A DNA stretch of 64,000 nt from Bacteroidota bacterium (GTDB lineage Bacteria > Bacteroidota > Ignavibacteria > UBA10030). The stretch covers positions 124,001 through 188,000 of the forward strand of contig JAOAFT010000002.1 in assembly GCA_026416125.1 (NCBI GenBank). Direction: 5' to 3'. The notes below the pieces were generated by a model, which had not been told where the DNA came from, did not search any database, and was given only the letters and a program-made list of their open reading frames with translations. Below, piece by piece: positions 1-64,000 of the stretch (within the stretch, counting starts at the first letter, position 1; the number at the start of each line of letters is the position of its first letter). The position numbers and the translations under genes are program-made.

Positions 1-1509
1 ATATGCTTGTCGTCCCCGGTGAAGCTCCTCTTTTACAAAAGCATACACTCTGGGTTTGTCTTGTTCAGTGCGAATTGCTGTTCGAATTGGTTTTCGATTG
101 CTTGGAAGTTCATCAATAATCGACACATCGAGATCGCCGTAGAGTGTCATGGCAAGGGTTCGTGGAATGGGAGTTGCAGTCATGACAAGCACATCAGGAG
201 ATGTACCTTTCTCTTTCAACATTGCCCGGTGAAGCACACCAAAGCGATGTTGTTCATCAATTATGACGAGTCCAAGATTGTGGAACTTAACACCTTCTTC
301 AATCAAAGCATGGGTACCTACTACGAGATGAGCTGTTCCATTGGAGAGTTCTTCCAAAAGTACTTCCCTCTCCTTTTTTCGTTGACCACCAATTAACAAT
401 CGGACTGAAACAGGGAGAGAGCTTAAGAATTGTCTTATTGTTTTGTAATGTTGCTCTGCTAATATTTCGGTCGGTGCCATAAACGCCACTTGTAAACCAC
501 TATCGATAGCCATAAGTGCTACGAGAAGTGCAACAATCGTTTTCCCACTCCCAACATCTCCTTGCAACAATCGATTCATTGGGTGAGGAGAGCGGAGATC
601 TGCAATAATCTCATGGAGTACTTTTTTCTGAGCAGAGGTCAATGTGAATGGAAGTGATTGAATGAGCAACCGTGGTAACAATGTTTCAGATTTATACTGA
701 ACTGTACGAAGCTCACGTTGTACAATAGCACGACGATAGGCAAAAAGAAGCTGTAAAAAGAACAATTCTTCGAATTTTAACCGGCGTTTCGCTTGTTCCA
801 ACTCTTCTAATGAAGAGGGAAAGTGAATTGCCCGAAGTGCGTCTGAACGGGGAATGAGAGAAAGTCGCCTACAGAGTTCATTCGGAAGTGTTTCTTGAAC
901 ATAGGGGACGTACTGAGCGACGGCAAAACGAATAACCCTCCGAAAACCACGACTATCTAAACCAACACGCTCAAGTTGAGCATTCGAACGGTACTTTGGG
1001 ATGATACCACCTGTGTTAAAAAGTTTTCCCCAATCTGGCTCATCTTCGTCCACGCGCTTCAAACGATCGAATTGTGGATGAACAAACTGCGGACGCCCAT
1101 ATTGATCGAATGTAGGTATAGCTGAGAGTGCTAATATCTCACCGAGTTCGAATGCGTCCTTATACCATTGCCATCCCTCAAACCATACGCATGTGAGGTA
1201 CCCGCTGACATCCTTCACTGTAAGAAAAAAAATCATTCGATTGGTTGTGCGAGCACGACGAGTTTCTGTTCTAAATACTTCAGCTATAACTGTGACTGGT
1301 GTACGATTGTGGATATGAAATGCAAGGTCCACAATTCGTACAATATGACTTCGATCGAGGTAACCTCGAGGATAATATTGAAGAAGATCCTCAAGAGTAG
1401 TAAGCCCCTGAGCTTGTAGCACAGCAGCTCGTTTCGGCCCAATTCCCCTAAGGTACTGGAGCGGTGTTCCCACAACTTCTTTTTGATCGGTCTGAATGGT
1501 TGATTTCAT
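1..1509 (-). CDS. recG: ATP-dependent DNA helicase RecG (3' part beyond the window)
   Basis: RecG is a cytoplasmic SF2 helicase that remodels stalled replication forks and branched recombination intermediates. The frame is open from an ATG at 1509 to base 1, so it is missing from the ORF track because no stop lies inside the window. I translated it from the reverse complement. It starts MKSTIQTDQK and continues with the helix-hairpin region (LRGIGPKRAAVLQAQGL), an OB-fold wedge domain (around residues 70-160), then the helicase core with Walker A GDVGSGKT, a DEAH-type box IIDEQHRFG and motif III MTATPIPRTLA. About 503 residues are visible; the second RecA-like domain is cut off. It is transcribed away from the small membrane protein gene at 1600. 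No frameshift was seen. Confidence 0.95.
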   Translation of the reverse strand, partial: MKSTIQTDQKEVVGTPLQYLRGIGPKRAAVLQAQGLTTLEDLLQYYPRGYLDRSHIVRIVDLAFHIHNRTPVTVIAEVFRTETRRARTTNRMIFFLTVKDVSGYLTCVWFEGWQWYKDAFELGEILALSAIPTFDQYGRPQFVHPQFDRLKRVDEDEPDWGKLFNTGGIIPKYRSNAQLERVGLDSRGFRRVIRFAVAQYVPYVQETLPNELCRRLSLIPRSDALRAIHFPSSLEELEQAKRRLKFEELFFLQLLFAYRRAIVQRELRTVQYKSETLLPRLLIQSLPFTLTSAQKKVLHEIIADLRSPHPMNRLLQGDVGSGKTIVALLVALMAIDSGLQVAFMAPTEILAEQHYKTIRQFLSSLPVSVRLLIGGQRKKEREVLLEELSNGTAHLVVGTHALIEEGVKFHNLGLVIIDEQHRFGVLHRAMLKEKGTSPDVLVMTATPIPRTLAMTLYGDLDVSIIDELPSNRKPIRTAIRTEQDKPRVYAFVKEELHRGRQAY

Positions 1510-1539
1510 TACTTCCAAGTGCAAAACATAAAAATTGCT

Positions 1540-1568
1540 TTGACTTCGTTGTGAATCTATCCTAAATT
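1540..1568 (+). promoter_or_regulatory. Candidate sigma70-type promoter for the 1600-2148 gene
   Basis: TTGACT (1540-1545) and TAAATT (1563-1568) are separated by exactly 17 bases, between the divergent recG start and the small membrane protein gene. The -35 matches the consensus at five of six positions and the -10 at four. Position and spacing support it; no transcript data are available. Confidence 0.45.
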
Positions 1569-1599
1569 TTTTAGCAACAAGGTGAAAGTATATATTTCA

Positions 1600-2148
1600 A
1601 TGAAAAAGATTCTCCTACACTATACACTCTTAACAACATTTGCAATTATTTGTGTTGGACAAGAACACCAACAAGTTCAAGTTGAAGAAGATACATTACA
1701 CTCTACTTGTAACGAACCACCAATTCCGATTATCTACTTCAACAACACTCTAAACAACACTCTAAAAGACACTCTCAAGGAGTCTCCTCATCTACGACAG
1801 TACCACGATTCGGTATTCCTTTCAGTAGGTCAACGACTTGACTCACTCCAGAACTCTCTTGAATACAAGAATTCTATTTTTATAACGGTTGCACTGGTTG
1901 CTGGGGGACTGGCCTTCCTTTCCATTCTGTTGACACTTATAATGTTCATAAAATTTCGACAACACTTGAACCCAGAAGCTTACGCTTTCACAATATTGAG
2001 TACCTCCCCCAAACAACAAGTAGAGGATCAACATTCACGCATACAGCAAACATATCAAGAACAGCTTCCATCTCCACAATCTTCCCCACAGAAACGGCAG
2101 TCCACAAAACGACGAAGCAAATCTTCTCCTTCAGCGGAGAGTGAGTAA
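1600..2148 (+). CDS. Hypothetical single-pass membrane protein with basic C-terminal tail
   Basis: Not recognised as a known family. The chosen ATG at 1600 (MKKILLHYTLL) gives a clean signal-peptide-like N-terminus; the upstream GTG at 1582 listed in the ORF track would put extra residues before it. GGTGAAAG at 1581-1588 can serve as ribosome binding site. The 182-residue product has an N-terminal hydrophobic segment, a polar extracytoplasmic region of about 70 residues containing the repeat-like stretch NNTLNNTLKDTLKE, one transmembrane helix (about residues 92-116, FITVALVAGGLAFLSILLTL) and a 60-residue tail rich in Q, S, P, K and R. Its 3' end overlaps that of the convergent lipoprotein gene by 18 bases. 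The tail could bind nucleic acid, phospholipid or another acidic partner, but that is speculation. Confidence 0.6.
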   Translation: MKKILLHYTLLTTFAIICVGQEHQQVQVEEDTLHSTCNEPPIPIIYFNNTLNNTLKDTLKESPHLRQYHDSVFLSVGQRLDSLQNSLEYKNSIFITVALVAGGLAFLSILLTLIMFIKFRQHLNPEAYAFTILSTSPKQQVEDQHSRIQQTYQEQLPSPQSSPQKRQSTKRRSKSSPSAESE

Positions 2149-3012
2149 TTTCTGTTTTGCTATATATCTCAACGTTGTATAAGGATGCTGTTGCAACAAC
2201 ATTTGATAGGCTGATTCAGCAAGAACACGATTTCCAACATGCTCGTAACATTGTCCAAGCATAAACAAAGCAGCATCGCGTTTATCTGAGGAGGGGAGCT
2301 GGATAACCGTTAGAAAAGATTGAATTGCTTTCGACACTTTCCCAAGTTGAAAGTAACAAACACCTGACCAAAAGTGACAATTATCTTTGAGCGATTCAGC
2401 GATAGTGCTACTCAGTAACACATTAAAAGCACCGAGGGCTCGTTCGTACTTCTTTTCTGTGTAGTATCGAAGTGCCTTTTCATATGTTACACTTTGATGG
2501 GACCGTTGCACTTCGTCAATTGGTTTTGCATCAACCCGTACAACTGCATGTTGAGCTGCCTGCACGTGGTGTGGATATTCTCGAGCTCGCTGTTGAAGAT
2601 TCTTGAGCTGTGTGATGTTATGACGGAGCTCTGTCAATATTTTCTCGAGCTTACTCTGCCATTGCCGTCGTGATTCGCGTTGAGGTACCTCCTGCTCGTT
2701 TAAGAACACTGCCTCGTGAATTGCAGTGCTCCTTTGCGAAAGCAACTGCTGAAGGTGCTGTATTTCTTTCGTTTGTTGTTGAACAAGCTCATATATGTTA
2801 TCGAGAAATTCCATTCTTGCTTCTATCAATTTTCGTGTTAGTAGTGAATAGTACTTACTCCTACCTAAGTTTTCTGTAAAATCTTCGTATGGAGTAAAGA
2901 AATCATCATTATGTCGCATTGGAGTTGGTATTGGTGAACATGAAAGAAAACATAGCACAGTGCTTATCGAGATGGCAATACTTCCATGAATGAAGTTCCT
3001 ATATGTTTTCAT
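2131..3012 (-). CDS. CpoB/YbgF-like TPR lipoprotein
   Basis: A probable envelope lipoprotein of the CpoB (YbgF) type, which in other diderms links the Tol-Pal system to cell-wall synthesis during division. The start at 3012 is chosen over 3027 because GGAGGG lies seven bases upstream of it. The N-terminus has a hydrophobic signal ending in a lipobox-like FLSC. A coiled-coil region follows (about residues 60-140, rich in Q, L and E). The C-terminal 130 residues carry tetratricopeptide-like repeats (YYTEKKYERALGAFNVLL, FWSGVCYFQLGKVSKAIQSF, LFMLGQCYEHVGNRVLAESAY). This order, coiled coil then TPR, is that of CpoB. It is the last gene of the leftward plsC-gatC-kdsB-pyrG run, 38 bases after pyrG. 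No tol or pal gene is in the window, so the functional name stays tentative. Confidence 0.7.
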   Translation of the reverse strand: MKTYRNFIHGSIAISISTVLCFLSCSPIPTPMRHNDDFFTPYEDFTENLGRSKYYSLLTRKLIEARMEFLDNIYELVQQQTKEIQHLQQLLSQRSTAIHEAVFLNEQEVPQRESRRQWQSKLEKILTELRHNITQLKNLQQRAREYPHHVQAAQHAVVRVDAKPIDEVQRSHQSVTYEKALRYYTEKKYERALGAFNVLLSSTIAESLKDNCHFWSGVCYFQLGKVSKAIQSFLTVIQLPSSDKRDAALFMLGQCYEHVGNRVLAESAYQMLLQQHPYTTLRYIAKQKLLTLR

Positions 3013-3050
3013 CAAGCATCCCTCCATTAAATATTGTCAATTTGTACAAA

Positions 3051-4703
<1,653 letters not shown>

Positions 4704-5462
4704 CTATGCACTATAGTGTAAAATACGCCGTACACGCTCAACATCATCCTCTGTATCAACTGCTATACTCTCAAGCGAAGTTATACCGATCTTAATTTTA
4801 TAACCATGTTCAAGAATTCTCAATTGTTCGAGTTTTTCTAGTTCCTCAAGTGTGGTTTTTGGAAGCGATGTATACCAGAGTAGAAATTCCCGTCGATACA
4901 CATATATCCCTACATGTTTGTAAAACACACCATGGATATACCATTTCTCACGATCTGTAATATCACGGAGGTAGGGAATTGCCGATCGTGAAAAGTAGAG
5001 TGCATACATAGAAGTATCGAAAACAACTTTGACAACGTTCGGATTCCAAAGATCTTCAGGACAGTTAATGGGATATACTAATGTTCCTACCTGTGCTTGT
5101 TCGTCCTTCAAAAGCAACTCAACACACTGATCTATCATTGCTGGTGGAATAAGTGGCTCATCTCCTTGCACATTTACAACAATATCACACGTAAGTGTCC
5201 CTGCAACTGCCGCGACTCGATCGCTCCCACTTGAAAGTAGCGGCGATGTCATAACGGCTTCGCCCCCGAAATTTCGTACAGCCTTTGCAATGCGTTCATC
5301 GTCTGTAGCCACTAGTACTCTTTCAACAAGCTTCGCTTGCCGTACCTGCTCGTACACGTGTTGAATCATAGGTTTGCCCCCTAAATCAATCAATGGCTTT
5401 GCTGGGAGCCGTTGCGAAGCATACCGCGCTGGTATTACGACAACAACAGTAGGGTGAGCCAT
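4704..5462 (-). CDS. kdsB: 3-deoxy-manno-octulosonate cytidylyltransferase
   Basis: Activates Kdo with CTP to CMP-Kdo for the inner core of lipopolysaccharide, a cytoplasmic step found in diderms with LPS. The 252-residue protein starts VVVIPARYASQRLPAKPL, the nucleotidyltransferase signature, followed by GGKPMIQHVYEQV, NVQGDEPLIPP and HVGIYVYRREFL. It ends two bases before... rather, its start lies two bases downstream of the gatC stop, so the two are almost certainly co-transcribed. It is good evidence that this organism makes Kdo-containing LPS. Confidence 0.97.
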   Translation of the reverse strand: MAHPTVVVVIPARYASQRLPAKPLIDLGGKPMIQHVYEQVRQAKLVERVLVATDDERIAKAVRNFGGEAVMTSPLLSSGSDRVAAVAGTLTCDIVVNVQGDEPLIPPAMIDQCVELLLKDEQAQVGTLVYPINCPEDLWNPNVVKVVFDTSMYALYFSRSAIPYLRDITDREKWYIHGVFYKHVGIYVYRREFLLWYTSLPKTTLEELEKLEQLRILEHGYKIKIGITSLESIAVDTEDDVERVRRILHYSA

Positions 5463-5464
5463 TT

Positions 5465-5758
5465 CTACTTTTCTCCAAGCACCTTGGGAACGCGGAAAAA
5501 TTCCTCTGTAGCAGAGGGTGCATTTTTCAGAGCTTCTTCAGTTGAAATACCCGGTTGTACAAGATCCTCACGGAACACATTTGAAAGGTCGAGTACATGA
5601 GAAAGTGGTTCGATAGTATCTGTTTTAACTTGGTTGAGCTGTTCCATGTACTCTAAAATTTGGTTGAGTTCACTTGTCAACATCTTCTTCTCTTCATCAG
5701 AAAATTCTAGTCTCGCCAATTCTGCAATATACTCAACATCTTTCAATGTAACTGACAT
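5465..5758 (-). CDS. gatC: Asp/Glu-tRNA amidotransferase subunit C
   Basis: Small subunit of GatCAB, which amidates misacylated Glu-tRNA(Gln) and/or Asp-tRNA(Asn). The ORF track begins at 5800, but the family start is MSVTLKDVEYIAELARLEFSDEE at 5758, preceded by GAGAGGTGAT. The resulting 97 residues match the usual GatC length, and the ELARLEFSDEE helix and C-terminal RVPKVLGE motif are typical. It is separated from the plsC stop by four bases and from kdsB by two. gatA and gatB are not in the window, which is normal because gatC often sits apart. Confidence 0.92.
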   Translation of the reverse strand: MSVTLKDVEYIAELARLEFSDEEKKMLTSELNQILEYMEQLNQVKTDTIEPLSHVLDLSNVFREDLVQPGISTEEALKNAPSATEEFFRVPKVLGEK

Positions 5759-5762
5759 AGGA

Positions 5763-6476
5763 TCACCTCTCTTGATCTTTATAGTATTGTGCAATAACAC
5801 GATAGACCTGTTCCATCAGTTCCTGTTCTCCAGCTCTGTCTCTGATGCTACTGGTTGGTATTGGCTCACCAATAATCAATTCAATATCACGTGGACGTAT
5901 ATTGAGTGACCCTTTTGGTAAAATACTAAATGTATTGTTTATTGTTACAGGAACAATTGGAATTTGAGATTTCACTGCAAGACTGAATGCACCTCGTTTG
6001 AAGGGTTGTAGCTTCCCATCTTTTGTTCTTGTTCCCTCAGCAAACAAAAGTACTGACTTCCCGTGCTGTATCGACTGCGCTGCTCGCTCGAGACTTTCAA
6101 TTGCTTCTCGTGGATTACTCCGATCAATCATAATGAAATGACCATACCGCAGTGCCCATCCCCAAATTGGAATTCTAGAAAGCTCTTTTTTAAAGACAAG
6201 GGTAATATCATTTGGAATACCAGCAAGTACTGCAGGGATATCGAACATACTTGCATGATTTGAAACAAAAATGTAGTGCTTCCCTCGCTCTATCTTCTCA
6301 AGTCCAATTGTATGCAAACGAATCCCAAATGTCCTTAAAATAATTTTTGACCACACCACAGCACACCAATGGAAAATTTTTCCACTTCGATTAAAGGGAA
6401 GGCTAATGAGAGCAATTACTGAAAGAAAAAAGGTTACAACACCGATATATAGTATTTTAATGACAGTTAAAATCAT
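5763..6476 (-). CDS. plsC: 1-acyl-sn-glycerol-3-phosphate acyltransferase
   Basis: Adds the second acyl chain to lysophosphatidic acid, giving phosphatidic acid for membrane phospholipids. The 237-residue protein has an N-terminal membrane segment (ILYIGVVTFFLSVIALISLP), the catalytic HX4D box in VSNHASMFDIPA, the glycerophosphate-binding FAEGTRTKDGKLQPFKRG region and the PIVPVTINNT block. It is the first gene of the leftward operon plsC-gatC-kdsB-pyrG-CpoB-like. Its upstream side is the gene-free stretch at 6477-6952, which should hold the operon promoter. Confidence 0.93.
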   Translation of the reverse strand: MILTVIKILYIGVVTFFLSVIALISLPFNRSGKIFHWCAVVWSKIILRTFGIRLHTIGLEKIERGKHYIFVSNHASMFDIPAVLAGIPNDITLVFKKELSRIPIWGWALRYGHFIMIDRSNPREAIESLERAAQSIQHGKSVLLFAEGTRTKDGKLQPFKRGAFSLAVKSQIPIVPVTINNTFSILPKGSLNIRPRDIELIIGEPIPTSSIRDRAGEQELMEQVYRVIAQYYKDQER

Positions 6477-6952
6477 TCTACTTACTTTGTGAAACTAAAA
6501 ATTTGTGAGAGATTTCAAGAGGTGTGCTTAAAGGGGATAGTTCAGCCACAACCAATACATGCACCTTACATCTATTTTGTGGCTTCTTCAACCCTTTCCT
6601 TCTCTGCTCCATTCTACTGATATTGTTACAATCTCGAAGCTACTTAAAAAAATAACAAAGCTCTTGATGAAATGCAACGCGAGTATCCATTCTACTCTTA
6701 AATTCATAAGCATGCTATCTCCCTGTTTTGACAAGAGAAACGAAGTTAGAACGATAAAGAAACATAGATACATGCTATTATTACCACTCCAGGTCCATGA
6801 GAACATTTCCCACTTTTGCATACCTTGTTTACTTCAATTAAGGTAATTCACATCACATGAAGCTATTGACGATTAGAATTACATCTCTTACAACTCATGA
6901 CACAAACTTCTATTTACGATTACTTTACTCCTAGTTGTAAAAAACTTTTATC
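6477..6952. other. Gene-free stretch between plsC and tRNA-Gln
   Basis: About 480 bases with no supported gene. The two ORFs here (6559-6846 plus, 6588-6821 minus) overlap each other, have no ribosome binding site and no recognisable motif. A separated inverted repeat GCCACAA (6545-6551) and TTGTGGC (6577-6583) lies roughly 70-110 bases upstream of plsC and could form a leader hairpin. I saw no tmRNA, RNase P, SRP or riboswitch signature. Confidence 0.5.
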
Positions 6953-6981
6953 TTGCCTTGGAAACAGTTGTTTTGTATATT
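6953..6981 (+). promoter_or_regulatory. Candidate promoter of the tRNA-Gln/tRNA-Glu pair
   Basis: TTGCCT (6953-6958), 17 bases, then TATATT (6976-6981), ending 14 bases before the first base of tRNA-Gln. The -10 matches TATAAT at five of six positions. The same TTGNNT-N17-TATATT layout precedes tRNA-Pro on the other strand. Confidence 0.55.
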
Positions 6982-6995
6982 GTTGACGTATAGAT

Positions 6996-7068
6996 TGCCC
7001 CGTGGTGTAATTGGCAACACGTCTGACTCTGGATCAGAAGAGTCCAGGTTCGAACCCTGGCGGGGCAA
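6996..7068 (+). tRNA. tRNA-Gln (anticodon CTG)
   Basis: Full cloverleaf: acceptor TGCCCCG pairs with CGGGGCA, anticodon stem TCTGA/TCAGA encloses the loop CTCTGGA (anticodon CTG), and T stem CCAGG/CCTGG encloses TTCGAAC. The discriminator base is A. The 3' CCA is not encoded, as the next bases are CG. Confidence 0.95.
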
Positions 7069-7106
7069 CGACGTAAGAAGCTTGTTTTTTCACAAAATTC
7101 GAACAT

Positions 7107-7182
7107 GGCCCTATCGTCTAAGGGTTTAGGACGTGGCCCTCTCAAGGCCAAAATACGGGTTCGAATCCCGTTAGGGCTACCA
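7107..7182 (+). tRNA. tRNA-Glu (anticodon CTC), CCA encoded
   Basis: Acceptor GGCCCTA pairs with TAGGGCT (first pair G-T), anticodon stem TGGCC/GGCCA encloses CTCTCAA (anticodon CTC), and T stem ACGGG/CCCGT encloses TTCGAAT. The discriminator A is followed directly by a genomically encoded CCA. It lies 38 bases downstream of tRNA-Gln and is probably in the same transcript. Confidence 0.95.
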
Positions 7183-7297
7183 CCGGAAGGATTACGTGAG
7201 GATTTTGTTCTTTTTGAATGAACACAACCGTGAGGCACTTTTGTGACACTTCAATTCATCCACCAACCCTATCTCACCACAACTACGGAATTTCACT

Positions 7298-10200
7298 ATG
7301 GGTAGCGACTTACTAGAACAGCATTTACCTCACATTGGAAACTCAATTATACGTCAATCAATAAGTATCTATGACTGGAAATATCGTGAGTACTCACCAC
7401 ATGAATCACTTGCAACTGCTTCTTTGGATTCTCGAGGAACTTCAATTCGTATCCCTTTTGAATGGGCGAAACAAAAACCTATATGGATAAAGCAGCGCGT
7501 TATTATACCAGAATCTCTTGATCACTCGACAGTAGCTATTCGTCTGGGACTTCCATTTGGAATCGCTTGGGTCAATGGAATTCTCCGTCAAGCAATCAGC
7601 GAAACATCGAATTTGCTCTACCTCACATACGAAGCTCAAGCGAATCAAGAATTTTTCATTTCGATTTTTATAGAACCAACGCTCGATCAACATTCTTTTT
7701 ACTTCAAGAGTGCTGAGCTTCTCAGCGTCGATATCACAGCACGCAGACTGTACAACGCCCTGCTCATGCTCCGTGATGCCCAAAACACTTTAGATCCCCA
7801 TACCCCAGAGTCAAAAGCAATTCAAGACCTCATTCGTCGAACACTTGTATTTGTCAAGTACTTCAAACCAGGAAGTGAGGAATATCCAAATGCAATCAAA
7901 CGAGCTTATGCATTCCTTACCCGGACACTTGAATCAGAGTATAAAGCAACCATTCCAGCAACAGTCCATGTTGCCCTCTTCACAACTATCAATACACCAA
8001 TCCATTCATCCACTGAACACAACGCTAAACAAGTGCTGAAAAACTTTGCTTCACTCTCTCAAGTTATGGAAGAAAATCCAGAGGTTGTTGTTTCAATAGT
8101 TGGGGTAGATTGGTATCACACACTACGAAAGTATTTACCTGCTACTCATACTTATTTGAAGCGAATGGTTTTGGGTAAGCGTTTGATTGTCGTTGGGAAT
8201 GCACTATCACTCCGTGATTACCATCTCCATACAGATGAAGCACTTTTACGCCGCTTTCTCATTGAACGCAGTATTATGCAAAATGGTGAAACACTTGATA
8301 TCGAATACTTCTTCAACAATTCTACAAACACATCATTTCCGGCACTTCCCCAAGTCCTTTCACAACTTGGGTACAAAGGTATTGTACAAATTCACACTCC
8401 TGAAAATACCAGTGTGTTTCCATATTCCACTTTTCTATGGAAAGGATCTGATGGAACGACAATTCGAACCGTAACAACCCCTCCCCCGCACCCTTTAGAA
8501 CTTTCCTCTCGTGAGTTTCTCTCCGATGTTGAAGTTTTAACAGAAAATATTCAGGAAGGTACTTCATCGTTCTTACAACTCTATGATAGTACAACTGTTC
8601 AACATTCTCATATTGATAAACTCTATGTACTTAGAAACCTTCCTGGTTTGCCTTCTATAATTCTCTCATCAATTCACGAGTATTTTAAGTCATTCTCTTT
8701 GAACAATGAAAATCTGGAAAGTATACAGGACAAGGAATATAGTTCTTGCTGTACACCATTACCATACTATCCTTACAACCTCATAGCTGACATTCATACA
8801 AACGAACAGTTACTCATCCAAGCTGAACTCATTGCAGCACTTGCATCGGGGACATTAGCGAAGCGTTCCGCCTACAAATATCCGTTTGCACTTTTCGAAG
8901 AATGGTGGAAACAACACTTCTCTTCTCTGCTTGCGCACTTTGCAGAACGTACTGCTACACCAGAGCAATACACTGTACTCCGTGGAACTTACAGAAATCT
9001 TCAAAGCCACTGTATGGAAATAACTTCCAAAGCTTTTTCATACTTGCTCGAGAAAATACCAACTAAAAGTACTCGAACATATTGCACAATCTTCAATCCA
9101 TCACCATGGACACGAAGCGATTACGTAACTATTACACTACCAGAAAAGTATTCAACCGTCCATGTTACTGACGATAGGGGAAAAGTAATTGAGACCCAAA
9201 TCCTTACTACAAGTGTATGCAATACAACTGACATACTCTGTTACATCAAAGATATTCCTGCCTATTCAACGAAGACAATCATTATTGAACCATCATCAAC
9301 AAAGGAGACTACCCACAGAACGGACTGGAAATTTACAAGCAGGAGTGTTGAAACTCCTTGGTATGCAATTCGTTTCGACACGAAAGGAGCAATAACATCG
9401 CTCTATGCTAAACATCTCCGACGAGAACTCGTAGCAAATGGAAAAAAATTCAACCTTTTTAGAATTTTCCATGAAATCCAGAAATCACAAAGCGAAAACA
9501 CCAAGTTAAAAGCTCTCCATCCTGTTAGCATAACAATAAAAAATTTCAAAATTCTGGAAGCTGGACCACTCCGTGGAACACTATTGTTCGATTTAAAAGC
9601 TGAAAATCATACGTCACTTCATGTGTATCTTTTCTTCTACCATGCAACTCCACGAATCGAATGTAAAGTCAAGCTCCACTGTAAAGAACGCCATAGCCGT
9701 ATTGAAACATTATTTGCTCTTCATGCAACTGCTCCAACATTACGCTTCGGTGTACCATTCGGAACAGCTGTCATACAACCTACTTCCAAGAGAAATGAGG
9801 CAATCAAAGTACCAAATACCTGGATAGACCTTGTTGACAAATCGTTCGGTGTTTTGTTTAGTACTGAACACTTGGTTGAATTCTCAATAGAACGCTCAAC
9901 CGTAGCTTTTACCCTTTTGCAAACACATGCTGTACCTCGCCACGACAAATCCCATTCTTCAATTGATTTCACGTTCTATAATCTTGGAGAGTACACACTA
10001 CGGTATGCTCTCACACCGCATAAAGATCAAATAAGCAATTGGGAATTAATACGCGCTGCAGGAGAATTTCAAACACCTCTCGTGGTACTTCCAAACACAA
10101 AAGGACTCCTCCCAGTTCCATTGCTTACATTCAATAAAAACTCTATTCAAATCACATCCATTCACCGCATTGAAGATAACAACACATTTGTGGTGCGTTG

Positions 10201-10396
10201 TTATGAAACCGACGGAGTAGCGACAGAAACAACCCTCCGATCTCACCTCCCACTTAAAAGTGTCACTGAATGTACAGTTGCTAATGTACCACTGAAAGAA
10301 CACAGTGTTTCAAAGAACCACTGTTCACTTCGTTTTAAACCTTACGAGATTAAAACATTGAGAATTGTTGTGGATCAGAAACAGAAAAAACGATAG
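7298..10396 (+). CDS. Alpha-mannosidase (GH38)-like protein, apparently catalytically degenerate
   Basis: The 1032-residue protein follows the layout of bacterial GH38 alpha-mannosidases. It has an N-terminal beta domain (KPIWIKQRVIIPESL, ending with the G.AWVNG-like block), a central catalytic-type domain (about residues 220-400), a helical domain (about 490-580, ending near WWKQHFSSLLAHF) and C-terminal beta domains opening with TIFNPSPWTRSDYVTITLPE. Blocks such as FPALPQVLSQLGYKG and FLWKGSDGTTIRTVT match the family. The catalytic sites do not. The usual metal motif H-x-D-x-AWLW is replaced by FTTINTPIHSS, and the LPD-x-FG block with the nucleophile aspartate is replaced by EYFFNNSTN. I see this as a non-hydrolytic homologue, or one with changed chemistry. 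There is no signal peptide. It is monocistronic, convergent with the receiver gene, and has no clear ribosome binding site before ATG 7298. Confidence 0.7.
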   Translation: MGSDLLEQHLPHIGNSIIRQSISIYDWKYREYSPHESLATASLDSRGTSIRIPFEWAKQKPIWIKQRVIIPESLDHSTVAIRLGLPFGIAWVNGILRQAISETSNLLYLTYEAQANQEFFISIFIEPTLDQHSFYFKSAELLSVDITARRLYNALLMLRDAQNTLDPHTPESKAIQDLIRRTLVFVKYFKPGSEEYPNAIKRAYAFLTRTLESEYKATIPATVHVALFTTINTPIHSSTEHNAKQVLKNFASLSQVMEENPEVVVSIVGVDWYHTLRKYLPATHTYLKRMVLGKRLIVVGNALSLRDYHLHTDEALLRRFLIERSIMQNGETLDIEYFFNNSTNTSFPALPQVLSQLGYKGIVQIHTPENTSVFPYSTFLWKGSDGTTIRTVTTPPPHPLELSSREFLSDVEVLTENIQEGTSSFLQLYDSTTVQHSHIDKLYVLRNLPGLPSIILSSIHEYFKSFSLNNENLESIQDKEYSSCCTPLPYYPYNLIADIHTNEQLLIQAELIAALASGTLAKRSAYKYPFALFEEWWKQHFSSLLAHFAERTATPEQYTVLRGTYRNLQSHCMEITSKAFSYLLEKIPTKSTRTYCTIFNPSPWTRSDYVTITLPEKYSTVHVTDDRGKVIETQILTTSVCNTTDILCYIKDIPAYSTKTIIIEPSSTKETTHRTDWKFTSRSVETPWYAIRFDTKGAITSLYAKHLRRELVANGKKFNLFRIFHEIQKSQSENTKLKALHPVSITIKNFKILEAGPLRGTLLFDLKAENHTSLHVYLFFYHATPRIECKVKLHCKERHSRIETLFALHATAPTLRFGVPFGTAVIQPTSKRNEAIKVPNTWIDLVDKSFGVLFSTEHLVEFSIERSTVAFTLLQTHAVPRHDKSHSSIDFTFYNLGEYTLRYALTPHKDQISNWELIRAAGEFQTPLVVLPNTKGLLPVPLLTFNKNSIQITSIHRIEDNNTFVVRCYETDGVATETTLRSHLPLKSVTECTVANVPLKEHSVSKNHCSLRFKPYEIKTLRIVVDQKQKKR

Positions 10397-10410
10397 ATGT
10401 TTATAATCCA

Positions 10411-10794
10411 CTACTGAGACTTACCATTGAGAATACTCTCGATCATGTCAATGATTTCAGGAGGATTGTATGGTTTTTGAACAAAATGTTTCGCTCCTGT
10501 AGCAAGGATCTTCGCTCTCAATTGAGGATCAAAGTAACCACTCGCTAAAATTCCCTCTACCCGTGGATTAATTTCTTTCATTTTTTCGAATGCTTCCCAT
10601 CCTCCTAATCGAGGTAATCCTAAATCAGAGAGCACAATAAGGATTTCATCTTTGTGCTGTTCAAAAGTTTCGATAGCTTCATACCCATCACCAGCCTCAT
10701 ACACTTTATAGCCGTATTCTGCGATCATTTCCTTTAAAAGCACCCGAAGGAACTCTTCATCTTCAACAATCAATATAGCCGGCTTCTCTGGCAC
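10411..10794 (-). CDS. Single-domain response regulator (CheY-like receiver)
   Basis: A lone phosphoacceptor receiver of 127 residues with no output domain. The conserved residues are visible: acidic pair in ILIVEDEEFL, phosphoacceptor Asp in VLSDLGLPRLGG, Thr/Ser position in GILASGYF, and Lys in HFVQKPYNPPEI. The start is GTG, preceded by AAGGG with eight bases of spacing. It begins 12 bases after the polyferredoxin stop, so it is probably co-transcribed with the redox genes. No partner histidine kinase is in the window. It may act through protein contact, perhaps with a hybrid kinase elsewhere. Confidence 0.9.
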   Translation of the reverse strand: MPEKPAILIVEDEEFLRVLLKEMIAEYGYKVYEAGDGYEAIETFEQHKDEILIVLSDLGLPRLGGWEAFEKMKEINPRVEGILASGYFDPQLRAKILATGAKHFVQKPYNPPEIIDMIESILNGKSQ

Positions 10795-10806
10795 TGTTTA
10801 ATACCC

Positions 10807-12339
10807 TTAAAATGGGAAATCTTCCAGCGGTTTCTCTTCCCGGTATTCCTCGAACGTTGGTTCTTTAGCAACCTTGTGGACACTGTGTGGCACAACATAA
10901 ATAGCCTTCCTTGGCTCTGCAGGACATACATGTTCACAAGCACCACACCCAATACAATACTCAGAGTGCATCTCTGGAATAAAAAGTTCGCCATATGGCA
11001 CCATCCGAACAGCTTTTGTTGGACAATGCTCAGAACATGCACCACAGTCTTTCTGCTTTACTTTCACAATGCAATCATCCGCAATGAACTCAGCAACTCC
11101 AATCTGCGTTACTCGCTTTTGTTCAACTGAAAGGGGAGAAATTGCTCCTGTTGGACATACATGGCTACAGATGGTACAATCATAGTTGCAGTAGCTGACA
11201 GAATAATCGAGGCGCGGCTGGAACAATCCGCTCATCCCATACTGCATCGTTGCTGGTACCAATACTTGTGTAGGACATTGTTCAACACATAAGTAACAAG
11301 CTGTACAATGTCGAGAAAAGTGACGAACGCTCCGTGAACCAGGTGGTGTAACAGGAATTGTGCGTGCTTCGAAGTATCGACTTCGTGTCTCTTGGGCACC
11401 TAGTTTTTGCACAACTGTTGCTACTGATGCAACAATCGGCGTTAGAAAAGTTGCTTTGAGAAAATTCCGTCTCGAATTTTTTACCTTGGTAGTTTTAGTT
11501 TTCATCATTTTTCTTCCTACATACATTATTCCAGCAGTTGGACACACATCGATACAATTGAAACATCCTACGCAAGCAGCAAACTCTACCTTCTTCTCAC
11601 GCGCATCAATACATCGTGCTTTGCAGACTTTTTCACATGCACCACAATCCTTACACAGCGATTGAACAATTGAAATTTTAAAGAAAGAAAATCGAGAAAC
11701 AAGCCCCAACAATGTTCCCACAGGGCAGAGCAAGTTACAAAATAAACGACCTTTTGTATATGAAAGTATTGCAATAAAAACAAGTAAGCTACTCGTTACT
11801 CCAAAAGTACCCCACGTGAAATGTCGATACACAATCTCGGAAGTACCAAGAAGTACTGCAAGAACATTATTCACTCCAACAATGGTGGGCACACCAAGAG
11901 TAACAATAATCCGTCCATACACACTGTATGGTTCAAGCATATTGAGAAGCCAGTAACTACCAGCAATAGCAGACACCAGTACTACAGTAAAAATAGAATA
12001 CTGTGTTTTAAAATAGGGTGGTACAAATCGATACCGTCGCTTGTTCCTCTTATCTTTCCACACTGGTATATGACCAAACAAGTCTTGAAGTAGACCAAGC
12101 GGACACAGTGTGGAACAATACACCCGACCAAACAAGAGTGTTGCAATAAAAAGAACAACGACAATAACTTGGAGTACACGATTGCTTAACGATTCAAGGA
12201 TTGCAGGACCGAGTTGAGTCCCAACAAGTGCAGTTACAACTTCGAGTGGAATTGCATGAAAGACATCGAGGAAAACAAGGGTAAGTGCACTACCAACAAA
12301 TAAAGAACTAGTGACTCTTGCAACTTTTAGCCAGTGCAC
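10807..12339 (-). CDS. Membrane polyferredoxin, NapH-like, with internal twin-arginine motif
   Basis: A 510-residue iron-sulfur membrane protein, probably an electron conduit at the inner membrane. The N-terminal half has about five transmembrane helices and two C-x3-CP motifs (CSTLCPLG, CNLLCPVG) as in NapH/NosR/CcoG-type proteins, then two 4Fe-4S motifs (CKDCGACEKVC, CVGCFNCIDVCP). An RR-x-FLK motif (SRRNFLKATFLTPIVASVATVV) followed by a hydrophobic segment sits near residue 290. The C-terminal half has four more cysteine clusters (CTACYLCVEQCP, CNYDCTICSHVCP, DCGACSEHCP, CIGCGACEHVCP). From memory, Bacteroides has proteins with the same architecture, so this is a known though poorly characterised family. 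The start is GTG with AGGAG upstream. It lies nine bases after the DUF362 gene and forms an operon with it and the receiver. Confidence 0.85.
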   Translation of the reverse strand: MHWLKVARVTSSLFVGSALTLVFLDVFHAIPLEVVTALVGTQLGPAILESLSNRVLQVIVVVLFIATLLFGRVYCSTLCPLGLLQDLFGHIPVWKDKRNKRRYRFVPPYFKTQYSIFTVVLVSAIAGSYWLLNMLEPYSVYGRIIVTLGVPTIVGVNNVLAVLLGTSEIVYRHFTWGTFGVTSSLLVFIAILSYTKGRLFCNLLCPVGTLLGLVSRFSFFKISIVQSLCKDCGACEKVCKARCIDAREKKVEFAACVGCFNCIDVCPTAGIMYVGRKMMKTKTTKVKNSRRNFLKATFLTPIVASVATVVQKLGAQETRSRYFEARTIPVTPPGSRSVRHFSRHCTACYLCVEQCPTQVLVPATMQYGMSGLFQPRLDYSVSYCNYDCTICSHVCPTGAISPLSVEQKRVTQIGVAEFIADDCIVKVKQKDCGACSEHCPTKAVRMVPYGELFIPEMHSEYCIGCGACEHVCPAEPRKAIYVVPHSVHKVAKEPTFEEYREEKPLEDFPF

Positions 12340-12348
12340 TCCACACTC

Positions 12349-13275
12349 CTACACAGCAATTCGTTTAATATTTAACTTTTCTAAGTTCATAGTTCCAACG
12401 TTCATCTCAGCTGCATAGCGAATGTAATGCACACTTTCTGGCTCTAACCCAAATAACTTGACAGCTGCAGCATCAGCTGCTACAATATCTTTGCTTATGA
12501 TTTGTGCTTTCATAATTGTAACATCGCTAACAGAAACACCACGAGGACCATTACGCTTCATGACAGCGTATGCATCAATGATTGTGAGTGTCGTCTTCCT
12601 GTACGCAGCAAAATCCGCAATACACTGATGGAGATCAGTTGCATGCCAAATACCTCGATTCCACACATTCCCCATTAAATTTTTCATTGCAATACTTACT
12701 TTTGTTGAGCCATGGTGTTTCAAAACTGGAATATTGATAAATACATCAGCATTCAGCACAGCTTCGTGCTCTTTTGCTTCCTTTAATGCTTTACCGTTAA
12801 CCTGTACAGGATGGTAGTAACCCTCGCTATGACCTGGTATTAACTTCCCACCAGCATCGAGAACAGCTTTCTCTATACCACTATTGGAATAACATCGCTG
12901 CCACTGGTCGCAGGTATGATCAAAAACAACAACCTCTCTAGCACCTGCTTCGAGACATGCTTTCACAACTTCTCCCACAAGTTTTGGATTCGTGTTGGCA
13001 GCCCGTTCTGGAGTAACATCCCATCCAATGTTTGGTTTAATAACAACTCTGCTTCCTTTTTTTACAAAAGTGCTCATCCCTCCAAGTGCATCGATTCCTC
13101 TCCGAAACATGACGTCCGGTTCACCACCCCGTACCGCAACAAGATCGTATGGCGATACTGCTTTCTCTAACCTTTGCTGTGCTGAAAGTGTATGGAAAAC
13201 CGATGAAATTGAGCTAGAGGATACAATGACTGTAGAAAGACCGAGCGTAGAACGCAAAAATGATCGCCGATCCAT
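12349..13275 (-). CDS. DUF362 family protein with Tat signal peptide
   Basis: A 308-residue protein with a twin-arginine signal (MDRRSFLRSTLGLSTVIVSSSS), so it is likely exported folded. The body has DUF362 features: KPNIGWDVTPERAANTNPKLV, KACLEAGAREVVVFDHTCDQ, and NIPVLKHHGSTKVSIAMKNLMGNVW. DUF362 proteins often occur fused or next to ferredoxins, but their reaction is not firmly established. Here it lies directly upstream of the membrane polyferredoxin, which suggests a shared extracytoplasmic redox task. GGTGGAG precedes the ATG. No cysteine cluster is visible in the protein itself. Confidence 0.85.
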   Translation of the reverse strand: MDRRSFLRSTLGLSTVIVSSSSISSVFHTLSAQQRLEKAVSPYDLVAVRGGEPDVMFRRGIDALGGMSTFVKKGSRVVIKPNIGWDVTPERAANTNPKLVGEVVKACLEAGAREVVVFDHTCDQWQRCYSNSGIEKAVLDAGGKLIPGHSEGYYHPVQVNGKALKEAKEHEAVLNADVFINIPVLKHHGSTKVSIAMKNLMGNVWNRGIWHATDLHQCIADFAAYRKTTLTIIDAYAVMKRNGPRGVSVSDVTIMKAQIISKDIVAADAAAVKLFGLEPESVHYIRYAAEMNVGTMNLEKLNIKRIAV

Positions 13276-13343
13276 ATGAACTCCACCATAGTTGTATGTG
13301 AAAAACGCAATGCTTCTACGTAAGAACCGAATTGTATGCGTTA

Positions 13344-13898
13344 CTAGTCTCGATACGCCTTGTAGTACCGTGAAACAATTGACGTTGCTGCTAATACTTT
13401 AACAGCATCCCAAATGGTAAAAACCAAAAAACCGCTACTCAAAGCTTGAACCCAATTACGAAAGAGGACATTGTAAAGGTGGATTGTACCTAGCACGAAT
13501 ATAAGAAGAGTTCCCACACTCATTGAGAAAAGTATCCACAGGTAACGCTTGTGTTTTTCAATAAGAATCGCCACTACTGCCGCTGCTATGGGAAATGAGA
13601 GAAGGTAACCACCGGTAGGTCCGAGTATTTTCATAATTCCAGATGTCCCACCAGCAAAAACAGGGAAACCGATTATTCCTAAACCTACGTAACTAAGCAT
13701 GCTTATGAACGCTGATTTCTTATCGAGAATCCCACCAGCAAGGAGCACACATAGTGTTTGTAAAGTAAAAGGTACCGGGGTTGTTGGTATTTCGACCTGA
13801 GCAGCAAGAGCTGTAAGCACTACAAATCCAATTATACGTGTACCGTAGACTAACTGTTCACGATAAACATCAACCGTTACTGTACGCGTTTGCATCAT
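13344..13898 (-). CDS. bioY: Biotin transporter substrate-binding subunit BioY
   Basis: S component of the energy-coupling-factor biotin importer, an inner-membrane protein. The 184 residues have about six hydrophobic segments and the family blocks AQVEIPTTPVPFTLQTLCVLLAGG and GPTGGYLLSFPIAA. The ATG at 13898 has AGAAAGGG upstream. The gene stands alone; no ECF ATPase or T subunit is nearby, so it either uses a shared module elsewhere or works alone. Just upstream is a promoter-palindrome combination described separately. Confidence 0.95.
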   Translation of the reverse strand: MMQTRTVTVDVYREQLVYGTRIIGFVVLTALAAQVEIPTTPVPFTLQTLCVLLAGGILDKKSAFISMLSYVGLGIIGFPVFAGGTSGIMKILGPTGGYLLSFPIAAAVVAILIEKHKRYLWILFSMSVGTLLIFVLGTIHLYNVLFRNWVQALSSGFLVFTIWDAVKVLAATSIVSRYYKAYRD

Positions 13899-13920
13899 AG
13901 TGTATACACCCTTTCTCTAT

Positions 13921-13961
13921 TATCTTGATACCAAGATATTGAAACAGATATTGAAAATCAA
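13921..13961 (-). promoter_or_regulatory. bioY promoter with palindromic operator candidate over the -10 box
   Basis: On the minus strand TTGATT (13961-13956) and TATCTT (13938-13933) are 17 bases apart. The -10 is itself the left arm of an inverted repeat TATCTTG-GTAT-CAAGATA (13921-13938) with perfect seven-base arms. A second element, TTTCAATATCT, occurs twice in tandem across the spacer. A repressor bound to the palindrome would block the promoter, as expected for biotin control, but the regulator is unknown and I do not recognise a BirA or BioR consensus. Confidence 0.45.
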
Positions 13962-14090
13962 ACTTTCGTACGATTCCAATTCTAACTTCATTGGTGTTAG
14001 AATGTTGCAAAAACAACATCTCATTGACTCAGTGAAGTCTCCTTGGAATTTATATACTATGGCAGGGATGTTTACTTTAAATTGGTATTG

Positions 14091-14612
14091 TTAATACTTC
14101 AAGAAGCTAATTGAGAAAAGTACTGATGAACCACTGAGACCATCACTTAAGCTGATACTTGAAATATCAAATGTAAAAAAAACATATTTTGCAATTTCAT
14201 AGCCAATACCACCATACAACACCGTACCTGATTTTGGGTCTCCAAACTCTGGAATCGACATTGCCGGACCAAAACCAACATTTACATACACACCAGAATT
14301 CTGCACTAAAAAATGTCGATAATCAGCAGTCCATGTTAACCCCTGGTACGGACTATCCGTATCAATCCATGTCCATCGGAAACGAAATGCCAGGATAGAC
14401 TGTTCAGTAAACCCATACCCAAGATATACTTGAGCACCATATGATGACGCACTTTCAGAATTACCACTTCTATATTCAATGGAACTACTCCCGAGTACAC
14501 CTCCAAGACCTAATAAAAAACCTTCCCTCATTCCATCACCAAGTTGCGCAAAAGAGGTGAATGTGAATAACAGCCCCCCCACAAAAATCAACAGTAGTAA
14601 ATGTGTCTTCAT
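14091..14612 (-). CDS. Small outer-membrane beta-barrel-like protein
   Basis: A 173-residue protein of unrecognised specific family. It has a signal peptide (MKTHLLLLIFVGGLLFTFTSFAQ) and then alternating hydrophobic and polar strands rich in glycine and aromatics (GFLLGLGGVLGSSSIEYRSG, AFRFRWTWIDTD, VYVNVGFGPAM). It ends in an aromatic residue (FLKY), as outer-membrane barrels do. AAGGAG precedes the ATG. It resembles the eight-stranded OmpA/OmpW-like porin families in size. It is monocistronic with its own promoter candidate. Confidence 0.65.
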   Translation of the reverse strand: MKTHLLLLIFVGGLLFTFTSFAQLGDGMREGFLLGLGGVLGSSSIEYRSGNSESASSYGAQVYLGYGFTEQSILAFRFRWTWIDTDSPYQGLTWTADYRHFLVQNSGVYVNVGFGPAMSIPEFGDPKSGTVLYGGIGYEIAKYVFFTFDISSISLSDGLSGSSVLFSISFLKY

Positions 14613-14671
14613 ACTCTACTCCTTCCCTTCAAAAGTGAACTGTAAAAGACATCCCTGCCCTTTCAATGCAT

Positions 14672-14700
14672 AGCATAATAAACTTTTTGCCAATTTACAA
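14672..14700 (-). promoter_or_regulatory. Candidate promoter of the 14612 barrel gene
   Basis: Minus strand TTGTAA (14700-14695), 17 bases, TATGCT (14677-14672), about 60 bases upstream of the ATG. Correct spacing, four of six matches in both hexamers. Confidence 0.35.
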
Positions 14701-14794
14701 CAAACGGTGAGAAATATCCTTTTCTGAATTAATACAATACTATTGTTATAACTGCTTGCCACTTGACCCTATCGTATAACTCTGATGGTTCGAA

Positions 14795-15841
14795 TTATTT
14801 CCCTTTATCAAGTTTTCCGAGGAGATCTGCTGCTATGTTGAATTTTTCCTGAACTCGTGATTTGATCTTCGAAGGGAAAGGATGATTCTTATAACTAAGA
14901 ACTGTTTTGAGGTGGTTATTGACTCCAACAGTATCATTGAGTCTTAGTTTAGCTTTTGATAAGTTCAACCGGCATACAATCTCATTATATGGGTGAGCCT
15001 GTTGTGAAGAAAGAATTTCTTGAAGGAGAGTAGAGTACCATTGAACTGCTTCTTCGAGTTTTCCAGCTCGGTCGTACGCTGTTGCTAGTCCCCAAAGGAA
15101 TACACGGTTCCGGGGGTACTGCTGCAAAGCTCGTCGAGCCCATGTTTCAGCTTTACTGTATTCTTTAAGTTCAAGGTAAATAGTTATCAATGAACTCATC
15201 GCACTGAAGCGATTATATTCAGCTCTTTCTGATGCTATAGTAAGCATTTGAATTCCCTTCATTCGATCATCAGAAATGAAGGGAAGCCATGTTAAGAATT
15301 GTGTTTTTTCGCTCTTCCAAAAATAGTACGTTCCCACACCAACGTATGCCTCATAAAACGTTGAATCCGCTTGGAGAACCTTTTCAAAGTATTGGGCACT
15401 CGATGAACCATATCGCACAGCCTGAAGCCACCTTCCTTGATCAGCAGCATAGTACGCTCTGTACCCATCAACAAGCCCACAAAAAAACTCCTGCCACGGC
15501 TGTGGGTATCGTTCTGCAAGTTGTTGTGCACGGACTAATAGAGAATCAAACAAGTGTTCATCAATAGGAGTTTCCAAATCGATAGCCATTGCCTGCAAGG
15601 TAGCTACTTGATATAAGTATCCATAGGGGTGTTCTGGAGCAAGGTGTGTAACTTTTTTGAAATGGTTCAACGCTTCATGGTATTGTTGCAACAGGATGAG
15701 ATGAATTCCTTCTTTTACTAAACGATCGAGTGGATTGTTCAATGATTGAGCAACAGCGGTTATAGAGAGAATGTAGAGAAAGAACCATACACCTCTACAT
15801 TTTATTCTTTTACTTGGTACCGAAGATACGATCACCTGCAT
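14795..15841 (-). CDS. Exported tetratricopeptide repeat protein
   Basis: About 348 residues. After a signal-like segment (VWFFLYILSITAVAQS) come TPR units, for example LVKEGIHLILLQQYHEALNHFKK, SLITIYLELKEYSKAETWARRAL and FLWGLATAYDRAGKLEEAVQWY. TPR arrays bind protein partners; no catalytic motif is seen, and the partner is unknown. The start is uncertain because no usable start codon lies between the upp stop (15810) and the signal peptide. The candidates (ATG 15868, ATG 15841, GTG 15835) all lie inside the upp 3' end, implying translational coupling with upp. Confidence 0.75.
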   Translation of the reverse strand: MQVIVSSVPSKRIKCRGVWFFLYILSITAVAQSLNNPLDRLVKEGIHLILLQQYHEALNHFKKVTHLAPEHPYGYLYQVATLQAMAIDLETPIDEHLFDSLLVRAQQLAERYPQPWQEFFCGLVDGYRAYYAADQGRWLQAVRYGSSSAQYFEKVLQADSTFYEAYVGVGTYYFWKSEKTQFLTWLPFISDDRMKGIQMLTIASERAEYNRFSAMSSLITIYLELKEYSKAETWARRALQQYPRNRVFLWGLATAYDRAGKLEEAVQWYSTLLQEILSSQQAHPYNEIVCRLNLSKAKLRLNDTVGVNNHLKTVLSYKNHPFPSKIKSRVQEKFNIAADLLGKLDKGK

Positions 15842-16439
15842 CACCAAGACCTGGAACAATGTATCCAATTGAATTTAACTTTTTATCGATTGCACAAGTG
15901 TAAATTGATACCGATGGACATGAATCTTGCAGTGCCCGAATTCCTTCTGGAGCAGCAATCAAACTCACAAAAACAATAGTACGTGCCCCATGTTTTTTTA
16001 GCAATGATACAGCCATTACAGCACTTCCCCCTGTCGCAAGCATTGGGTCGAGGACAAGAACGCGAGCTGTTTTCAACACGGGGGGAACCTTAAAATAGTA
16101 TTCAACGGGCTGGAGTGTACGTTCATCCCTAAACATGCCAATATGACCAACACGAGATTCTGGCACCAGTTCAATAAAACCATTGACTAATCCTAATCCT
16201 GCACGGAGGATCGGTATGAGAATAACATCTTCTTTGAGTTTTACCCCGTTCGCTTTAGCAAGAGGTGTTTCTATGGAAACTGGTTGCATAGAAAGGTCTT
16301 TCAAAACTTCATACGCCATACAACGAGAAATACGATGGAGCACAGAACGAAAGAGTTCGAATGAGGTGTTTTTATTACGAAGAATTGTAAGATCTCGTTG
16401 AATGAGGGGATGTGTGAGTACAGTAACATTTTTTTTCAT
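15810..16439 (-). CDS. upp: Uracil phosphoribosyltransferase
   Basis: Pyrimidine salvage enzyme making UMP from uracil and PRPP. The 209-residue length is exact for the family. Visible motifs are LSMQPVSIETPLAKA, ILRAGLGLVNGFIELVPESRVGHIGMFRDE, the PRPP-binding loop VLVLDPMLATGGSAVMAV, and the C-terminal uracil site GYIVPGLGDAGDRIFGT. GGGAG lies eight bases before the ATG. It lies between the glycosyltransferase-like gene (11-base gap) and the TPR gene (overlap). Confidence 0.97.
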   Translation of the reverse strand: MKKNVTVLTHPLIQRDLTILRNKNTSFELFRSVLHRISRCMAYEVLKDLSMQPVSIETPLAKANGVKLKEDVILIPILRAGLGLVNGFIELVPESRVGHIGMFRDERTLQPVEYYFKVPPVLKTARVLVLDPMLATGGSAVMAVSLLKKHGARTIVFVSLIAAPEGIRALQDSCPSVSIYTCAIDKKLNSIGYIVPGLGDAGDRIFGTK

Positions 16440-16450
16440 CGTGTCACTCC

Positions 16451-17476
16451 CTACTGAATTTTCAAAATCCGTGACTCAATGTTCTTTTTTATTTCACTGA
16501 GCGGAACCATCCGGAGAAGTGGTACCTTTATATTCAAAAGAATATCTTTCCATCGTCGGACAGGACTATAGTGCTGACTCTTCACTGTTCGAGCAAATGG
16601 TTCAACGTCTTGAAAGATTGCTTCTACTTCTGCAAAACATTCAAGAAAGTCTTTATTGTTCCGGTACGTATGGAGGAGAGCTTCACGGTAACGATCCAGG
16701 ACATTGGTTCTGTCGAGCGCTTGTCGTTGTCCAAAGAACGCATAATGAGCGACGAGAACATCACCTACAATACAATTTGCCATTCCGTATTCTGCTGGTT
16801 TAATAATAGAAAGGAATATCTCATCATCAATAAAATCAATACTGCCACCAAATTTTTGAAATGTTTCTCCGAACCAAAGAATGGTGTTAATTGAGAATCG
16901 ATTGAGCCCAAAAGGAATTGGAGGAACATGGAGCTCCTGGTAACCATCGAGGAGAATTTTTGCGAGAAACCACTGATGAAGATCAATAACGAATTGCGTA
17001 TTCCGCGAAACCAAACTATCTTCTGACCAAGGGTGAATAAAGCGAGGATACTCAAACTTCTTAAATGCTTGGAGAACAGTTGTGCAGAGCGCGTTGTTAA
17101 TGGTCAGTGGAGTCACAAAGAAGAACTCAGGATGTGTAAGTCGAAACTGAACAAGTCGTTCGAGAAAGTGTGGTTCTGCCCATACAATATCATCATCAAG
17201 TTTAACATAAATTGTATGGGGTTCAGTAGCTCGTTGGTAAAAATCGTTGATTGTCCGGTTCCCTTCACATCGACCATTTGGATGCGGTATAAGATTAATT
17301 TTTGGGAACTTCTTGGCCAGTAGTTCAAAGAATAGAATATCAGCACGGTTCGTTGTGTTAAGCCAAAACTCGTATCTCGTAATATCTGATGTGAGTACCA
17401 ATGGAACAAGAAAACGCATATACCGACGTCTTCCAACTGGTGTTACACATACGATCGTATACTTTTTTTCACTCAT
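16451..17476 (-). CDS. Glycosyltransferase-like protein (GT-A type, function unknown)
   Basis: A 341-residue soluble protein. It starts YTIVCVTPVGRRRYMRFLVPLV and has an acidic metal-binding-like motif VKLDDDIVWAEP (about residues 110-120), as in GT-A fold glycosyltransferases, followed by a substrate-type region FIDDEIFLSI. No membrane segment is predicted. I cannot assign donor or acceptor. It lies 15 bases after der and 11 before upp, so it is probably co-transcribed with them. It could modify LPS or capsule; there is no direct support for either. Confidence 0.6.
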   Translation of the reverse strand: MSEKKYTIVCVTPVGRRRYMRFLVPLVLTSDITRYEFWLNTTNRADILFFELLAKKFPKINLIPHPNGRCEGNRTINDFYQRATEPHTIYVKLDDDIVWAEPHFLERLVQFRLTHPEFFFVTPLTINNALCTTVLQAFKKFEYPRFIHPWSEDSLVSRNTQFVIDLHQWFLAKILLDGYQELHVPPIPFGLNRFSINTILWFGETFQKFGGSIDFIDDEIFLSIIKPAEYGMANCIVGDVLVAHYAFFGQRQALDRTNVLDRYREALLHTYRNNKDFLECFAEVEAIFQDVEPFARTVKSQHYSPVRRWKDILLNIKVPLLRMVPLSEIKKNIESRILKIQ

Positions 17477-17491
17477 TTACCATTATCCTAT

Positions 17492-18802
17492 CTATTTTTT
17501 CCTAAACACAATTCCAAGGGGTACACCTTCGAACCCAAAGTGAGCTCGGAGACAATTTTCTAAATATCTCCGATAACTTTCTTGTACTAACGTTGGCTCA
17601 TTACAGAAAAATGCAAAGAGTGGTGGCTCTGTTTTAATTTGTGTCACATACTTTATTTTTATCTCTTTTGGACTAGATGATTTTGGAGGGTTCTTTTCAA
17701 TATCAACCATGATGGTTTTATTTAAAACACTCGTACGAATACGCCGGCATTGTTCCTGGTGAACCAATTTAGCTTTGTCGATAACTTTGAAGATCCGTTG
17801 TTTTGTAAGAGCCGAGATAAACACAATTGGTAAAAAATCGTACACTCCAAGACGTTTTCGAATAAACAGTTCGTAATGTCGTGCAGTATTTGTGTCTTTT
17901 TCAATTAAATCCCACTTATTCACAGCAATGACTGCAGCGCGACGTCGTTCCATTGCTGCATCGACAATCTGTACGTCTTGTTTGTCAACACCCTGCTGAG
18001 CATCAAAAAGGATAACAGCAACGTTGCTGTGTTCAAGCGCTCGAAGTGTGCGCAGTGTACTATAAAACTCTATACTCTCACGTATTTTGCTTCGTTTCCT
18101 AAGACCCGCTGTATCAACCAAAATTATCTCTTCCTCGTTATAGTTAAGGATTGAATCAACAGAATCGCGTGTTGTACCAGGTATATCTGTAACAACTTGC
18201 CGAGGTTTCCCAAGAAGTGCATTTACAAGTGATGATTTTCCTACGTTTGGCTTCCCTACAATTGCAATCCTGAGTCGATCATCTTTTTTCTTCCGTTTTG
18301 ATGGTTTCTTGATATCCGATGTGATGATATCGAGGAAGTCTCCAATTCCTCGGCCGCCGAGTGCTGCAATACTCATCGGCTCACCCAACCCCAATTCATA
18401 AAATTCCGATGCGAGTGCTTCTCGCTTTGCTGAATCAACTTTATTAACAACAAGGTATACCCGCTTCCTTGTTTGACGAAGAATCGTAGCAATTTCCCTA
18501 TCGAGAGGAGTTACCCCATCAAGTGCATCAACTAGGAAGATAACAGCATCTGCTTCTTCAATTGCATACTGAGCTTGTTCACGAATTGCTTTTTCAAATA
18601 CGTCGTCCGATGCAGGGACAAACCCTCCTGTATCAATGAGTGTAAAGCTCTTGCCTGCCCACTCTGCCTCTGCATATCGTCGATCTCGAGTTACTCCAGG
18701 TGTATCGTACACAATTGCATCACGCATTCCAAGAATGCGATTATACAATGTCGATTTCCCCACATTCGGTCGCCCTATGATTGCAACTATGTACTCGCTC
18801 AT
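17492..18802 (-). CDS. der: Ribosome biogenesis GTPase Der (EngA)
   Basis: A double-domain GTPase required for assembly of the 50S subunit. The 436 residues contain two G domains with P-loops GRPNVGKSTLYNRI (near residue 10) and GKPNVGKSSLVNAL (near 185), DTPG and DTAG switch II motifs, NKVD and NKWD base-recognition motifs, and a C-terminal KH-like domain with KIKYVTQIKTEPPLFAFFCN. All motifs are intact. Upstream (18803-18924) is a 120-base gap before the cstA stop. Confidence 0.98.
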   Translation of the reverse strand: MSEYIVAIIGRPNVGKSTLYNRILGMRDAIVYDTPGVTRDRRYAEAEWAGKSFTLIDTGGFVPASDDVFEKAIREQAQYAIEEADAVIFLVDALDGVTPLDREIATILRQTRKRVYLVVNKVDSAKREALASEFYELGLGEPMSIAALGGRGIGDFLDIITSDIKKPSKRKKKDDRLRIAIVGKPNVGKSSLVNALLGKPRQVVTDIPGTTRDSVDSILNYNEEEIILVDTAGLRKRSKIRESIEFYSTLRTLRALEHSNVAVILFDAQQGVDKQDVQIVDAAMERRRAAVIAVNKWDLIEKDTNTARHYELFIRKRLGVYDFLPIVFISALTKQRIFKVIDKAKLVHQEQCRRIRTSVLNKTIMVDIEKNPPKSSSPKEIKIKYVTQIKTEPPLFAFFCNEPTLVQESYRRYLENCLRAHFGFEGVPLGIVFRKK

Positions 18803-18924
18803 TCAATTCTTACACAATGAACTTCAAAGTTTTTTTTCTAAGATACAAAGAATTTTCGATTGGTCTGTTCATGCCTGAAATTTGTTTGTTGCAAAAATTA
18901 CCAGATATCAAAATGAATCATTTC

Positions 18925-20748
18925 TTAGCGTTCTTGCACAATCGGTTTACGTCCTCTGATTACTGAAATCCATTGAGGTATAGCATTTGCGAGAACAATA
19001 ACAACACAGCCCATGATAATAATCGTTAATAAACAATTTATTGTTCCTTGAACTCGCGTTGGTAAATGCAGAATTTGAGGAATGAAAAGGTTCACAATAT
19101 TGAGTGTGCCAGCAGACAATGTAGTAATAGCAATAAACACCAAGGGAAGAAGTGTTACCCAAGCATATCGTGCTTTCCCTCGATTGACAATGTACGTTGT
19201 TCCAACAGTGAGAGCTACAGCTGCAAGAAGTTGATTCGCAGTACCAAACATTGGCCAAATTGTTGTTACAGTTCCAGTATATATGAAGTATGCCCACGCA
19301 AACACAACGAGAAAGCTTGCAAATAAGTTGCCTGGGAGCCAATTTGCTCGTCCTAATGGTGCATAGATACGTCCCATTGCTTCCTGGAGAATGAACCGCC
19401 CGATACGGGTACCTGCATCGATCGTTGTCAGAATAAACAAAGCTTCGAACATAATAGCAAAATGATACCAATATGACATCAAACTCGTTAATCCGGGAAT
19501 GGATGAAAATATTTGAGCCATTCCGACAGCAAGCGAAACAGCTCCTCCTGTTCGTCCAACGATTGTTTCACCAACTTCGGCAGTGAGTGTTTCTATATTC
19601 GATTCTGTGAACCCCATAGCGCGGAGTTCTGGCAAGATATTCTGTATTTTGTCTGCTGGTACATTGATGAGGAAGTAGTCTAAAGGAAGTAAACTTGACG
19701 CGGCAATGAGAGCAAGTACACTAACAAATCCTTCAGAGAGCATTGCACCAACAGTAATAAATTTCATATCTGACTCACGCATGAGCATTTTGGGAGTGGT
19801 CCCTGAACTGACAAGTGAATGAAATCCTGAAATCGCACCACATGCAATTGTAATAAAGAGATAAGGGAAAAGTGTCCCTGGGACTATAGGTCCACCACCT
19901 TGGATGTACTTCGTAAAGGCTGGCATTTTCAAATCCGGTGCTACAATAATAACGCCAATAGCAAGCATAGCAACAACACCAAGCTTCATAATTGAACTGA
20001 GGTAATCTCTTGGTGATAACAGTAACCACACAGGGAGAACCGATGCTAAGAATCCATAGAGAGCAAGAAGCAGAGCAAGAGTTTTATGATCAAGCAAAAA
20101 CCACGAGGCAACAGACGATTCCGGCACATACTTCCCATAAATAACAGCAAGAACAAGAAGTATTACACCCCCAATTGTTGCTTCGGCGACCTTTCCTTTA
20201 CGAAACTGAAACATCCATAACCCCATCAATACAGCAATTGGAATAGTGGCAGCAATAGTAAAAACACCCCACGCACTCTCTGCTAAAGCGTTTACGACTA
20301 CTAGCCCCAAACCAGCCATTGCGATGATGAGTATAATGAGTATTGCAATCGAAGCGATTGTTCCACTCAATTTACTAATCTCTTCTTTTGCGATTTCAGC
20401 AAGTGATTTCCCATCGTAGCGAATAGAAGCAACGAGAATAATGTAATCGTGTACTGCACCAGCAACTACAGCCCCTATAACCATCCAGAGAAATCCAGGA
20501 AAGTACCCGAATTGAGTTGCAAGCACAGGACCAACTAAGGGACCAGCACCTGCAATTGCAGCAAAGTGATGCCCGAAGAGAACAAACTTGTTCATAGGGT
20601 AGTAATTCTGTCCATCGTAGAGTCGGTGGGCAGGTGTATGTCGAAGATCATTTGCTACAGCAATTTTTGCTGCTATGAAACCAAAGTAAAACCGGTATGC
20701 CAATGCAAAAAACGCTAAAGCACCAAGAACTAATGGGATCGAGTTCAT
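18925..20748 (-). CDS. cstA: Carbon starvation protein CstA family transporter
   Basis: Large inner-membrane transporter, about 607 residues with some 16 hydrophobic segments. In enteric bacteria the family imports peptides or pyruvate during starvation. The signature blocks are [10 protein letters not shown]-like ([19 protein letters not shown]), [35 protein letters not shown] and the [18 protein letters not shown] region. The ORF track starts at a TTG at 20769; I chose ATG 20748 with GGAG upstream. It lies 17 bases after yraN. Confidence 0.93.
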
Positions 20749-20765
20749 TGATTCTTTTTCTCCAT

Positions 20766-21122
20766 TCAAACAATATTCTTCAGATGATGAATTCTTGCTG
20801 ATTTCGCATCGATTTCTATCCCGATAAAATCAAATCGACACGGACATTGATCGATGTTCCGTTCATGAAAGTACCCTTCAGCTGCACGTTGAAGTCGTTC
20901 TACTTTTTCTTCAGTCATAGCATCTACAGGATCGCCATATTTTTGATTTCTGCGTGATTTAACTTCAACGAACACAATCTCACTCCCTTCACGTGCAACA
21001 ATATCAATTTCAGTGTGCTGAAAGCGGTAGTTTTGTTCAAGTATAGTGTATCCTTGAGCTTCCAGATATTGCACTGCAAGTTTTTCACCGAACTTCCCAA
21101 TTGTTGTATTCGATCGTACCAT
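20766..21122 (-). CDS. YraN family (UPF0102) nuclease-fold protein
   Basis: A 118-residue protein of the YraN family, with a Holliday-junction-resolvase/restriction-nuclease fold. Motifs: [22 protein letters not shown], the active-site-like [22 protein letters not shown] (E-x-D ... E-V-K), and C-terminal [10 protein letters not shown]. All putative metal ligands are kept. Its cellular role is not known; other bacteria keep it near rnhB or the signal peptidase gene, but here it precedes cstA. Confidence 0.93.
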
Positions 21123-21335
21123 CGAGCTATGGTAAAAATGAAGTTAGTAAAACATGTAAGTATTTGCAATGAAACATTGTTTAGAGATGCTCCAGTGAAA
21201 TACTTGTTCCGTTCGAATACTACACACTAGTGTACCCATTTGTGATATTCAATAATGAATACTGTCTCTTCTTCCCAGCATTGCAATACAATCAAACCTT
21301 GGGTATATTGTAAGGAAGAGAAAAACATTTGGTGT

Positions 21336-22004
21336 ATGACTGCTCATCAACAATTCCCATTTCGTTGTTTTGTCTTCGATATGGATGGTACGTTGGTACA
21401 AACAAACCAGCTCATCTTCGATTCCTTCAATCACGTTGCCAATAAATTCACGAACACAACGTACTCCAATGAAGAAATTATTGCTCTATTTGGACCACCG
21501 GAGGACCATGTCATCCGCATTCTTGTTGGGAACGACAATGCCTATGCAGCGATGGAAGAATACTTGCAATTCTACAGAAAGGAGCATCGTTTTCGCGCAA
21601 AGCTCCACGACGGAATCCACCACGTACTTCACGCATTGAAAACAGGCGGAAAACTTGTTACTGTTTTCACTGGGAAATGCCGTGCAACAACGAAAATAAC
21701 TCTCGAAGAATGTGGTTTGCAACAATACTTCGATTTGATTATAACCGGAGATGATGTACAATACCATAAGCCCTCATCAGAAGGCTTACAGAAGATTATG
21801 AACTACTTTTCCCTCATGCCACAGGAAGTTCTCATGATTGGTGATTCACCAGCTGATGTACATGCAGCACGTAGTGCGGGAGTTACCATAGCAGCAGTGT
21901 TGTGGGATTCCTACGCTAAGGAAACGATGCTTTCTCTCCACACTGATTTCACTTTCCACAATGTTCATGAATTTCAAGAATGGCTCTTCCATTATGTATT
22001 ATAA
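21336..22004 (+). CDS. HAD-superfamily phosphatase (phosphoglycolate phosphatase-like)
   Basis: A 222-residue hydrolase of the Cof/Gph subgroup. Motif I is FDMDGTLVQT, motif II VFTGKCRATT, motif III Lys in QYHKPSSEGL and motif IV MIGDSPADVHAA. A helical cap lies between motifs I and II. The ORF track starts at 21255; I chose ATG 21336, just before the fold begins, with AAGGAAG about 15 bases upstream (long spacing, so the start is not certain). The substrate cannot be assigned. Its end overlaps the plug gene by 11 bases. Confidence 0.85.
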   Translation: MTAHQQFPFRCFVFDMDGTLVQTNQLIFDSFNHVANKFTNTTYSNEEIIALFGPPEDHVIRILVGNDNAYAAMEEYLQFYRKEHRFRAKLHDGIHHVLHALKTGGKLVTVFTGKCRATTKITLEECGLQQYFDLIITGDDVQYHKPSSEGLQKIMNYFSLMPQEVLMIGDSPADVHAARSAGVTIAAVLWDSYAKETMLSLHTDFTFHNVHEFQEWLFHYVL

Positions 22005-23244
22005 CGTTGTATCTCTACTCACAATGAACTTTCTCCTCTGCTGGAGTACCATATTAGCTCAAACGCCCCTTGCAGAACGAATTAAAAGTATTCGTGTTGA
22101 AGGAACGGGGTTAGCTCAGTTCCCCCTCGCCCATCGTTCGGCACACCCTGTAACTCTACGCTTTGATATTGATGCACCACATCCCGAACATCTACGTGTT
22201 GCAATCATCCACTGCGATAAGAATTGGCTTCCAACACCTTCCCCGTTTATTAACGATGAATCACAAATCACACCACTTGAACATATTCCCTACCAAGAAG
22301 CACCCCCTGGAGTCCGTGGTTACCGATGGATCTACACATTTCAATTACCAGGATTTCCAGGATGGGAATATTTCCGCTACTCAGGTAATTACAGGATTGA
22401 AATTTGGAACCGTTCCTTCACCGAACTTCTCGCACATGCACGAATGTTTGTTACAGAAGAGCAAAATGACTCACTCCTTGATAGTAGAAACAACCAGCTT
22501 CCATCTACAACCTTCCCGTGGTACCAAGCACATAGCATCTCTCTTTCATACATTCTACCATTGCACGACGAGTGGCAGAAACGTTCTTTTACTTTATCAC
22601 TGCTCCGTACATGCGACATCTACGTGAATCGTAAACTCAACTTTCCTTACCGTATCGATGTTGACGATACAAATCCTTATACGTTCGTACAAACAATAGG
22701 AACTCGGAAGATGATATTTCGAATAGACAGTATTTTACCCGGGAATGAATACCGTACACTCGATTTTCGTGATGTCGCTTTGTATCCACCCCGTTCTGTC
22801 GTACGCTCTATCAATGGAACAGACATTGTACGATTTTTTGAACGTGGTACACCAGATAACGATGGAACATCACTTCTGACAAGTGGTACACAATACGCTG
22901 ATTATGAAACAGTCCGTTTTGAACTTACAGCCGACAGTCACCATCACGATACAATTTTTATCGTCGGTGATTTCAATGGATGGACTCCTTCAAAAAAGTG
23001 GGTTCTTTCTTTTGACTCACTTTCTCAACGGTACTACCTTACTACGGAACTACGACGAGGCCGTTACGATTACCAGTACGTTCTCAACAATAACTGGTAT
23101 ACCCTTGAAGGGAATGACTGGCGTACTGAGAACGTGTACACAGCGCTCCTCTACTATTCAGATCCATCTATGGGAGGGTACGATCGAATTATTTTTGCTG
23201 CTCAACGAAAAAATCGATACACCCCTCTTACTCAAGATCAGTGA
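21994..23244 (+). CDS. Type IX secretion system plug-like protein (DUF5103)
   Basis: About 416 residues with a signal peptide (VVSLLTMNFLLCWSTILAQ). The N-terminal part (VTLRFDIDAPHPEHLRVAII then HCDKNW) and the C-terminal CBM48-like block (FIVGDFNGWTPSKKW, RYDYQYVLNNNWYTLEGNDW, ENVYTALLYYSDP) follow the DUF5103 pattern that I remember. Members plug the periplasmic or outer side of the T9SS SprA translocon in Bacteroidota. Start choice is uncertain (21961, 21994 or 22024). It overlaps the HAD gene and lies 13 bases before the dehydrogenase gene. No translocon gene is near. Confidence 0.8.
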   Translation: MYYNVVSLLTMNFLLCWSTILAQTPLAERIKSIRVEGTGLAQFPLAHRSAHPVTLRFDIDAPHPEHLRVAIIHCDKNWLPTPSPFINDESQITPLEHIPYQEAPPGVRGYRWIYTFQLPGFPGWEYFRYSGNYRIEIWNRSFTELLAHARMFVTEEQNDSLLDSRNNQLPSTTFPWYQAHSISLSYILPLHDEWQKRSFTLSLLRTCDIYVNRKLNFPYRIDVDDTNPYTFVQTIGTRKMIFRIDSILPGNEYRTLDFRDVALYPPRSVVRSINGTDIVRFFERGTPDNDGTSLLTSGTQYADYETVRFELTADSHHHDTIFIVGDFNGWTPSKKWVLSFDSLSQRYYLTTELRRGRYDYQYVLNNNWYTLEGNDWRTENVYTALLYYSDPSMGGYDRIIFAAQRKNRYTPLTQDQ

Positions 23245-23257
23245 AAGGGAGAACACT

Positions 23258-24256
23258 ATGGAAATAACTCGCGTTGGCGTTATTGGCACTGGGCACCTTG
23301 GAACATTTCATGCTCAACAATATGCCACAATTCCAACAGCACAGCTCGTTGGAGTTTACGATATTGACATTCACCGAGCACAAAAACTCGCTGCTGAATT
23401 GAATGTTCAAGTTTTTAGTGCTCTTGAAGAGTTGTTGGTTTCCGTCGATGCTGTTAGTGTTGCAACACCAACTCAAACGCATTACAACGTAGGAAAGATC
23501 GTTCTTGAACATAACGTTCATCTCTTAATCGAAAAGCCAATAACAGCAACGGTTGAGCAAGCAAAAGAACTCATCAATATAGCAGAACAACGGAATCTCA
23601 AACTTCAAGTTGGTCACATTGAGCGGTTCAATCCGGCAATTCTTGCGCTAGAGCCGTACAACCTAAAACCGCTATTCATTGAATCCCATAGACTCTCGCA
23701 ATTTAATCCACGGGGTACAGACGTTGCTGTCGTCCTAGATTTGATGATTCATGATATTGATCTCATTCTTAGTCTCGTCCAAGCTCCCGTTGAACATATC
23801 GATGCAACCGGAGTTGCGGTTATTTCCGATACTGTCGATATTGCGAATGCACGCTTGAAGTTTGCAAATGGTTGTGTTGCAAATGTTACTGCAAGTCGGA
23901 TTTCACAAAATAAAATGAGAAAAATGCGTCTCTTTCAGAGTAACGCATACATCTCCATTGATTTTGCACAAGGACTTGCTGAAGTGTTTAGACTTGTCGA
24001 TGAAGATGCTCATGAAAGTAAAATGACTATGCTCTTAGGAAAAATAGATCAGGGGAAGAAAAAACGACTTATCGTCTATGAGCAACCAGAGGTGAAAGAA
24101 ATTAACGCTCTTCGGGTAGAACTAGAGAGTTTTATTACTGCAATTCAAAACAATACAGAACCACGCGTAAGTGGACGCGATGGCCTCCAAGCACTTGAAG
24201 TAGCCCAAGAAATTTTATCAAGTATTGAATCTCAACAATTACCACTTGATCTATGA
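23258..24256 (+). CDS. Gfo/Idh/MocA family oxidoreductase
   Basis: A NAD(P)-dependent sugar dehydrogenase, 332 residues. The ORF track merges it with an upstream shadow; the real start is ATG 23258 after GAAAGGGAG. The Rossmann motif is VGVIGTGHLGTFHAQQY, the EKPIT catalytic lysine motif is at LLIEKPITATVEQA, and the C-terminal domain has GHIERFNPAI and VVLDLMIHDIDLIL. The last two are typical of members acting on UDP-N-acetylglucosamine-type substrates (GnnA-like, amino-lipid A pathway), but no gnnB or lpx gene is adjacent, so I leave it unnamed. Its stop overlaps the CCA-enzyme start (ATGA). Confidence 0.88.
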   Translation: MEITRVGVIGTGHLGTFHAQQYATIPTAQLVGVYDIDIHRAQKLAAELNVQVFSALEELLVSVDAVSVATPTQTHYNVGKIVLEHNVHLLIEKPITATVEQAKELINIAEQRNLKLQVGHIERFNPAILALEPYNLKPLFIESHRLSQFNPRGTDVAVVLDLMIHDIDLILSLVQAPVEHIDATGVAVISDTVDIANARLKFANGCVANVTASRISQNKMRKMRLFQSNAYISIDFAQGLAEVFRLVDEDAHESKMTMLLGKIDQGKKKRLIVYEQPEVKEINALRVELESFITAIQNNTEPRVSGRDGLQALEVAQEILSSIESQQLPLDL

Positions 24257-25689
24257 GCACAACAATCACATTGAATGATGCTGTTCTGAAAAAAATTGGT
24301 AACATTGCCGATGCTTCAAACGTTCGTGCTTATGTCGTTGGTGGCTACGTCCGAGATCTTCTCCGTGGCTTCGAAGTTAAAGAGATAGACATTGTCGTTG
24401 TTGGAAACGGCATCGAGTTTGCACAACGTGTTGCCCGGGAACTTGGATGCAATGCCCCTGTCGTATACGAAAATTTTGGGACTGCACTTCTTCTCCTTCC
24501 CGAGAGGAAACTAGAATTCGTTGGAGCACGGAAAGAAAGCTATACACGAAATTCCCGTAAGCCCCGTGTCTCCGTTGGTACACTCGATGAAGATCTCTCC
24601 CGCCGAGATTTCACGGTTAATGCTATAGCAGTAAGCTTAAATGCAGATACCTATGGCGAAGTAATCGATCCCTATAATGGTATTAAAGACATAGAATCAA
24701 GGCGCCTCACTACTCCACTCAATCCTGAAGCAACATTTGACGATGACCCACTTCGTATTCTCCGTGCAATGCGTTTTGCTGCACAACTCCAGTTTTCTAT
24801 TGATGAACGAGTACTCCAAGCTGCACGGACAATGGCCGATCGCTTACGCATTGTTTCTCAAGAGCGAATTACCGAAGAACTCCTCAAAATACTCGCCACA
24901 CAAAAACCTTCCGTTGGATTTTTTCTCATGTACGAAACAGGTGTGCTCTCCGTTATTTTCCCAGAACTAGCAGCATTGGGAGGTGTTGAACAACGTGAAG
25001 ACTATCACCACAAAGATGTCTTCAAACATACGCTCCAAGTTGTCGATAATGTTGCTCTCGTATCCGAAAACCTCTGGCTCCGTTTTGCAGCACTTGTTCA
25101 CGACATTGCAAAACCAAAGACAAAAGCATTTAAACCTGGTATTGGGTGGACTTTCCATGGCCATGAAGAACTTGGTGCTCGAATGATTCGCCCTCTCTTT
25201 CAAAAGCTTCGGTTACCATTAGACAAAGTACCATACATCGAAAAACTCGTCCGCCTTCACCTCCGTCCACAGGCACTTGTCGATGATGGCGTGACAGATT
25301 CCGCTATTCGCCGATTAATGTTCGAAGCTGGTAACGATATTGACGATCTTATTACATTATGTCGTGCAGATATTACATCGAAAAATCCGAAACTGATTCA
25401 ACAGGTGCTCCAGAACTACGAACGTGTCCTCCAACGTATGGCAGAAGTGGAGGAAAAGGACCGAATTCGCAACTGGCAACCCCCTTTGCGGGGCGATGAA
25501 ATTATGACTCTATGTAACTTACAACCAGGACCTATGGTCGGCTACATCAAAGATGCTATTACAGATGCAATTCTCGATGGGGTCATTCCAAATGATCACG
25601 ACGCTGCTGTTCAATACCTGCTATCAAAAAAAGACGAACTCTTGCAGCAAACACCTGTAAAAAAGAAACAGCGGAATGCACAAGCGTAG
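24253..25689 (+). CDS. cca: CCA-adding tRNA nucleotidyltransferase / poly(A) polymerase family with HD domain
   Basis: Class II nucleotidyltransferase that builds or repairs the 3' CCA of tRNA. In the 478 residues: head motif VVGGYVRDLLRG, metal-binding EIDIVVVG (D-x-D replaced as E-x-D/V region of the family), RRDFTVNAIAV, DPLRILRAMRFAAQL, ERITEELLKIL, then an HD phosphohydrolase-type domain with LVHDIAKPKT and FHGHEELGA. The HD domain suggests a 2',3'-phosphodiesterase-type activity as in E. coli Cca. Two of the three tRNAs in this window lack an encoded CCA, so this enzyme is needed. A poly(A) polymerase role cannot be excluded from sequence alone. Confidence 0.88.
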   Translation: MSTTITLNDAVLKKIGNIADASNVRAYVVGGYVRDLLRGFEVKEIDIVVVGNGIEFAQRVARELGCNAPVVYENFGTALLLLPERKLEFVGARKESYTRNSRKPRVSVGTLDEDLSRRDFTVNAIAVSLNADTYGEVIDPYNGIKDIESRRLTTPLNPEATFDDDPLRILRAMRFAAQLQFSIDERVLQAARTMADRLRIVSQERITEELLKILATQKPSVGFFLMYETGVLSVIFPELAALGGVEQREDYHHKDVFKHTLQVVDNVALVSENLWLRFAALVHDIAKPKTKAFKPGIGWTFHGHEELGARMIRPLFQKLRLPLDKVPYIEKLVRLHLRPQALVDDGVTDSAIRRLMFEAGNDIDDLITLCRADITSKNPKLIQQVLQNYERVLQRMAEVEEKDRIRNWQPPLRGDEIMTLCNLQPGPMVGYIKDAITDAILDGVIPNDHDAAVQYLLSKKDELLQQTPVKKKQRNAQA

Positions 25690-25803
25690 TGAACAGACAA
25701 TGTGTAAACAAGTATCCAAAGAACACTACGAAACTTTATTGGGAATTTTTCGTTTATAGACACAGAGACCATTTACATACACTAACAATGGGAGACCGTG
25801 TCG

Positions 25804-27096
25804 ATGAATAGATGTGTGTTATTCCTGTATCTTCTCTTTCCAACGTCCTTACTCTTATCACAAACAAAAGTACTCACGCTCAATGATGCAATCGCAATTG
25901 CCCTTCGCAATAATGTCACTATACAACAATCGAAGAACTCACTGGAAGCTGTATCGAGCAACGTACTTTCTGCATACGGTCAGTACTTGCCAACAATATC
26001 AGCAACTGCCGGATATTCCCAAAGCGAAGTAATTACGCCAAACGTTTTTACTTCAAGTGGCTATGATGCCAGCTTGCAAGCACGTTTGAAACTCTTTGAT
26101 GGACTTGCCAGAGAGGCAAACTTGGAAAAAGCGCTTTCACTCAAAGAACAGACAATCCAACAGCACGAACGAACAAAACAAGCAATTATTTACCAGGTAC
26201 AAGCAAGTTACCTCTCCGTGCTCCGTAACGAACAACTCGTCAAAGTGAACGAAGAGAACCTCAAGCGCGACCAACGACAACTCGAACGGATACTCGAATC
26301 AAACCGTGTCGGTGCACTCGCTATTGGCGATGTATACCGCCAACAGTCACAAGTTGCTCTCGACGAGTACAACCTTATCAATTCAAAGAATGCATACGAT
26401 AAATCAGTTGCCGACCTCATCGCACTCATTGGGCTTGACGTAACAGATGACTATACCATTGCAGATCCAACAATTTCTCCTGTGCTCGACACACTCGAGT
26501 TCAGCGATCTCCCAACACCAAACAACTTCGAAGAATTACGAAGACGTGCATTGAGCACGAGGCCCGACTATCTAGTTGCACAAGAAAATGTTAAAAGTGC
26601 TGGATATGGTGTTCGTTCGGCATACAGCACTTACATTCCTAGCATCAATGCTTCTGCAGGGTATTCGATGGGGGGAGCCACGCTCAATGGAATTACTGAC
26701 CGTCAAACCTGGAATGTGGGAATAAATGTAAATTGGAATATCTTCGATGGCTTTCTTACTAACCTGAACGTACAGAATGCTAAAGTACAAGAACGAAATG
26801 CAGAAATGAATCTTGCACAAACAGAGCGATCGATCAGTGTCGAAGTCAAAAAAGCTCTCCTTGACCTCGAAGCTGCACGAAAGCAATATGAAGCAAGTGT
26901 AAAGAGTGTAACTTCTGCAGAACAAGATCGTAAAGTAGCAGAAGAGAAGTACAACCTAGGATCGGGGACACTCATTGATTTACAAGTTGCTAATGCGAAT
27001 TATGTAAACGCACAAGCAAACAAAGTTAACGCAATGTATAACTACATAATAGCAAAACGAACACTTGAATATGTTCTTGGAGTCAGGACTTACTAA
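25804..27096 (+). CDS. TolC family outer-membrane efflux protein
   Basis: Outer-membrane channel of the export operon that follows. The 430 residues begin with a signal peptide ([17 protein letters not shown]) and then the [14 protein letters not shown] repeat typical of OEP domains. Long coiled-coil stretches follow ([52 protein letters not shown]), and the second half repeats the pattern ([48 protein letters not shown]). ATG 25804 is chosen over GTG 25798; GGGAG precedes it. It lies 14 bases before the adaptor gene. Confidence 0.93.
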
Positions 27097-27110
27097 AGGA
27101 AGGACGAACA

Positions 27111-28370
27111 ATGGCAGTAAACAATAGCAAAAAAAAGAAGAAACGTATTATCATTTTCTCAGTCATCGGTGGAGTACTTATCCTTCTCATAGTTCTCGTT
27201 ATTATCGGAAGTCAACGAAAACCGGTTTTCACTGTGCAAACTGAAAAAATTACTCGCAGAACAATTACACAAGTTGTCACTGCAACTGGGAAAATTCATC
27301 CGGTTACACAGGTTGTCATTAATGCAGAAGTAAGTGGTGAAATTATTGAACTGCCTGTAAAAGAAGGACAACGCGTAAAGAAGGGGCAACTTCTTGCTCG
27401 GATTAAACCTGATGTTTACCAAGCACAATACGAAAGTGCACTCGCAAACCACGCTATGGCAGAGGCAAGTTTCATAAGAGCTGAATCCGATTTCAAACGG
27501 GTTTCTGAGTTGTTTGCGAAAAACCTCGTTTCACAAGCCGATATGGACGTTGCTCGTGCAAATTACTTAAGTGCAAAAGCTGCCAATGAACAAGCAGCTG
27601 CCAATGTACGCCAAGCGAAGGAAACGCTGAGCAAGACAGTTGTTCTTTCTCCAATGTCAGGCGTTGTGAGCCAACTTAATGTAGAAATTGGAGTACGCGT
27701 GAGTGGAAGCACCTTTATGCAAGGAACGCAACTCATGACAATTGCTGATCTCTCCGTTATGGAAGCACGCGTTGATGTTGGTGAGAATGATGTCGTGCTC
27801 GTTAACATAGGCGATACTGCCCGTATTGAGGTCGATGCATTCCCTGACCGTGAATTTATTGGTACAGTAACTCAAATTGCAAATACTGCAAAATCAACCG
27901 GCCTTGGAACACAGGACCAAGTAACGAATTTTGAAGTACGTATTCTCCTACACACACCACCGGGCATTGAATTCCGCCCCGGGATGTCTGTTACTGCTGA
28001 TATTGAAACAGCAACAAAAGAAAATGTCTTTGCCGTCCCAATTCAATCTGTGACAATTCGTTTGCCAAAATCGTCTTCCCCCGAAAGTGATAGCGATGTC
28101 CAACTTGTCAACGGATCGAAGAAAAAACAAAGAGAAAAATTGCAAGAAGTTATTTTTGTTGTAAAAAACGGCGAGGCGAAAACTGTACCTGTAACACGTG
28201 GCATTAGTGACGATACGTACGTGGAAGTTAGTGGTGAGAATCTCGAAGGACTCGAAGTCATCACAGCACCGTTCAAAGCAATCAACCGCGACCTCGAAGA
28301 TGGTTCAAAAGTACGAGTTGATAATAAGAAAAAAATGCGTACAGGAACTTCAATTGAAAAAGAAGGTTAA
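27111..28370 (+). CDS. MacA-like periplasmic adaptor (HlyD family)
   Basis: Membrane fusion protein joining the ABC permeases to the TolC channel. The 419 residues have an N-terminal membrane anchor (IIIFSVIGGVLILLIVLVIIG), a split lipoyl domain (VVINAEVSGEIIELPVKEGQRVKKGQLLARI and VVLSPMSGVVSQLNVEIGVRVSG), a helical hairpin between them, and beta-barrel and membrane-proximal domains with FRPGMSVTADIETAT. AAGGAAGGACGAAC precedes the ATG. Second gene of the TolC-MacA-ATPase-permease-permease operon. Confidence 0.92.
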   Translation: MAVNNSKKKKKRIIIFSVIGGVLILLIVLVIIGSQRKPVFTVQTEKITRRTITQVVTATGKIHPVTQVVINAEVSGEIIELPVKEGQRVKKGQLLARIKPDVYQAQYESALANHAMAEASFIRAESDFKRVSELFAKNLVSQADMDVARANYLSAKAANEQAAANVRQAKETLSKTVVLSPMSGVVSQLNVEIGVRVSGSTFMQGTQLMTIADLSVMEARVDVGENDVVLVNIGDTARIEVDAFPDREFIGTVTQIANTAKSTGLGTQDQVTNFEVRILLHTPPGIEFRPGMSVTADIETATKENVFAVPIQSVTIRLPKSSSPESDSDVQLVNGSKKKQREKLQEVIFVVKNGEAKTVPVTRGISDDTYVEVSGENLEGLEVITAPFKAINRDLEDGSKVRVDNKKKMRTGTSIEKEG

Positions 28371-28391
28371 TGGTTTAAGAGTACTTTTCAT

Positions 28392-29111
28392 ATGGCAGAA
28401 CTCATTCGTTTAACAAATATTGTAAAAATTTATCAGGTCGGTGACGAGCAAGTTCATGCTCTCGATGGTATTACTCTTCAGATCAGGAAGAACGAGTACG
28501 TTGCAATCATGGGGCCATCTGGTTCTGGAAAATCAACAATGATGAATATTATCGGTTGCCTCGATACACCAACTTCCGGGTTATATGAACTCAATGGAAT
28601 GAACGTGAGTGACATGGATGATAATGAACTTGCACGTGTACGAAATAAAGAGATAGGATTTGTTTTCCAAACATTCAATCTTCTCCCTCGTTCGAATGTA
28701 CTCCACAATGTAGAACTCCCGCTAATCTATGCGGGAATGCCTGCCGAAGAACGTCGTGAACGAGCAAAGGAAGCAATTGCACGTGTCGGTCTTACAGAAC
28801 GTATGCACCACAAACCGAACGAACTCTCTGGTGGTCAACGTCAACGTGTTGCTATTGCACGCGCACTTGTTACACACCCATCGATTCTTCTTGCAGATGA
28901 ACCAACTGGAAACCTTGATAGTAAGACAGGAGAAGAAATTATGGCGCTTTTCGATGCACTCCATAAGGAAGGGAATACCATCATCCTTGTTACCCATGAA
29001 GAAGACATTGCATCGCATGCACACCGGATTATCAAACTTCGCGATGGCAAAATTGAAGGTGATTTCCCTTCCCGAAAACGACCGACTCCTTCACCAGCTA
29101 CTGTTTCCTAA
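28392..29111 (+). CDS. ABC transporter ATP-binding protein (MacB/LolD type)
   Basis: Motor subunit of the export complex, 239 residues. Walker [17 protein letters not shown]-loop [13 protein letters not shown], signature [15 protein letters not shown], Walker [13 protein letters not shown] and the H-loop VTHEED are all intact. The QTFNLLP and DEPTGNLD forms are typical of the MacB/LolD/FtsE branch. Unlike E. coli MacB, ATPase and permease are separate proteins here. It lies 21 bases after the adaptor gene and eight before the first permease. Confidence 0.95.
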
Positions 29112-29119
29112 AAAGCGCT

Positions 29120-30346
29120 ATGGTTACTATTAACGAATTACAAGAAGGATTCCGAATTGCGCTCCAATCTATTTGGGCAAATCGGATGCGATCAGCTCTC
29201 ACAACCCTCGGAATTGTTATTGGAATTGTTTCTGTTACTTTAATGGGCACAGCATTGGAAGGATTGAGTCGAGCTTTCGATAAGAGTATTGCACAAATTG
29301 GTGCTGATGTACTCTACGTTCAAAAGTGGCCATGGGGGGGTGGGCAAGATTGGTGGAAATACCGAAATCGACGGGATTTGCGTATCGAACACGCAAATGC
29401 TATCGAACGATCAGCAGAACTTGTTGCTTCACTCTCGCCAATCATTGGAACTTCTCAAGATATTAAGTATCAAGGGAAATACATTGAAGATGTAATCGTA
29501 GTCGGCACAACCCATACGATGATCGAAACGAACCCTGCAAACCTTGCAATCGGTCGCTTCTTCTCTCGCTCGGAATCGGAAGGAGGTCGACCCGTTTGTG
29601 TTATCGGATCAGAAATTGCATCAAGCCTTTTTCCGAACGAATCCCCGCTCGAAAAGGTAATCAAAATTGGCGGCTATGCGTACCGTGTTGTGGGCGTTTT
29701 CGAAAAGCAAGGTAGTCTCTTTGGCGGCGAAAGTCTTGACAAACGTATTTACGTTCCTATCAACCGTTTCTTTACCCAATATCAATCTCGACGTGGTGGT
29801 ATTACTATCATGGTAAAAGCAAAATCGCTTGACCTCCTCGACGATACCAAGGAAGAAGTACGCGGCATTCTCCGACGAGCTCGGGGATTAAAACCACGTG
29901 ATGAAGATGATTTTTCTATTAACCAACAAGAGATGATTATTCAGATCTTCAACCAAATAGGCGGTGTCATAGCAATCATCGGTTTGTTCATTACAGGCCT
30001 TTCGCTCTTCGTTGGTGGTATCGGTATTATGAACATCATGTTTGTTTCAGTGACCGAACGAACAAAAGAAATTGGTATTCGAAAAGCAATCGGGGCACCA
30101 CGACGTGCAATTCTCCTTCAATTCCTCATTGAATCATCGCTTATTTGCTTCTTGGGAGGCATTATCGGAATTGCAATTGCTTTTCCACTGAGTTTGATAG
30201 TTGACCAAATTCTCCCAACAGCAATGCCATTGACAATTGTTGGAATAGCGCTCTCCCTCTCATTACTCGTTGGCTTGCTCTCGGGGATCATTCCAGCATA
30301 CAGAGCTTCGAAATTAGATCCAGTGGAAGCATTGCGGTATGAATGA
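29120..30346 (+). CDS. MacB-like ABC transporter permease (first paralogue)
   Basis: Inner-membrane permease of the MacB_PCD/FtsX class, 408 residues. It has one N-terminal transmembrane helix (LTTLGIVIGIVSVTLMGTAL), a large periplasmic domain (about residues 50-270) and three C-terminal helices with the FtsX signature GGIGIMNIMFVSVTERTKEIGIRKAIGA. The N-terminal ANRMRSALTTLGI is typical. It shares its layout with the next gene, suggesting that the two form a heterodimer with the ATPase. Confidence 0.92.
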   Translation: MVTINELQEGFRIALQSIWANRMRSALTTLGIVIGIVSVTLMGTALEGLSRAFDKSIAQIGADVLYVQKWPWGGGQDWWKYRNRRDLRIEHANAIERSAELVASLSPIIGTSQDIKYQGKYIEDVIVVGTTHTMIETNPANLAIGRFFSRSESEGGRPVCVIGSEIASSLFPNESPLEKVIKIGGYAYRVVGVFEKQGSLFGGESLDKRIYVPINRFFTQYQSRRGGITIMVKAKSLDLLDDTKEEVRGILRRARGLKPRDEDDFSINQQEMIIQIFNQIGGVIAIIGLFITGLSLFVGGIGIMNIMFVSVTERTKEIGIRKAIGAPRRAILLQFLIESSLICFLGGIIGIAIAFPLSLIVDQILPTAMPLTIVGIALSLSLLVGLLSGIIPAYRASKLDPVEALRYE

Positions 30347-30357
30347 CGGAGTACTCT

Positions 30358-31581
30358 ATGAATTACACAGAAATTATTACCTTTGCAATTCAATCACTCC
30401 ATGCTAATAAGTTACGCTCAGCACTTACGCTCCTGGGGATTGTTGTTGGTGTTTTCTCAATCATTGCTGTCATGACAGCAGTTCGTGTTCTACAGAACAG
30501 TATCGAAAGCGGATTGAGCGTGTTAGGTACCCATACATTTCAAATTCAAAAATTCCCTGTAATGGCAAGCCACACTGAGTGGCGAAAAGCGCAAAAACGA
30601 AAAGATATTACGTACGAACAAGCACTCCAACTAAAAGAGAAAATGACACTTGCTGAATTTGTTGCCATAGAAGTGTGGGGTGGTCCACGTGTAGTGCAAT
30701 ATGGTGGATTGAAAACCAATCCAAACGTGACTATCGCTGGTGAAGAACCAGAAGGATTACTCGCAAATAATTGGACTATTGCTGAAGGACGTGGCTTTTC
30801 ATCAAACGATCTTACCTACACTGCCCCGGTTGCTATTCTTGGTGCCGATGTTGCTAAAAAAATATTTCCACGTGGCGGTGCAATCGGCGCTGAAGTACGT
30901 GTTGGAAATGATAAGTATGAAGTTATTGGGGTCTTTGAACCACTCGGCTCAGTACTCGGTGGGAGTCAAGATAACTTTGTTGCAATCCCAATTACAACGT
31001 TCCTCGAGAAGTATGGGAAAAATCGCAGCGTCAATATTATGATCAAAGCTAAAAGTGCTGCTGTGTACGACGATTGTATTGAGGAAGCTCGAAACACCCT
31101 ACGAACATTAAGAAAAGTACCTCCCGCCGAAAAAGATGACTTTGAAATCTTTTCGAATGAATCTGTAATTCGTACGTTCAATGAACTCACCAAGTATGTC
31201 AAGTTAGGTGTGAGTGTTATAAGTTTCATTGCCCTTATCGCTGCAGGTGTTGGGATTATGAACATCATGCTCGTTTCAGTAACAGAGCGAACTAAAGAGA
31301 TCGGTATTCGAAAAGCTGTCGGTGCAACAAAAAGGAACATCCTGGCTCAGTTTGTATTCGAAGCTATTGTTATTTGTGAACTCGGAGGCATCATAGGTAT
31401 TGTCCTTGGAATTATCGGTGGTAATATTGCTGCTGTAGTATTCAGCATGCCAGGTGTATTTCCCATCGATTGGGCAATTATTGGCGTTCTTATCACATCG
31501 CTTGTTGGAATCATCTTTGGTGTTTATCCTGCGTGGAAAGCTGCAAATCTCGATCCCATCGATGCACTCAGGTACGAGTAG
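30358..31581 (+). CDS. MacB-like ABC transporter permease (second paralogue)
   Basis: About 407 residues, same architecture as the preceding permease: HANKLRSALTLLGIVVGVFSII, periplasmic domain, then GVGIMNIMLVSVTERTKEIGIRKAVGATKRNILAQF and two more helices. Two starts are possible. ATG 30343 overlaps the previous stop (ATGA), and ATG 30358 has CGGAG at six bases; I prefer the latter. Both ends of the gene are intact. The exported substrate of such split MacAB-like systems cannot be told from sequence; macrolides, lipopeptides and lipoproteins are known for relatives. Confidence 0.92.
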   Translation: MNYTEIITFAIQSLHANKLRSALTLLGIVVGVFSIIAVMTAVRVLQNSIESGLSVLGTHTFQIQKFPVMASHTEWRKAQKRKDITYEQALQLKEKMTLAEFVAIEVWGGPRVVQYGGLKTNPNVTIAGEEPEGLLANNWTIAEGRGFSSNDLTYTAPVAILGADVAKKIFPRGGAIGAEVRVGNDKYEVIGVFEPLGSVLGGSQDNFVAIPITTFLEKYGKNRSVNIMIKAKSAAVYDDCIEEARNTLRTLRKVPPAEKDDFEIFSNESVIRTFNELTKYVKLGVSVISFIALIAAGVGIMNIMLVSVTERTKEIGIRKAVGATKRNILAQFVFEAIVICELGGIIGIVLGIIGGNIAAVVFSMPGVFPIDWAIIGVLITSLVGIIFGVYPAWKAANLDPIDALRYE

Positions 31582-31604
31582 CACAACACTTCACGATTCC
31601 TCGT

Positions 31605-31626
31605 TCTCTTGGATGCATCGAAGAGA
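31605..31626. repeat. Near-perfect 22-base palindrome after the export operon
   Basis: TCTCTT-G-GATGCATC-G-AAGAGA: six-base outer arms and the self-complementary GATGCATC core with one mismatched pair (G-G). It lies 23 bases after the last permease stop and 50 before the cupin start. A T-rich run (GTTTTTG) follows eight bases later, so it may act as a weak terminator or be a protein binding site. Confidence 0.35.
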
Positions 31627-31675
31627 GTAAGGAGTTTTTGTTGTGTACATTAACATATCATTAACAGGAAGATAT

Positions 31676-32110
31676 ATGAGTATGGAATCACTTCGCGTTT
31701 GGTTTTTTCTAATGCACTGTGTTATCAATACTTTGGCCCTTTCTCAACCTATGCCATCGGATACATTGTACTACACACGGGAAAAATGCATTACTCCATT
31801 CGATGCATCAAAGATTGAGAGTACGAAAGCGGGGTACCAATTCTGGTTCGTTGACAAAAATTTTCTCGATGGTCGAACATTGAAACTGAGTGTTGTTAAA
31901 CCACGCGAAGCAACCCACGCACCGCACAAACATCCTGAAGATGAATTCTTCTTTCTCCTTGAGGGAACTGCAGAAATTTATTTATTTGGAAAATGGACAC
32001 CCGTAACTCCCTACACAAGCATCTATTGTCCACCCCATGAGGTCCATGGGATCAGAAATGCCGGTGATACAGAACTTAAGTACCTTGTCATTAAAAAGTA
32101 TCCCAAATGA
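31676..32110 (+). CDS. Exported cupin-domain protein
   Basis: A 144-residue protein with a signal peptide (SLRVWFFLMHCVINTLALSQ) and a single cupin fold. Cupin motif 1 is HAPHKHPEDEFFFLLEG (two His and a Glu as metal ligands) and motif 2 is YCPPHEVHGIRNAG. The ATG at 31676 has AGGA upstream and gives the cleaner signal peptide than the ORF-track start at 31643. It may be a small extracytoplasmic isomerase, dioxygenase or sugar-binding protein; nothing allows a choice. Confidence 0.8.
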   Translation: MSMESLRVWFFLMHCVINTLALSQPMPSDTLYYTREKCITPFDASKIESTKAGYQFWFVDKNFLDGRTLKLSVVKPREATHAPHKHPEDEFFFLLEGTAEIYLFGKWTPVTPYTSIYCPPHEVHGIRNAGDTELKYLVIKKYPK

Positions 32111-32239
32111 ATTATTCTCGTTCGCTACTGGGATCGATTACTTCGTATCATCCGCTACAAGGAATCCCGCACATGCATTGCTCATGAGAATGGAAACATA
32201 CCACTCATGTTTTATGAAAAAAAATGTCAGAAGGTGCTA

Positions 32240-33172
32240 TTACTTAAATACTATCCCAACGGAGACGTGATGGATGCCTCCAACATTCCCAAAAGAATTA
32301 TACGCATAGTCAACAAGGTACTCCTTCAATACTACCCCACCACCGAACGAGAATCCAGCAAGCTCAGTTTTCGAGAGAAGTTTCCAATCTTTCCGCCGCT
32401 CATTGTTATACCCAACGCGGAATCTGAGTGAGCTACTCAAGAGAAATTCAACTCCAAATGTAAATGCCCGAAGCCGTTCTGCAAATGTCTTCGTTGGACG
32501 ATTAAGGCGATGGAATACAAGATTTAAGTAGGCTGGTAAGTGTTCTGGACGTTTTGTCAAACCAATTGATACATCAAGTGGGAGAGATTCTTTCGTTGTT
32601 CTGTACGACGTAAGTTGTTTACCAAAATGGAGAATACTTCCACCAATCACTAAATTTTGGGATGGTACTGAATACGTCATACCAATCCCTATGGCGAGAG
32701 CAGATGATGTGAATTCGGCAATTGATGAATGAATAAACTCAGCACTAATCCCAATGGATGTTACTTCATCCAGCATTGTTCCCCACCCTCCTATCAGTGC
32801 TACATCCGAAGCACCAAATGTACCAACTACTTCTTCTGTTGCATCAACACGTTCGAAAGTACCATAGTCAAAGTAGAGTACTCCAATACCAATAGTACCA
32901 ACCGCTTCAAACGTATCTACATACGATGCATTCCCAGCATTAATGCCAGCAAGGTGTTTAAAGTACCCAAAAGATATCTGTGGGTGAGTAATTGAAGAAA
33001 GCGACGCTGGATTATAAAACAAGCTATTGGGATCGTTTTGTATTGTGAGGAAACTACCATTCAACCCTGCTGCACGAGCACCAATATCAGTCCGAAGGAA
33101 CTCGTAGATAGCTGGTTGTGCATATCCATACGTTCCACAAAAGAAAACAAATAAAACCCAATACGCTTTCAT
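32240..33172 (-). CDS. porQ: Type IX secretion system protein PorQ
   Basis: Outer-membrane beta-barrel protein needed in some Bacteroidota for T9SS function. About 310 residues after choosing the ATG that gives signal peptide MKAYWVLFVFFCGTYGYAQ. The N-terminus YEFLRTDIGARAAGLNGSFL, the NDPNSLFYNPASLSSI block, IGVLYFDYGTFERVDATEEVVGTF, and SLPLDVSIGLTKRPEHLP match the PorQ pattern as I know it. A perfect TATAAT lies on the minus strand at 33218-33213, about 35 bases upstream of the start. Together with the plug protein at 21994 it implies a T9SS in this organism. Confidence 0.85.
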   Translation of the reverse strand: MKAYWVLFVFFCGTYGYAQPAIYEFLRTDIGARAAGLNGSFLTIQNDPNSLFYNPASLSSITHPQISFGYFKHLAGINAGNASYVDTFEAVGTIGIGVLYFDYGTFERVDATEEVVGTFGASDVALIGGWGTMLDEVTSIGISAEFIHSSIAEFTSSALAIGIGMTYSVPSQNLVIGGSILHFGKQLTSYRTTKESLPLDVSIGLTKRPEHLPAYLNLVFHRLNRPTKTFAERLRAFTFGVEFLLSSSLRFRVGYNNERRKDWKLLSKTELAGFSFGGGVVLKEYLVDYAYNSFGNVGGIHHVSVGIVFK

Positions 33173-33275
33173 ACTTACCATAAAATATCGAAATAGAAAT
33201 GCAAGTGCAATCATTATATCCACTATATCGCAATTCAAAAATTTTTTCTTACATTACAACGAAAAGAGGTGACTA

Positions 33276-34367
33276 ATGGTATTTTCGAAAGAATTCATTC
33301 GCCAACTACCTAAAGTTCTTCTTCACGATCATCTCGATGGAGGATTGCGACCACAAACTATCATCGAACTAGCACGCGATCTAAAGTACACAAAACTTCC
33401 AACAACTGATCCAGGTGAACTTGCAGCATGGTTTCACCGTGGTGCAACACGTGGCAGTCTCCCTCTCTTTCTCGAAGGATTCGAGCATACCTGTGCTGTT
33501 ATGCAAACAGAGGAATCGCTCGAACGTGTTGCGTATGAACTCATGGAGGACATGAAGAACGACGGAGTTGTATACGTCGAAACACGCTTCGCCCCCGTAT
33601 TTCATACGCAAAGAGGATTGGATTGGCATAAAGTCGTAGCCTCTGTCCTAAAAGGATTAGAACGTGGAAAGAAAGACTTCGGAGTCCAGTACGGCCTCAT
33701 CATTAGTGCAATGCGAAACATGGACCCAAGTATATCTCTTGAGATTGCAGAACTTGCAGTTGACTTCAGACAACGAGGTGTTGTTGGGTTTGATCTTGCA
33801 GGTGAAGAGGGAGGTTATCCACCGAAAAAGCACATCGATGCATTCGAATTCATCCAACGAGAAAATTTCAACATTACTATCCACGCTGGTGAAGCATTTG
33901 GCAAAGAATCAATTTGGCAAGCAATCCAATGGTGTGGTGCACATCGCATTGGTCATGCAACCAGACTAGTTGAAGACATGCGCGTGAAAGATGGTGAAGT
34001 TCTCAGCATGGGAACGCTTGCGCAGTATGTGCTCGATAAGCGCATTCCCCTCGAAATCTGCCTCACAAGCAATGTTCACACAGGTGCTGTGCGGAGTATC
34101 GAAGAACACCCCTTCGGTATCTACTACCGGTACAAATTCCGCGTTACGCTGAACACCGATGACCGTTTGATGAGTAACATTACATTGACAGATGAGTACA
34201 TCCGAGCAGCAGAGGTGTTCAACTTATCACTTGACGACCTTGAGAAAATCACCATCAACGCAATGAAAAGTGCATTTATGCCTTATAAGGAACGAATTGC
34301 TATTATTTACGACACATTAAAACCTGGTTATGCACAAGCACGCGAACAACTGAAAACATTCGTGTAA
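33276..34367 (+). CDS. add: Adenosine deaminase
   Basis: Converts adenosine to inosine in purine salvage. The 363 residues carry all zinc and catalytic motifs: HDHLDGGLRP at the N-terminus, FDLAGEEGGYPP, the HAGEAFG catalytic block, RIGHATRL, CLTSNVHTG and the NTDDRLM aspartates. AAGAGGTGA precedes the ATG. It is transcribed divergently from porQ and followed after 63 bases by the MBL hydrolase gene. Confidence 0.96.
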   Translation: MVFSKEFIRQLPKVLLHDHLDGGLRPQTIIELARDLKYTKLPTTDPGELAAWFHRGATRGSLPLFLEGFEHTCAVMQTEESLERVAYELMEDMKNDGVVYVETRFAPVFHTQRGLDWHKVVASVLKGLERGKKDFGVQYGLIISAMRNMDPSISLEIAELAVDFRQRGVVGFDLAGEEGGYPPKKHIDAFEFIQRENFNITIHAGEAFGKESIWQAIQWCGAHRIGHATRLVEDMRVKDGEVLSMGTLAQYVLDKRIPLEICLTSNVHTGAVRSIEEHPFGIYYRYKFRVTLNTDDRLMSNITLTDEYIRAAEVFNLSLDDLEKITINAMKSAFMPYKERIAIIYDTLKPGYAQAREQLKTFV

Positions 34368-34430
34368 AGAGGTCACACAATGAACTCACTGATACTTATC
34401 ACATTTTTCCATTTACTAGGAGGGCCAACC

Positions 34431-35054
34431 ATGAACACTGACCACATTCACTGGTTGGGGCACGCTACCTTTCGGATCGAAGACGACACTCTACAACTCT
34501 ACATCGATCCATGGAAGCTCCCAGAACACGCACCGAAAGCCGATATCATTCTCATAACTCATGCGCATTTTGATCATTTCTCGCCTGAAGACATTGCAAA
34601 AATCCAAAAACCTAATACACTCTTTGTAGCACCTCGTGATGTTGGTTCACAGTTGAAAGGGAATGTTGTCATTGTTGAACCAGGTAAAGAGTACACTGCA
34701 GGACGAATAAAAGTCCGTACCATACCAGCATACAACCCCAACAAAAAATTTCATCCAAAAACGAACCAGTGGGTTGGATACCTTATCACTCTTACCAACG
34801 GACAAACAATCTACCATGCCGGCGATACTGACGCAATACCGGAAATGAAACAACTCAAGGTTGATGTTGCACTTATGCCCTGTGGCGGTACATACACCAT
34901 GACAGCAGAAGAAATGGCAGAAGCTGCAAACAACTTTATGCCGAAAGTACTAATACCCATGCACTGGGGCGACATCGTAGGTGTACAGAAGGATGCTGAA
35001 ACTGTAAAGAAGATTTTCAAAGGAACAACTGTGATTAAAAACGTTGAACGATAA
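34431..35054 (+). CDS. Metal-dependent hydrolase, beta-lactamase fold (UPF0173-like)
   Basis: A 207-residue MBL-fold protein. AGGAGG lies seven bases before ATG 34431, which rules out the longer ORF-track start at 34380. Motifs: HATFRIEDDTLQLYIDPW, the metal site ITHAHFDHFSPEDI, YHAGDTDAIPEM, and MHWGDIVG. The family substrate is not established. It may be co-transcribed with add. Confidence 0.92.
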   Translation: MNTDHIHWLGHATFRIEDDTLQLYIDPWKLPEHAPKADIILITHAHFDHFSPEDIAKIQKPNTLFVAPRDVGSQLKGNVVIVEPGKEYTAGRIKVRTIPAYNPNKKFHPKTNQWVGYLITLTNGQTIYHAGDTDAIPEMKQLKVDVALMPCGGTYTMTAEEMAEAANNFMPKVLIPMHWGDIVGVQKDAETVKKIFKGTTVIKNVER

Positions 35055-35075
35055 AAAATCGAGATTACTGAAAAA

Positions 35076-36749
35076 GTGTTACTAGACAATATCACTCAAC
35101 AATCAGATCTTACTACTAATACATTGTTAAGCAAACTTAGCGAACAAAAGTGGAATTTACTATTATTGTTCGTATTTGTATTCGGATTATTCTTACGACT
35201 TTCAATTGCTTTTAGAGATATAACTACAATTGATAGGTACTTTATCCCAGATGATACCTACTACACTCTTGCACTTACACGATCACTTGCTGAAGGAAAA
35301 GGACCAACCATCGACGGTATTATACGTACTAACGGTTTCCAACCTCTACTAGCTTTTTTACTCGTTCCGTTTGCAAAGATTACAACAAATCCAGATACAT
35401 TACTTCGTATTGACATAATCCTGCTTTCTTTTATTGACAGTGGTATTATCGTTTTATTAGGATTATTAGCCAAACGAATCTTTTATAACTCACCTAACTA
35501 TTACTCCCTTGCTATAGCTTTTGCTTGGTCTATTAGCTCTGTCGGAATTTCTAATGCTTTAGGAGGTTTAGAAACTTCTCTAGCAGTATGTCTTGTATTA
35601 CTTTTCGTCGAAATTTGGTTGCGTGCGATAGAAAATACTAACAACCGATTATACATTTTCGCAGGTATTATTGCCGGATGTTCCCTCCTTGCACGAATCG
35701 ATACATGCTTTACACTCGGAATCATTGGCTTCTATGAACTAGTCTCTAGAAAACGGATAAAACAACTTTTTATTACTGTTATAACAGCGATCATTGTTGT
35801 TTCCCCCTGGTGGCTCTATCAGATAGTTTATTTCAATACAATAATACCTGAAAGTGGTGAGGCTGTCCAAACACAGGCATACCTTCATCAAATCATGTAC
35901 TTAAAGAAAACGCACCAAGTTGCTTGGGCATTTGGAACATTACTCGATTTTCTGACTGGAGAACTTTTTTATATCCGTAGTATATGTTTCCAGTTTCCAT
36001 ATCTTACCTCAGTATTGTTCTTAGTAACAACGACACTTTTCATTATCTTCCTAATAAAGAAAATTATAAACACTGAAAATGGAGCTCCTATTTTCCTTTA
36101 CATACTTTCTGCGTTCATTCTTTGTTGGTTTTATGCTCTTTATGTCCCAGCTGTATGGTTCTTTACGCGATACTTAGCTACAACACAAACCGCGACACTT
36201 CTTTTACTCGTTGTTGGAATAAAAAAAATCACTAATTATACCCGAACTACTGCTGTAATCGAAAAATGCTTTATCATGTTTACTATACTTTTTTCTGCAT
36301 TTAATGTATACCAAAATATTAACTACCTATTTGTTACCCCTACTTCAAGTAAAAATTACGGCTTATTAGGAGCAAAAGGTTACCGACTCCCTGCTCTACA
36401 AATACTCTCACAGGCCCCTATTAATTCAGTTATTGGTGCTTTTCAAAGCGGTGCATTAAGTTACTATGCTCCAATATTCAAGAAAAATATTACAATAATA
36501 AACTTAGATGGCGTTGTAAACGGTGAATCAGCTCAGGCTCTAAAGAACTACAAACTTTCTGACTATGCCAGAAAAAGAAAATTAACTCATTTTGCTGATT
36601 GGGAGTTCAATAAATATATGTTCATTCTACGTTCCGGTGAACCAGGATACATAATGAGTATTCTCACAGCTGTTGGTTTTGCGGAACCCCAATATCCTGC
36701 ACACATTAAAGCAAACGATTACTTTGTACTGTATGAATTAAAATGGTAG
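35076..36749 (+). CDS. GT-C type membrane glycosyltransferase (ArnT/PMT-like)
   Basis: A 557-residue protein with about 10-12 hydrophobic segments. The first extracytoplasmic loop carries an acidic pair, IDRYFIPDDTYYTLALTRSLAEGKGPTI, in the position of the catalytic aspartate of GT39/GT83 enzymes that transfer sugars from polyprenyl carriers. A small C-terminal soluble domain follows. The GTG start has only a weak ribosome binding site. The gene looks more AT-rich than its neighbours (two rows counted by hand gave 27 and 33% GC, against 45% in a row of add). It forms a pair with the next gene. Confidence 0.7.
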   Translation: MLLDNITQQSDLTTNTLLSKLSEQKWNLLLLFVFVFGLFLRLSIAFRDITTIDRYFIPDDTYYTLALTRSLAEGKGPTIDGIIRTNGFQPLLAFLLVPFAKITTNPDTLLRIDIILLSFIDSGIIVLLGLLAKRIFYNSPNYYSLAIAFAWSISSVGISNALGGLETSLAVCLVLLFVEIWLRAIENTNNRLYIFAGIIAGCSLLARIDTCFTLGIIGFYELVSRKRIKQLFITVITAIIVVSPWWLYQIVYFNTIIPESGEAVQTQAYLHQIMYLKKTHQVAWAFGTLLDFLTGELFYIRSICFQFPYLTSVLFLVTTTLFIIFLIKKIINTENGAPIFLYILSAFILCWFYALYVPAVWFFTRYLATTQTATLLLLVVGIKKITNYTRTTAVIEKCFIMFTILFSAFNVYQNINYLFVTPTSSKNYGLLGAKGYRLPALQILSQAPINSVIGAFQSGALSYYAPIFKKNITIINLDGVVNGESAQALKNYKLSDYARKRKLTHFADWEFNKYMFILRSGEPGYIMSILTAVGFAEPQYPAHIKANDYFVLYELKW

Positions 36750-36788
36750 CAATAGTAATTTACATCGTACCTTAAAAAGGTTTTTCAA

Positions 36789-38513
36789 ATGAAAATAATA
36801 TCTACACATTCTTATACCATACTAATAGCTATCTTTATACTTGCCATTATAATACTACCAACCCTTTCTTATGTTCTCACTCTAACGAACAATACATTCG
36901 TCTATGCACTTGACGACACATACATTCACATGGCAATGGCAAAAAATTTAGCGCTCCATGGAGTTTACGGTGTAACACAGTATGAATTTAGCTCTGCATC
37001 CTCGTCACCATTTTGGACCGTTTTACTCGGAGGCCTCTACAGTATCTTCGGAGTTTCTGAATATACTCCCTTCATCGTCAATGTTGTCTGTGCTGTTGCT
37101 ATCATCATTCTTCTCCAGAGAATTTTATCAACGCGTGGAGTATCACCATTTATCGTTACTCTTGTCCTCTTCTTCATTATTCTTGCAGCACCAATGAATG
37201 CACTCATCCTTATGAGTATGGAACACGTACTTCAAATTTTGCTGGTGCTCTTGTTTGTGTGGTACTTCCTTAAAATCCTTGATACACCTCCTTCTACAGC
37301 GGTGCTTTGGAAACTAGCCCTCTGCACAGCACCTCTCGCACTTACACGTTTCGAAAGCTACTTCCTGTTTCTCATCAGCGGTTTTCTCCTTATGTTCAAA
37401 AAACAGTGGAGAGCAGTACTTATACTCTTCATTAGCGCTGTTGTTCCATTACTAATCTTTCAAATCATTTCAGTAACTCATGGGTGGTTTCTGCTTCCTA
37501 ACCCAGTACTCATTAAATCACACACAACTGGTTTTCCTAATTACTCACATCAATTTTTTTCATCCCTTGGCTCTATTCTCCAAGGTGCTGAGTACTACAT
37601 GGCAAATGCACTCGAGAATTATTATCAAGCAGAATACATCGTTTTCTTCGTAGGCTACGCAGTAATTCTAAGCATTGTTCTTACAGTGTACTATAAAACA
37701 TTAAACACTCCTACAAATCTTCTCCTCATTATGTACATCTTCCTCACAGTGCTCCATATACTCTTTGCACGGTTCGGTGCATACTTCCGCTACGAAGCAT
37801 ACCTTATCGTTCTTGGTATTGTTGTCCTCAGTACCACTCTTCCAGAACTCATTACCGTTCTCAAAGCATGGAGTATACATCCTGCGCTTAAAGCATTTAT
37901 TGTACTCATTGGCATTTACTTTTCTATCCCAAGCTTTACCGGTGTTATCAAACGAGCAAAAACAGACCTCCTGTTCACTCCACTAACCTCTCGAAACATT
38001 TACGAGCAACAGTATCAAATGGCACGATTTCTAAAGAAGTACTATAATAGTGCAACTGTAGCACTGAACGATATAGGTGCAGTTACGTACTACAGTGATA
38101 TTCGATTAGTTGATGTTGTCGGTCTCGCTAGTGTGGAAGTACTGCGTTTAGCAGCTGATAAGAACTATACAACAGCAGAACTCTATAAACTGTGCAAATC
38201 AAAAGATGTGGATATTGCTATAGTCTATGATGACTGGGTACGATTAAACTTTTTCCCACCACCTCCACCCCAATGGAAAAAAATTTGTTACTGGAAAATT
38301 CCCTACAACGTTATCTGTGGTGATTACATTGTTACTTTTTATGCTGTAAAAGAACATGAGGTCGACTTACTACGGAAACGCATAGAAGAGTTCTCACCGG
38401 AATTACCTCCGACCGTGAAGGTTGAGTTCGTTGATGAACACTTATCCCCACCGAAGGATGAATTCCCCTACAACAATGAAACGCGTGCTCAGATGTACAA
38501 CGTTTACTATTAG
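36789..38513 (+). CDS. GT-C type membrane glycosyltransferase-like protein
   Basis: A 574-residue polytopic membrane protein with the same general plan as the preceding one: N-terminal helix, an extracytoplasmic motif YALDDTYIHMAMAKNLALHG with an aspartate pair, a stretch of about ten helices, and a soluble C-terminal domain (about residues 400-574). The two proteins are clearly different in sequence. A shared role in cell-surface glycan or glycoprotein assembly is likely, but donor and acceptor are unknown. Gap to the previous gene is 39 bases. Confidence 0.68.
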   Translation: MKIISTHSYTILIAIFILAIIILPTLSYVLTLTNNTFVYALDDTYIHMAMAKNLALHGVYGVTQYEFSSASSSPFWTVLLGGLYSIFGVSEYTPFIVNVVCAVAIIILLQRILSTRGVSPFIVTLVLFFIILAAPMNALILMSMEHVLQILLVLLFVWYFLKILDTPPSTAVLWKLALCTAPLALTRFESYFLFLISGFLLMFKKQWRAVLILFISAVVPLLIFQIISVTHGWFLLPNPVLIKSHTTGFPNYSHQFFSSLGSILQGAEYYMANALENYYQAEYIVFFVGYAVILSIVLTVYYKTLNTPTNLLLIMYIFLTVLHILFARFGAYFRYEAYLIVLGIVVLSTTLPELITVLKAWSIHPALKAFIVLIGIYFSIPSFTGVIKRAKTDLLFTPLTSRNIYEQQYQMARFLKKYYNSATVALNDIGAVTYYSDIRLVDVVGLASVEVLRLAADKNYTTAELYKLCKSKDVDIAIVYDDWVRLNFFPPPPPQWKKICYWKIPYNVICGDYIVTFYAVKEHEVDLLRKRIEEFSPELPPTVKVEFVDEHLSPPKDEFPYNNETRAQMYNVYY

Positions 38514-38565
38514 GAAGGAATACACAGCAAAAACAAAAAACACCATACTGAAACGTTGAGCGCCA

Positions 38566-39558
38566 TTACAACATGGTACGACGCAATTCCTCATTCGTCT
38601 TTGGTGAGAAGTACTTTGGAGCTATATCAAACACGGTTTGAGCCCCAATGACTCCCTCAGTTCTCAAACGATAAGCAGCACGTGCATAGGCAACGAGAAT
38701 ATTTCCAGTAAATTCAGGGTTACTCTCGAGTTTCAATGAGAACTCCATAAGAAACTTATTCCAGGATGCTGAAGATCCACTCGTAAGAACAAATCCCCCA
38801 TGCGGCATTTTTGAGTGCTTTTCGATAAGTTCGACATGGGAGACAAAGTGAACAATTGTATCATACTCTGCAAAATAATTCGGCATTGATTTAATCTCTG
38901 TTTCAACTCGTTTCCGTTCATCTGGTGTATCGTTTTCTAACACCACATAACATACACGGATGTGTTTTTCCCGCGTTGTCAATTCTGGATTACTTCCCGA
39001 CCGTACGTTTTGTAGTGCAGCATCGAGCGGTATAGTATACTGCCGCGCATCTTTCACCCCTTTTACACGGCGAATGGCGTCAGAATGTCCTTGGCTAATT
39101 CCAGGTCCCCAAAATGTGTAACTCTTTCCATTTGGTATACAAACATCTCCAAAAACTCTGGCAATAGAAAAGAGCCCTGGATCCCACCCCGTCGATATAA
39201 TCGCAAGTGTACTATTCCTTTTTGCGACATCATCCATTACTGTAAAGTACTCTGGAATACGAGCATGTGTATCGAAACTATCGACTACATTGAAGTACTG
39301 TGTAAAGTACGGTCCTTGTTCAATTAGATCAGTTGCCGATCCTCCACAGAGAATTGCTACATCAATAGCTCCTTGAAGATCTATTGCAGCCTCAGTGGGA
39401 TACACAGGTACGTTTGACAAATGTGGTCGAATAGAACCCGGTGAACGTCGCGTAAGGATTGCCACAAGTCGAATATCTGGATTTTGAGTAATTGCTAACT
39501 CAGTCCCCCTTCCAACATTACCATATCCGACAATTGCTACATTTATTAGTACACTCAT
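38566..39558 (-). CDS. ddh: Meso-diaminopimelate dehydrogenase
   Basis: NADPH-dependent one-step route from tetrahydrodipicolinate to meso-diaminopimelate, bypassing the succinylase or DapL pathways. The 330 residues include the Rossmann motif VAIVGYGNVGRGTELAI, ILTRRSPGSI, DSFDTHARIPEYF, STGWDPGLFSIARV and the GPGISQGHSDAIRRVKGV signature region typical of Ddh. GGGGA precedes the ATG. It lies 15 bases after lysA, giving the last two steps of lysine synthesis in one operon. Confidence 0.95.
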   Translation of the reverse strand: MSVLINVAIVGYGNVGRGTELAITQNPDIRLVAILTRRSPGSIRPHLSNVPVYPTEAAIDLQGAIDVAILCGGSATDLIEQGPYFTQYFNVVDSFDTHARIPEYFTVMDDVAKRNSTLAIISTGWDPGLFSIARVFGDVCIPNGKSYTFWGPGISQGHSDAIRRVKGVKDARQYTIPLDAALQNVRSGSNPELTTREKHIRVCYVVLENDTPDERKRVETEIKSMPNYFAEYDTIVHFVSHVELIEKHSKMPHGGFVLTSGSSASWNKFLMEFSLKLESNPEFTGNILVAYARAAYRLRTEGVIGAQTVFDIAPKYFSPKTNEELRRTML

Positions 39559-39573
39559 CAGTTTTTCATTCCC

Positions 39574-40923
39574 CTATGGTTGCAGTTTTACATTAGTACG
39601 AAATCTATAAAGTATTTGGTCTAAATCTTCCACACCTTTTGAACATTCGACGAGAGATCCCTTGTACTCCATGAGGATATTGGCACGTCCTCGCAGACAG
39701 TAGCACGACGACATAACATCACCGTATGCACCAGTATCAAGAATACCAAGAATATCACCCTCGCGAATTTCAGGGATAGCTCGAGTTTCATCTTGCGTGA
39801 ATGTATCCCCCGTTTCACATACGTTTCCATCAACAGAATAGTGGTAAAACTCTCCATTTGGATTGGATACGTTGATAATTTCATGATATGCATGGTAGAG
39901 CTTAGGGCGAATGAGTGTTCCCATACTCGCATCGGTGTACGCATGGAGAATTCCATTTTTCTCTTCAACAGTATTAACCTTTGTTAAGAGAATTGTTGAA
40001 TCCCCAACGAGACTTCGTCCAGGTTCAAGAATAAGTTTCTTGATTTTCACACCGCTCGCAATAAGTTCTTCACGAATTATGCGCGCATACGTATCGAAAG
40101 GAAACGATTCCTGCGATTCTTTGTATCTGATTCCTGGACCACCACCAACATCAAGATTCAACTCTGAAAATCCATGGTTTTCGAGTTCCCTCATAACTCT
40201 GAGTGTGTTTCGAAGTGCGAGGCGAAAATTTTCAACATCGTTCCCTAACCATCCAGAGCCAACATGGAAATGCAGCGTATCTGGGTAAAATCCATACTCC
40301 CGTGCAAGAAGGAATGCGTCGATAATTTTCGCTTCCTCAATACCGAACTTAATAGGTACACCATCTTCATTTCGAACACCTGCTGTAATCACATCGGGAT
40401 TATGACCAGCACCTATGTTCGGATTTATGCGAATTGAGAGTTTTAGCCCACGAATATTCCACTCATCTCTATGTTCTCGCAACTTACGAAGTTGAGAGAG
40501 TGAATCAATATTTATCTTATAATTCTCCGACTTTACGAGAAGTTCCATCTCTTCTTTTGAAACGGAGGTTCCAGTAAACATGATCTTTTCTTTTGGGATG
40601 CCTCTCTGTTCAGCTAGAATTGCTTCGTTGGGGGAGACTACGTCAGCACCTAATCCAAGGAGAGCAATTAAATCGAGAATTTGTGGACAGTAATTCGCTT
40701 TTACAGCATAGTTGATCTCAACTGGTCCACAGTAGTGTCGTTCGAACGCTTCTCGAATGAGACGTGCTTTGTCTTGAATACGTTTTCCGTTTGTAAAGTA
40801 AATTGGAGTTTGATACCGTTGGGCAAGAGTATCTAAATCAAACTCCTTGAACGAACGAGACCACACTTTGTTATTCTTAACATCGTATCCTTTGAAAAAC
40901 CACCAATACTGCCTATCCACCAT
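39574..40923 (-). CDS. lysA: Diaminopimelate decarboxylase
   Basis: PLP enzyme that makes L-lysine from meso-DAP. The 449 residues show the PLP lysine motif VEINYAVKANYCPQIL, the HVGSG motif (LHFHVGSGWLG), LDVGGGPGIRY, the EPGRSLVGDS block and the catalytic CETGDTF and DTGAYGDVMSS elements. An N-terminal extension (MVDRQYWWFFKGYD) slightly longer than usual precedes the barrel. GGAAG lies just before the ATG. First gene of the lysA-ddh operon. Confidence 0.96.
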   Translation of the reverse strand: MVDRQYWWFFKGYDVKNNKVWSRSFKEFDLDTLAQRYQTPIYFTNGKRIQDKARLIREAFERHYCGPVEINYAVKANYCPQILDLIALLGLGADVVSPNEAILAEQRGIPKEKIMFTGTSVSKEEMELLVKSENYKINIDSLSQLRKLREHRDEWNIRGLKLSIRINPNIGAGHNPDVITAGVRNEDGVPIKFGIEEAKIIDAFLLAREYGFYPDTLHFHVGSGWLGNDVENFRLALRNTLRVMRELENHGFSELNLDVGGGPGIRYKESQESFPFDTYARIIREELIASGVKIKKLILEPGRSLVGDSTILLTKVNTVEEKNGILHAYTDASMGTLIRPKLYHAYHEIINVSNPNGEFYHYSVDGNVCETGDTFTQDETRAIPEIREGDILGILDTGAYGDVMSSCYCLRGRANILMEYKGSLVECSKGVEDLDQILYRFRTNVKLQP

Positions 40924-41028
40924 AGAACTTCCGAATAGTTTGTTATTAAAAATTTAAGTATGGAAAAGTAATAAAAAGTGAAGAAAAAATCCGTAATACT
41001 CGTTTATAGATGAATCGAAGAAATGTTG

Positions 41029-41619
41029 TTAAAACATTGCTTTCAACAATTCAGCCCCATAGTCGAGGCAAAGTGAACGTCGGAGATCATCGTAGTCTTC
41101 AAATCGCTCAATCAATGCTCTTGTCTCGTTATCCAGTAAACGCTTGGTTACCCTTCCATTAAATACACGGGAGGGGAGATTCTCTACACCACAGAACGTT
41201 GCGAGGTGTTTATCGATATATTTCACTTTCTCTTCAGTCCCTACGGGTTTTCTCATATTGCCACAAACAATGAAGTATCCTCGTACTTTCTTTCGCAGTT
41301 CTTCCTTATGGTTTTCCAGGAAAGAACAAAGTTCTTTTGAAACTTGTCCATAGCGTATTGATCCACCGATGATTATGTGGTCGAAGTATTCAATTGTCGG
41401 TTCTTCCCGAACGTCAAACACATCAGCGATCCCCCCCATTCCTTCTGAGATCCACACAGCAGCATCACGGGACGATCCGCACCATGTACTGTAAATAATA
41501 GCAATCTTCTTGTTTGATGGTTGTGGATAATATTTCAATGCAAAGAGATCTTGCGATACCAGGCTAAGACCTCCTAGGGTAAGCGTTGTCCGTAAAAATG
41601 TTCGTCGTTGCATAGGCAT
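41029..41619 (-). CDS. Flavodoxin-domain protein with Tat signal (HemG-like)
   Basis: A 196-residue protein that opens with a twin-arginine signal (MQRRTFLRTTLTLGGLSLVSQ) followed by a flavodoxin fold. FMN phosphate loop: IIYSTWCGSSRDAAVWI. Further fold blocks: FDHIIIGGSIRYGQVSKEL and RGYFIVCGNMRKP. The body resembles HemG-type menaquinone-dependent protoporphyrinogen oxidase and related flavodoxins. Export of a pre-folded, FMN-loaded flavodoxin by Tat is plausible. No redox partner is adjacent. Two ATGs (41619 or 41613) fit equally. Confidence 0.8.
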   Translation of the reverse strand: MPMQRRTFLRTTLTLGGLSLVSQDLFALKYYPQPSNKKIAIIYSTWCGSSRDAAVWISEGMGGIADVFDVREEPTIEYFDHIIIGGSIRYGQVSKELCSFLENHKEELRKKVRGYFIVCGNMRKPVGTEEKVKYIDKHLATFCGVENLPSRVFNGRVTKRLLDNETRALIERFEDYDDLRRSLCLDYGAELLKAMF

Positions 41620-41670
41620 TTATTTCTCTACATCTGTTATTCCACAGAATATTATTGCTAAAAATGTTTC

Positions 41671-41698
41671 TTTACAGTAACACCATAAGTATTGTCAA
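41671..41698 (-). promoter_or_regulatory. Candidate promoter of the flavodoxin gene
   Basis: Minus strand TTGACA (41698-41693, full consensus), 16 bases, TGTAAA (41676-41671), about 52 bases before the ATG. Good -35, fair -10. Confidence 0.45.
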
Positions 41699-41852
41699 TG
41701 CTACCAATGTGTAGTATTCCTTCACCCTATTGGTGCATTCCTTCCTTTATTCCTCATGCAGCATAATCATTTCCACATCAACGATCAGAGCAGAAATTCA
41801 TATTTACGAAGTATAAAGTAGCTGATTTTTGAGTTTCGTTTTCTACCTCTTC

Positions 41853-41872
41853 AATCCTTTTGAATCCTTTTG
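41853..41872. repeat. Tandem 2 x 10-base repeat
   Basis: AATCCTTTTG occurs twice without a gap in the otherwise gene-free stretch between tRNA-Pro and the flavodoxin promoter (41699-41887). Nothing else is recognisable in that stretch. Confidence 0.4.
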
Positions 41873-41887
41873 GCCTTTGGTCTCTTG

Positions 41888-41962
41888 TCGGGGCGGCGGG
41901 ATTTGAACCCGCGACCTCTTGGTCCCGAACCAAGCGCGCTAGCCGGGCTACGCTACGCCCCG
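41888..41962 (-). tRNA. tRNA-Pro (anticodon CGG)
   Basis: On the minus strand acceptor CGGGGCG pairs with CGCCCCG, anticodon stem CTTGG/CCAAG encloses TTCGGGA (anticodon CGG), and T stem GCGGG/CCCGC encloses TTCAAAT. Discriminator A, no encoded CCA (the next bases read CAA). Confidence 0.95.
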
Positions 41963-41977
41963 ATAGAAACGTTGTTC

Positions 41978-42006
41978 AATATATTAAATGTATGTTCTAA
42001 AATCAA
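41978..42006 (-). promoter_or_regulatory. Candidate tRNA-Pro promoter overlapping the miaA stop
   Basis: Minus strand TTGATT (42006-42001), 17 bases, TATATT (41983-41978). It ends 15 bases before tRNA-Pro. The -35 contains the TGA stop codon of miaA. Layout is the same as for tRNA-Gln. Confidence 0.5.
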
Positions 42007-43001
42007 TTTTCTGTGCATTTTCGAAAGTATTCAATAATCTCACCTGCAAGCTGTTCCCACTCTGTACTTCCAGATACAGGAAACCATCGAATCCTCTGAT
42101 CTGCTCGGTACCATGTAAGCTGGCGTTTTGCAAATCTTCGGGTGTTCCGCTTGATAAGTTCAATCATCGTTGCATATGAAATTATCCCTTCAAAGTAATC
42201 GAACGCTTCCTTGTACCCAACTGTATTCAGAGCATTCAACGTCCGAGAATATCCGTTCTCTTGAAGCCAACGTACTTCATCAAGGAATCCACCATTAATC
42301 ATTGCGTCAACACGTTGATCGATTCGTAAATATAGTTCGGACCTTTCCCAGAAAAGTCCAACTTGTACGATTTTAAAAGGAGGACGTTTTTGTTGTGTTA
42401 GGTGAAAAAAAGAAATGGGTTTTCCAGTAAGGTAGTACACTTCAAGCGCACGAATAACTCGTCTTATTTTTGTTGGATCCATCGTTGTAGCTGCTGCAGG
42501 ATCAATACTCTGCAATCTGTTATAAAGCCATTCTGCTCCATACTCATTGAGTTCTTCGAGAAGCTGTTTTCGTAGTTCTTCACTTTTCCCAACGCCTTCA
42601 AAAAGACCATCGATTACTGCCTTTACATACAACCCTGACCCTCCAACGAGCAGTGGTTGTTTTCCTCGTTTATGAATGTTTTCGATACATTTCCTCGCCT
42701 CGTTACCATACTGTCCTGCACTGTAATCTTCCCTCGGATCGAGAATATCGATGAAATGGTGAGGTACCAGACGTAGCTCATCCTTCGTAGGTTTTGCAGT
42801 ACCGATCGTTAAATACTTATACACCTGCCGAGAATCAGCAGAGACAATTTCAGCATCGAGTCGGTTTGCTAGGATGAGAGAGAGGTGTGTTTTTCCTGAT
42901 GCTGTTGGTCCAACAATTGCGAGGATTGCTTTCTGTTCGGAATTCTGTTTCACTGAAGAGTTTGCTAGTTTTTCTACGGTGTAGAATTGATCCCGTTCCA
43001 C
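42003..43001 (-). CDS. miaA: tRNA dimethylallyltransferase
   Basis: Adds the isopentenyl group to A37 of tRNAs reading UNN codons. The protein has the P-loop IVGPTASGKTHLSLILA, EIVSADSRQVYKYLTIGTAKPT, FIDILDPREDYSAGQYGNEA, LLVGGSGLYVKAVIDGL and the C-terminal RRFAKRQLTWYRADQRIRWF block. The start is unsettled: GTG 43001 overlaps pcm by 28 bases, while another in-frame GTG (42953, VKQNSEQKAIL) would also begin just ahead of the fold. It is the last gene of folP-GT2-pcm-miaA. Confidence 0.95.
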   Translation of the reverse strand: MERDQFYTVEKLANSSVKQNSEQKAILAIVGPTASGKTHLSLILANRLDAEIVSADSRQVYKYLTIGTAKPTKDELRLVPHHFIDILDPREDYSAGQYGNEARKCIENIHKRGKQPLLVGGSGLYVKAVIDGLFEGVGKSEELRKQLLEELNEYGAEWLYNRLQSIDPAAATTMDPTKIRRVIRALEVYYLTGKPISFFHLTQQKRPPFKIVQVGLFWERSELYLRIDQRVDAMINGGFLDEVRWLQENGYSRTLNALNTVGYKEAFDYFEGIISYATMIELIKRNTRRFAKRQLTWYRADQRIRWFPVSGSTEWEQLAGEIIEYFRKCTEN

Positions 43002-43627
43002 CCTTTTTTACCAATGAGTGGAACAAACTTAAATCCCAAAACTTCTTCCACTGAATATTCGCTTCCTTTACGCGTGATAATCTGCATTGCTTGGGTATCA
43101 AGATTACCAACTGGAATAACAAGTCGTCCTCCATCCGCAAGTTGATCGAGCAACGGTTTTGGTACTTCAGGAGCTGCTGCCGTTACAATAATACCATCGT
43201 ACGGTGCAAACTCACTCCATCCAATTGTACCATCACCACAGAGCGTTGCAACACGGTATCCCAGTTTTTCGAGGAGTTTTCGTGCTTGGAGGTGAAGTTC
43301 CATGTGTCGTTCAATTGTAAAGACACGGCACCCCATCTCAGCGAGAATTGCAGCTTGATATCCAGATCCTGTTCCAATTTCAAGTACTTTCGAATCCTTT
43401 CCCACTTGTAATTTCTCAGTTTGGAAAGCAACAGTGTAGGGTTGTGAAATTGTCTGGCCTTGAGATATTGGTAGTGCTGTGTCTTCGTATGCACGATTTA
43501 CATGAGCAGGATGAACAAATAATTCGCGCGGTACTTTACCGATTGCTCGAAGCACTTGCTCATCCCGAATACCTTTGCGTCGGAGTAGCTCCACCAACTG
43601 TTGTCGTTCATGCTCAAATCGTGTCAT
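42974..43627 (-). CDS. pcm: Protein-L-isoaspartate O-methyltransferase
   Basis: SAM-dependent repair enzyme that methylates isoaspartyl residues in damaged proteins. The 217 residues contain AIGKVPRELFVHPAHVNRAYEDTALPI, QGQTISQPYTVAFQTE, the SAM motif VLEIGTGSGYQAAILAEMG, and DGIIVTAAAPEVPKPLLDQLADGGRLVIPVG. Its ATG overlaps the GT2 stop by four bases (ATGA) and its end overlaps the miaA start, so all are translated in sequence. Confidence 0.96.
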   Translation of the reverse strand: MTRFEHERQQLVELLRRKGIRDEQVLRAIGKVPRELFVHPAHVNRAYEDTALPISQGQTISQPYTVAFQTEKLQVGKDSKVLEIGTGSGYQAAILAEMGCRVFTIERHMELHLQARKLLEKLGYRVATLCGDGTIGWSEFAPYDGIIVTAAAPEVPKPLLDQLADGGRLVIPVGNLDTQAMQIITRKGSEYSVEEVLGFKFVPLIGKKGWNGINSTP

Positions 43628-44298
43628 GAGTAGTCCTTGAGTAGCACATTGAGAAAGTTAACAGTTGTTTTCCATTTTTTCATGTAACTTTTTTCATTTC
43701 CATACACTGTTTGAATTGGTACATGAGCAACAGAAAATCCTCGAAGCACCCCTTTGATGAGAAACTCTGTCTCTGCTTCATACCCGTCCGATTGAATTTT
43801 TATGTGCTCCAACACAGTTCGTCGAATCATTCGAAATCCACATTGGCTATCAAAAATCCGAGTACCTGTCCGTGCTGAGACAAGGAATGATGTTATCACA
43901 TTAGAACACCGACGATGGAATGGCATAGATGTTCCGTATCGTTTCCTATAACCAAGAACAATATCGGCGTTCGTTTTCCGCTGGATTTCAAAGAACTTCG
44001 GACATTCCTCAGGTATGTGCTGTAAATCTGCATCAAGTGTAATTACCCATTCAATTGATGTAGCGTTGAGCACGTACTCAAATCCTGTACGGAGTGCAGC
44101 TCCTTTGCCTAAATTTTTCTCGTGAGAAAGAAGTGTTATGTGGCATGGATTAACACATTGCTTCGTCCCATCTGTTGAACCATCATCCACAACAATAATG
44201 GAGCTGTTTGGCATTACACATTGTACTCGTTGAATGAGTTTCAAAAGTGTAGCTTGAGCGTTGTAAGCAGGAATCACAATAGCAGGTCTAAGTTCCAT
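43624..44298 (-). CDS. Family 2 glycosyltransferase (polyprenyl-phosphate mannosyltransferase-like)
   Basis: A 224-residue cytoplasmic GT-A enzyme. VIPAYNAQATLLKLIQRV, IIVVDDGSTDGTKQC and the metal-binding TLDADLQHIPEECPKFF (D-A-D) are intact. The later part (YKKRYGTS-like RKRYGTSMPFHRRCSN, GFRMIRRTVLEHIKIQSDGYEAETEFLIKG) matches the dolichol/polyprenyl-phosphate sugar synthase branch. No C-terminal membrane anchor is seen. It could supply lipid-linked sugar to the GT-C enzymes at 35-38.5 kb; that link is inference. It lies three bases after folP. Confidence 0.88.
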   Translation of the reverse strand: MELRPAIVIPAYNAQATLLKLIQRVQCVMPNSSIIVVDDGSTDGTKQCVNPCHITLLSHEKNLGKGAALRTGFEYVLNATSIEWVITLDADLQHIPEECPKFFEIQRKTNADIVLGYRKRYGTSMPFHRRCSNVITSFLVSARTGTRIFDSQCGFRMIRRTVLEHIKIQSDGYEAETEFLIKGVLRGFSVAHVPIQTVYGNEKSYMKKWKTTVNFLNVLLKDYS

Positions 44299-44301
44299 TC
44301 A

Positions 44302-45126
44302 CTATCCTTTAAGAACATCGACAACTTGTGCAACTCGCTTCATTACTTTCACATCATGTACTCGTACAATTTGTGCTCCATTCAAAATACACATAGCAAC
44401 CGCCGCTGCTGTGCCTTCCACACGTTCGTGTGGTGGCAGATTCAATATTGCACCAATAAACGACTTTCTGGATGGCCCAACAAGAAGAGGATACCCAAGC
44501 TTTTTGAATTGTGAGAGTTCACGAATGAGCTGTATATTATGTTCAAACGTTTTTCCAAAACCGATGCCAGGATCAACAATAATTTGACGAATCCCTCTTT
44601 GTGTTGCATAGAATGCTCGTTGTTCTAAAAAATTAAAGACTTCACTGGTTACATGGTTATAGGTTGGATGTTCCTGCATCGTTTTTGGAGTTCCCTGAAT
44701 ATGCATTAGAACTACCGAAGCATTGCTTTCTGCAACAACATCGGCCATGTGAATGTCAAACGTCATTCCACTAATATCGTTTACTATTGAAGCACCTGCA
44801 TCTAGCGCAGCACGAGCAACTTCTGACTTGTACGTATCAATCGAGATCGGAATCACCGTTCGTTTGGAAAGTTGGTCAATGACAGGAATTGTACGGCGTA
44901 TTTCTTCATCAACCGCTACTGGATCGGATCCTGGTCGAGTAGATTCACCACCAATATCAATTATATCGGCACCTTCATCAATCAATTGAAGAGCATGGTC
45001 AACTGCTGCACTGGTTGAATAATACTTACCTCCATCAGAAAACGAGTCTGGAGTGACATTGACAATCCCCATTAAATATGTCCGTTGTGAAAAATCGTAT
45101 TCAACAGAACCAAACCGATACCGCAT
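44302..45126 (-). CDS. folP: Dihydropteroate synthase
   Basis: Condenses 6-hydroxymethyl-dihydropterin diphosphate with p-aminobenzoate in folate synthesis; target of sulfonamides. The 274-residue TIM barrel has MGIVNVTPDSFSDGGKY, GADIIDIGGESTRPGSDPV, ISIDTYKSEVARAALDAGASIVNDISG, IIVDPGIGFGKTFEHN, LLVGPSRKSFIG and the C-terminal RVHDVKVMKRV motif. No resistance-type change can be judged from sequence alone. It lies 45 bases after the M28 peptidase gene. Confidence 0.97.
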   Translation of the reverse strand: MRYRFGSVEYDFSQRTYLMGIVNVTPDSFSDGGKYYSTSAAVDHALQLIDEGADIIDIGGESTRPGSDPVAVDEEIRRTIPVIDQLSKRTVIPISIDTYKSEVARAALDAGASIVNDISGMTFDIHMADVVAESNASVVLMHIQGTPKTMQEHPTYNHVTSEVFNFLEQRAFYATQRGIRQIIVDPGIGFGKTFEHNIQLIRELSQFKKLGYPLLVGPSRKSFIGAILNLPPHERVEGTAAAVAMCILNGAQIVRVHDVKVMKRVAQVVDVLKG

Positions 45127-45171
45127 AGTTACTTCACGAGGCTTTAGTTTTTATTGTACATTTTACTTTGG

Positions 45172-46629
45172 TTACTTTGATATTTCTGTATTATCCCACG
45201 CGAGTCGTAATAAACCTATGCCGACCGCTTTCACACCCCATACAATGTGTGGTTCGCGATCTGTTGTTAACCGAGGGATGTCGAGTGAAGAGTGATAGTA
45301 CGGTGAATATCCAATGATGACAGTATCAGCGGCTCCTTTCCACGCCTTCGAACCCCACCCTTTTGTTTGAGCAACGGCTTTTGGTTCATTCCATGCAGCA
45401 GTGAAAACAGTAATCACAGGGATTTCTCGCTGACGCACGCGCAATTGTCGTAGATACTGCGGCAAAAAAACATGCGAATCAGTACCACCTTGGAACGGAA
45501 TCGTTGTTGCTTCTTTCCAAAACCCTTGCTTCCCAGCGTATTCTTCGCCAATAGAATTGAAAACCCGAAGAAGATGTTCATTGAATGGTACATCATTTCC
45601 TTCGAAGTAGACACAATATCTGGGACGACCGATGCCAATTTGGTCAACATTTATAACTCCACGAATCTGATCGAGCTCATAGTCACGTTTTTTTACAAAA
45701 TCGCTTGCTGATACATACTCCGTACCCCAGATGATGAATCGAAGTGTATAGACTGGCGGTTGAATGAGCTTCATCCTTACCATGGCACTTAAAATACGAG
45801 CAACCTCCAAGATACCAGCAACGCCCGAGGCGTTATCGTCAGCTCCCGGACCACCAGAATCTGAGTCACCGTGTGCGCAGACGATATAGTACTGCGAAGA
45901 TTTACCCTTTAGCGTAGCAATGACTGTCTTCGAATTACCATACCTGATAACAGTCTTCGATGAATATCGAAGTGTAATTGGGGTCCCGTACTCAAGTTCC
46001 TGTCTTAGTCGTTCTCCTGCAAACCGGGAAATATTGTACACCGGAACTTTATTGGATTGCGAAGGTGTCAATTGGGTAATCATCGCTCCATGCATGTAGG
46101 CCTCAGAGTTGACTACACTGTAGTGAAGAATACACCGAATACCGGCATTGGAAAGTTCTTCGTAGAGTTCGTGTGTTAATGGTACATTAATGAGTACTGC
46201 TCGGTTACGAACACTATCAAGAGTGAGTGCACCAGGGCGAATGTACTTCAACTCGCACACCGTTTCTGAAACAGAAGGAGAAAAACCTGCAAGCCATTCA
46301 TTTTGAATTAACCCTCTTAACCGCTTGGGTGATTCTACTTTGAGTTTCCACTGGTGGTGAGTGTATGTAAGACGTTCCGGTGATTCCAAAATCTCTACAG
46401 ACAGTCCATACTCTTTGAATCGAGTACTTATCATACGAACAGCTTGATCACCCGAGTTTGTTCCACCCATTCTATTTCCAATCAGAACAAGTTCACGTAC
46501 AGTTCGCTGGAGTATCTGTTGAGAAACTTTAGTGCTGAACTGTACTTCTACACTGCGCTGAGCCAAAAGAGGAATACAATAGAGGGAAAAAAGTACTATG
46601 ACTCTTAACCGAATGTTCACGTCCAACAT
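45172..46629 (-). CDS. Secreted M28 family metallopeptidase
   Basis: A 485-residue protein with an N-terminal signal (IVLFSLYCIPLLAQ), a PA-like inserted domain (about residues 140-235) and a C-terminal M28 aminopeptidase fold. Metal motifs: HGDSDSGGPGADDNASGVAGILEVARIL (His and Asp ligands), INVDQIG (Asp) and YYHSSLD (His). The usual G-x-EE block reads IIWGTEYVSASDF, so the general-base Glu is kept but the neighbouring zinc-ligand Glu appears to be Tyr. It is probably a peptidase of altered metal use, or inactive. 98 bases separate it from the HAD gene upstream, so it may or may not belong to the arabinose operon. Confidence 0.82.
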   Translation of the reverse strand: MLDVNIRLRVIVLFSLYCIPLLAQRSVEVQFSTKVSQQILQRTVRELVLIGNRMGGTNSGDQAVRMISTRFKEYGLSVEILESPERLTYTHHQWKLKVESPKRLRGLIQNEWLAGFSPSVSETVCELKYIRPGALTLDSVRNRAVLINVPLTHELYEELSNAGIRCILHYSVVNSEAYMHGAMITQLTPSQSNKVPVYNISRFAGERLRQELEYGTPITLRYSSKTVIRYGNSKTVIATLKGKSSQYYIVCAHGDSDSGGPGADDNASGVAGILEVARILSAMVRMKLIQPPVYTLRFIIWGTEYVSASDFVKKRDYELDQIRGVINVDQIGIGRPRYCVYFEGNDVPFNEHLLRVFNSIGEEYAGKQGFWKEATTIPFQGGTDSHVFLPQYLRQLRVRQREIPVITVFTAAWNEPKAVAQTKGWGSKAWKGAADTVIIGYSPYYHSSLDIPRLTTDREPHIVWGVKAVGIGLLRLAWDNTEISK

Positions 46630-46727
46630 TTTAAGCTCATGGAAAGTAAAAAATACCTTGCAAACAGTATACCGAATAGTTGGAAAATCATCAACCGGAA
46701 CACAGATGTAGGGGTAGACAAAATCTT

Positions 46728-47342
46728 TCAGATGTACTTTCGCACATCGACCCAGCGCATACCTGCACGTTCAGCTGCAGCCAAACCAAGATCACCATCT
46801 TCAAACACGAGACACTGGTGAGGTTGAACATTCATCCGACGAGCAGCTTCAAGAAAAATATCTGGTGCTGGCTTCGGCTTTACTGAATCATCGGCAGTCA
46901 CAATCACTCGAAACCATGAGAGAATTCCTAGTATCATTAACTCCTTTTCTACAATTTCACGTACTCCACCAGAGGCAACTGCCATGGGAAGTTTCGATCG
47001 ATACTCTTTGGCAATTGCTACAACAGCATTAATCGGCGTAATCATGTGGATGTGATTAAGAACGTAGAGATGTTTCAATCGTACAATTTCAACACTCTTT
47101 AAAGCAGTTCCAAAATGATTGTTGTACTCGTCAATGAGTTCTGTTTCCTTCATCCCTTTACGTAAGAGGAAAAACTCATCATCGTACGGTACTCCCGACA
47201 AAGAAAGCACATGTTTCCAGGCGGCAGTGTGAAGTGGCATAGAATCAACGAGTGTTCCATCGCAATCAAATATCAAACCTTGACAATCTGAAGGAACACT
47301 TATTCGACCGTACAGAGTGGATACAGACATCGCTTCGCGCAT
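46728..47342 (-). CDS. HAD phosphatase / beta-phosphoglucomutase-like protein
   Basis: A 204-residue HAD hydrolase of the beta-PGM/sugar phosphatase group: motif I IFDCDGTLVDSMPLH, motif II VASGGVREIV, motif III SVKPKPAPDIF, motif IV VFEDGDLGLAAAERAG. Cap residues around GMKETELIDEYN are present. As the last gene of the arabinose operon (13 bases after araD) it may dephosphorylate a sugar phosphate, or relieve phosphosugar stress. Start at 47342 or 47330 (MSVSTLYG) is undecided; neither has a strong ribosome binding site. Confidence 0.85.
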   Translation of the reverse strand: MREAMSVSTLYGRISVPSDCQGLIFDCDGTLVDSMPLHTAAWKHVLSLSGVPYDDEFFLLRKGMKETELIDEYNNHFGTALKSVEIVRLKHLYVLNHIHMITPINAVVAIAKEYRSKLPMAVASGGVREIVEKELMILGILSWFRVIVTADDSVKPKPAPDIFLEAARRMNVQPHQCLVFEDGDLGLAAAERAGMRWVDVRKYI

Positions 47343-47355
47343 CTAGAAGGGATTT

Positions 47356-48048
47356 TTACCGCTGTTGACCGTAGTAAGCTCCTGAACCGTGCTTTCGTTG
47401 AAAATGTTTTCGAAGAATATACTTTGGAAGTTGTTGACTTGTTGGTTGAAGAATAAGAGTGTACAATGCCATTTCTGCTATACGCTCAAGCGATAACATG
47501 TGTTCTACTGCCTCCAATGCAGACGATCCCCAGGTAAACGGCGCATGCCCAGCAACAAGTACACCAGGCAATGACTGAGGATCTAAATTTTTAAAGCGTT
47601 CGATTATCACTTTCCCTGTATTGAGTTCGTACTGTGTTTCAACCTCCTTTTTCGTGAGAAACCGCGTTACAGGGACCGGACCATTGAAAACATCGGCATG
47701 TGTCGTACCGACGCATGGTATTTCTACTCGTGCTTGTGCAAATGCCGTTGCATAGGTACTGTGACTGTGCGCTATTCCACCAATAGCAGGGAACATTCGA
47801 TATAATTCAAGGTGCGTTGGAGTATCAGAGGATGGTTTTAATTCACCATCAATGAGATTACCATTCAGATCAACGACAACCATGTGATTCGGAGTCAACT
47901 CAGCATATGGTACACCACTAGGTTTAATGACTACAACACCTTTTTCACGATCAATCCCGCTCACGTTTCCCCACGTAAGAGAAACTAGCCCCCACTCAAC
48001 TAATTTTAGGTTTGCTTCGAAAACTTCTTTCTTTAGCTTTTTATACAT
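47356..48048 (-). CDS. araD: L-ribulose-5-phosphate 4-epimerase
   Basis: Converts L-ribulose-5-phosphate to D-xylulose-5-phosphate, joining arabinose use to the pentose phosphate pathway. The 230-residue class II aldolase-fold protein has WGNVSGIDRE, VIKPSGVPYAELTPNHMVVVDL, PSSDTPTHLELYRMFP, the zinc motif HSHSTYATAFAQA, CVGTTHADVFNGPVP and LVAGHAPFTWG. GAGG precedes the ATG. It lies 18 bases after the GH127 gene. Confidence 0.96.
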   Translation of the reverse strand: MYKKLKKEVFEANLKLVEWGLVSLTWGNVSGIDREKGVVVIKPSGVPYAELTPNHMVVVDLNGNLIDGELKPSSDTPTHLELYRMFPAIGGIAHSHSTYATAFAQARVEIPCVGTTHADVFNGPVPVTRFLTKKEVETQYELNTGKVIIERFKNLDPQSLPGVLVAGHAPFTWGSSALEAVEHMLSLERIAEMALYTLILQPTSQQLPKYILRKHFQRKHGSGAYYGQQR

Positions 48049-48066
48049 TCGTACCTCGTATTCCTT

Positions 48067-50034
48067 CTATCTTCGTAAAAACCACACTTTCATTAGTGTA
48101 TTACCTCGATTTGCCCAGCAAAAGTATGGAATCGCTGTAAACGGTACAGTTTGTAAGTGAGATAGATCTGAAACATTTCCTGAAACAACAACCATGTCTC
48201 CAAGATCTGTTCTCCGATATTCTGCACGTAAGGACACTGTATTGTTGACGACAATGCTATCAAGAGGATAGTTGTTATCAATACCTTCAGCACAGTAAAT
48301 AAAGGGACCATATTCGATCACAACACGATTTCTGTTTTCAAGAACATTCTCATGAGCTACAACACGACGTACTTTCATTGGGTAATCAAGAACAAGTCGA
48401 TCGTTTGTATTCCACTGCCGAGTAATGGTAATATATCCACGGTCGTATATGATCGGTATTTTTTTTCCATTTAGTACAATACGTACCATCGTACTGGATG
48501 AATCGAGATAGGAATACAGTGTACCCGGAAGTACAGAGTTTTGAACCCAACCAGGGATACGGACTTTAAGAGTGAAAGGCTTCGGTTTCTCTGTCTGTAC
48601 TCTAATTTTAACTTTCCCATTCCAGGGATATTCACCCTGTTGTACCAGGTGAACGGTGTTCGATCGAAGCGTCAAAGTCGCATTACTAGCAACATAGAGA
48701 TTGATATACACCGTATCACCACTTGTAGAGTAGATATAGCTTGGAATACTTGGGAAAAACCGTACTACATTTGTTGGACAACATGCACACTCGAACCATT
48801 CTTGTCGTGTTTGAAAACCGACATTGAACGGTGTTGTTCCATTATATTCGAGTGGATTAACATAGAAGAATCGCTTCCCATCCTTTGAAAGTCCAGAAAG
48901 GAGGCTATTGTAGAGTACCCGTTCGATCACCGTGAAGTAGATAGCATTCCCCGTAAGCTGGAAGAGTCGTGCATTCCACAGCACCGTTCCGATAGAAGCA
49001 CATGTTTCACAGTATGCAGTGCTATTGGGAAGTTCATACTCCTCTCCAAATGACTCGCCATCGTGACGTGATCCAATTCCGCCGGTAATGTACATTTTCT
49101 TTTCAACCATATTGTGCCATACTCGTTGTACAGCACGTAAGTATTCAACGTTATCATAAAGTTGTGCAATATCCGTCATTCCAGTATACATGTAAACTGC
49201 ACGTACAGCGTGTCCCACAATTTCATTTTGCTGTAGTACTGGAACATGGTCTTGGCTATAAGGCCCATAGAGTTTATGTGTGGTTGAATCTCCTCGAATA
49301 TCAAGAAAGAATTTTGCGAGTCGTGCATATTCTACATTTCCTGTCACACGCGCAAGTTTTACTAATCCAGTTTCAACTATTTGGTGCCCAGGTGGAAGTG
49401 TTAATTTACCATACCCAAATGTACGGAGTAACAAGTCTGCATTCTTGATTGCAACGTTGAGAAGAGTACGTTTTCCTGTTGCAATATAGTGGGCAACGGC
49501 AGCTTCGTATAGATGACCAGCGTTATACAATTCATGATTTGCTTCTTCGCCAAGCCACCTTTCCCCTACTTTTTTTGCCCACCATGCTGGTGGATTTTGT
49601 GGATCGATTGTCATCCACGTTGTAAGGTAACCATCTGGCTCTTGAGCAAGAGCAATGGTTGTAATAAGGGAATCGATCATCGCTTCGAGAGAAGGATTAG
49701 GGAACAACATGAGTGAATAAGAAGCCCCTTCGATAACTTTATACACATCGGTATCATCGAAAGGCATTTTCCCTCGTACTGAACCTTTCTTTATACCGGC
49801 AGCAATGAGAAAATTATCAATTCTCCCCTCTTCATTGCACTTTGCTATACAATGTGGAATAGTTACACTTTGAATAAGTTTCATTTTTGGTAACCAAAAA
49901 CTATCAGTAAGTGTAACATTGCGGAGAGATACAAACGAAATGGGGTAATCAGGGAGTACTTGCTGTGAATAACACACAAGTGATACTCCAAAAAGGAGAA
50001 CTTTTACTTTTTTCACTACTCTTTGGTGTGTCAC
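48067..50034 (-). CDS. Secreted beta-L-arabinofuranosidase, GH127
   Basis: Glycoside hydrolase that releases L-arabinose from plant cell-wall arabinosides. The 655-residue protein has a signal peptide (VKVLLFGVSLVCYSQQ), so it acts outside the cytoplasm, and an (alpha/alpha)6 barrel opening with SFWLPKMKLIQSVTIPH. The family zinc and catalytic cysteines are in TAYCETCASIGTVLWNARL and ECACCPTNVVRFFPSI. C-terminal beta domains follow. GTG 50034 is the listed start; an in-frame GTG at 50016 gives an equally good signal. It lies six bases after araB, so the sugar is metabolised by its own operon. Confidence 0.93.
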   Translation of the reverse strand: MTHQRVVKKVKVLLFGVSLVCYSQQVLPDYPISFVSLRNVTLTDSFWLPKMKLIQSVTIPHCIAKCNEEGRIDNFLIAAGIKKGSVRGKMPFDDTDVYKVIEGASYSLMLFPNPSLEAMIDSLITTIALAQEPDGYLTTWMTIDPQNPPAWWAKKVGERWLGEEANHELYNAGHLYEAAVAHYIATGKRTLLNVAIKNADLLLRTFGYGKLTLPPGHQIVETGLVKLARVTGNVEYARLAKFFLDIRGDSTTHKLYGPYSQDHVPVLQQNEIVGHAVRAVYMYTGMTDIAQLYDNVEYLRAVQRVWHNMVEKKMYITGGIGSRHDGESFGEEYELPNSTAYCETCASIGTVLWNARLFQLTGNAIYFTVIERVLYNSLLSGLSKDGKRFFYVNPLEYNGTTPFNVGFQTRQEWFECACCPTNVVRFFPSIPSYIYSTSGDTVYINLYVASNATLTLRSNTVHLVQQGEYPWNGKVKIRVQTEKPKPFTLKVRIPGWVQNSVLPGTLYSYLDSSSTMVRIVLNGKKIPIIYDRGYITITRQWNTNDRLVLDYPMKVRRVVAHENVLENRNRVVIEYGPFIYCAEGIDNNYPLDSIVVNNTVSLRAEYRRTDLGDMVVVSGNVSDLSHLQTVPFTAIPYFCWANRGNTLMKVWFLRR

Positions 50035-50040
50035 CTTGAT

Positions 50041-51744
50041 CTACCTAGACTGCTGGCGAACAGAATCCCGGATTTGAATAAGTTCTTTCATGACATTGTA
50101 GAGTGAACCGTGCCACGCCTGCGTTCCAAAGGCATCGTGCAATTGCCAGTAAAGTGCATAGAGCTTCTTGTAGATTTCGTGATTTTTCGAATTTGGATGG
50201 TATACTTTTCCAATACCTGTCATAGCATCTTTTGCTTCTTCAATTGTTCTATAGCCACCAGCACTTTCACCTGCAGCAACCGCAGCAAACATTGCCGCAC
50301 CAAGAGCTGGGGTTTGTTCACTCCGTGAGACTTTCATTGGTCGTCCTGTAACATCTGCATAGATTTGCATCAGGAGTGGATTTTTTGTCGCCAGCCCTCC
50401 ACAGTTGATTATGTCTGTAATCTTGACACCATACTCTTCGATCCGATCGATTATGCGGAGAGCGCCAAATGCAGTTGCTTCAATAAGTGCACGATATATT
50501 TCTGGTGCTGTTGTATGGAGAGTTTGGCCAAGGAGCAATCCTGTGAGCCGTACATCGACAAGGATTGTTCGATTCCCATTATTCCAATCAAGAGCAAGGA
50601 GTCCACTCTCACCAGGTTTAAGCTTCCTTGCTTCCCGTTGAAGAGAGTCGAATTTATCCTCTTGTGTTTTTCCATAGGTATTGGGTACCAAGGAATTCAC
50701 AAACCAGAGAAATATATCACCGACTGCCGATTGACCAGCTTCGATACCATAGTAGCCACTCATAACAGAGCCATCGACAATACCACACACACCAGGAATA
50801 TCATTCAGCGGTTTGTCGTGCGGATAAACCATAATATCGCACGTACTAGTACCGAGAATTTTCACAAGCGTTCCAGGACTAATACCAGCACCAACGGCTC
50901 CCATGTGTGCATCGAATGCTCCAACTGCAACAGCTGTTTTCTGCGATAATCCTAATCGCTGTGCCCACTGTTTTGAAAGAAATCCTGCACATTCGTCTGC
51001 AGTATAGGCTTCATTGTATAACCGTCGACGAAGAGATCCTAAGCCAGGTTCCAATGTTTCCAAGAACTCTTCATCAGGTAACCCACCCCACTGCTTATTG
51101 TACATTGCCTTATGACCTGCAGCGCATACACTCCGTTTAAACGTTGAGAGCGATGGAGCTTCGATGAGCATCATTGGAATCCAATCGCAAATTTCCATCC
51201 AACTGAATGCTGCATTGTATACCTCCGGTGCAGTTCGTTTACAGTGAAGAATCTTGCTCCACCACCACTCCGAAGAATACACGCCACCAATCTTTGCAAG
51301 ATACTGCGGACGTATTTTCTGTGCAGTTTCTGTTATATATTCTGCTTCCGCAAAACTCGTGTGATCTTTCCACAACCATACCATAGCAGCTGGATTTTTC
51401 TTGAAACGCTTATCGAAGCAAAGCGGTAACCCTCTTTCATCGACTGGTAATGGACTACTTCCCGTTGTATCAATACCGATACCAATAACAGCATCTGGAG
51501 TAAAAGTTTTTTTCACATTTTTTGCTTGTCGCAGAACACTCTTAACACATACCTCAATTCCCTTCAAGTAATCGCGAGGATTCTGACGTGCCAAAAGCGG
51601 GTTTCGTGGGTCAACAATTACCCCTGCTTTTCCAGAAGGGTACTGAAAAACCTCTGTTGCAAGTTCTTTCCCATTCGTAACATCAACAAGCACTGCTCGA
51701 CATGAATTCGTCCCAAAATCCAATCCTATGACATACTTTGCCAT
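50041..51744 (-). CDS. araB: L-ribulokinase (FGGY family)
   Basis: Phosphorylates L-ribulose. The 567 residues begin YVIGLDFGTNSCRAVLVDVTNG, the ribulokinase type of FGGY N-terminus, and continue with IGIGIDTTGSSPLPVD, MVWLWKDHTSFAEAEYI, the C-terminal ATP-site GLLALDWNNGNRTILVD and IINCGGLATKNPLLMQIYADVTG. The DFGTNSCRAVLVD form and the 560-residue length are specific for ribulokinase rather than xylulokinase. GAGGGAG precedes the ATG. L-arabinose isomerase (araA) is not in this window. Confidence 0.95.
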   Translation of the reverse strand: MAKYVIGLDFGTNSCRAVLVDVTNGKELATEVFQYPSGKAGVIVDPRNPLLARQNPRDYLKGIEVCVKSVLRQAKNVKKTFTPDAVIGIGIDTTGSSPLPVDERGLPLCFDKRFKKNPAAMVWLWKDHTSFAEAEYITETAQKIRPQYLAKIGGVYSSEWWWSKILHCKRTAPEVYNAAFSWMEICDWIPMMLIEAPSLSTFKRSVCAAGHKAMYNKQWGGLPDEEFLETLEPGLGSLRRRLYNEAYTADECAGFLSKQWAQRLGLSQKTAVAVGAFDAHMGAVGAGISPGTLVKILGTSTCDIMVYPHDKPLNDIPGVCGIVDGSVMSGYYGIEAGQSAVGDIFLWFVNSLVPNTYGKTQEDKFDSLQREARKLKPGESGLLALDWNNGNRTILVDVRLTGLLLGQTLHTTAPEIYRALIEATAFGALRIIDRIEEYGVKITDIINCGGLATKNPLLMQIYADVTGRPMKVSRSEQTPALGAAMFAAVAAGESAGGYRTIEEAKDAMTGIGKVYHPNSKNHEIYKKLYALYWQLHDAFGTQAWHGSLYNVMKELIQIRDSVRQQSR

Positions 51745-51765
51745 TATATTACTCCCTCAGTGATT

Positions 51766-52911
51766 CTATTCCCGAGTGGTAAACTTATAGATTGTTGTTT
51801 GCTTGTAGATTTGACCAGGACGTAAGACAGTTGACGGGAAATGTGGGTGATTTGGAGAATCTGGGAAGCACTGAGGTTCCAAACAAAATCCTGTTCTATG
51901 CTCATACGCAACACCTTTGCCTTTTGCGGTTCCATTGAGGAAATTCCCTGCGTAGAATTGGATACCTGGTTGATCAGTCCATACTTCAAGTACTCGACCA
52001 CTTGTTGGTTCATACACCTCAACAACTTTACGAACTGTCCCATTGTAGTTCTTCAATACCCAGTTATGATCATATCCTCTTCCATATAAAAGCTGTTGAT
52101 GTTGTTCATTGATGCGTGAGCCAATGAGAACTGGTTTTCGAAAATCGAACGGTGTATTCTCAACACTCACGAGTTTACCTGTTGGAATTAATCTTTGGTC
52201 GATTTCTGTAATTGAATCAGCATCGATCTTCATGATGTGATCCGTAATAGGTTTCGTAAAGGATCCGCTTAAGTTGAAATATGAATGATGGGTCGGGTTG
52301 AGCACTGTTGGTTTGTCTGTGGTACCTTCGTACACAATCCGCAATGCGTTGTCATTTGTTAGTGTAAATGTTACTTTTATTGTTACAGTACCTGGGTATC
52401 CCTCATCCCCGTCAGGGCTCACATACGTCATTGCAACTGATGGACCAGCAGTATCATCAACAATGGTTGCGTTCCATACTACTTTGGAAAATCCTTTGTG
52501 ACCACCGTGCAAATGGTTTTCGCCGTCGTTAATCGTGAGTTGGTACTTCTTTCCATCAAGAACGAATGAACCTTTGTTAATGCGATTTCCATATCGACCA
52601 ACTGTAACACCAAAGAAAGATTTATCCTCTAAGTAGCCTTGCAATGAATCGTATCCAAAAACAACATCACTCAGTACACCATTACGGTCTGGGACCTTCA
52701 GCAATGTTACCGTTGCACCATAAGTTATGAGTCTAGCTTCCGCACCTTTAGAATTCTTCAGAATATACTCATAGACTTCTGTACCATCATGTAATTTCCC
52801 ATACAATCGTTTTTCAACCATAGAGCTGATTCCTTTCGAACAAGTATTGAAGACAATTCCACTACAACATATGAAAATACTTACCATAATACTACCACCA
52901 TACCTCCACAT
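51766..52911 (-). CDS. galM: Aldose 1-epimerase (mutarotase), probably exported
   Basis: Interconverts alpha and beta anomers of free sugars. The body has RLITYGATVTLLKVPDRNG, FGVTVGRYGNRINKG, NHLHGGHKGFSKVVW (catalytic His), LNPTHHSYFNLSG, and GRVLEVWTDQPGIQFYAGN. Two starts are both well supported. ATG 52911 has AAGGAG seven bases upstream and gives an N-terminal hydrophobic segment (MVSIFICCSGIVF) that looks like a signal or anchor. ATG 52821 has AAGGAA eight bases upstream and gives a cytoplasmic enzyme. I list the longer form. First gene of the arabinose operon, 21 bases before araB. Confidence 0.9.
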   Translation of the reverse strand: MWRYGGSIMVSIFICCSGIVFNTCSKGISSMVEKRLYGKLHDGTEVYEYILKNSKGAEARLITYGATVTLLKVPDRNGVLSDVVFGYDSLQGYLEDKSFFGVTVGRYGNRINKGSFVLDGKKYQLTINDGENHLHGGHKGFSKVVWNATIVDDTAGPSVAMTYVSPDGDEGYPGTVTIKVTFTLTNDNALRIVYEGTTDKPTVLNPTHHSYFNLSGSFTKPITDHIMKIDADSITEIDQRLIPTGKLVSVENTPFDFRKPVLIGSRINEQHQQLLYGRGYDHNWVLKNYNGTVRKVVEVYEPTSGRVLEVWTDQPGIQFYAGNFLNGTAKGKGVAYEHRTGFCLEPQCFPDSPNHPHFPSTVLRPGQIYKQTTIYKFTTRE

Positions 52912-52934
52912 CGCTGTACTCCTTACGTTGTTTA

Positions 52935-52947
52935 GTGTAACGTACAC
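52935..52947. promoter_or_regulatory. Palindrome upstream of the arabinose operon (operator candidate)
   Basis: GTGTA-ACG-TACAC, perfect five-base arms, 23 bases upstream of the aldose epimerase ATG and just downstream of a possible -10 (TATACA on the minus strand). The outer flanks TTTA and TTAAA extend the symmetry imperfectly. It vaguely resembles the ACGT-centred operators of AraR in Bacillus, but this is only a resemblance. Confidence 0.35.
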
Positions 52948-53030
52948 ACTTAAAAGTTTCCCTGTATAATAACGAGCACTTCAAAAAAAAACAAGCACGA
53001 ATATTCTCAGACCTGCACCACAAGAATACT

Positions 53031-53059
53031 TTGCACAAATAGAATGTTTTTAAGATATT
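53031..53059 (+). promoter_or_regulatory. Candidate purU promoter
   Basis: TTGCAC (53031-53036), 17 bases, GATATT (53054-53059), 28 bases before the GTG start. Each hexamer matches the consensus at four of six positions. Confidence 0.35.
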
Positions 53060-53087
53060 GTATACAAATGGAAGGAGAATAGGAACT

Positions 53088-53954
53088 GTGACACCAAAAC
53101 CTGAACTCACAGCAACATTACTTTTTTCTTGCCCAGACCAGAAAGGACTTGTCTCACGAATCTCTCACTTCCTCTTTGAACGGAATGGGAATATTCTCGA
53201 TCTCGATGAGCATGTTGTTCAAGAAGAAAAGCGATTTTTTTTACGAATTTGTTGGGACATGAAAGACTTTACCTTAAGTCCACAAGCAACCATTGAAGCT
53301 TTTACCCCGCTCGCAAAAGAATTTTCAGCAACCTGGCAAATACGGTTTAGCAATCAGCGACGACGAACAGCTATTTTCGTTTCGAAGCACGGCCACTGTC
53401 TCCAAGAACTTTTGTGGCGACACTCACTCGGTGAATTCGACACAGAAATTGTGCTAATCATTTCGAACCATCCCGATTTACACCCTCTTGCAGAACGGTA
53501 CAGCATTCCCTACTACGTCTTTCCGATAACTCCCGATACAAAAGTAGAACAAGAAAAGAAGGAGCTTGCTCTTCTTCAACAACACAATATAGATACAATT
53601 ATTTTAGCACGGTACATGCAAGTACTTTCCCCTCAATTCGTTGAAAAGTATCCAAACCAAATCATCAACATTCATCACTCATTCCTTCCTGCTTTTGTGG
53701 GGAGTAATCCGTATAAACAGGCATACGAGCGTGGCGTAAAAATCGTTGGGGCAACAAGCCATTACGTTACAAATGAACTTGACGAAGGACCAATCATTGA
53801 GCAGGATATTGTTCGTATTTCTCATCGCGATAGCCTCGATGATCTCATTCGGAAAGGACGCGACCTTGAACGACTCGTTTTAGCACGAGCGGTTCGTTTG
53901 CACCTTGAAGATCGAGTACTCGTTTACGGGAACAAAACTGTTGTCTTCGAGTAG
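53088..53954 (+). CDS. purU: Formyltetrahydrofolate deformylase
   Basis: Hydrolyses 10-formyl-THF to formate and THF, supplying formate and balancing one-carbon units. The 288 residues have an N-terminal ACT domain (TATLLFSCPDQKGLVSRISHFLF) and a formyltransferase-fold domain with AIFVSKHGHCLQELL, the catalytic NIHHSFLPAFVGSNPYKQAY, and ATSHYVTNELDEGPII. The start is GTG 53088, preceded by AAGGAGAATAGGA; the ORF-track TTG is not needed. It lies four bases before the TrmH-type gene. Confidence 0.95.
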   Translation: MTPKPELTATLLFSCPDQKGLVSRISHFLFERNGNILDLDEHVVQEEKRFFLRICWDMKDFTLSPQATIEAFTPLAKEFSATWQIRFSNQRRRTAIFVSKHGHCLQELLWRHSLGEFDTEIVLIISNHPDLHPLAERYSIPYYVFPITPDTKVEQEKKELALLQQHNIDTIILARYMQVLSPQFVEKYPNQIINIHHSFLPAFVGSNPYKQAYERGVKIVGATSHYVTNELDEGPIIEQDIVRISHRDSLDDLIRKGRDLERLVLARAVRLHLEDRVLVYGNKTVVFE

Positions 53955-53958
53955 TTAT

Positions 53959-54798
53959 ATGGCTCGAGTTCTTTACCCGGAATCGCTTGAGATACCTGAA
54001 CTTCAACCATATCGAGTACGGAAGAATAACTACGAACTCTTACGCGATGGTATATTTATCGCAGAAGGAAAGCGAGTTGTTGTACGCTTGCTTCATTCTT
54101 CACTTCATACTCGATCAGTGCTTACAACGCAGGTAGTGTGGGAATGGCTTGAGCAAAACATCCCTCAAGGTGCTCACACCGACCTTCCTGTTTACATTGC
54201 ACAGCGTGAATTCCTTGCTCAGCTGGTTGGGTACGATGTTCAACAACCTATTCTTGCAATCGGAGAAGTACCACACGATACTCAGCCAGAAACGATCTTG
54301 GCACAGAAAAGTTCAAAGTGTCTCTTCCTTGCTACTGATCACCTTATGAATCCGGATAATCTTGGTGTTATCGTGCGAAACTGTGTTGCTTTTAGCGTCG
54401 ACATTCTCATAGCAGGCCCATCTTCAGCAAGTCCATATTATCGGAGAGCTGTTCGTAATTCTATGGGAAGCATTTTTCATCTACCAGTATGCCATACCAC
54501 TTCACTCACAAGAATCTTAGAGACCTTGAGAGATCGCTGGAGCTTTCAAATTGTTGCTGCTGATCCTAGTGGCCAAGAAGATCTCCACACATTTCGGTTT
54601 AGTGAAAACGTCTGCATCGTTGTAGGAAATGAAGCAAGCGGTATTAGCGATTGTGTGTTGAATGTATGCACTAATATTGTACGAATCCCACTCAGTCCAA
54701 CTATTGATTCCTTCAACGTTTCAAATGCAACTGCTATCTTCTTGTGGGAACTGTGGAAACAACGAACGCTCGCTCCCTACACCTGTGTTTCTCTCTGA
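53959..54798 (+). CDS. SpoU/TrmH family RNA methyltransferase
   Basis: SAM-dependent 2'-O-methyltransferase of the SPOUT knot fold, about 279 residues. The start ATG 53959 (MARVLYPESLEIPELQPYRV) comes four bases after purU; the ORF-track extension to 53905 lies inside purU. Motif 1 is LATDHLMNPDNLGVIVRNCVAFSVD, motif 2 IVVGNEASGISDCVLN, motif 3 VRIPLSPTIDSFNVSNATAIFLWEL. The N-terminal region (FIAEGKRVVVRLL) is the substrate-binding domain. rRNA or tRNA target cannot be told. It ends in a 22-base convergent overlap with the GT4 gene. Confidence 0.9.
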   Translation: MARVLYPESLEIPELQPYRVRKNNYELLRDGIFIAEGKRVVVRLLHSSLHTRSVLTTQVVWEWLEQNIPQGAHTDLPVYIAQREFLAQLVGYDVQQPILAIGEVPHDTQPETILAQKSSKCLFLATDHLMNPDNLGVIVRNCVAFSVDILIAGPSSASPYYRRAVRNSMGSIFHLPVCHTTSLTRILETLRDRWSFQIVAADPSGQEDLHTFRFSENVCIVVGNEASGISDCVLNVCTNIVRIPLSPTIDSFNVSNATAIFLWELWKQRTLAPYTCVSL

Positions 54799-55862
54799 AC
54801 TTCACGATAGACACTGCGTATACAATTGACAACCTCATTGATATCATACCGTTGCTCTATGAATGAACGAGCCCACAACGGATCATGGAGCTGTGGAGTT
54901 GTGAGAATTGAAAGCAATGATTGAACGCAGAGATCAGTTGCAAATGGTTCTCGAACATTGAGATCACCAAAGTTACTGTAATATGCAGCCTCTGCCGTTT
55001 CTCTCCGAATTAAGCCGATAACCGATGATTCACCCACAGCAACAACTGGTGTTCCACATGCTAATGCCTCCATTGCCACACGTCCAGCTCCAACAATAAC
55101 ATCGGCAGTATAATATACTGCCTCGATGTCAAACATGAATCCTCGGAGAATAACGTACGTTCCACCAAGCCGTTCGTTGATAGACGCAACTTCCCGCTCA
55201 ACCTTCTGCCTATCGTTCATCCCACCAACAATGTGGAACTCAACACTGGGATATTCCGCACACACGCGTGGTACCACATTCTTTAACAATGCAAGGAGCG
55301 CATCACCCTTAAACCCTGTAAAACGACCTACTATGGCAACCCGCTTCTTTCCATTGGTACATTCTCGTTGTGGACGGAACTTCCATCGTTGACAATCGAT
55401 GCCGTTTGGAACCATCACAAGTTGTTCTTTCTTATACTTCATATCATTCTGCAAGTGATCGTAAATGGCACCACATACTGCAATGAGTTTTTCACCGTAC
55501 ACAGAAAAATGACGACTGCTAAAATGGAGATGCTGACGCATATGAATACTGGAAACTAGTGGAATCCTTGTCACGCGTGTTGCAAAGAACCCCACCCAAG
55601 CAGCAGCACGGGAATGTGCATGAACAACATCGATTTCTCGCTCACGTATGAGCGTACTCAGGTACTGTATATTACGAATCCTCTGTGGATACGTTCGTTT
55701 ACCAATCGGATGCGTGAGAACAGCTGCTGCGGTCTTTGTATGGAACGTGTCCGAAACAATAGTAACAGTATCACCCCGGGCAATACACGCGTCTGCTAAC
55801 GTTGCCGTATACGTTTCTGCTCCATTTACCTCATACTGAGAGAGTATGTGGAGAATATTCAT
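54777..55862 (-). CDS. Family 4 glycosyltransferase
   Basis: A 361-residue GT-B enzyme, likely acting in LPS or exopolysaccharide assembly. The N-terminus MNILHILSQYEVNGAETYTATLADA is typical, with HAHSRAAAWVGFFA, VAIVGRFTGFKGDALL and the C-terminal VIVGAGRVAMEALACGTPVVAVGES (EALACG motif). The start ATG 55862 overlaps the ccmF stop (ATGA); the ORF-track start at 55895 lies within ccmF. Donor and acceptor unknown. Confidence 0.9.
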   Translation of the reverse strand: MNILHILSQYEVNGAETYTATLADACIARGDTVTIVSDTFHTKTAAAVLTHPIGKRTYPQRIRNIQYLSTLIREREIDVVHAHSRAAAWVGFFATRVTRIPLVSSIHMRQHLHFSSRHFSVYGEKLIAVCGAIYDHLQNDMKYKKEQLVMVPNGIDCQRWKFRPQRECTNGKKRVAIVGRFTGFKGDALLALLKNVVPRVCAEYPSVEFHIVGGMNDRQKVEREVASINERLGGTYVILRGFMFDIEAVYYTADVIVGAGRVAMEALACGTPVVAVGESSVIGLIRRETAEAAYYSNFGDLNVREPFATDLCVQSLLSILTTPQLHDPLWARSFIEQRYDINEVVNCIRSVYREVQRETQV

Positions 55863-58108
55863 TGGATTGTTAAAGCTCCTCGAGTATGTTTCCACTCACG
55901 GCATCTCCGTTTCCATGCGAGTGCAATACCAATAAGTACACACAATGCAGATGCCCACATCATACTCATCCATGGTTTACAACTTACCTCAACAAGGAGA
56001 GCTCGTGTCCATTCTCCGTTAACAGGCCGTCGCAATATCCCAAGCTGAACACGTGGTACTTCGATTCCCATTGGAAAACTGAGAGCAAGAAGTACAATAC
56101 CATAACTACTATCATGTAGAAATGTTGGACGAGCTTCCTTTAGATCCCCTCCATCAAAAACTGAGTATACACAAAGAGTATCAACACTTGTCCGTGACCG
56201 TACTTCGATGAGAGCACCTAAGGGTAATGTGCCTCCCATGTTGGTAAGTGTATTTCCTTGAAGTTGAAAACCCACGAATCGAAACTTTGTATTGCCGAAA
56301 TGCCATGATTCATTCTTCTTCATTGTTAGGATTGTATCGTAGTGCCGCGAATGTCTTGGAGAGTAAAGTTTCAAAGGTTCAATGTATATATCCTCATTCC
56401 AACGAATCCAATAATCTGGTGTTTTATATATTATTCTACCATCATTACTCATCACCATCGATGGTTCAAGAATAGACTTTGATGATCCATCACGCACCTC
56501 AATCCCACAGAGTATAATATCGTTCGAAGTAGACCGAGGACCAAGAAATGTAAATTCTTTCCCATAGAGTTTCTGTGGTATATTTTCTTTCAATATAACA
56601 GTTTGTTTCTCGCTGTATTGTGATGAAGTAACAATCGCCAAAATAAAGAGAACAACGCCACTGTGTGAGAGAAGTCCTCCAAGTGCTATTGGATTTGATC
56701 GAGCAATCCTGATACTTTGAAGCACTCCAACACTCAGTGCAAAGGATGATGTAAAACCAAGCAAAAGTACAACACTACTCCTAACTCCAAGAAGCAGTAT
56801 TCCCCCAAGAGCACAGGATGCGATCCCACAGTGCACAGCAAGTTTTCGAAAAAACATCCTCCGTGAATTTGTATGCCATTGGAGTATAAGACTTATGCCA
56901 ATGGTAACTACTAGACACACTGCAAGTGGCAGCAGTGACGTATTGTAGTACTCCACCGTCACAACTCTTTGAGTAAAGAGAGGAAGAAATGTTCCAATGA
57001 TGACAAGCATTCCAATGCACCCTAGAATGAGGATTCCCAATACAACCATTGATTCACGAGAGAGAGGTGAACTTTCTACCATAGTACGTTGAAAATGTTT
57101 CCATCGACAAATAATAAGAAAAGCACCACCAACAAATATCACTACCATCCAAACGATAAGCATCCAGTATAAACTACGACTCGGATTGAGAAATGAGTGT
57201 ACCGAGGAATCGGCTAGTATGCCACTGCGTGTTAGGAACGTACTAACTACAACAAAAAAATATGAGAGCCATGAAAAAATGTACACCGAACGATGGAGAT
57301 AGTTTGTGTGCATGTGAACAATCACTGCATGAAGTGCCATGAGGAGGGAAAGCCACGGGAATAATGATGCATTCTCCACAGGATCCCAGCACCACCATCC
57401 TCCCCATCCAAGGACGCCATAAGCCCAATACCCACCAACAATTATTCCGATTCCTAAAAACAATAGTGCACCCAAAACCCATGGCAATATACTCCTAACG
57501 TTTCCAGTCCCTTGCAAACGCATAAGGAATGCACTCGTGTACGCAAAGGGAACCATACACAGTGCATACCCTAAAAACAACAATGGAGGGTGCAGCACCA
57601 TCCAAAAATTTTTAAGGAGAGGGTTAAGGCCTCGACCATCAAGTGGTACTACATTTGGTCTATGATCTTGGAATACTTCCCAGGTGTAGGTGAACGGAGA
57701 TTGAAGAGCAAGAGTAGTTGTAAGAAAGAAGATCGTAGCTGTGTACACAAGCAATACTTCTCGCTCTACATTGAGAGACGTTGCATGATTTAAAACAACG
57801 ATACCTATCCACGCAGTAAAAAACAGCCAGAGCAATAAGCTACCCTCTGGTCCTGCCCACAACGAAGCAATAAGCAGCGGTATTGAAAGTGAGCGAGAAC
57901 TATACTGGTACACATATGCATATTGAAATTGATGAGTGAGAATGTTCAAGAGTACTACAACGGTTACTGCAGTAACACCTGAGACAGAAAATAAGAACGC
58001 AATTCGTGCAAACGGAACAGTAGATGATCTCCGAAACGAGACACCGTAGAGTATAAGAGATGTACCCGATGCGATAACTGTTAACGTGAGAAGTATTGAA
58101 CCAAGCAT
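55859..58108 (-). CDS. ccmF: Cytochrome c-type biogenesis protein CcmF
   Basis: Inner-membrane heme lyase subunit of system I cytochrome c maturation. The 749-residue protein has about 14-15 transmembrane helices and a large periplasmic loop. The tryptophan-rich heme-binding motif is GWGGWWCWDPVENASLFPWL. Further family blocks: LIASLWAGPEGSLLLWLFF, WMVLHPPLLFLGYALCMVPFA, LTRSGILADSSVHSF. It is longer than the roughly 650 residues of E. coli CcmF, with the extra length in the C-terminal part. No other ccm gene is in the window. Confidence 0.95.
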   Translation of the reverse strand: MLGSILLTLTVIASGTSLILYGVSFRRSSTVPFARIAFLFSVSGVTAVTVVVLLNILTHQFQYAYVYQYSSRSLSIPLLIASLWAGPEGSLLLWLFFTAWIGIVVLNHATSLNVEREVLLVYTATIFFLTTTLALQSPFTYTWEVFQDHRPNVVPLDGRGLNPLLKNFWMVLHPPLLFLGYALCMVPFAYTSAFLMRLQGTGNVRSILPWVLGALLFLGIGIIVGGYWAYGVLGWGGWWCWDPVENASLFPWLSLLMALHAVIVHMHTNYLHRSVYIFSWLSYFFVVVSTFLTRSGILADSSVHSFLNPSRSLYWMLIVWMVVIFVGGAFLIICRWKHFQRTMVESSPLSRESMVVLGILILGCIGMLVIIGTFLPLFTQRVVTVEYYNTSLLPLAVCLVVTIGISLILQWHTNSRRMFFRKLAVHCGIASCALGGILLLGVRSSVVLLLGFTSSFALSVGVLQSIRIARSNPIALGGLLSHSGVVLFILAIVTSSQYSEKQTVILKENIPQKLYGKEFTFLGPRSTSNDIILCGIEVRDGSSKSILEPSMVMSNDGRIIYKTPDYWIRWNEDIYIEPLKLYSPRHSRHYDTILTMKKNESWHFGNTKFRFVGFQLQGNTLTNMGGTLPLGALIEVRSRTSVDTLCVYSVFDGGDLKEARPTFLHDSSYGIVLLALSFPMGIEVPRVQLGILRRPVNGEWTRALLVEVSCKPWMSMMWASALCVLIGIALAWKRRCREWKHTRGALTIQ

Positions 58109-58172
58109 AGAGTTTTAAGAAACAGAGTTAGGAATTACCAGTGTGTTGTTCTCAAGAACACTTTGAAAAATT

Positions 58173-59480
58173 TTACCAGTCTGTTTTTTTTATAAAGAGA
58201 GATGAAAAGTACTGTTCTAACTCACTTCTGAACTTTGGATGAGCAATTGAAATGAGTGCCTCAGCTCGTTGATGAATATTCTTTCCATGGAGAGAGGCAA
58301 CACCATACTCTGTTACCACATAGTGAACATCGGCACGCGTTGTTACAACTCCGGCACCCTGACGGAGTTGAGGAACAATTTTTGAATATTTCCCATCTTT
58401 TGTTGTTGATGGAAGAGCAATAATAGGTTTTCCACCTTTCGAGTAAGCACTTCCTCGAATGAAGTCAACCTGTCCACCGAATCCACTGTAAATTTTGGTA
58501 CCTATAGAATCAGCGCAAACCTGGCCAGTAATATCAACTTCAATCGCTGAGTTAACAGCAACCATTCTCTCATTCTGTGCAATGATAAATGGATTATTAG
58601 TGTAATCACAGGGATGAATTTCAAACAATGGGTTGTTGTTCACATACTCGTAGAGCTGCCTGGAGCCAAGTATGAACGTCGCAACTGCTTTGTTTGGATG
58701 AATGGTTTTTCTGAGGTTAGTGATAATTCCCTTCTCAACAGCTTTCATTACACCATCAGACACCATTTCTGAGTGAATACCCAAATGTTGCTTGCCTTCG
58801 AGGCGAGCAAGAACCGCATCCGGAATCCCACCGATACCCATCTGTAATGTTGCTCCATCCTCAATCATCGGTGCAATGTAATCTGCAATTTTTTCTTCAA
58901 TGTCCGTTGATGTCTTAGGTCTATATTCCAAGAGTGGCTCAGAACACTCTACAATTTTATGAACACGAGAGACATGAACGAAGACATCGCCGAGTGTCCG
59001 AGGCATTTGCTCATTTACCTGGGCAACAACAATCTTTGCAGATTCAACAGCTGCTTTCGAAGCTGCGCATTCAACCCCTAGGCTCATGAACCCATGAGCA
59101 TCGGGAGGTGAAACGTGAATAATTGCAACATCTAACGGAATGTAGCCATGCCGAAAGAGATTTGGAACTTCAGAGAGATGAACAGGTACATAATCTGAAA
59201 CACCCTGTGCAATTGACTCTCGATCACCTGGTCCGACAAAGAGTGAATTGTGATGAAAATGACTTTCCATCCCAGGTTTTGAGAGTGGATCATCACCCAT
59301 AAGAAGGAGATGATTCACTTCCACATTCGAGAGTTCATTTGCACGTGCAGCCAGTGCCCTTGTGAGCAGAAGAGGTGTTGCAGCATTTCCACTGATGAAA
59401 ATTCTATCACCAGATTTAATGCATTGCACCGCTTCTTCGGCAGAAACAATCTTTGATCGATATTGATCAACCCACGTCAT
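58173..59480 (-). CDS. Acetyl-CoA hydrolase/transferase family (4-hydroxybutyrate CoA-transferase-like)
   Basis: CoA transferase of the Cat1/AbfT group, about 435 residues. The ORF track starts at 59828, within the next gene; the family start MTWVDQYRSKIVSAEEAV at 59480 has GAGGGAACGT upstream. GIGGIPDAVLARL, HSEMVSDGVMKAVEKGII (catalytic Glu), ITGQVCADSIGTKIYSGFGGQVDF and the C-terminal EYGVASLHGKNIHQRAEALISIAHP are present. With the neighbouring alanine dehydrogenase and 2-oxoacid oxidoreductase it probably moves CoA between organic acids in amino-acid catabolism. The exact substrates are not known. Confidence 0.92.
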   Translation of the reverse strand: MTWVDQYRSKIVSAEEAVQCIKSGDRIFISGNAATPLLLTRALAARANELSNVEVNHLLLMGDDPLSKPGMESHFHHNSLFVGPGDRESIAQGVSDYVPVHLSEVPNLFRHGYIPLDVAIIHVSPPDAHGFMSLGVECAASKAAVESAKIVVAQVNEQMPRTLGDVFVHVSRVHKIVECSEPLLEYRPKTSTDIEEKIADYIAPMIEDGATLQMGIGGIPDAVLARLEGKQHLGIHSEMVSDGVMKAVEKGIITNLRKTIHPNKAVATFILGSRQLYEYVNNNPLFEIHPCDYTNNPFIIAQNERMVAVNSAIEVDITGQVCADSIGTKIYSGFGGQVDFIRGSAYSKGGKPIIALPSTTKDGKYSKIVPQLRQGAGVVTTRADVHYVVTEYGVASLHGKNIHQRAEALISIAHPKFRSELEQYFSSLFIKKTDW

Positions 59481-59505
59481 ACGTTCCCTCTTTTCCCCAC
59501 AAGAA

Positions 59506-60621
59506 CTATACGATGCTTGCGATTTCAGTATACTCAATATTGAAAGCACGTGCTGCAGCTTTGTTTGTGCAGTATCCCTTGTACGTACATACACCGTTGG
59601 CAAGTCCTTTATCCTGCTTGAGCACCTTCTCAATACCCAGTTCTGTAGCTTCACTGAGGTATGGAAGAAGAACATTTGTCCACCCAACCGTTGATGTCCG
59701 CGGAACTGCGGCTGGCATGTTTGGTACACAGTAATGAACAACGTGATGAACAACAAACGTCGGATCAAGGAGCGTTGTTGGGCGACTCGTTTCCACACAT
59801 CCTCCATGGTCGATTGAGACATCAACAATCACAGATCCTGGTTGCATCTTTCTTACCATTTCTTCTGTTACAAGGTGTGGGGTTTTTTCTCCTTTCAGTA
59901 ATACTGCTCCAATAAGAACATCTGCTTTTTCTACAGCAAGTTCAATGTAGTAAGGATTTGCAATAGCTGTTGATATACGCCACTGGAGAAGATTCTCAAG
60001 TTCACGCAATTTGGTAATGTTTCTATCAATCACAGTGACGTTTGCGCCTAGCCCTAATGCAACACGAGCTGCTGTTCTCCCAACTGTTCCTGCACCAAGG
60101 ATGACAACATTTGCAGCGGGTACACCGGGGATACTTCCTAAAAGAATTCCGCGACCGCCTTGTTTTGTTTGCAGGTAGTGTGCTGCAACTTGGATTGAAA
60201 GTTGGCCTGCTATTTCACCCATCATCTGGACAATCGGGAGTTCACCTCGATCGTTCTCTATAAGCTCATGAGCTATAGCTGTTACTTTCTTTGAGAGTAA
60301 CGTCTCAATGACTGTACGTTTTGCAATAGGTAAGTGAAGTGCGGAAAAAAGTGTTTGATTATCGTGAAGAAGGTTCAATTCCTCGAGTGTAGGTGGTGAT
60401 ATTTTCAATATGACATCAGAACGATTGACAAGCTCTTCAGCGCTGTAAACAATTATGGCTCCTGCTTCCTGGTACTCGTGGTCGCTAAAAAAGCTTTGAG
60501 CTCCAGCATTACGTTCAACATACACGGTCGCACCTAGTTTTACAAGCGCTCGTACACCTCCTGGTGTTAACGAAACTCTCCGTTCGGAAGGGAACCGATC
60601 TTTTAAAACTCCGATGTTCAT
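59506..60621 (-). CDS. ald: Alanine dehydrogenase
   Basis: NAD-dependent interconversion of L-alanine and pyruvate plus ammonia. The 371 residues include MNIGVLKDRFPSERRVSLTPGG, LHLPIAKRTVIETLLSKKVTAIAHELI, the MMGEIAGQLSIQVAAHYL block, the Rossmann motif VVILGAGTVGRTAARVALGLGA, and DVSIDHGGCVETSRPTT. GGAGG lies nine bases before ATG 60621. The gap to the CoA-transferase start is 25 bases. Confidence 0.95.
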   Translation of the reverse strand: MNIGVLKDRFPSERRVSLTPGGVRALVKLGATVYVERNAGAQSFFSDHEYQEAGAIIVYSAEELVNRSDVILKISPPTLEELNLLHDNQTLFSALHLPIAKRTVIETLLSKKVTAIAHELIENDRGELPIVQMMGEIAGQLSIQVAAHYLQTKQGGRGILLGSIPGVPAANVVILGAGTVGRTAARVALGLGANVTVIDRNITKLRELENLLQWRISTAIANPYYIELAVEKADVLIGAVLLKGEKTPHLVTEEMVRKMQPGSVIVDVSIDHGGCVETSRPTTLLDPTFVVHHVVHYCVPNMPAAVPRTSTVGWTNVLLPYLSEATELGIEKVLKQDKGLANGVCTYKGYCTNKAAARAFNIEYTEIASIV

Positions 60622-60708
60622 CCTAATCATCCTCCACTCTTCATGTTACGTACTATCCCTCCAACCAATAACATGATCGATAGATACAACCCTACCCAAC
60701 GTTTCTGT

Positions 60709-61269
60709 TTACTTCACAAGGCTCCATGCTCTTGCAATCTCTTTTCCACGAACTAATGCTCGTTCGTTGCTGTCGATGAGATGTTGCCGATGGGATGGTA
60801 AAACACTCCGAAGCGCAACCAGAATATGTTCTGATTTTACAATTGGAAGCTTCTCTAAAAAGGCACCAAGTAGAACCATATTCGCAACTTGTTTACTCAT
60901 GAGTTTTTCTGCCTCTACAATGCCAGGGATGCAGAGCACCTCAAGATCATTCCTCAGTGGTGGTCGTATAATCGTTGACTGTTCGTATACCAGAAGTCCT
61001 TGAGGACGAATTGCTCTTTCAAATTTATCGAGTGCTGGTTGACTCAATAAAATGGCAGCATCAAACGTTGATACTAGTGGAGAGCTAATGTGCTGATCGG
61101 AAATTATTACGATACAATTAGCTGTCCCACCACGCATCTCAGGACCATACGATGGCATCCAACTAACTTCTTTCCCTTCGCTGACTGCAGCGTACGCAAG
61201 AATTTGTCCAAGCAAGAGTACTCCTTGACCACCAAAGCCAGCGATAATCAATTCATACGTTGATTTCAT
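60709..61269 (-). CDS. 2-oxoacid:ferredoxin oxidoreductase, gamma subunit
   Basis: Gamma (catalytic-domain III-like) subunit, 186 residues, of the four-gene complex encoded at 60.7-63.4 kb. Motifs: IIAGFGGQGVLLLGQILAYAAVSEGKEVSWMPSYGPEMRGGTANC, typical of KorC/VorC, and ILLSQPALDKFE. AAGGAAG precedes the ATG. It lies 12 bases after the beta subunit gene. See the alpha subunit for the proposed substrate. Confidence 0.93.
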   Translation of the reverse strand: MKSTYELIIAGFGGQGVLLLGQILAYAAVSEGKEVSWMPSYGPEMRGGTANCIVIISDQHISSPLVSTFDAAILLSQPALDKFERAIRPQGLLVYEQSTIIRPPLRNDLEVLCIPGIVEAEKLMSKQVANMVLLGAFLEKLPIVKSEHILVALRSVLPSHRQHLIDSNERALVRGKEIARAWSLVK

Positions 61270-61281
61270 CCAACTTCCTTT

Positions 61282-62037
61282 TCATTCCTTCGGTACCTTC
61301 AAATCACCAAGAGGATAGTATGGAATCATGTGCTCCATGAGCCACTTATTTGCCTCCACTGGCGTCATTTTCCACCCTGATGGGCAATTCGATACAACTT
61401 CAACAAAGCAGGTACCTTTATTCCTTCGTTGGTACAGAAACGATTGTGTGAGTGCCTTCTTCAACTTTCGTACAACCTGTGCATTGTACACTGCTTGCCG
61501 TGTAACATAGTATGCTCCGGGCAGTTGAGCAACGAGTTCTGTGATTTTCAACGGAAACCCCATCGTACGAACATCACGTCCGAATGGTGTTGTAGACGTC
61601 TTCATACCCTCGAGTGTTGTTGGTGCCATTTGTCCGCCGGTCATCCCATAAATTCCATTGTTGATAAAAACCATCAAAATATTTTCACCCCTATTCACAG
61701 TATGAATTGTTTCACCAGTACCAATAGCAGCCAAGTCACCATCACCTTGGTATGAGAAAACATACTTACCTGGAAGTACTCGCTTTATTCCGGTCGCCAC
61801 AGCACTTGCTCGTCCGTGAGCTGCCTCTTGCATATCAATATTCATGTAGTCATACGCAAACACAGAACACCCTACTGGCGCTACACCAATTGTTTCGGAT
61901 TGAATACCAAGTTCTTCAACTACTTCCATGAGTATTTTATGTACAACACCGTGTCCACATCCAGGACAGTAGTGCATTGGTGTTTCTGTGAGTGTGGTTG
62001 GTCGTTGGTACACAACCTCCATGTGAATGTCACGCAT
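61282..62037 (-). CDS. 2-oxoacid:ferredoxin oxidoreductase, beta subunit (TPP-binding)
   Basis: About 251 residues, thiamine-diphosphate subunit. Start ATG 62037 with AGGGAG seven bases upstream (ORF-track 62058 lies inside the alpha gene). MHYCPGCGHGVVHKIL and PVGCSVFAYDY provide cluster-ligand cysteines; the TPP motif is SYQGDGDLAAIGTGETIHTVNRGENILMVFINNGIYGMTGGQ (GDG...NN). It overlaps or abuts the alpha subunit end. Function: decarboxylation of the 2-oxoacid to the TPP adduct, electrons passing to the iron-sulfur clusters. Confidence 0.95.
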   Translation of the reverse strand: MRDIHMEVVYQRPTTLTETPMHYCPGCGHGVVHKILMEVVEELGIQSETIGVAPVGCSVFAYDYMNIDMQEAAHGRASAVATGIKRVLPGKYVFSYQGDGDLAAIGTGETIHTVNRGENILMVFINNGIYGMTGGQMAPTTLEGMKTSTTPFGRDVRTMGFPLKITELVAQLPGAYYVTRQAVYNAQVVRKLKKALTQSFLYQRRNKGTCFVEVVSNCPSGWKMTPVEANKWLMEHMIPYYPLGDLKVPKE

Positions 62038-62051
62038 TATGTACTCCCTTT

Positions 62052-63122
62052 TCAACAAAGTGATTCAAGTTTTTCCAAAATTTCTTCTACGGTAGGAATA
62101 ATCCCACCAAGTCTTCCATAGAAATGAACAGGTCTCTTCCCATTAACACTCAGTCGCACGTCTTCTACCATCTGGCCGGCATTCATTTCAACTGTTAAAA
62201 ACACCCTTGCTGTTTCTGCAAGCTGTTGGAGGATAGTTGTTGGAAATGGATACAACGTAATAGGACGAACCATTCCCACTTTAATTCCTTTCTCACGAGC
62301 AAGTTCGAGTACTTTTTGACATATTCGAGCCATCAACCCGAATGCTACAAGCATAATCTCTGCATCCTCTGTTTGGATACATTCGTATCGTACATCCGAT
62401 TCCCGCATTTGTGCATACTTTGCTTGGAGTACGAGATTAACTTCTTCCATTTTCTCAGGTTGAATGAACAGTGAGGTAATGATGTTACGTTCCCGTGTTG
62501 GTGGTTTTCCAGTTGTTGCCCATGGTGCCGGCGCTGGAGGAAGAACACCCTTTGGTGGAAGCACGACCCGCTCCATCATCTGACCAAGTGCACCATCAGT
62601 TAAGATCATAACAGGATTTCTATATTTCTCAGCAAGTTTGAAACCTTCAATAACAAAATCCACCATTTCTTGTACCGTTGAGGGAGCGAGGACAAGGAGG
62701 TGGTAATCCCCATGTCCTCCACCCTTTACAGCTTGAAAGTAATCAGCTTGCGATGGTTGGATAGTACCCAATCCTGGGCCACCACGTTGAACATTCACAA
62801 TTAAAGCAGGAAGTTGTGCAGATGCCATGTACGACAAGCCTTCTTGCATTAAACTAATCCCTGGACTTGAGGATGAAATCATCACTCGTGCCCCCGCACC
62901 AGCAGCACCGTAGACCATGTTGATTGCTGCCACTTCACTCTCAGCTTGGAGCACCACAACACCTGGATATTCATGGGCATGGAGTGTTAAGTATTCCAAT
63001 ATCTCTGATTGAGGTGTAATAGGGTACCCAAAGTAGGCTTGCATCCCTGCACGGAATGCTGCCTCAGCAAGTGCTTCATTCCCTTTCATCAGTCGAACAT
63101 CATCCATGCCGTTGGTTTTCAT
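62052..63122 (-). CDS. vorB: 2-oxoacid:ferredoxin oxidoreductase, alpha subunit (VorB-like)
   Basis: Alpha subunit of 356 residues. It begins VRLMKGNEALAEAAFRAGMQAYFGYPITPQSEILEYL and continues QAESEVAAINMVYGAAGAGARVMISSSSPGISLMQEGLSYMA, with GGPGLGTIQPSQADYFQAVKGGGHGDYHLLVLAP and ILTDGALGQMME. This pattern is that of VorB, the 2-oxoisovalerate (branched-chain) class, more than pyruvate PorA or 2-oxoglutarate KorA. The complex would make isobutyryl-CoA-type acyl-CoA and reduced ferredoxin from valine, leucine or isoleucine oxoacids. The ATG overlaps the ferredoxin stop by four bases. Substrate assignment is inference from sequence similarity I remember. Confidence 0.9.
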   Translation of the reverse strand: MKTNGMDDVRLMKGNEALAEAAFRAGMQAYFGYPITPQSEILEYLTLHAHEYPGVVVLQAESEVAAINMVYGAAGAGARVMISSSSPGISLMQEGLSYMASAQLPALIVNVQRGGPGLGTIQPSQADYFQAVKGGGHGDYHLLVLAPSTVQEMVDFVIEGFKLAEKYRNPVMILTDGALGQMMERVVLPPKGVLPPAPAPWATTGKPPTRERNIITSLFIQPEKMEEVNLVLQAKYAQMRESDVRYECIQTEDAEIMLVAFGLMARICQKVLELAREKGIKVGMVRPITLYPFPTTILQQLAETARVFLTVEMNAGQMVEDVRLSVNGKRPVHFYGRLGGIIPTVEEILEKLESLC

Positions 63123-63361
63123 ATCTTCTCTTCAGCCTTCTGCTTGACCTGCCGATACACTGTAATCACAGCGTCGGGACACACAAGTGCACAATTCAAG
63201 CATCCAGTACAAGTATCAGCAATCAGTTGCGCGTATCGATACCCTTGGGTGTTTAAGGATTCGCTCAAACCTAAACACTGCTGGGGGCATGCTACAATGC
63301 AGAGTTCACATCCTTTACAAAGATTGATAGTAATTTCTACTGAACCTTTAACCGTTGCCAT
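63119..63361 (-). CDS. 2-oxoacid:ferredoxin oxidoreductase, delta subunit (2[4Fe-4S] ferredoxin)
   Basis: An 80-residue ferredoxin-like subunit with two 4Fe-4S motifs, CKGCELCIVACPQQCLG and CTGCLNCALVCPDAVI. It carries electrons from the TPP site to free ferredoxin. First gene of the operon delta-alpha-beta-gamma, with AAGGTG before the ATG. It is too small to hold extra domains. Confidence 0.93.
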   Translation of the reverse strand: MATVKGSVEITINLCKGCELCIVACPQQCLGLSESLNTQGYRYAQLIADTCTGCLNCALVCPDAVITVYRQVKQKAEEKI

Positions 63362-63461
63362 TGTTCACACCTTTTTGTCGTTGACATAAAAATAGCATCC
63401 TCAATGCTCGTAAAAAAGGTAGTGAGATTTCTTTTAAAAAAGCGAGTGAAAAATTTTCCCC

Positions 63462-63478
63462 TATACTTACAAAGTATA
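63462..63478. promoter_or_regulatory. Inverted repeat upstream of the oxoacid oxidoreductase operon
   Basis: On the minus strand TATACTT-TGT-AAGTATA: perfect seven-base arms, three-base centre, about 100 bases before the delta subunit ATG. The left arm contains a -10-like TATACT, so a bound protein could block the promoter. No matching -35 was found. The rest of 63362-63554 holds nothing recognisable. Confidence 0.3.
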
Positions 63479-63541
63479 AAAAGAAAAGAGTAATACGCTG
63501 AAAAAGTTAAGGATTTCGATTGGTACACTTAACAAGGAGTA

Positions 63542-63556
63542 GAGATGACTCATCTC
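63542..63556. repeat. 15-base palindrome at the ychF stop
   Basis: GAGATGA-C-TCATCTC, perfect seven-base arms, overlapping the ychF stop codon (TGA at 63557-63555 on the minus strand). No T-run follows on the ychF side, so it is not an ordinary intrinsic terminator. Confidence 0.3.
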
Positions 63557-64000
63557 AGATATTAAATCGGACGTACATAATATCACCATCTTCAAGAATA
63601 TAATCCCTCCCATGGATGTAGAGTAACCCTGCATCTCTGACACCTTGCTCAGAACCAATTCGATCGAGATCAGAGAACTTTATGATTTCTGCTCGTATAA
63701 ACCCACGTTCAAAATCTGAGTGGATTTGCCCAGCTGCTTTGAGAGCAGTTGTTCCTTTCTGCACAGTACGAGCACGCACTTCTTTCTGACCAGTTGTAAA
63801 ATACGTAATAAGATTAAGCAATTCATATCCCTCACGAATCACTCTCTGTAATCCTGATTCTTGTAAACCGAGTCCTTCTAAGAACTCTGTTCGTTCGAGC
63901 TCTGGAAACTCTGCAATTTCTGCTTCCGTTTCTGCACTTACCACAACAACGCGTGCACCTTCTTTGGCAGCAATGGTACGAACTGCTCTTACATACTCGT
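63555..64000 (-). CDS. ychF: Redox-regulated GTPase/ATPase YchF (5' part beyond the window)
   Basis: C-terminal part of YchF (OLA1), an Obg-family P-loop protein that binds ATP in E. coli and associates with ribosomes. The ORF track starts at an internal GTG (63944), but the frame is open to the right end (reading EYVRAVRTIAAKEGARVVVVSAETEAEI upstream of it). The TGS domain is recognisable: ITYFTTGQKEVRARTV, ALKAAGQIHSDFERGFIRAEII, and the C-terminal ILEDGDIMYVRFNI. About 148 residues are visible; the G domain is outside the window. Confidence 0.93.
   Translation of the reverse strand, partial: EYVRAVRTIAAKEGARVVVVSAETEAEIAEFPELERTEFLEGLGLQESGLQRVIREGYELLNLITYFTTGQKEVRARTVQKGTTALKAAGQIHSDFERGFIRAEIIKFSDLDRIGSEQGVRDAGLLYIHGRDYILEDGDIMYVRFNI

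Follow-up and report, generated by a model that had tools for sequence, protein, structure and literature searches.

The closest described relatives of the protein examined here are the cytosolic GH38 alpha-mannosidases of the Ams1/MAN2C1 type (6LZ1, 7VQO, 5JM0), in which a jelly-roll, a helical bundle, a barrel, a three-helix bundle and beta domains follow one another in this order. In S. pombe Ams1, zinc is bound by H290, D292, D402 and H615; D402 is also the nucleophile, D493 is the acid/base, and W295, Y460 and D616 are substrate residues (PMC7609781). A jelly-roll N-terminal region is typical of tetrameric Ams1-type GH38 proteins, and the four-helix bundle is the tetramer-contact domain in Ams1 (PMC7609781). 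Full-length bacterial GH38 structures are represented by Bifidobacterium longum Bl_Man38A/B/C (7UFR, 7UFS, 7UFT), whose PDB entries name them alpha-mannosidases, one entry being a nucleophile-mutant mannose complex. Glycoside hydrolase homologues kept without catalysis are described for beetle GH28 polygalacturonases (PMC6549527) and heparanase-2 (PMC12406646), which belong to other families and hosts than the GH38 protein studied here. The beetle cases come from multigene families, whereas the present gene is single-copy with no active paralogue in its genome. A full-text literature search for GH38 pseudoenzymes found none, which is not proof of their absence.

The window, a 64,000-nucleotide stretch from a member of the Ignavibacteria, carries a GH38 gene (Table 1) whose frame runs from ATG to stop without an internal stop and is open in the assembly too. 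Matches to Pfam GH38N (1.1e-10), GH38C (9.4e-11) and GH38C2 (2.2e-12), each above the curated cut-offs, make GH38 homology significant along the length of the protein. The top PDB sequence matches are yeast Ams1 enzymes (E=2e-14). An AF2 model (pLDDT 81.9, pTM 0.81) matches Ams1 over the whole chain with a Foldseek TMq of 0.77, and Bl_Man38A with 0.75, so that Ams1/MAN2C1 is the best match in both sequence and fold, and both Pfam domains and fold place the protein in the GH38 family. Helices 146-164, 170-187 and 196-213 follow the N-terminal strands of the model; the model and the full-length Ams1 match indicate the extra N-terminal jelly-roll and four-helix bundle of the Ams1/MAN2C1 type. These findings agree with the preliminary description, which had reported the blocks FTTINTPIHSS, EYFFNNSTN and FNPSPWTRSDY within an alignable GH38 homologue, and had argued from the complete 1032-residue frame against simple decay; no recent frameshift or stop has turned the gene into a pseudogene.

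Inspection by eye revealed no signal peptide at the N-terminus (MGSDLLEQHLPHIG...), a lack shared with Ams1/MAN2C1, and this type of N-terminus is common to the orthologues, unlike several GH38 paralogues in orthologue-bearing genomes that begin with a hydrophobic leader. The cytoplasmic location proposed earlier is graded as probable. No other GH38 was found in the assembly (2.4 Mb, 98.65% complete). Genes for tRNA-Gln and tRNA-Glu lie directly upstream on the same strand (window 6996-7182, +).

Catalytic positions were mapped by reference to SpAms1 and 21 orthologues with largely intact catalytic blocks. All four zinc ligands are replaced (H290 by T230, D292 by N232, D402 by S342 and H615 by A546), which places S342 at the nucleophile position, and the substrate-binding residues W295 and D616 correspond to I235 and H547. 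Four residues are missing from the acid/base loop GYGDGGGG, and with them the D493 column, the exact gap placement being an alignment call. Unlike Ams1/MAN2C1 and the B. longum enzymes, the protein thus has neither a zinc tetrad, nor a nucleophile Asp, nor an acid/base Asp, and by residue content it is non-catalytic. The absence of the metal site, first noticed in the sequence, is confirmed by this mapping: the modelled fold is that of GH38, and the His/Asp/Asp/His tetrad is replaced.

Table 1. The GH38 gene and its segments, in window coordinates.
Feature	Position	Strand	Evidence
GH38 pseudoenzyme gene, 1032 aa + stop	7298..10396	+	ORF, Pfam, orthologues, AF2 model, Foldseek
N-terminal helix and jelly-roll region, residues 1-175 (approximate boundary)	7298..7822	+	PMC7609781 domain order, model secondary structure
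Four-helix-bundle segment, residues 176-222; 12/14 conserved columns kept	7823..7963	+	Alignment; role from PMC7609781
Degenerate alpha/beta barrel (former catalytic domain), residues 223-475; 20/70 conserved columns kept	7964..8722	+	Alignment
Former zinc/substrate block, HIDTAW to TINTPI, T230..I235	7985..8002	+	Alignment
Former LPDTFG nucleophile block, N340-T345, D402 to S342	8315..8332	+	Alignment
Former GYGDGGGG acid/base loop, residues 425-436; 4 residues deleted, as in G003	8570..8605	+	Alignment
Three-helix bundle, residues 476-590; 9/27 conserved columns kept	8723..9067	+	Alignment
Former ELYLEKHRGTYTT motif, replaced, residues 479-492; K479, E480, S482, P492 derived, common to G003	8732..8773	+	Alignment
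Former HD zinc/substrate pair, A546-H547; H547 common to G003	8933..8938	+	Alignment
C-terminal beta domains B1-B3, residues 591-1032; core apparently under purifying selection	9068..10393	+	Site tests; Pfam GH38C, GH38C2

A GH38 match is present in 31 of the 32 genomes of the family, and an orthologue of the cytoplasmic type in 29, being absent from three. Such orthologues (for example L013 of G009 and L004 of G029) are about 26-32% identical to the window protein over the full length, with equal length and a similar N-terminus. Unlike the window protein, most of them keep an intact site (HID/AWLW, LPDTFG, FHD, GDGGGG). A second GH38 type, about 24% identical and in several cases with a leader-like start, replaces or accompanies the orthologue in some genomes. 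Outside the family, only 1 of 66 genomes of the order gave a match at E<=1e-40.

The sister of the window copy (L001) is L002 of G003, a genome of a different genus (SH-aLRT 100). L002 is dead as well, with the loop deletion of the window copy; the two proteins have in common 31 residues absent from every intact orthologue, among them H547 and, within a motif that is otherwise conserved, K479, E480, S482 and P492. The gene order GH38-CheY-NapH-DUF362-BioY is common to both genomes, in which the neighbouring proteins are 50-59% identical. The shared deletion, the shared derived residues, the synteny and the tree make it very probable that the two genera had a common ancestor in which catalysis was already gone. 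The nucleophile Asp survives in G003, which indicates that losses went on separately after the split. Long-branch attraction between L001 and L002 was rejected because the tree is in accord with synteny, deletion and derived residues, and L002 still adjoins the g4 clade when L001 is left out. Genome-contig scans for closer relatives found only G003 and g4 relatives. The preliminary description had raised the question of whether relatives carry the same substitutions; G003 does, being dead with the same deletion and residues, but most family orthologues are intact, so that the loss is common to two genera and was later deepened.

Because the closest available relative is only 32% identical, dN/dS was unmeasurable, and it was replaced by tests of neutral stops (by simulation), codon usage, core hydrophobicity and column retention. 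Neutral drift to 45% identity yields 20-46 in-frame stops (20 simulations), whereas none is observed. Codon usage of the gene matches that of its neighbours (RSCU r=0.85). The hydrophobicity test considered all-hydrophobic core columns that have changed in the window protein and is independent of the catalytic columns. Outside the barrel and three-helix bundle, 62 of 70 such sites are still hydrophobic, compared with a neutral 45-58% (p=2.4e-8). Inside these two domains the count is 38 of 59, which is not above the 58% one-step expectation. Conserved columns are likewise retained more often outside (82/144) than inside (29/97; p=4e-5), with 22 of 26 kept in the four-helix-bundle segment plus B1, and L002 exhibits the same pattern (115/144 versus 49/97, p=3e-6). 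Domain boundaries in these site tests are approximate, and part of the retention contrast is expected from the loss of catalysis, since active-site residues are over-represented among the conserved barrel columns.

The hydrophobicity and retention results indicate that constraint has left the catalytic domains and now lies on the non-catalytic ones. On this indirect showing, the N-terminal, four-helix-bundle and C-terminal beta domains appear to be under purifying selection, and the barrel and three-helix bundle appear to drift. That selection still acts on the gene, as supposed at the outset, is borne out by the lack of stops and by the hydrophobic core. In having a homologous fold, lost catalytic residues and signs of selection (indirect ones, not dN/dS), the protein qualifies as a pseudoenzyme.

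The main rival explanation is slow decay, in which function was lost in the ancestor and the gene, under weak or declining selection, is heading to loss, its frame being kept either because a misfolded 110-kDa protein is toxic or because decay on this branch is recent. Unique changes number 239 in the window copy and 91 in G003 (chi2 66), an approximately three-fold acceleration that is specific to the GH38 gene and to the window lineage: among the neighbours, the corresponding counts are even for the NapH-like (53/62) and DUF362 (45/34) proteins and mildly uneven for BioY (31/15). Genome-wide fast evolution was rejected on the equal rates of the NapH-like and DUF362 proteins and on the ordinary branch of PyrG. 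The branch comparison (2.55 versus 0.70), a barrel core near neutral expectation and the three family genomes that lack the orthologue also fit slow decay. Part of the protein is indeed decaying, to judge from the relaxing barrel and three-helix bundle and from the acceleration, which barrel relaxation explains in part. However, tens of stops would be expected and none is present, core hydrophobicity outside the barrel is strongly retained (p=2e-8), and the dead state, in a 2.4 Mb genome, has outlasted the divergence of two genera. We regard slow decay as unlikely.

The reading that we favor, and consider somewhat probable, is that of a cytoplasmic GH38 pseudoenzyme kept as an oligomeric scaffold while its barrel relaxes. 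A cytoplasmic GH38 of the Ams1/MAN2C1 type would no longer hydrolyze mannosides; catalysis would have been lost in the ancestor shared with the G003 genus, and a folded non-catalytic protein would then have been retained. Both dead proteins give confident GH38 models. The four-helix bundle, with its conserved contact domain, may give an Ams1-like oligomeric assembly, perhaps a D2 tetramer, and the beta domains may hold a putative partner, making the protein a scaffold or binding platform. It is unlikely to serve an active GH38 of the same cell as regulatory subunit, there being no second GH38 in the assembly.

Such a role may already exist as a second function in active orthologues, which would explain why the site is lost repeatedly and the gene is not. 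Of 30 orthologues, 5 (L001, L002, L015, L022 and L008) lack one or more metal ligands. In L015 (G020, 1495-4614), from another genus, the four ligands have become R, S, G and R in an independent loss, and its barrel is less conserved than the remainder. L022 (G030, 1495-4617) has only the nucleophile changed from D to N, with the other mapped catalytic residues intact, and is thus a natural nucleophile mutant; L008 (G004) has only the fourth His changed to N. These single-residue cases come from one MAG each, in which sequencing error is possible. The losses need four changes on the orthologue tree, and on this count metal ligands were lost at least four times in the orthologue group. In addition, L012 and L016 (loops GYPNEGGG and GYSNEGGG) and L025, in which the W295 and D616 positions are also changed, have the acid/base Asp replaced by Asn with metal ligands intact. 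None of 11 second-type GH38 proteins has lost a metal ligand, a contrast to the orthologues that is not significant (p=0.30). We tentatively raise the possibility, held with less confidence than the scaffold reading itself, that, across this Ignavibacteriae family, the cytoplasmic GH38 also serves in oligomeric scaffolding or partner binding, a second, non-catalytic role that outlives mannosidase activity, catalysis having been dropped at least four times with the gene kept, and selection in the window copy falling almost wholly on the non-catalytic domains.

A different fate for the emptied pocket would be conversion into a novel active site without metal, or into a lectin-like one, formed by derived residues shared with G003 (N242, K248, S431, K479, E480 and H547). 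These polar residues do sit in the former catalytic domains, and other GH families include pseudoenzymes that have taken on different roles, as in beetle GH28 (PMC6549527). Yet the barrel and three-helix bundle are the least constrained part of the protein, with which new pocket chemistry fits poorly; loops 233-238 and 479-486 have pLDDT <50, which does not suggest an organized pocket; and the losses extend to W295, D616 and the ELYLEKHRGTYTT motif. New chemistry or glycan binding in the pocket is accordingly improbable. The preliminary description had offered glycan binding or scaffolding by a non-catalytic protein; the non-catalytic and scaffolding parts stand, whereas glycan binding is the less likely of the two functions because these substrate-binding residues are gone. 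It is very improbable that the protein is still a metal-dependent GH38 with ligands from other positions, for although the fold is retained and H547 adjoins the lost H615 position, H290, D292, D402, H615 and the acid/base loop are all replaced and no alternative tetrad is conserved in G003.

If the scaffold reading is correct, an annotated alpha-mannosidase amounts to a natural knockout of its chemistry, and the coexistence in one family of sites that are intact, lost in part or lost altogether would show a route from glycosidase to structural protein. It would also call for caution in inferring the breakdown of mannan or N-glycans from matches to GH38 domains in metagenome-assembled genomes.

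Intact orthologues often adjoin sodium:solute symporter and amidohydrolase genes and, in some genomes, glucosamine-6-phosphate isomerase-like genes. The only close orthologue outside the family in the order (L060 of G055, another family) lies between genes for a GHL10 hydrolase and NanE (ManNAc-6-phosphate epimerase), and was possibly transferred together with a sugar-catabolic operon. These neighborhoods suggest a role in sugar catabolism. None of these sugar-related neighbors is near the window copy, and for the symporter the window genome holds no more than distant homologues (27% identity). Elsewhere in the window, two adjacent genes (35076-36749 and 36789-38513, +) encode proteins of 557 and 574 aa that are rich in hydrophobic segments; with no Pfam match at 1e-5 for either, they look like GT-C-type membrane glycosyltransferases.
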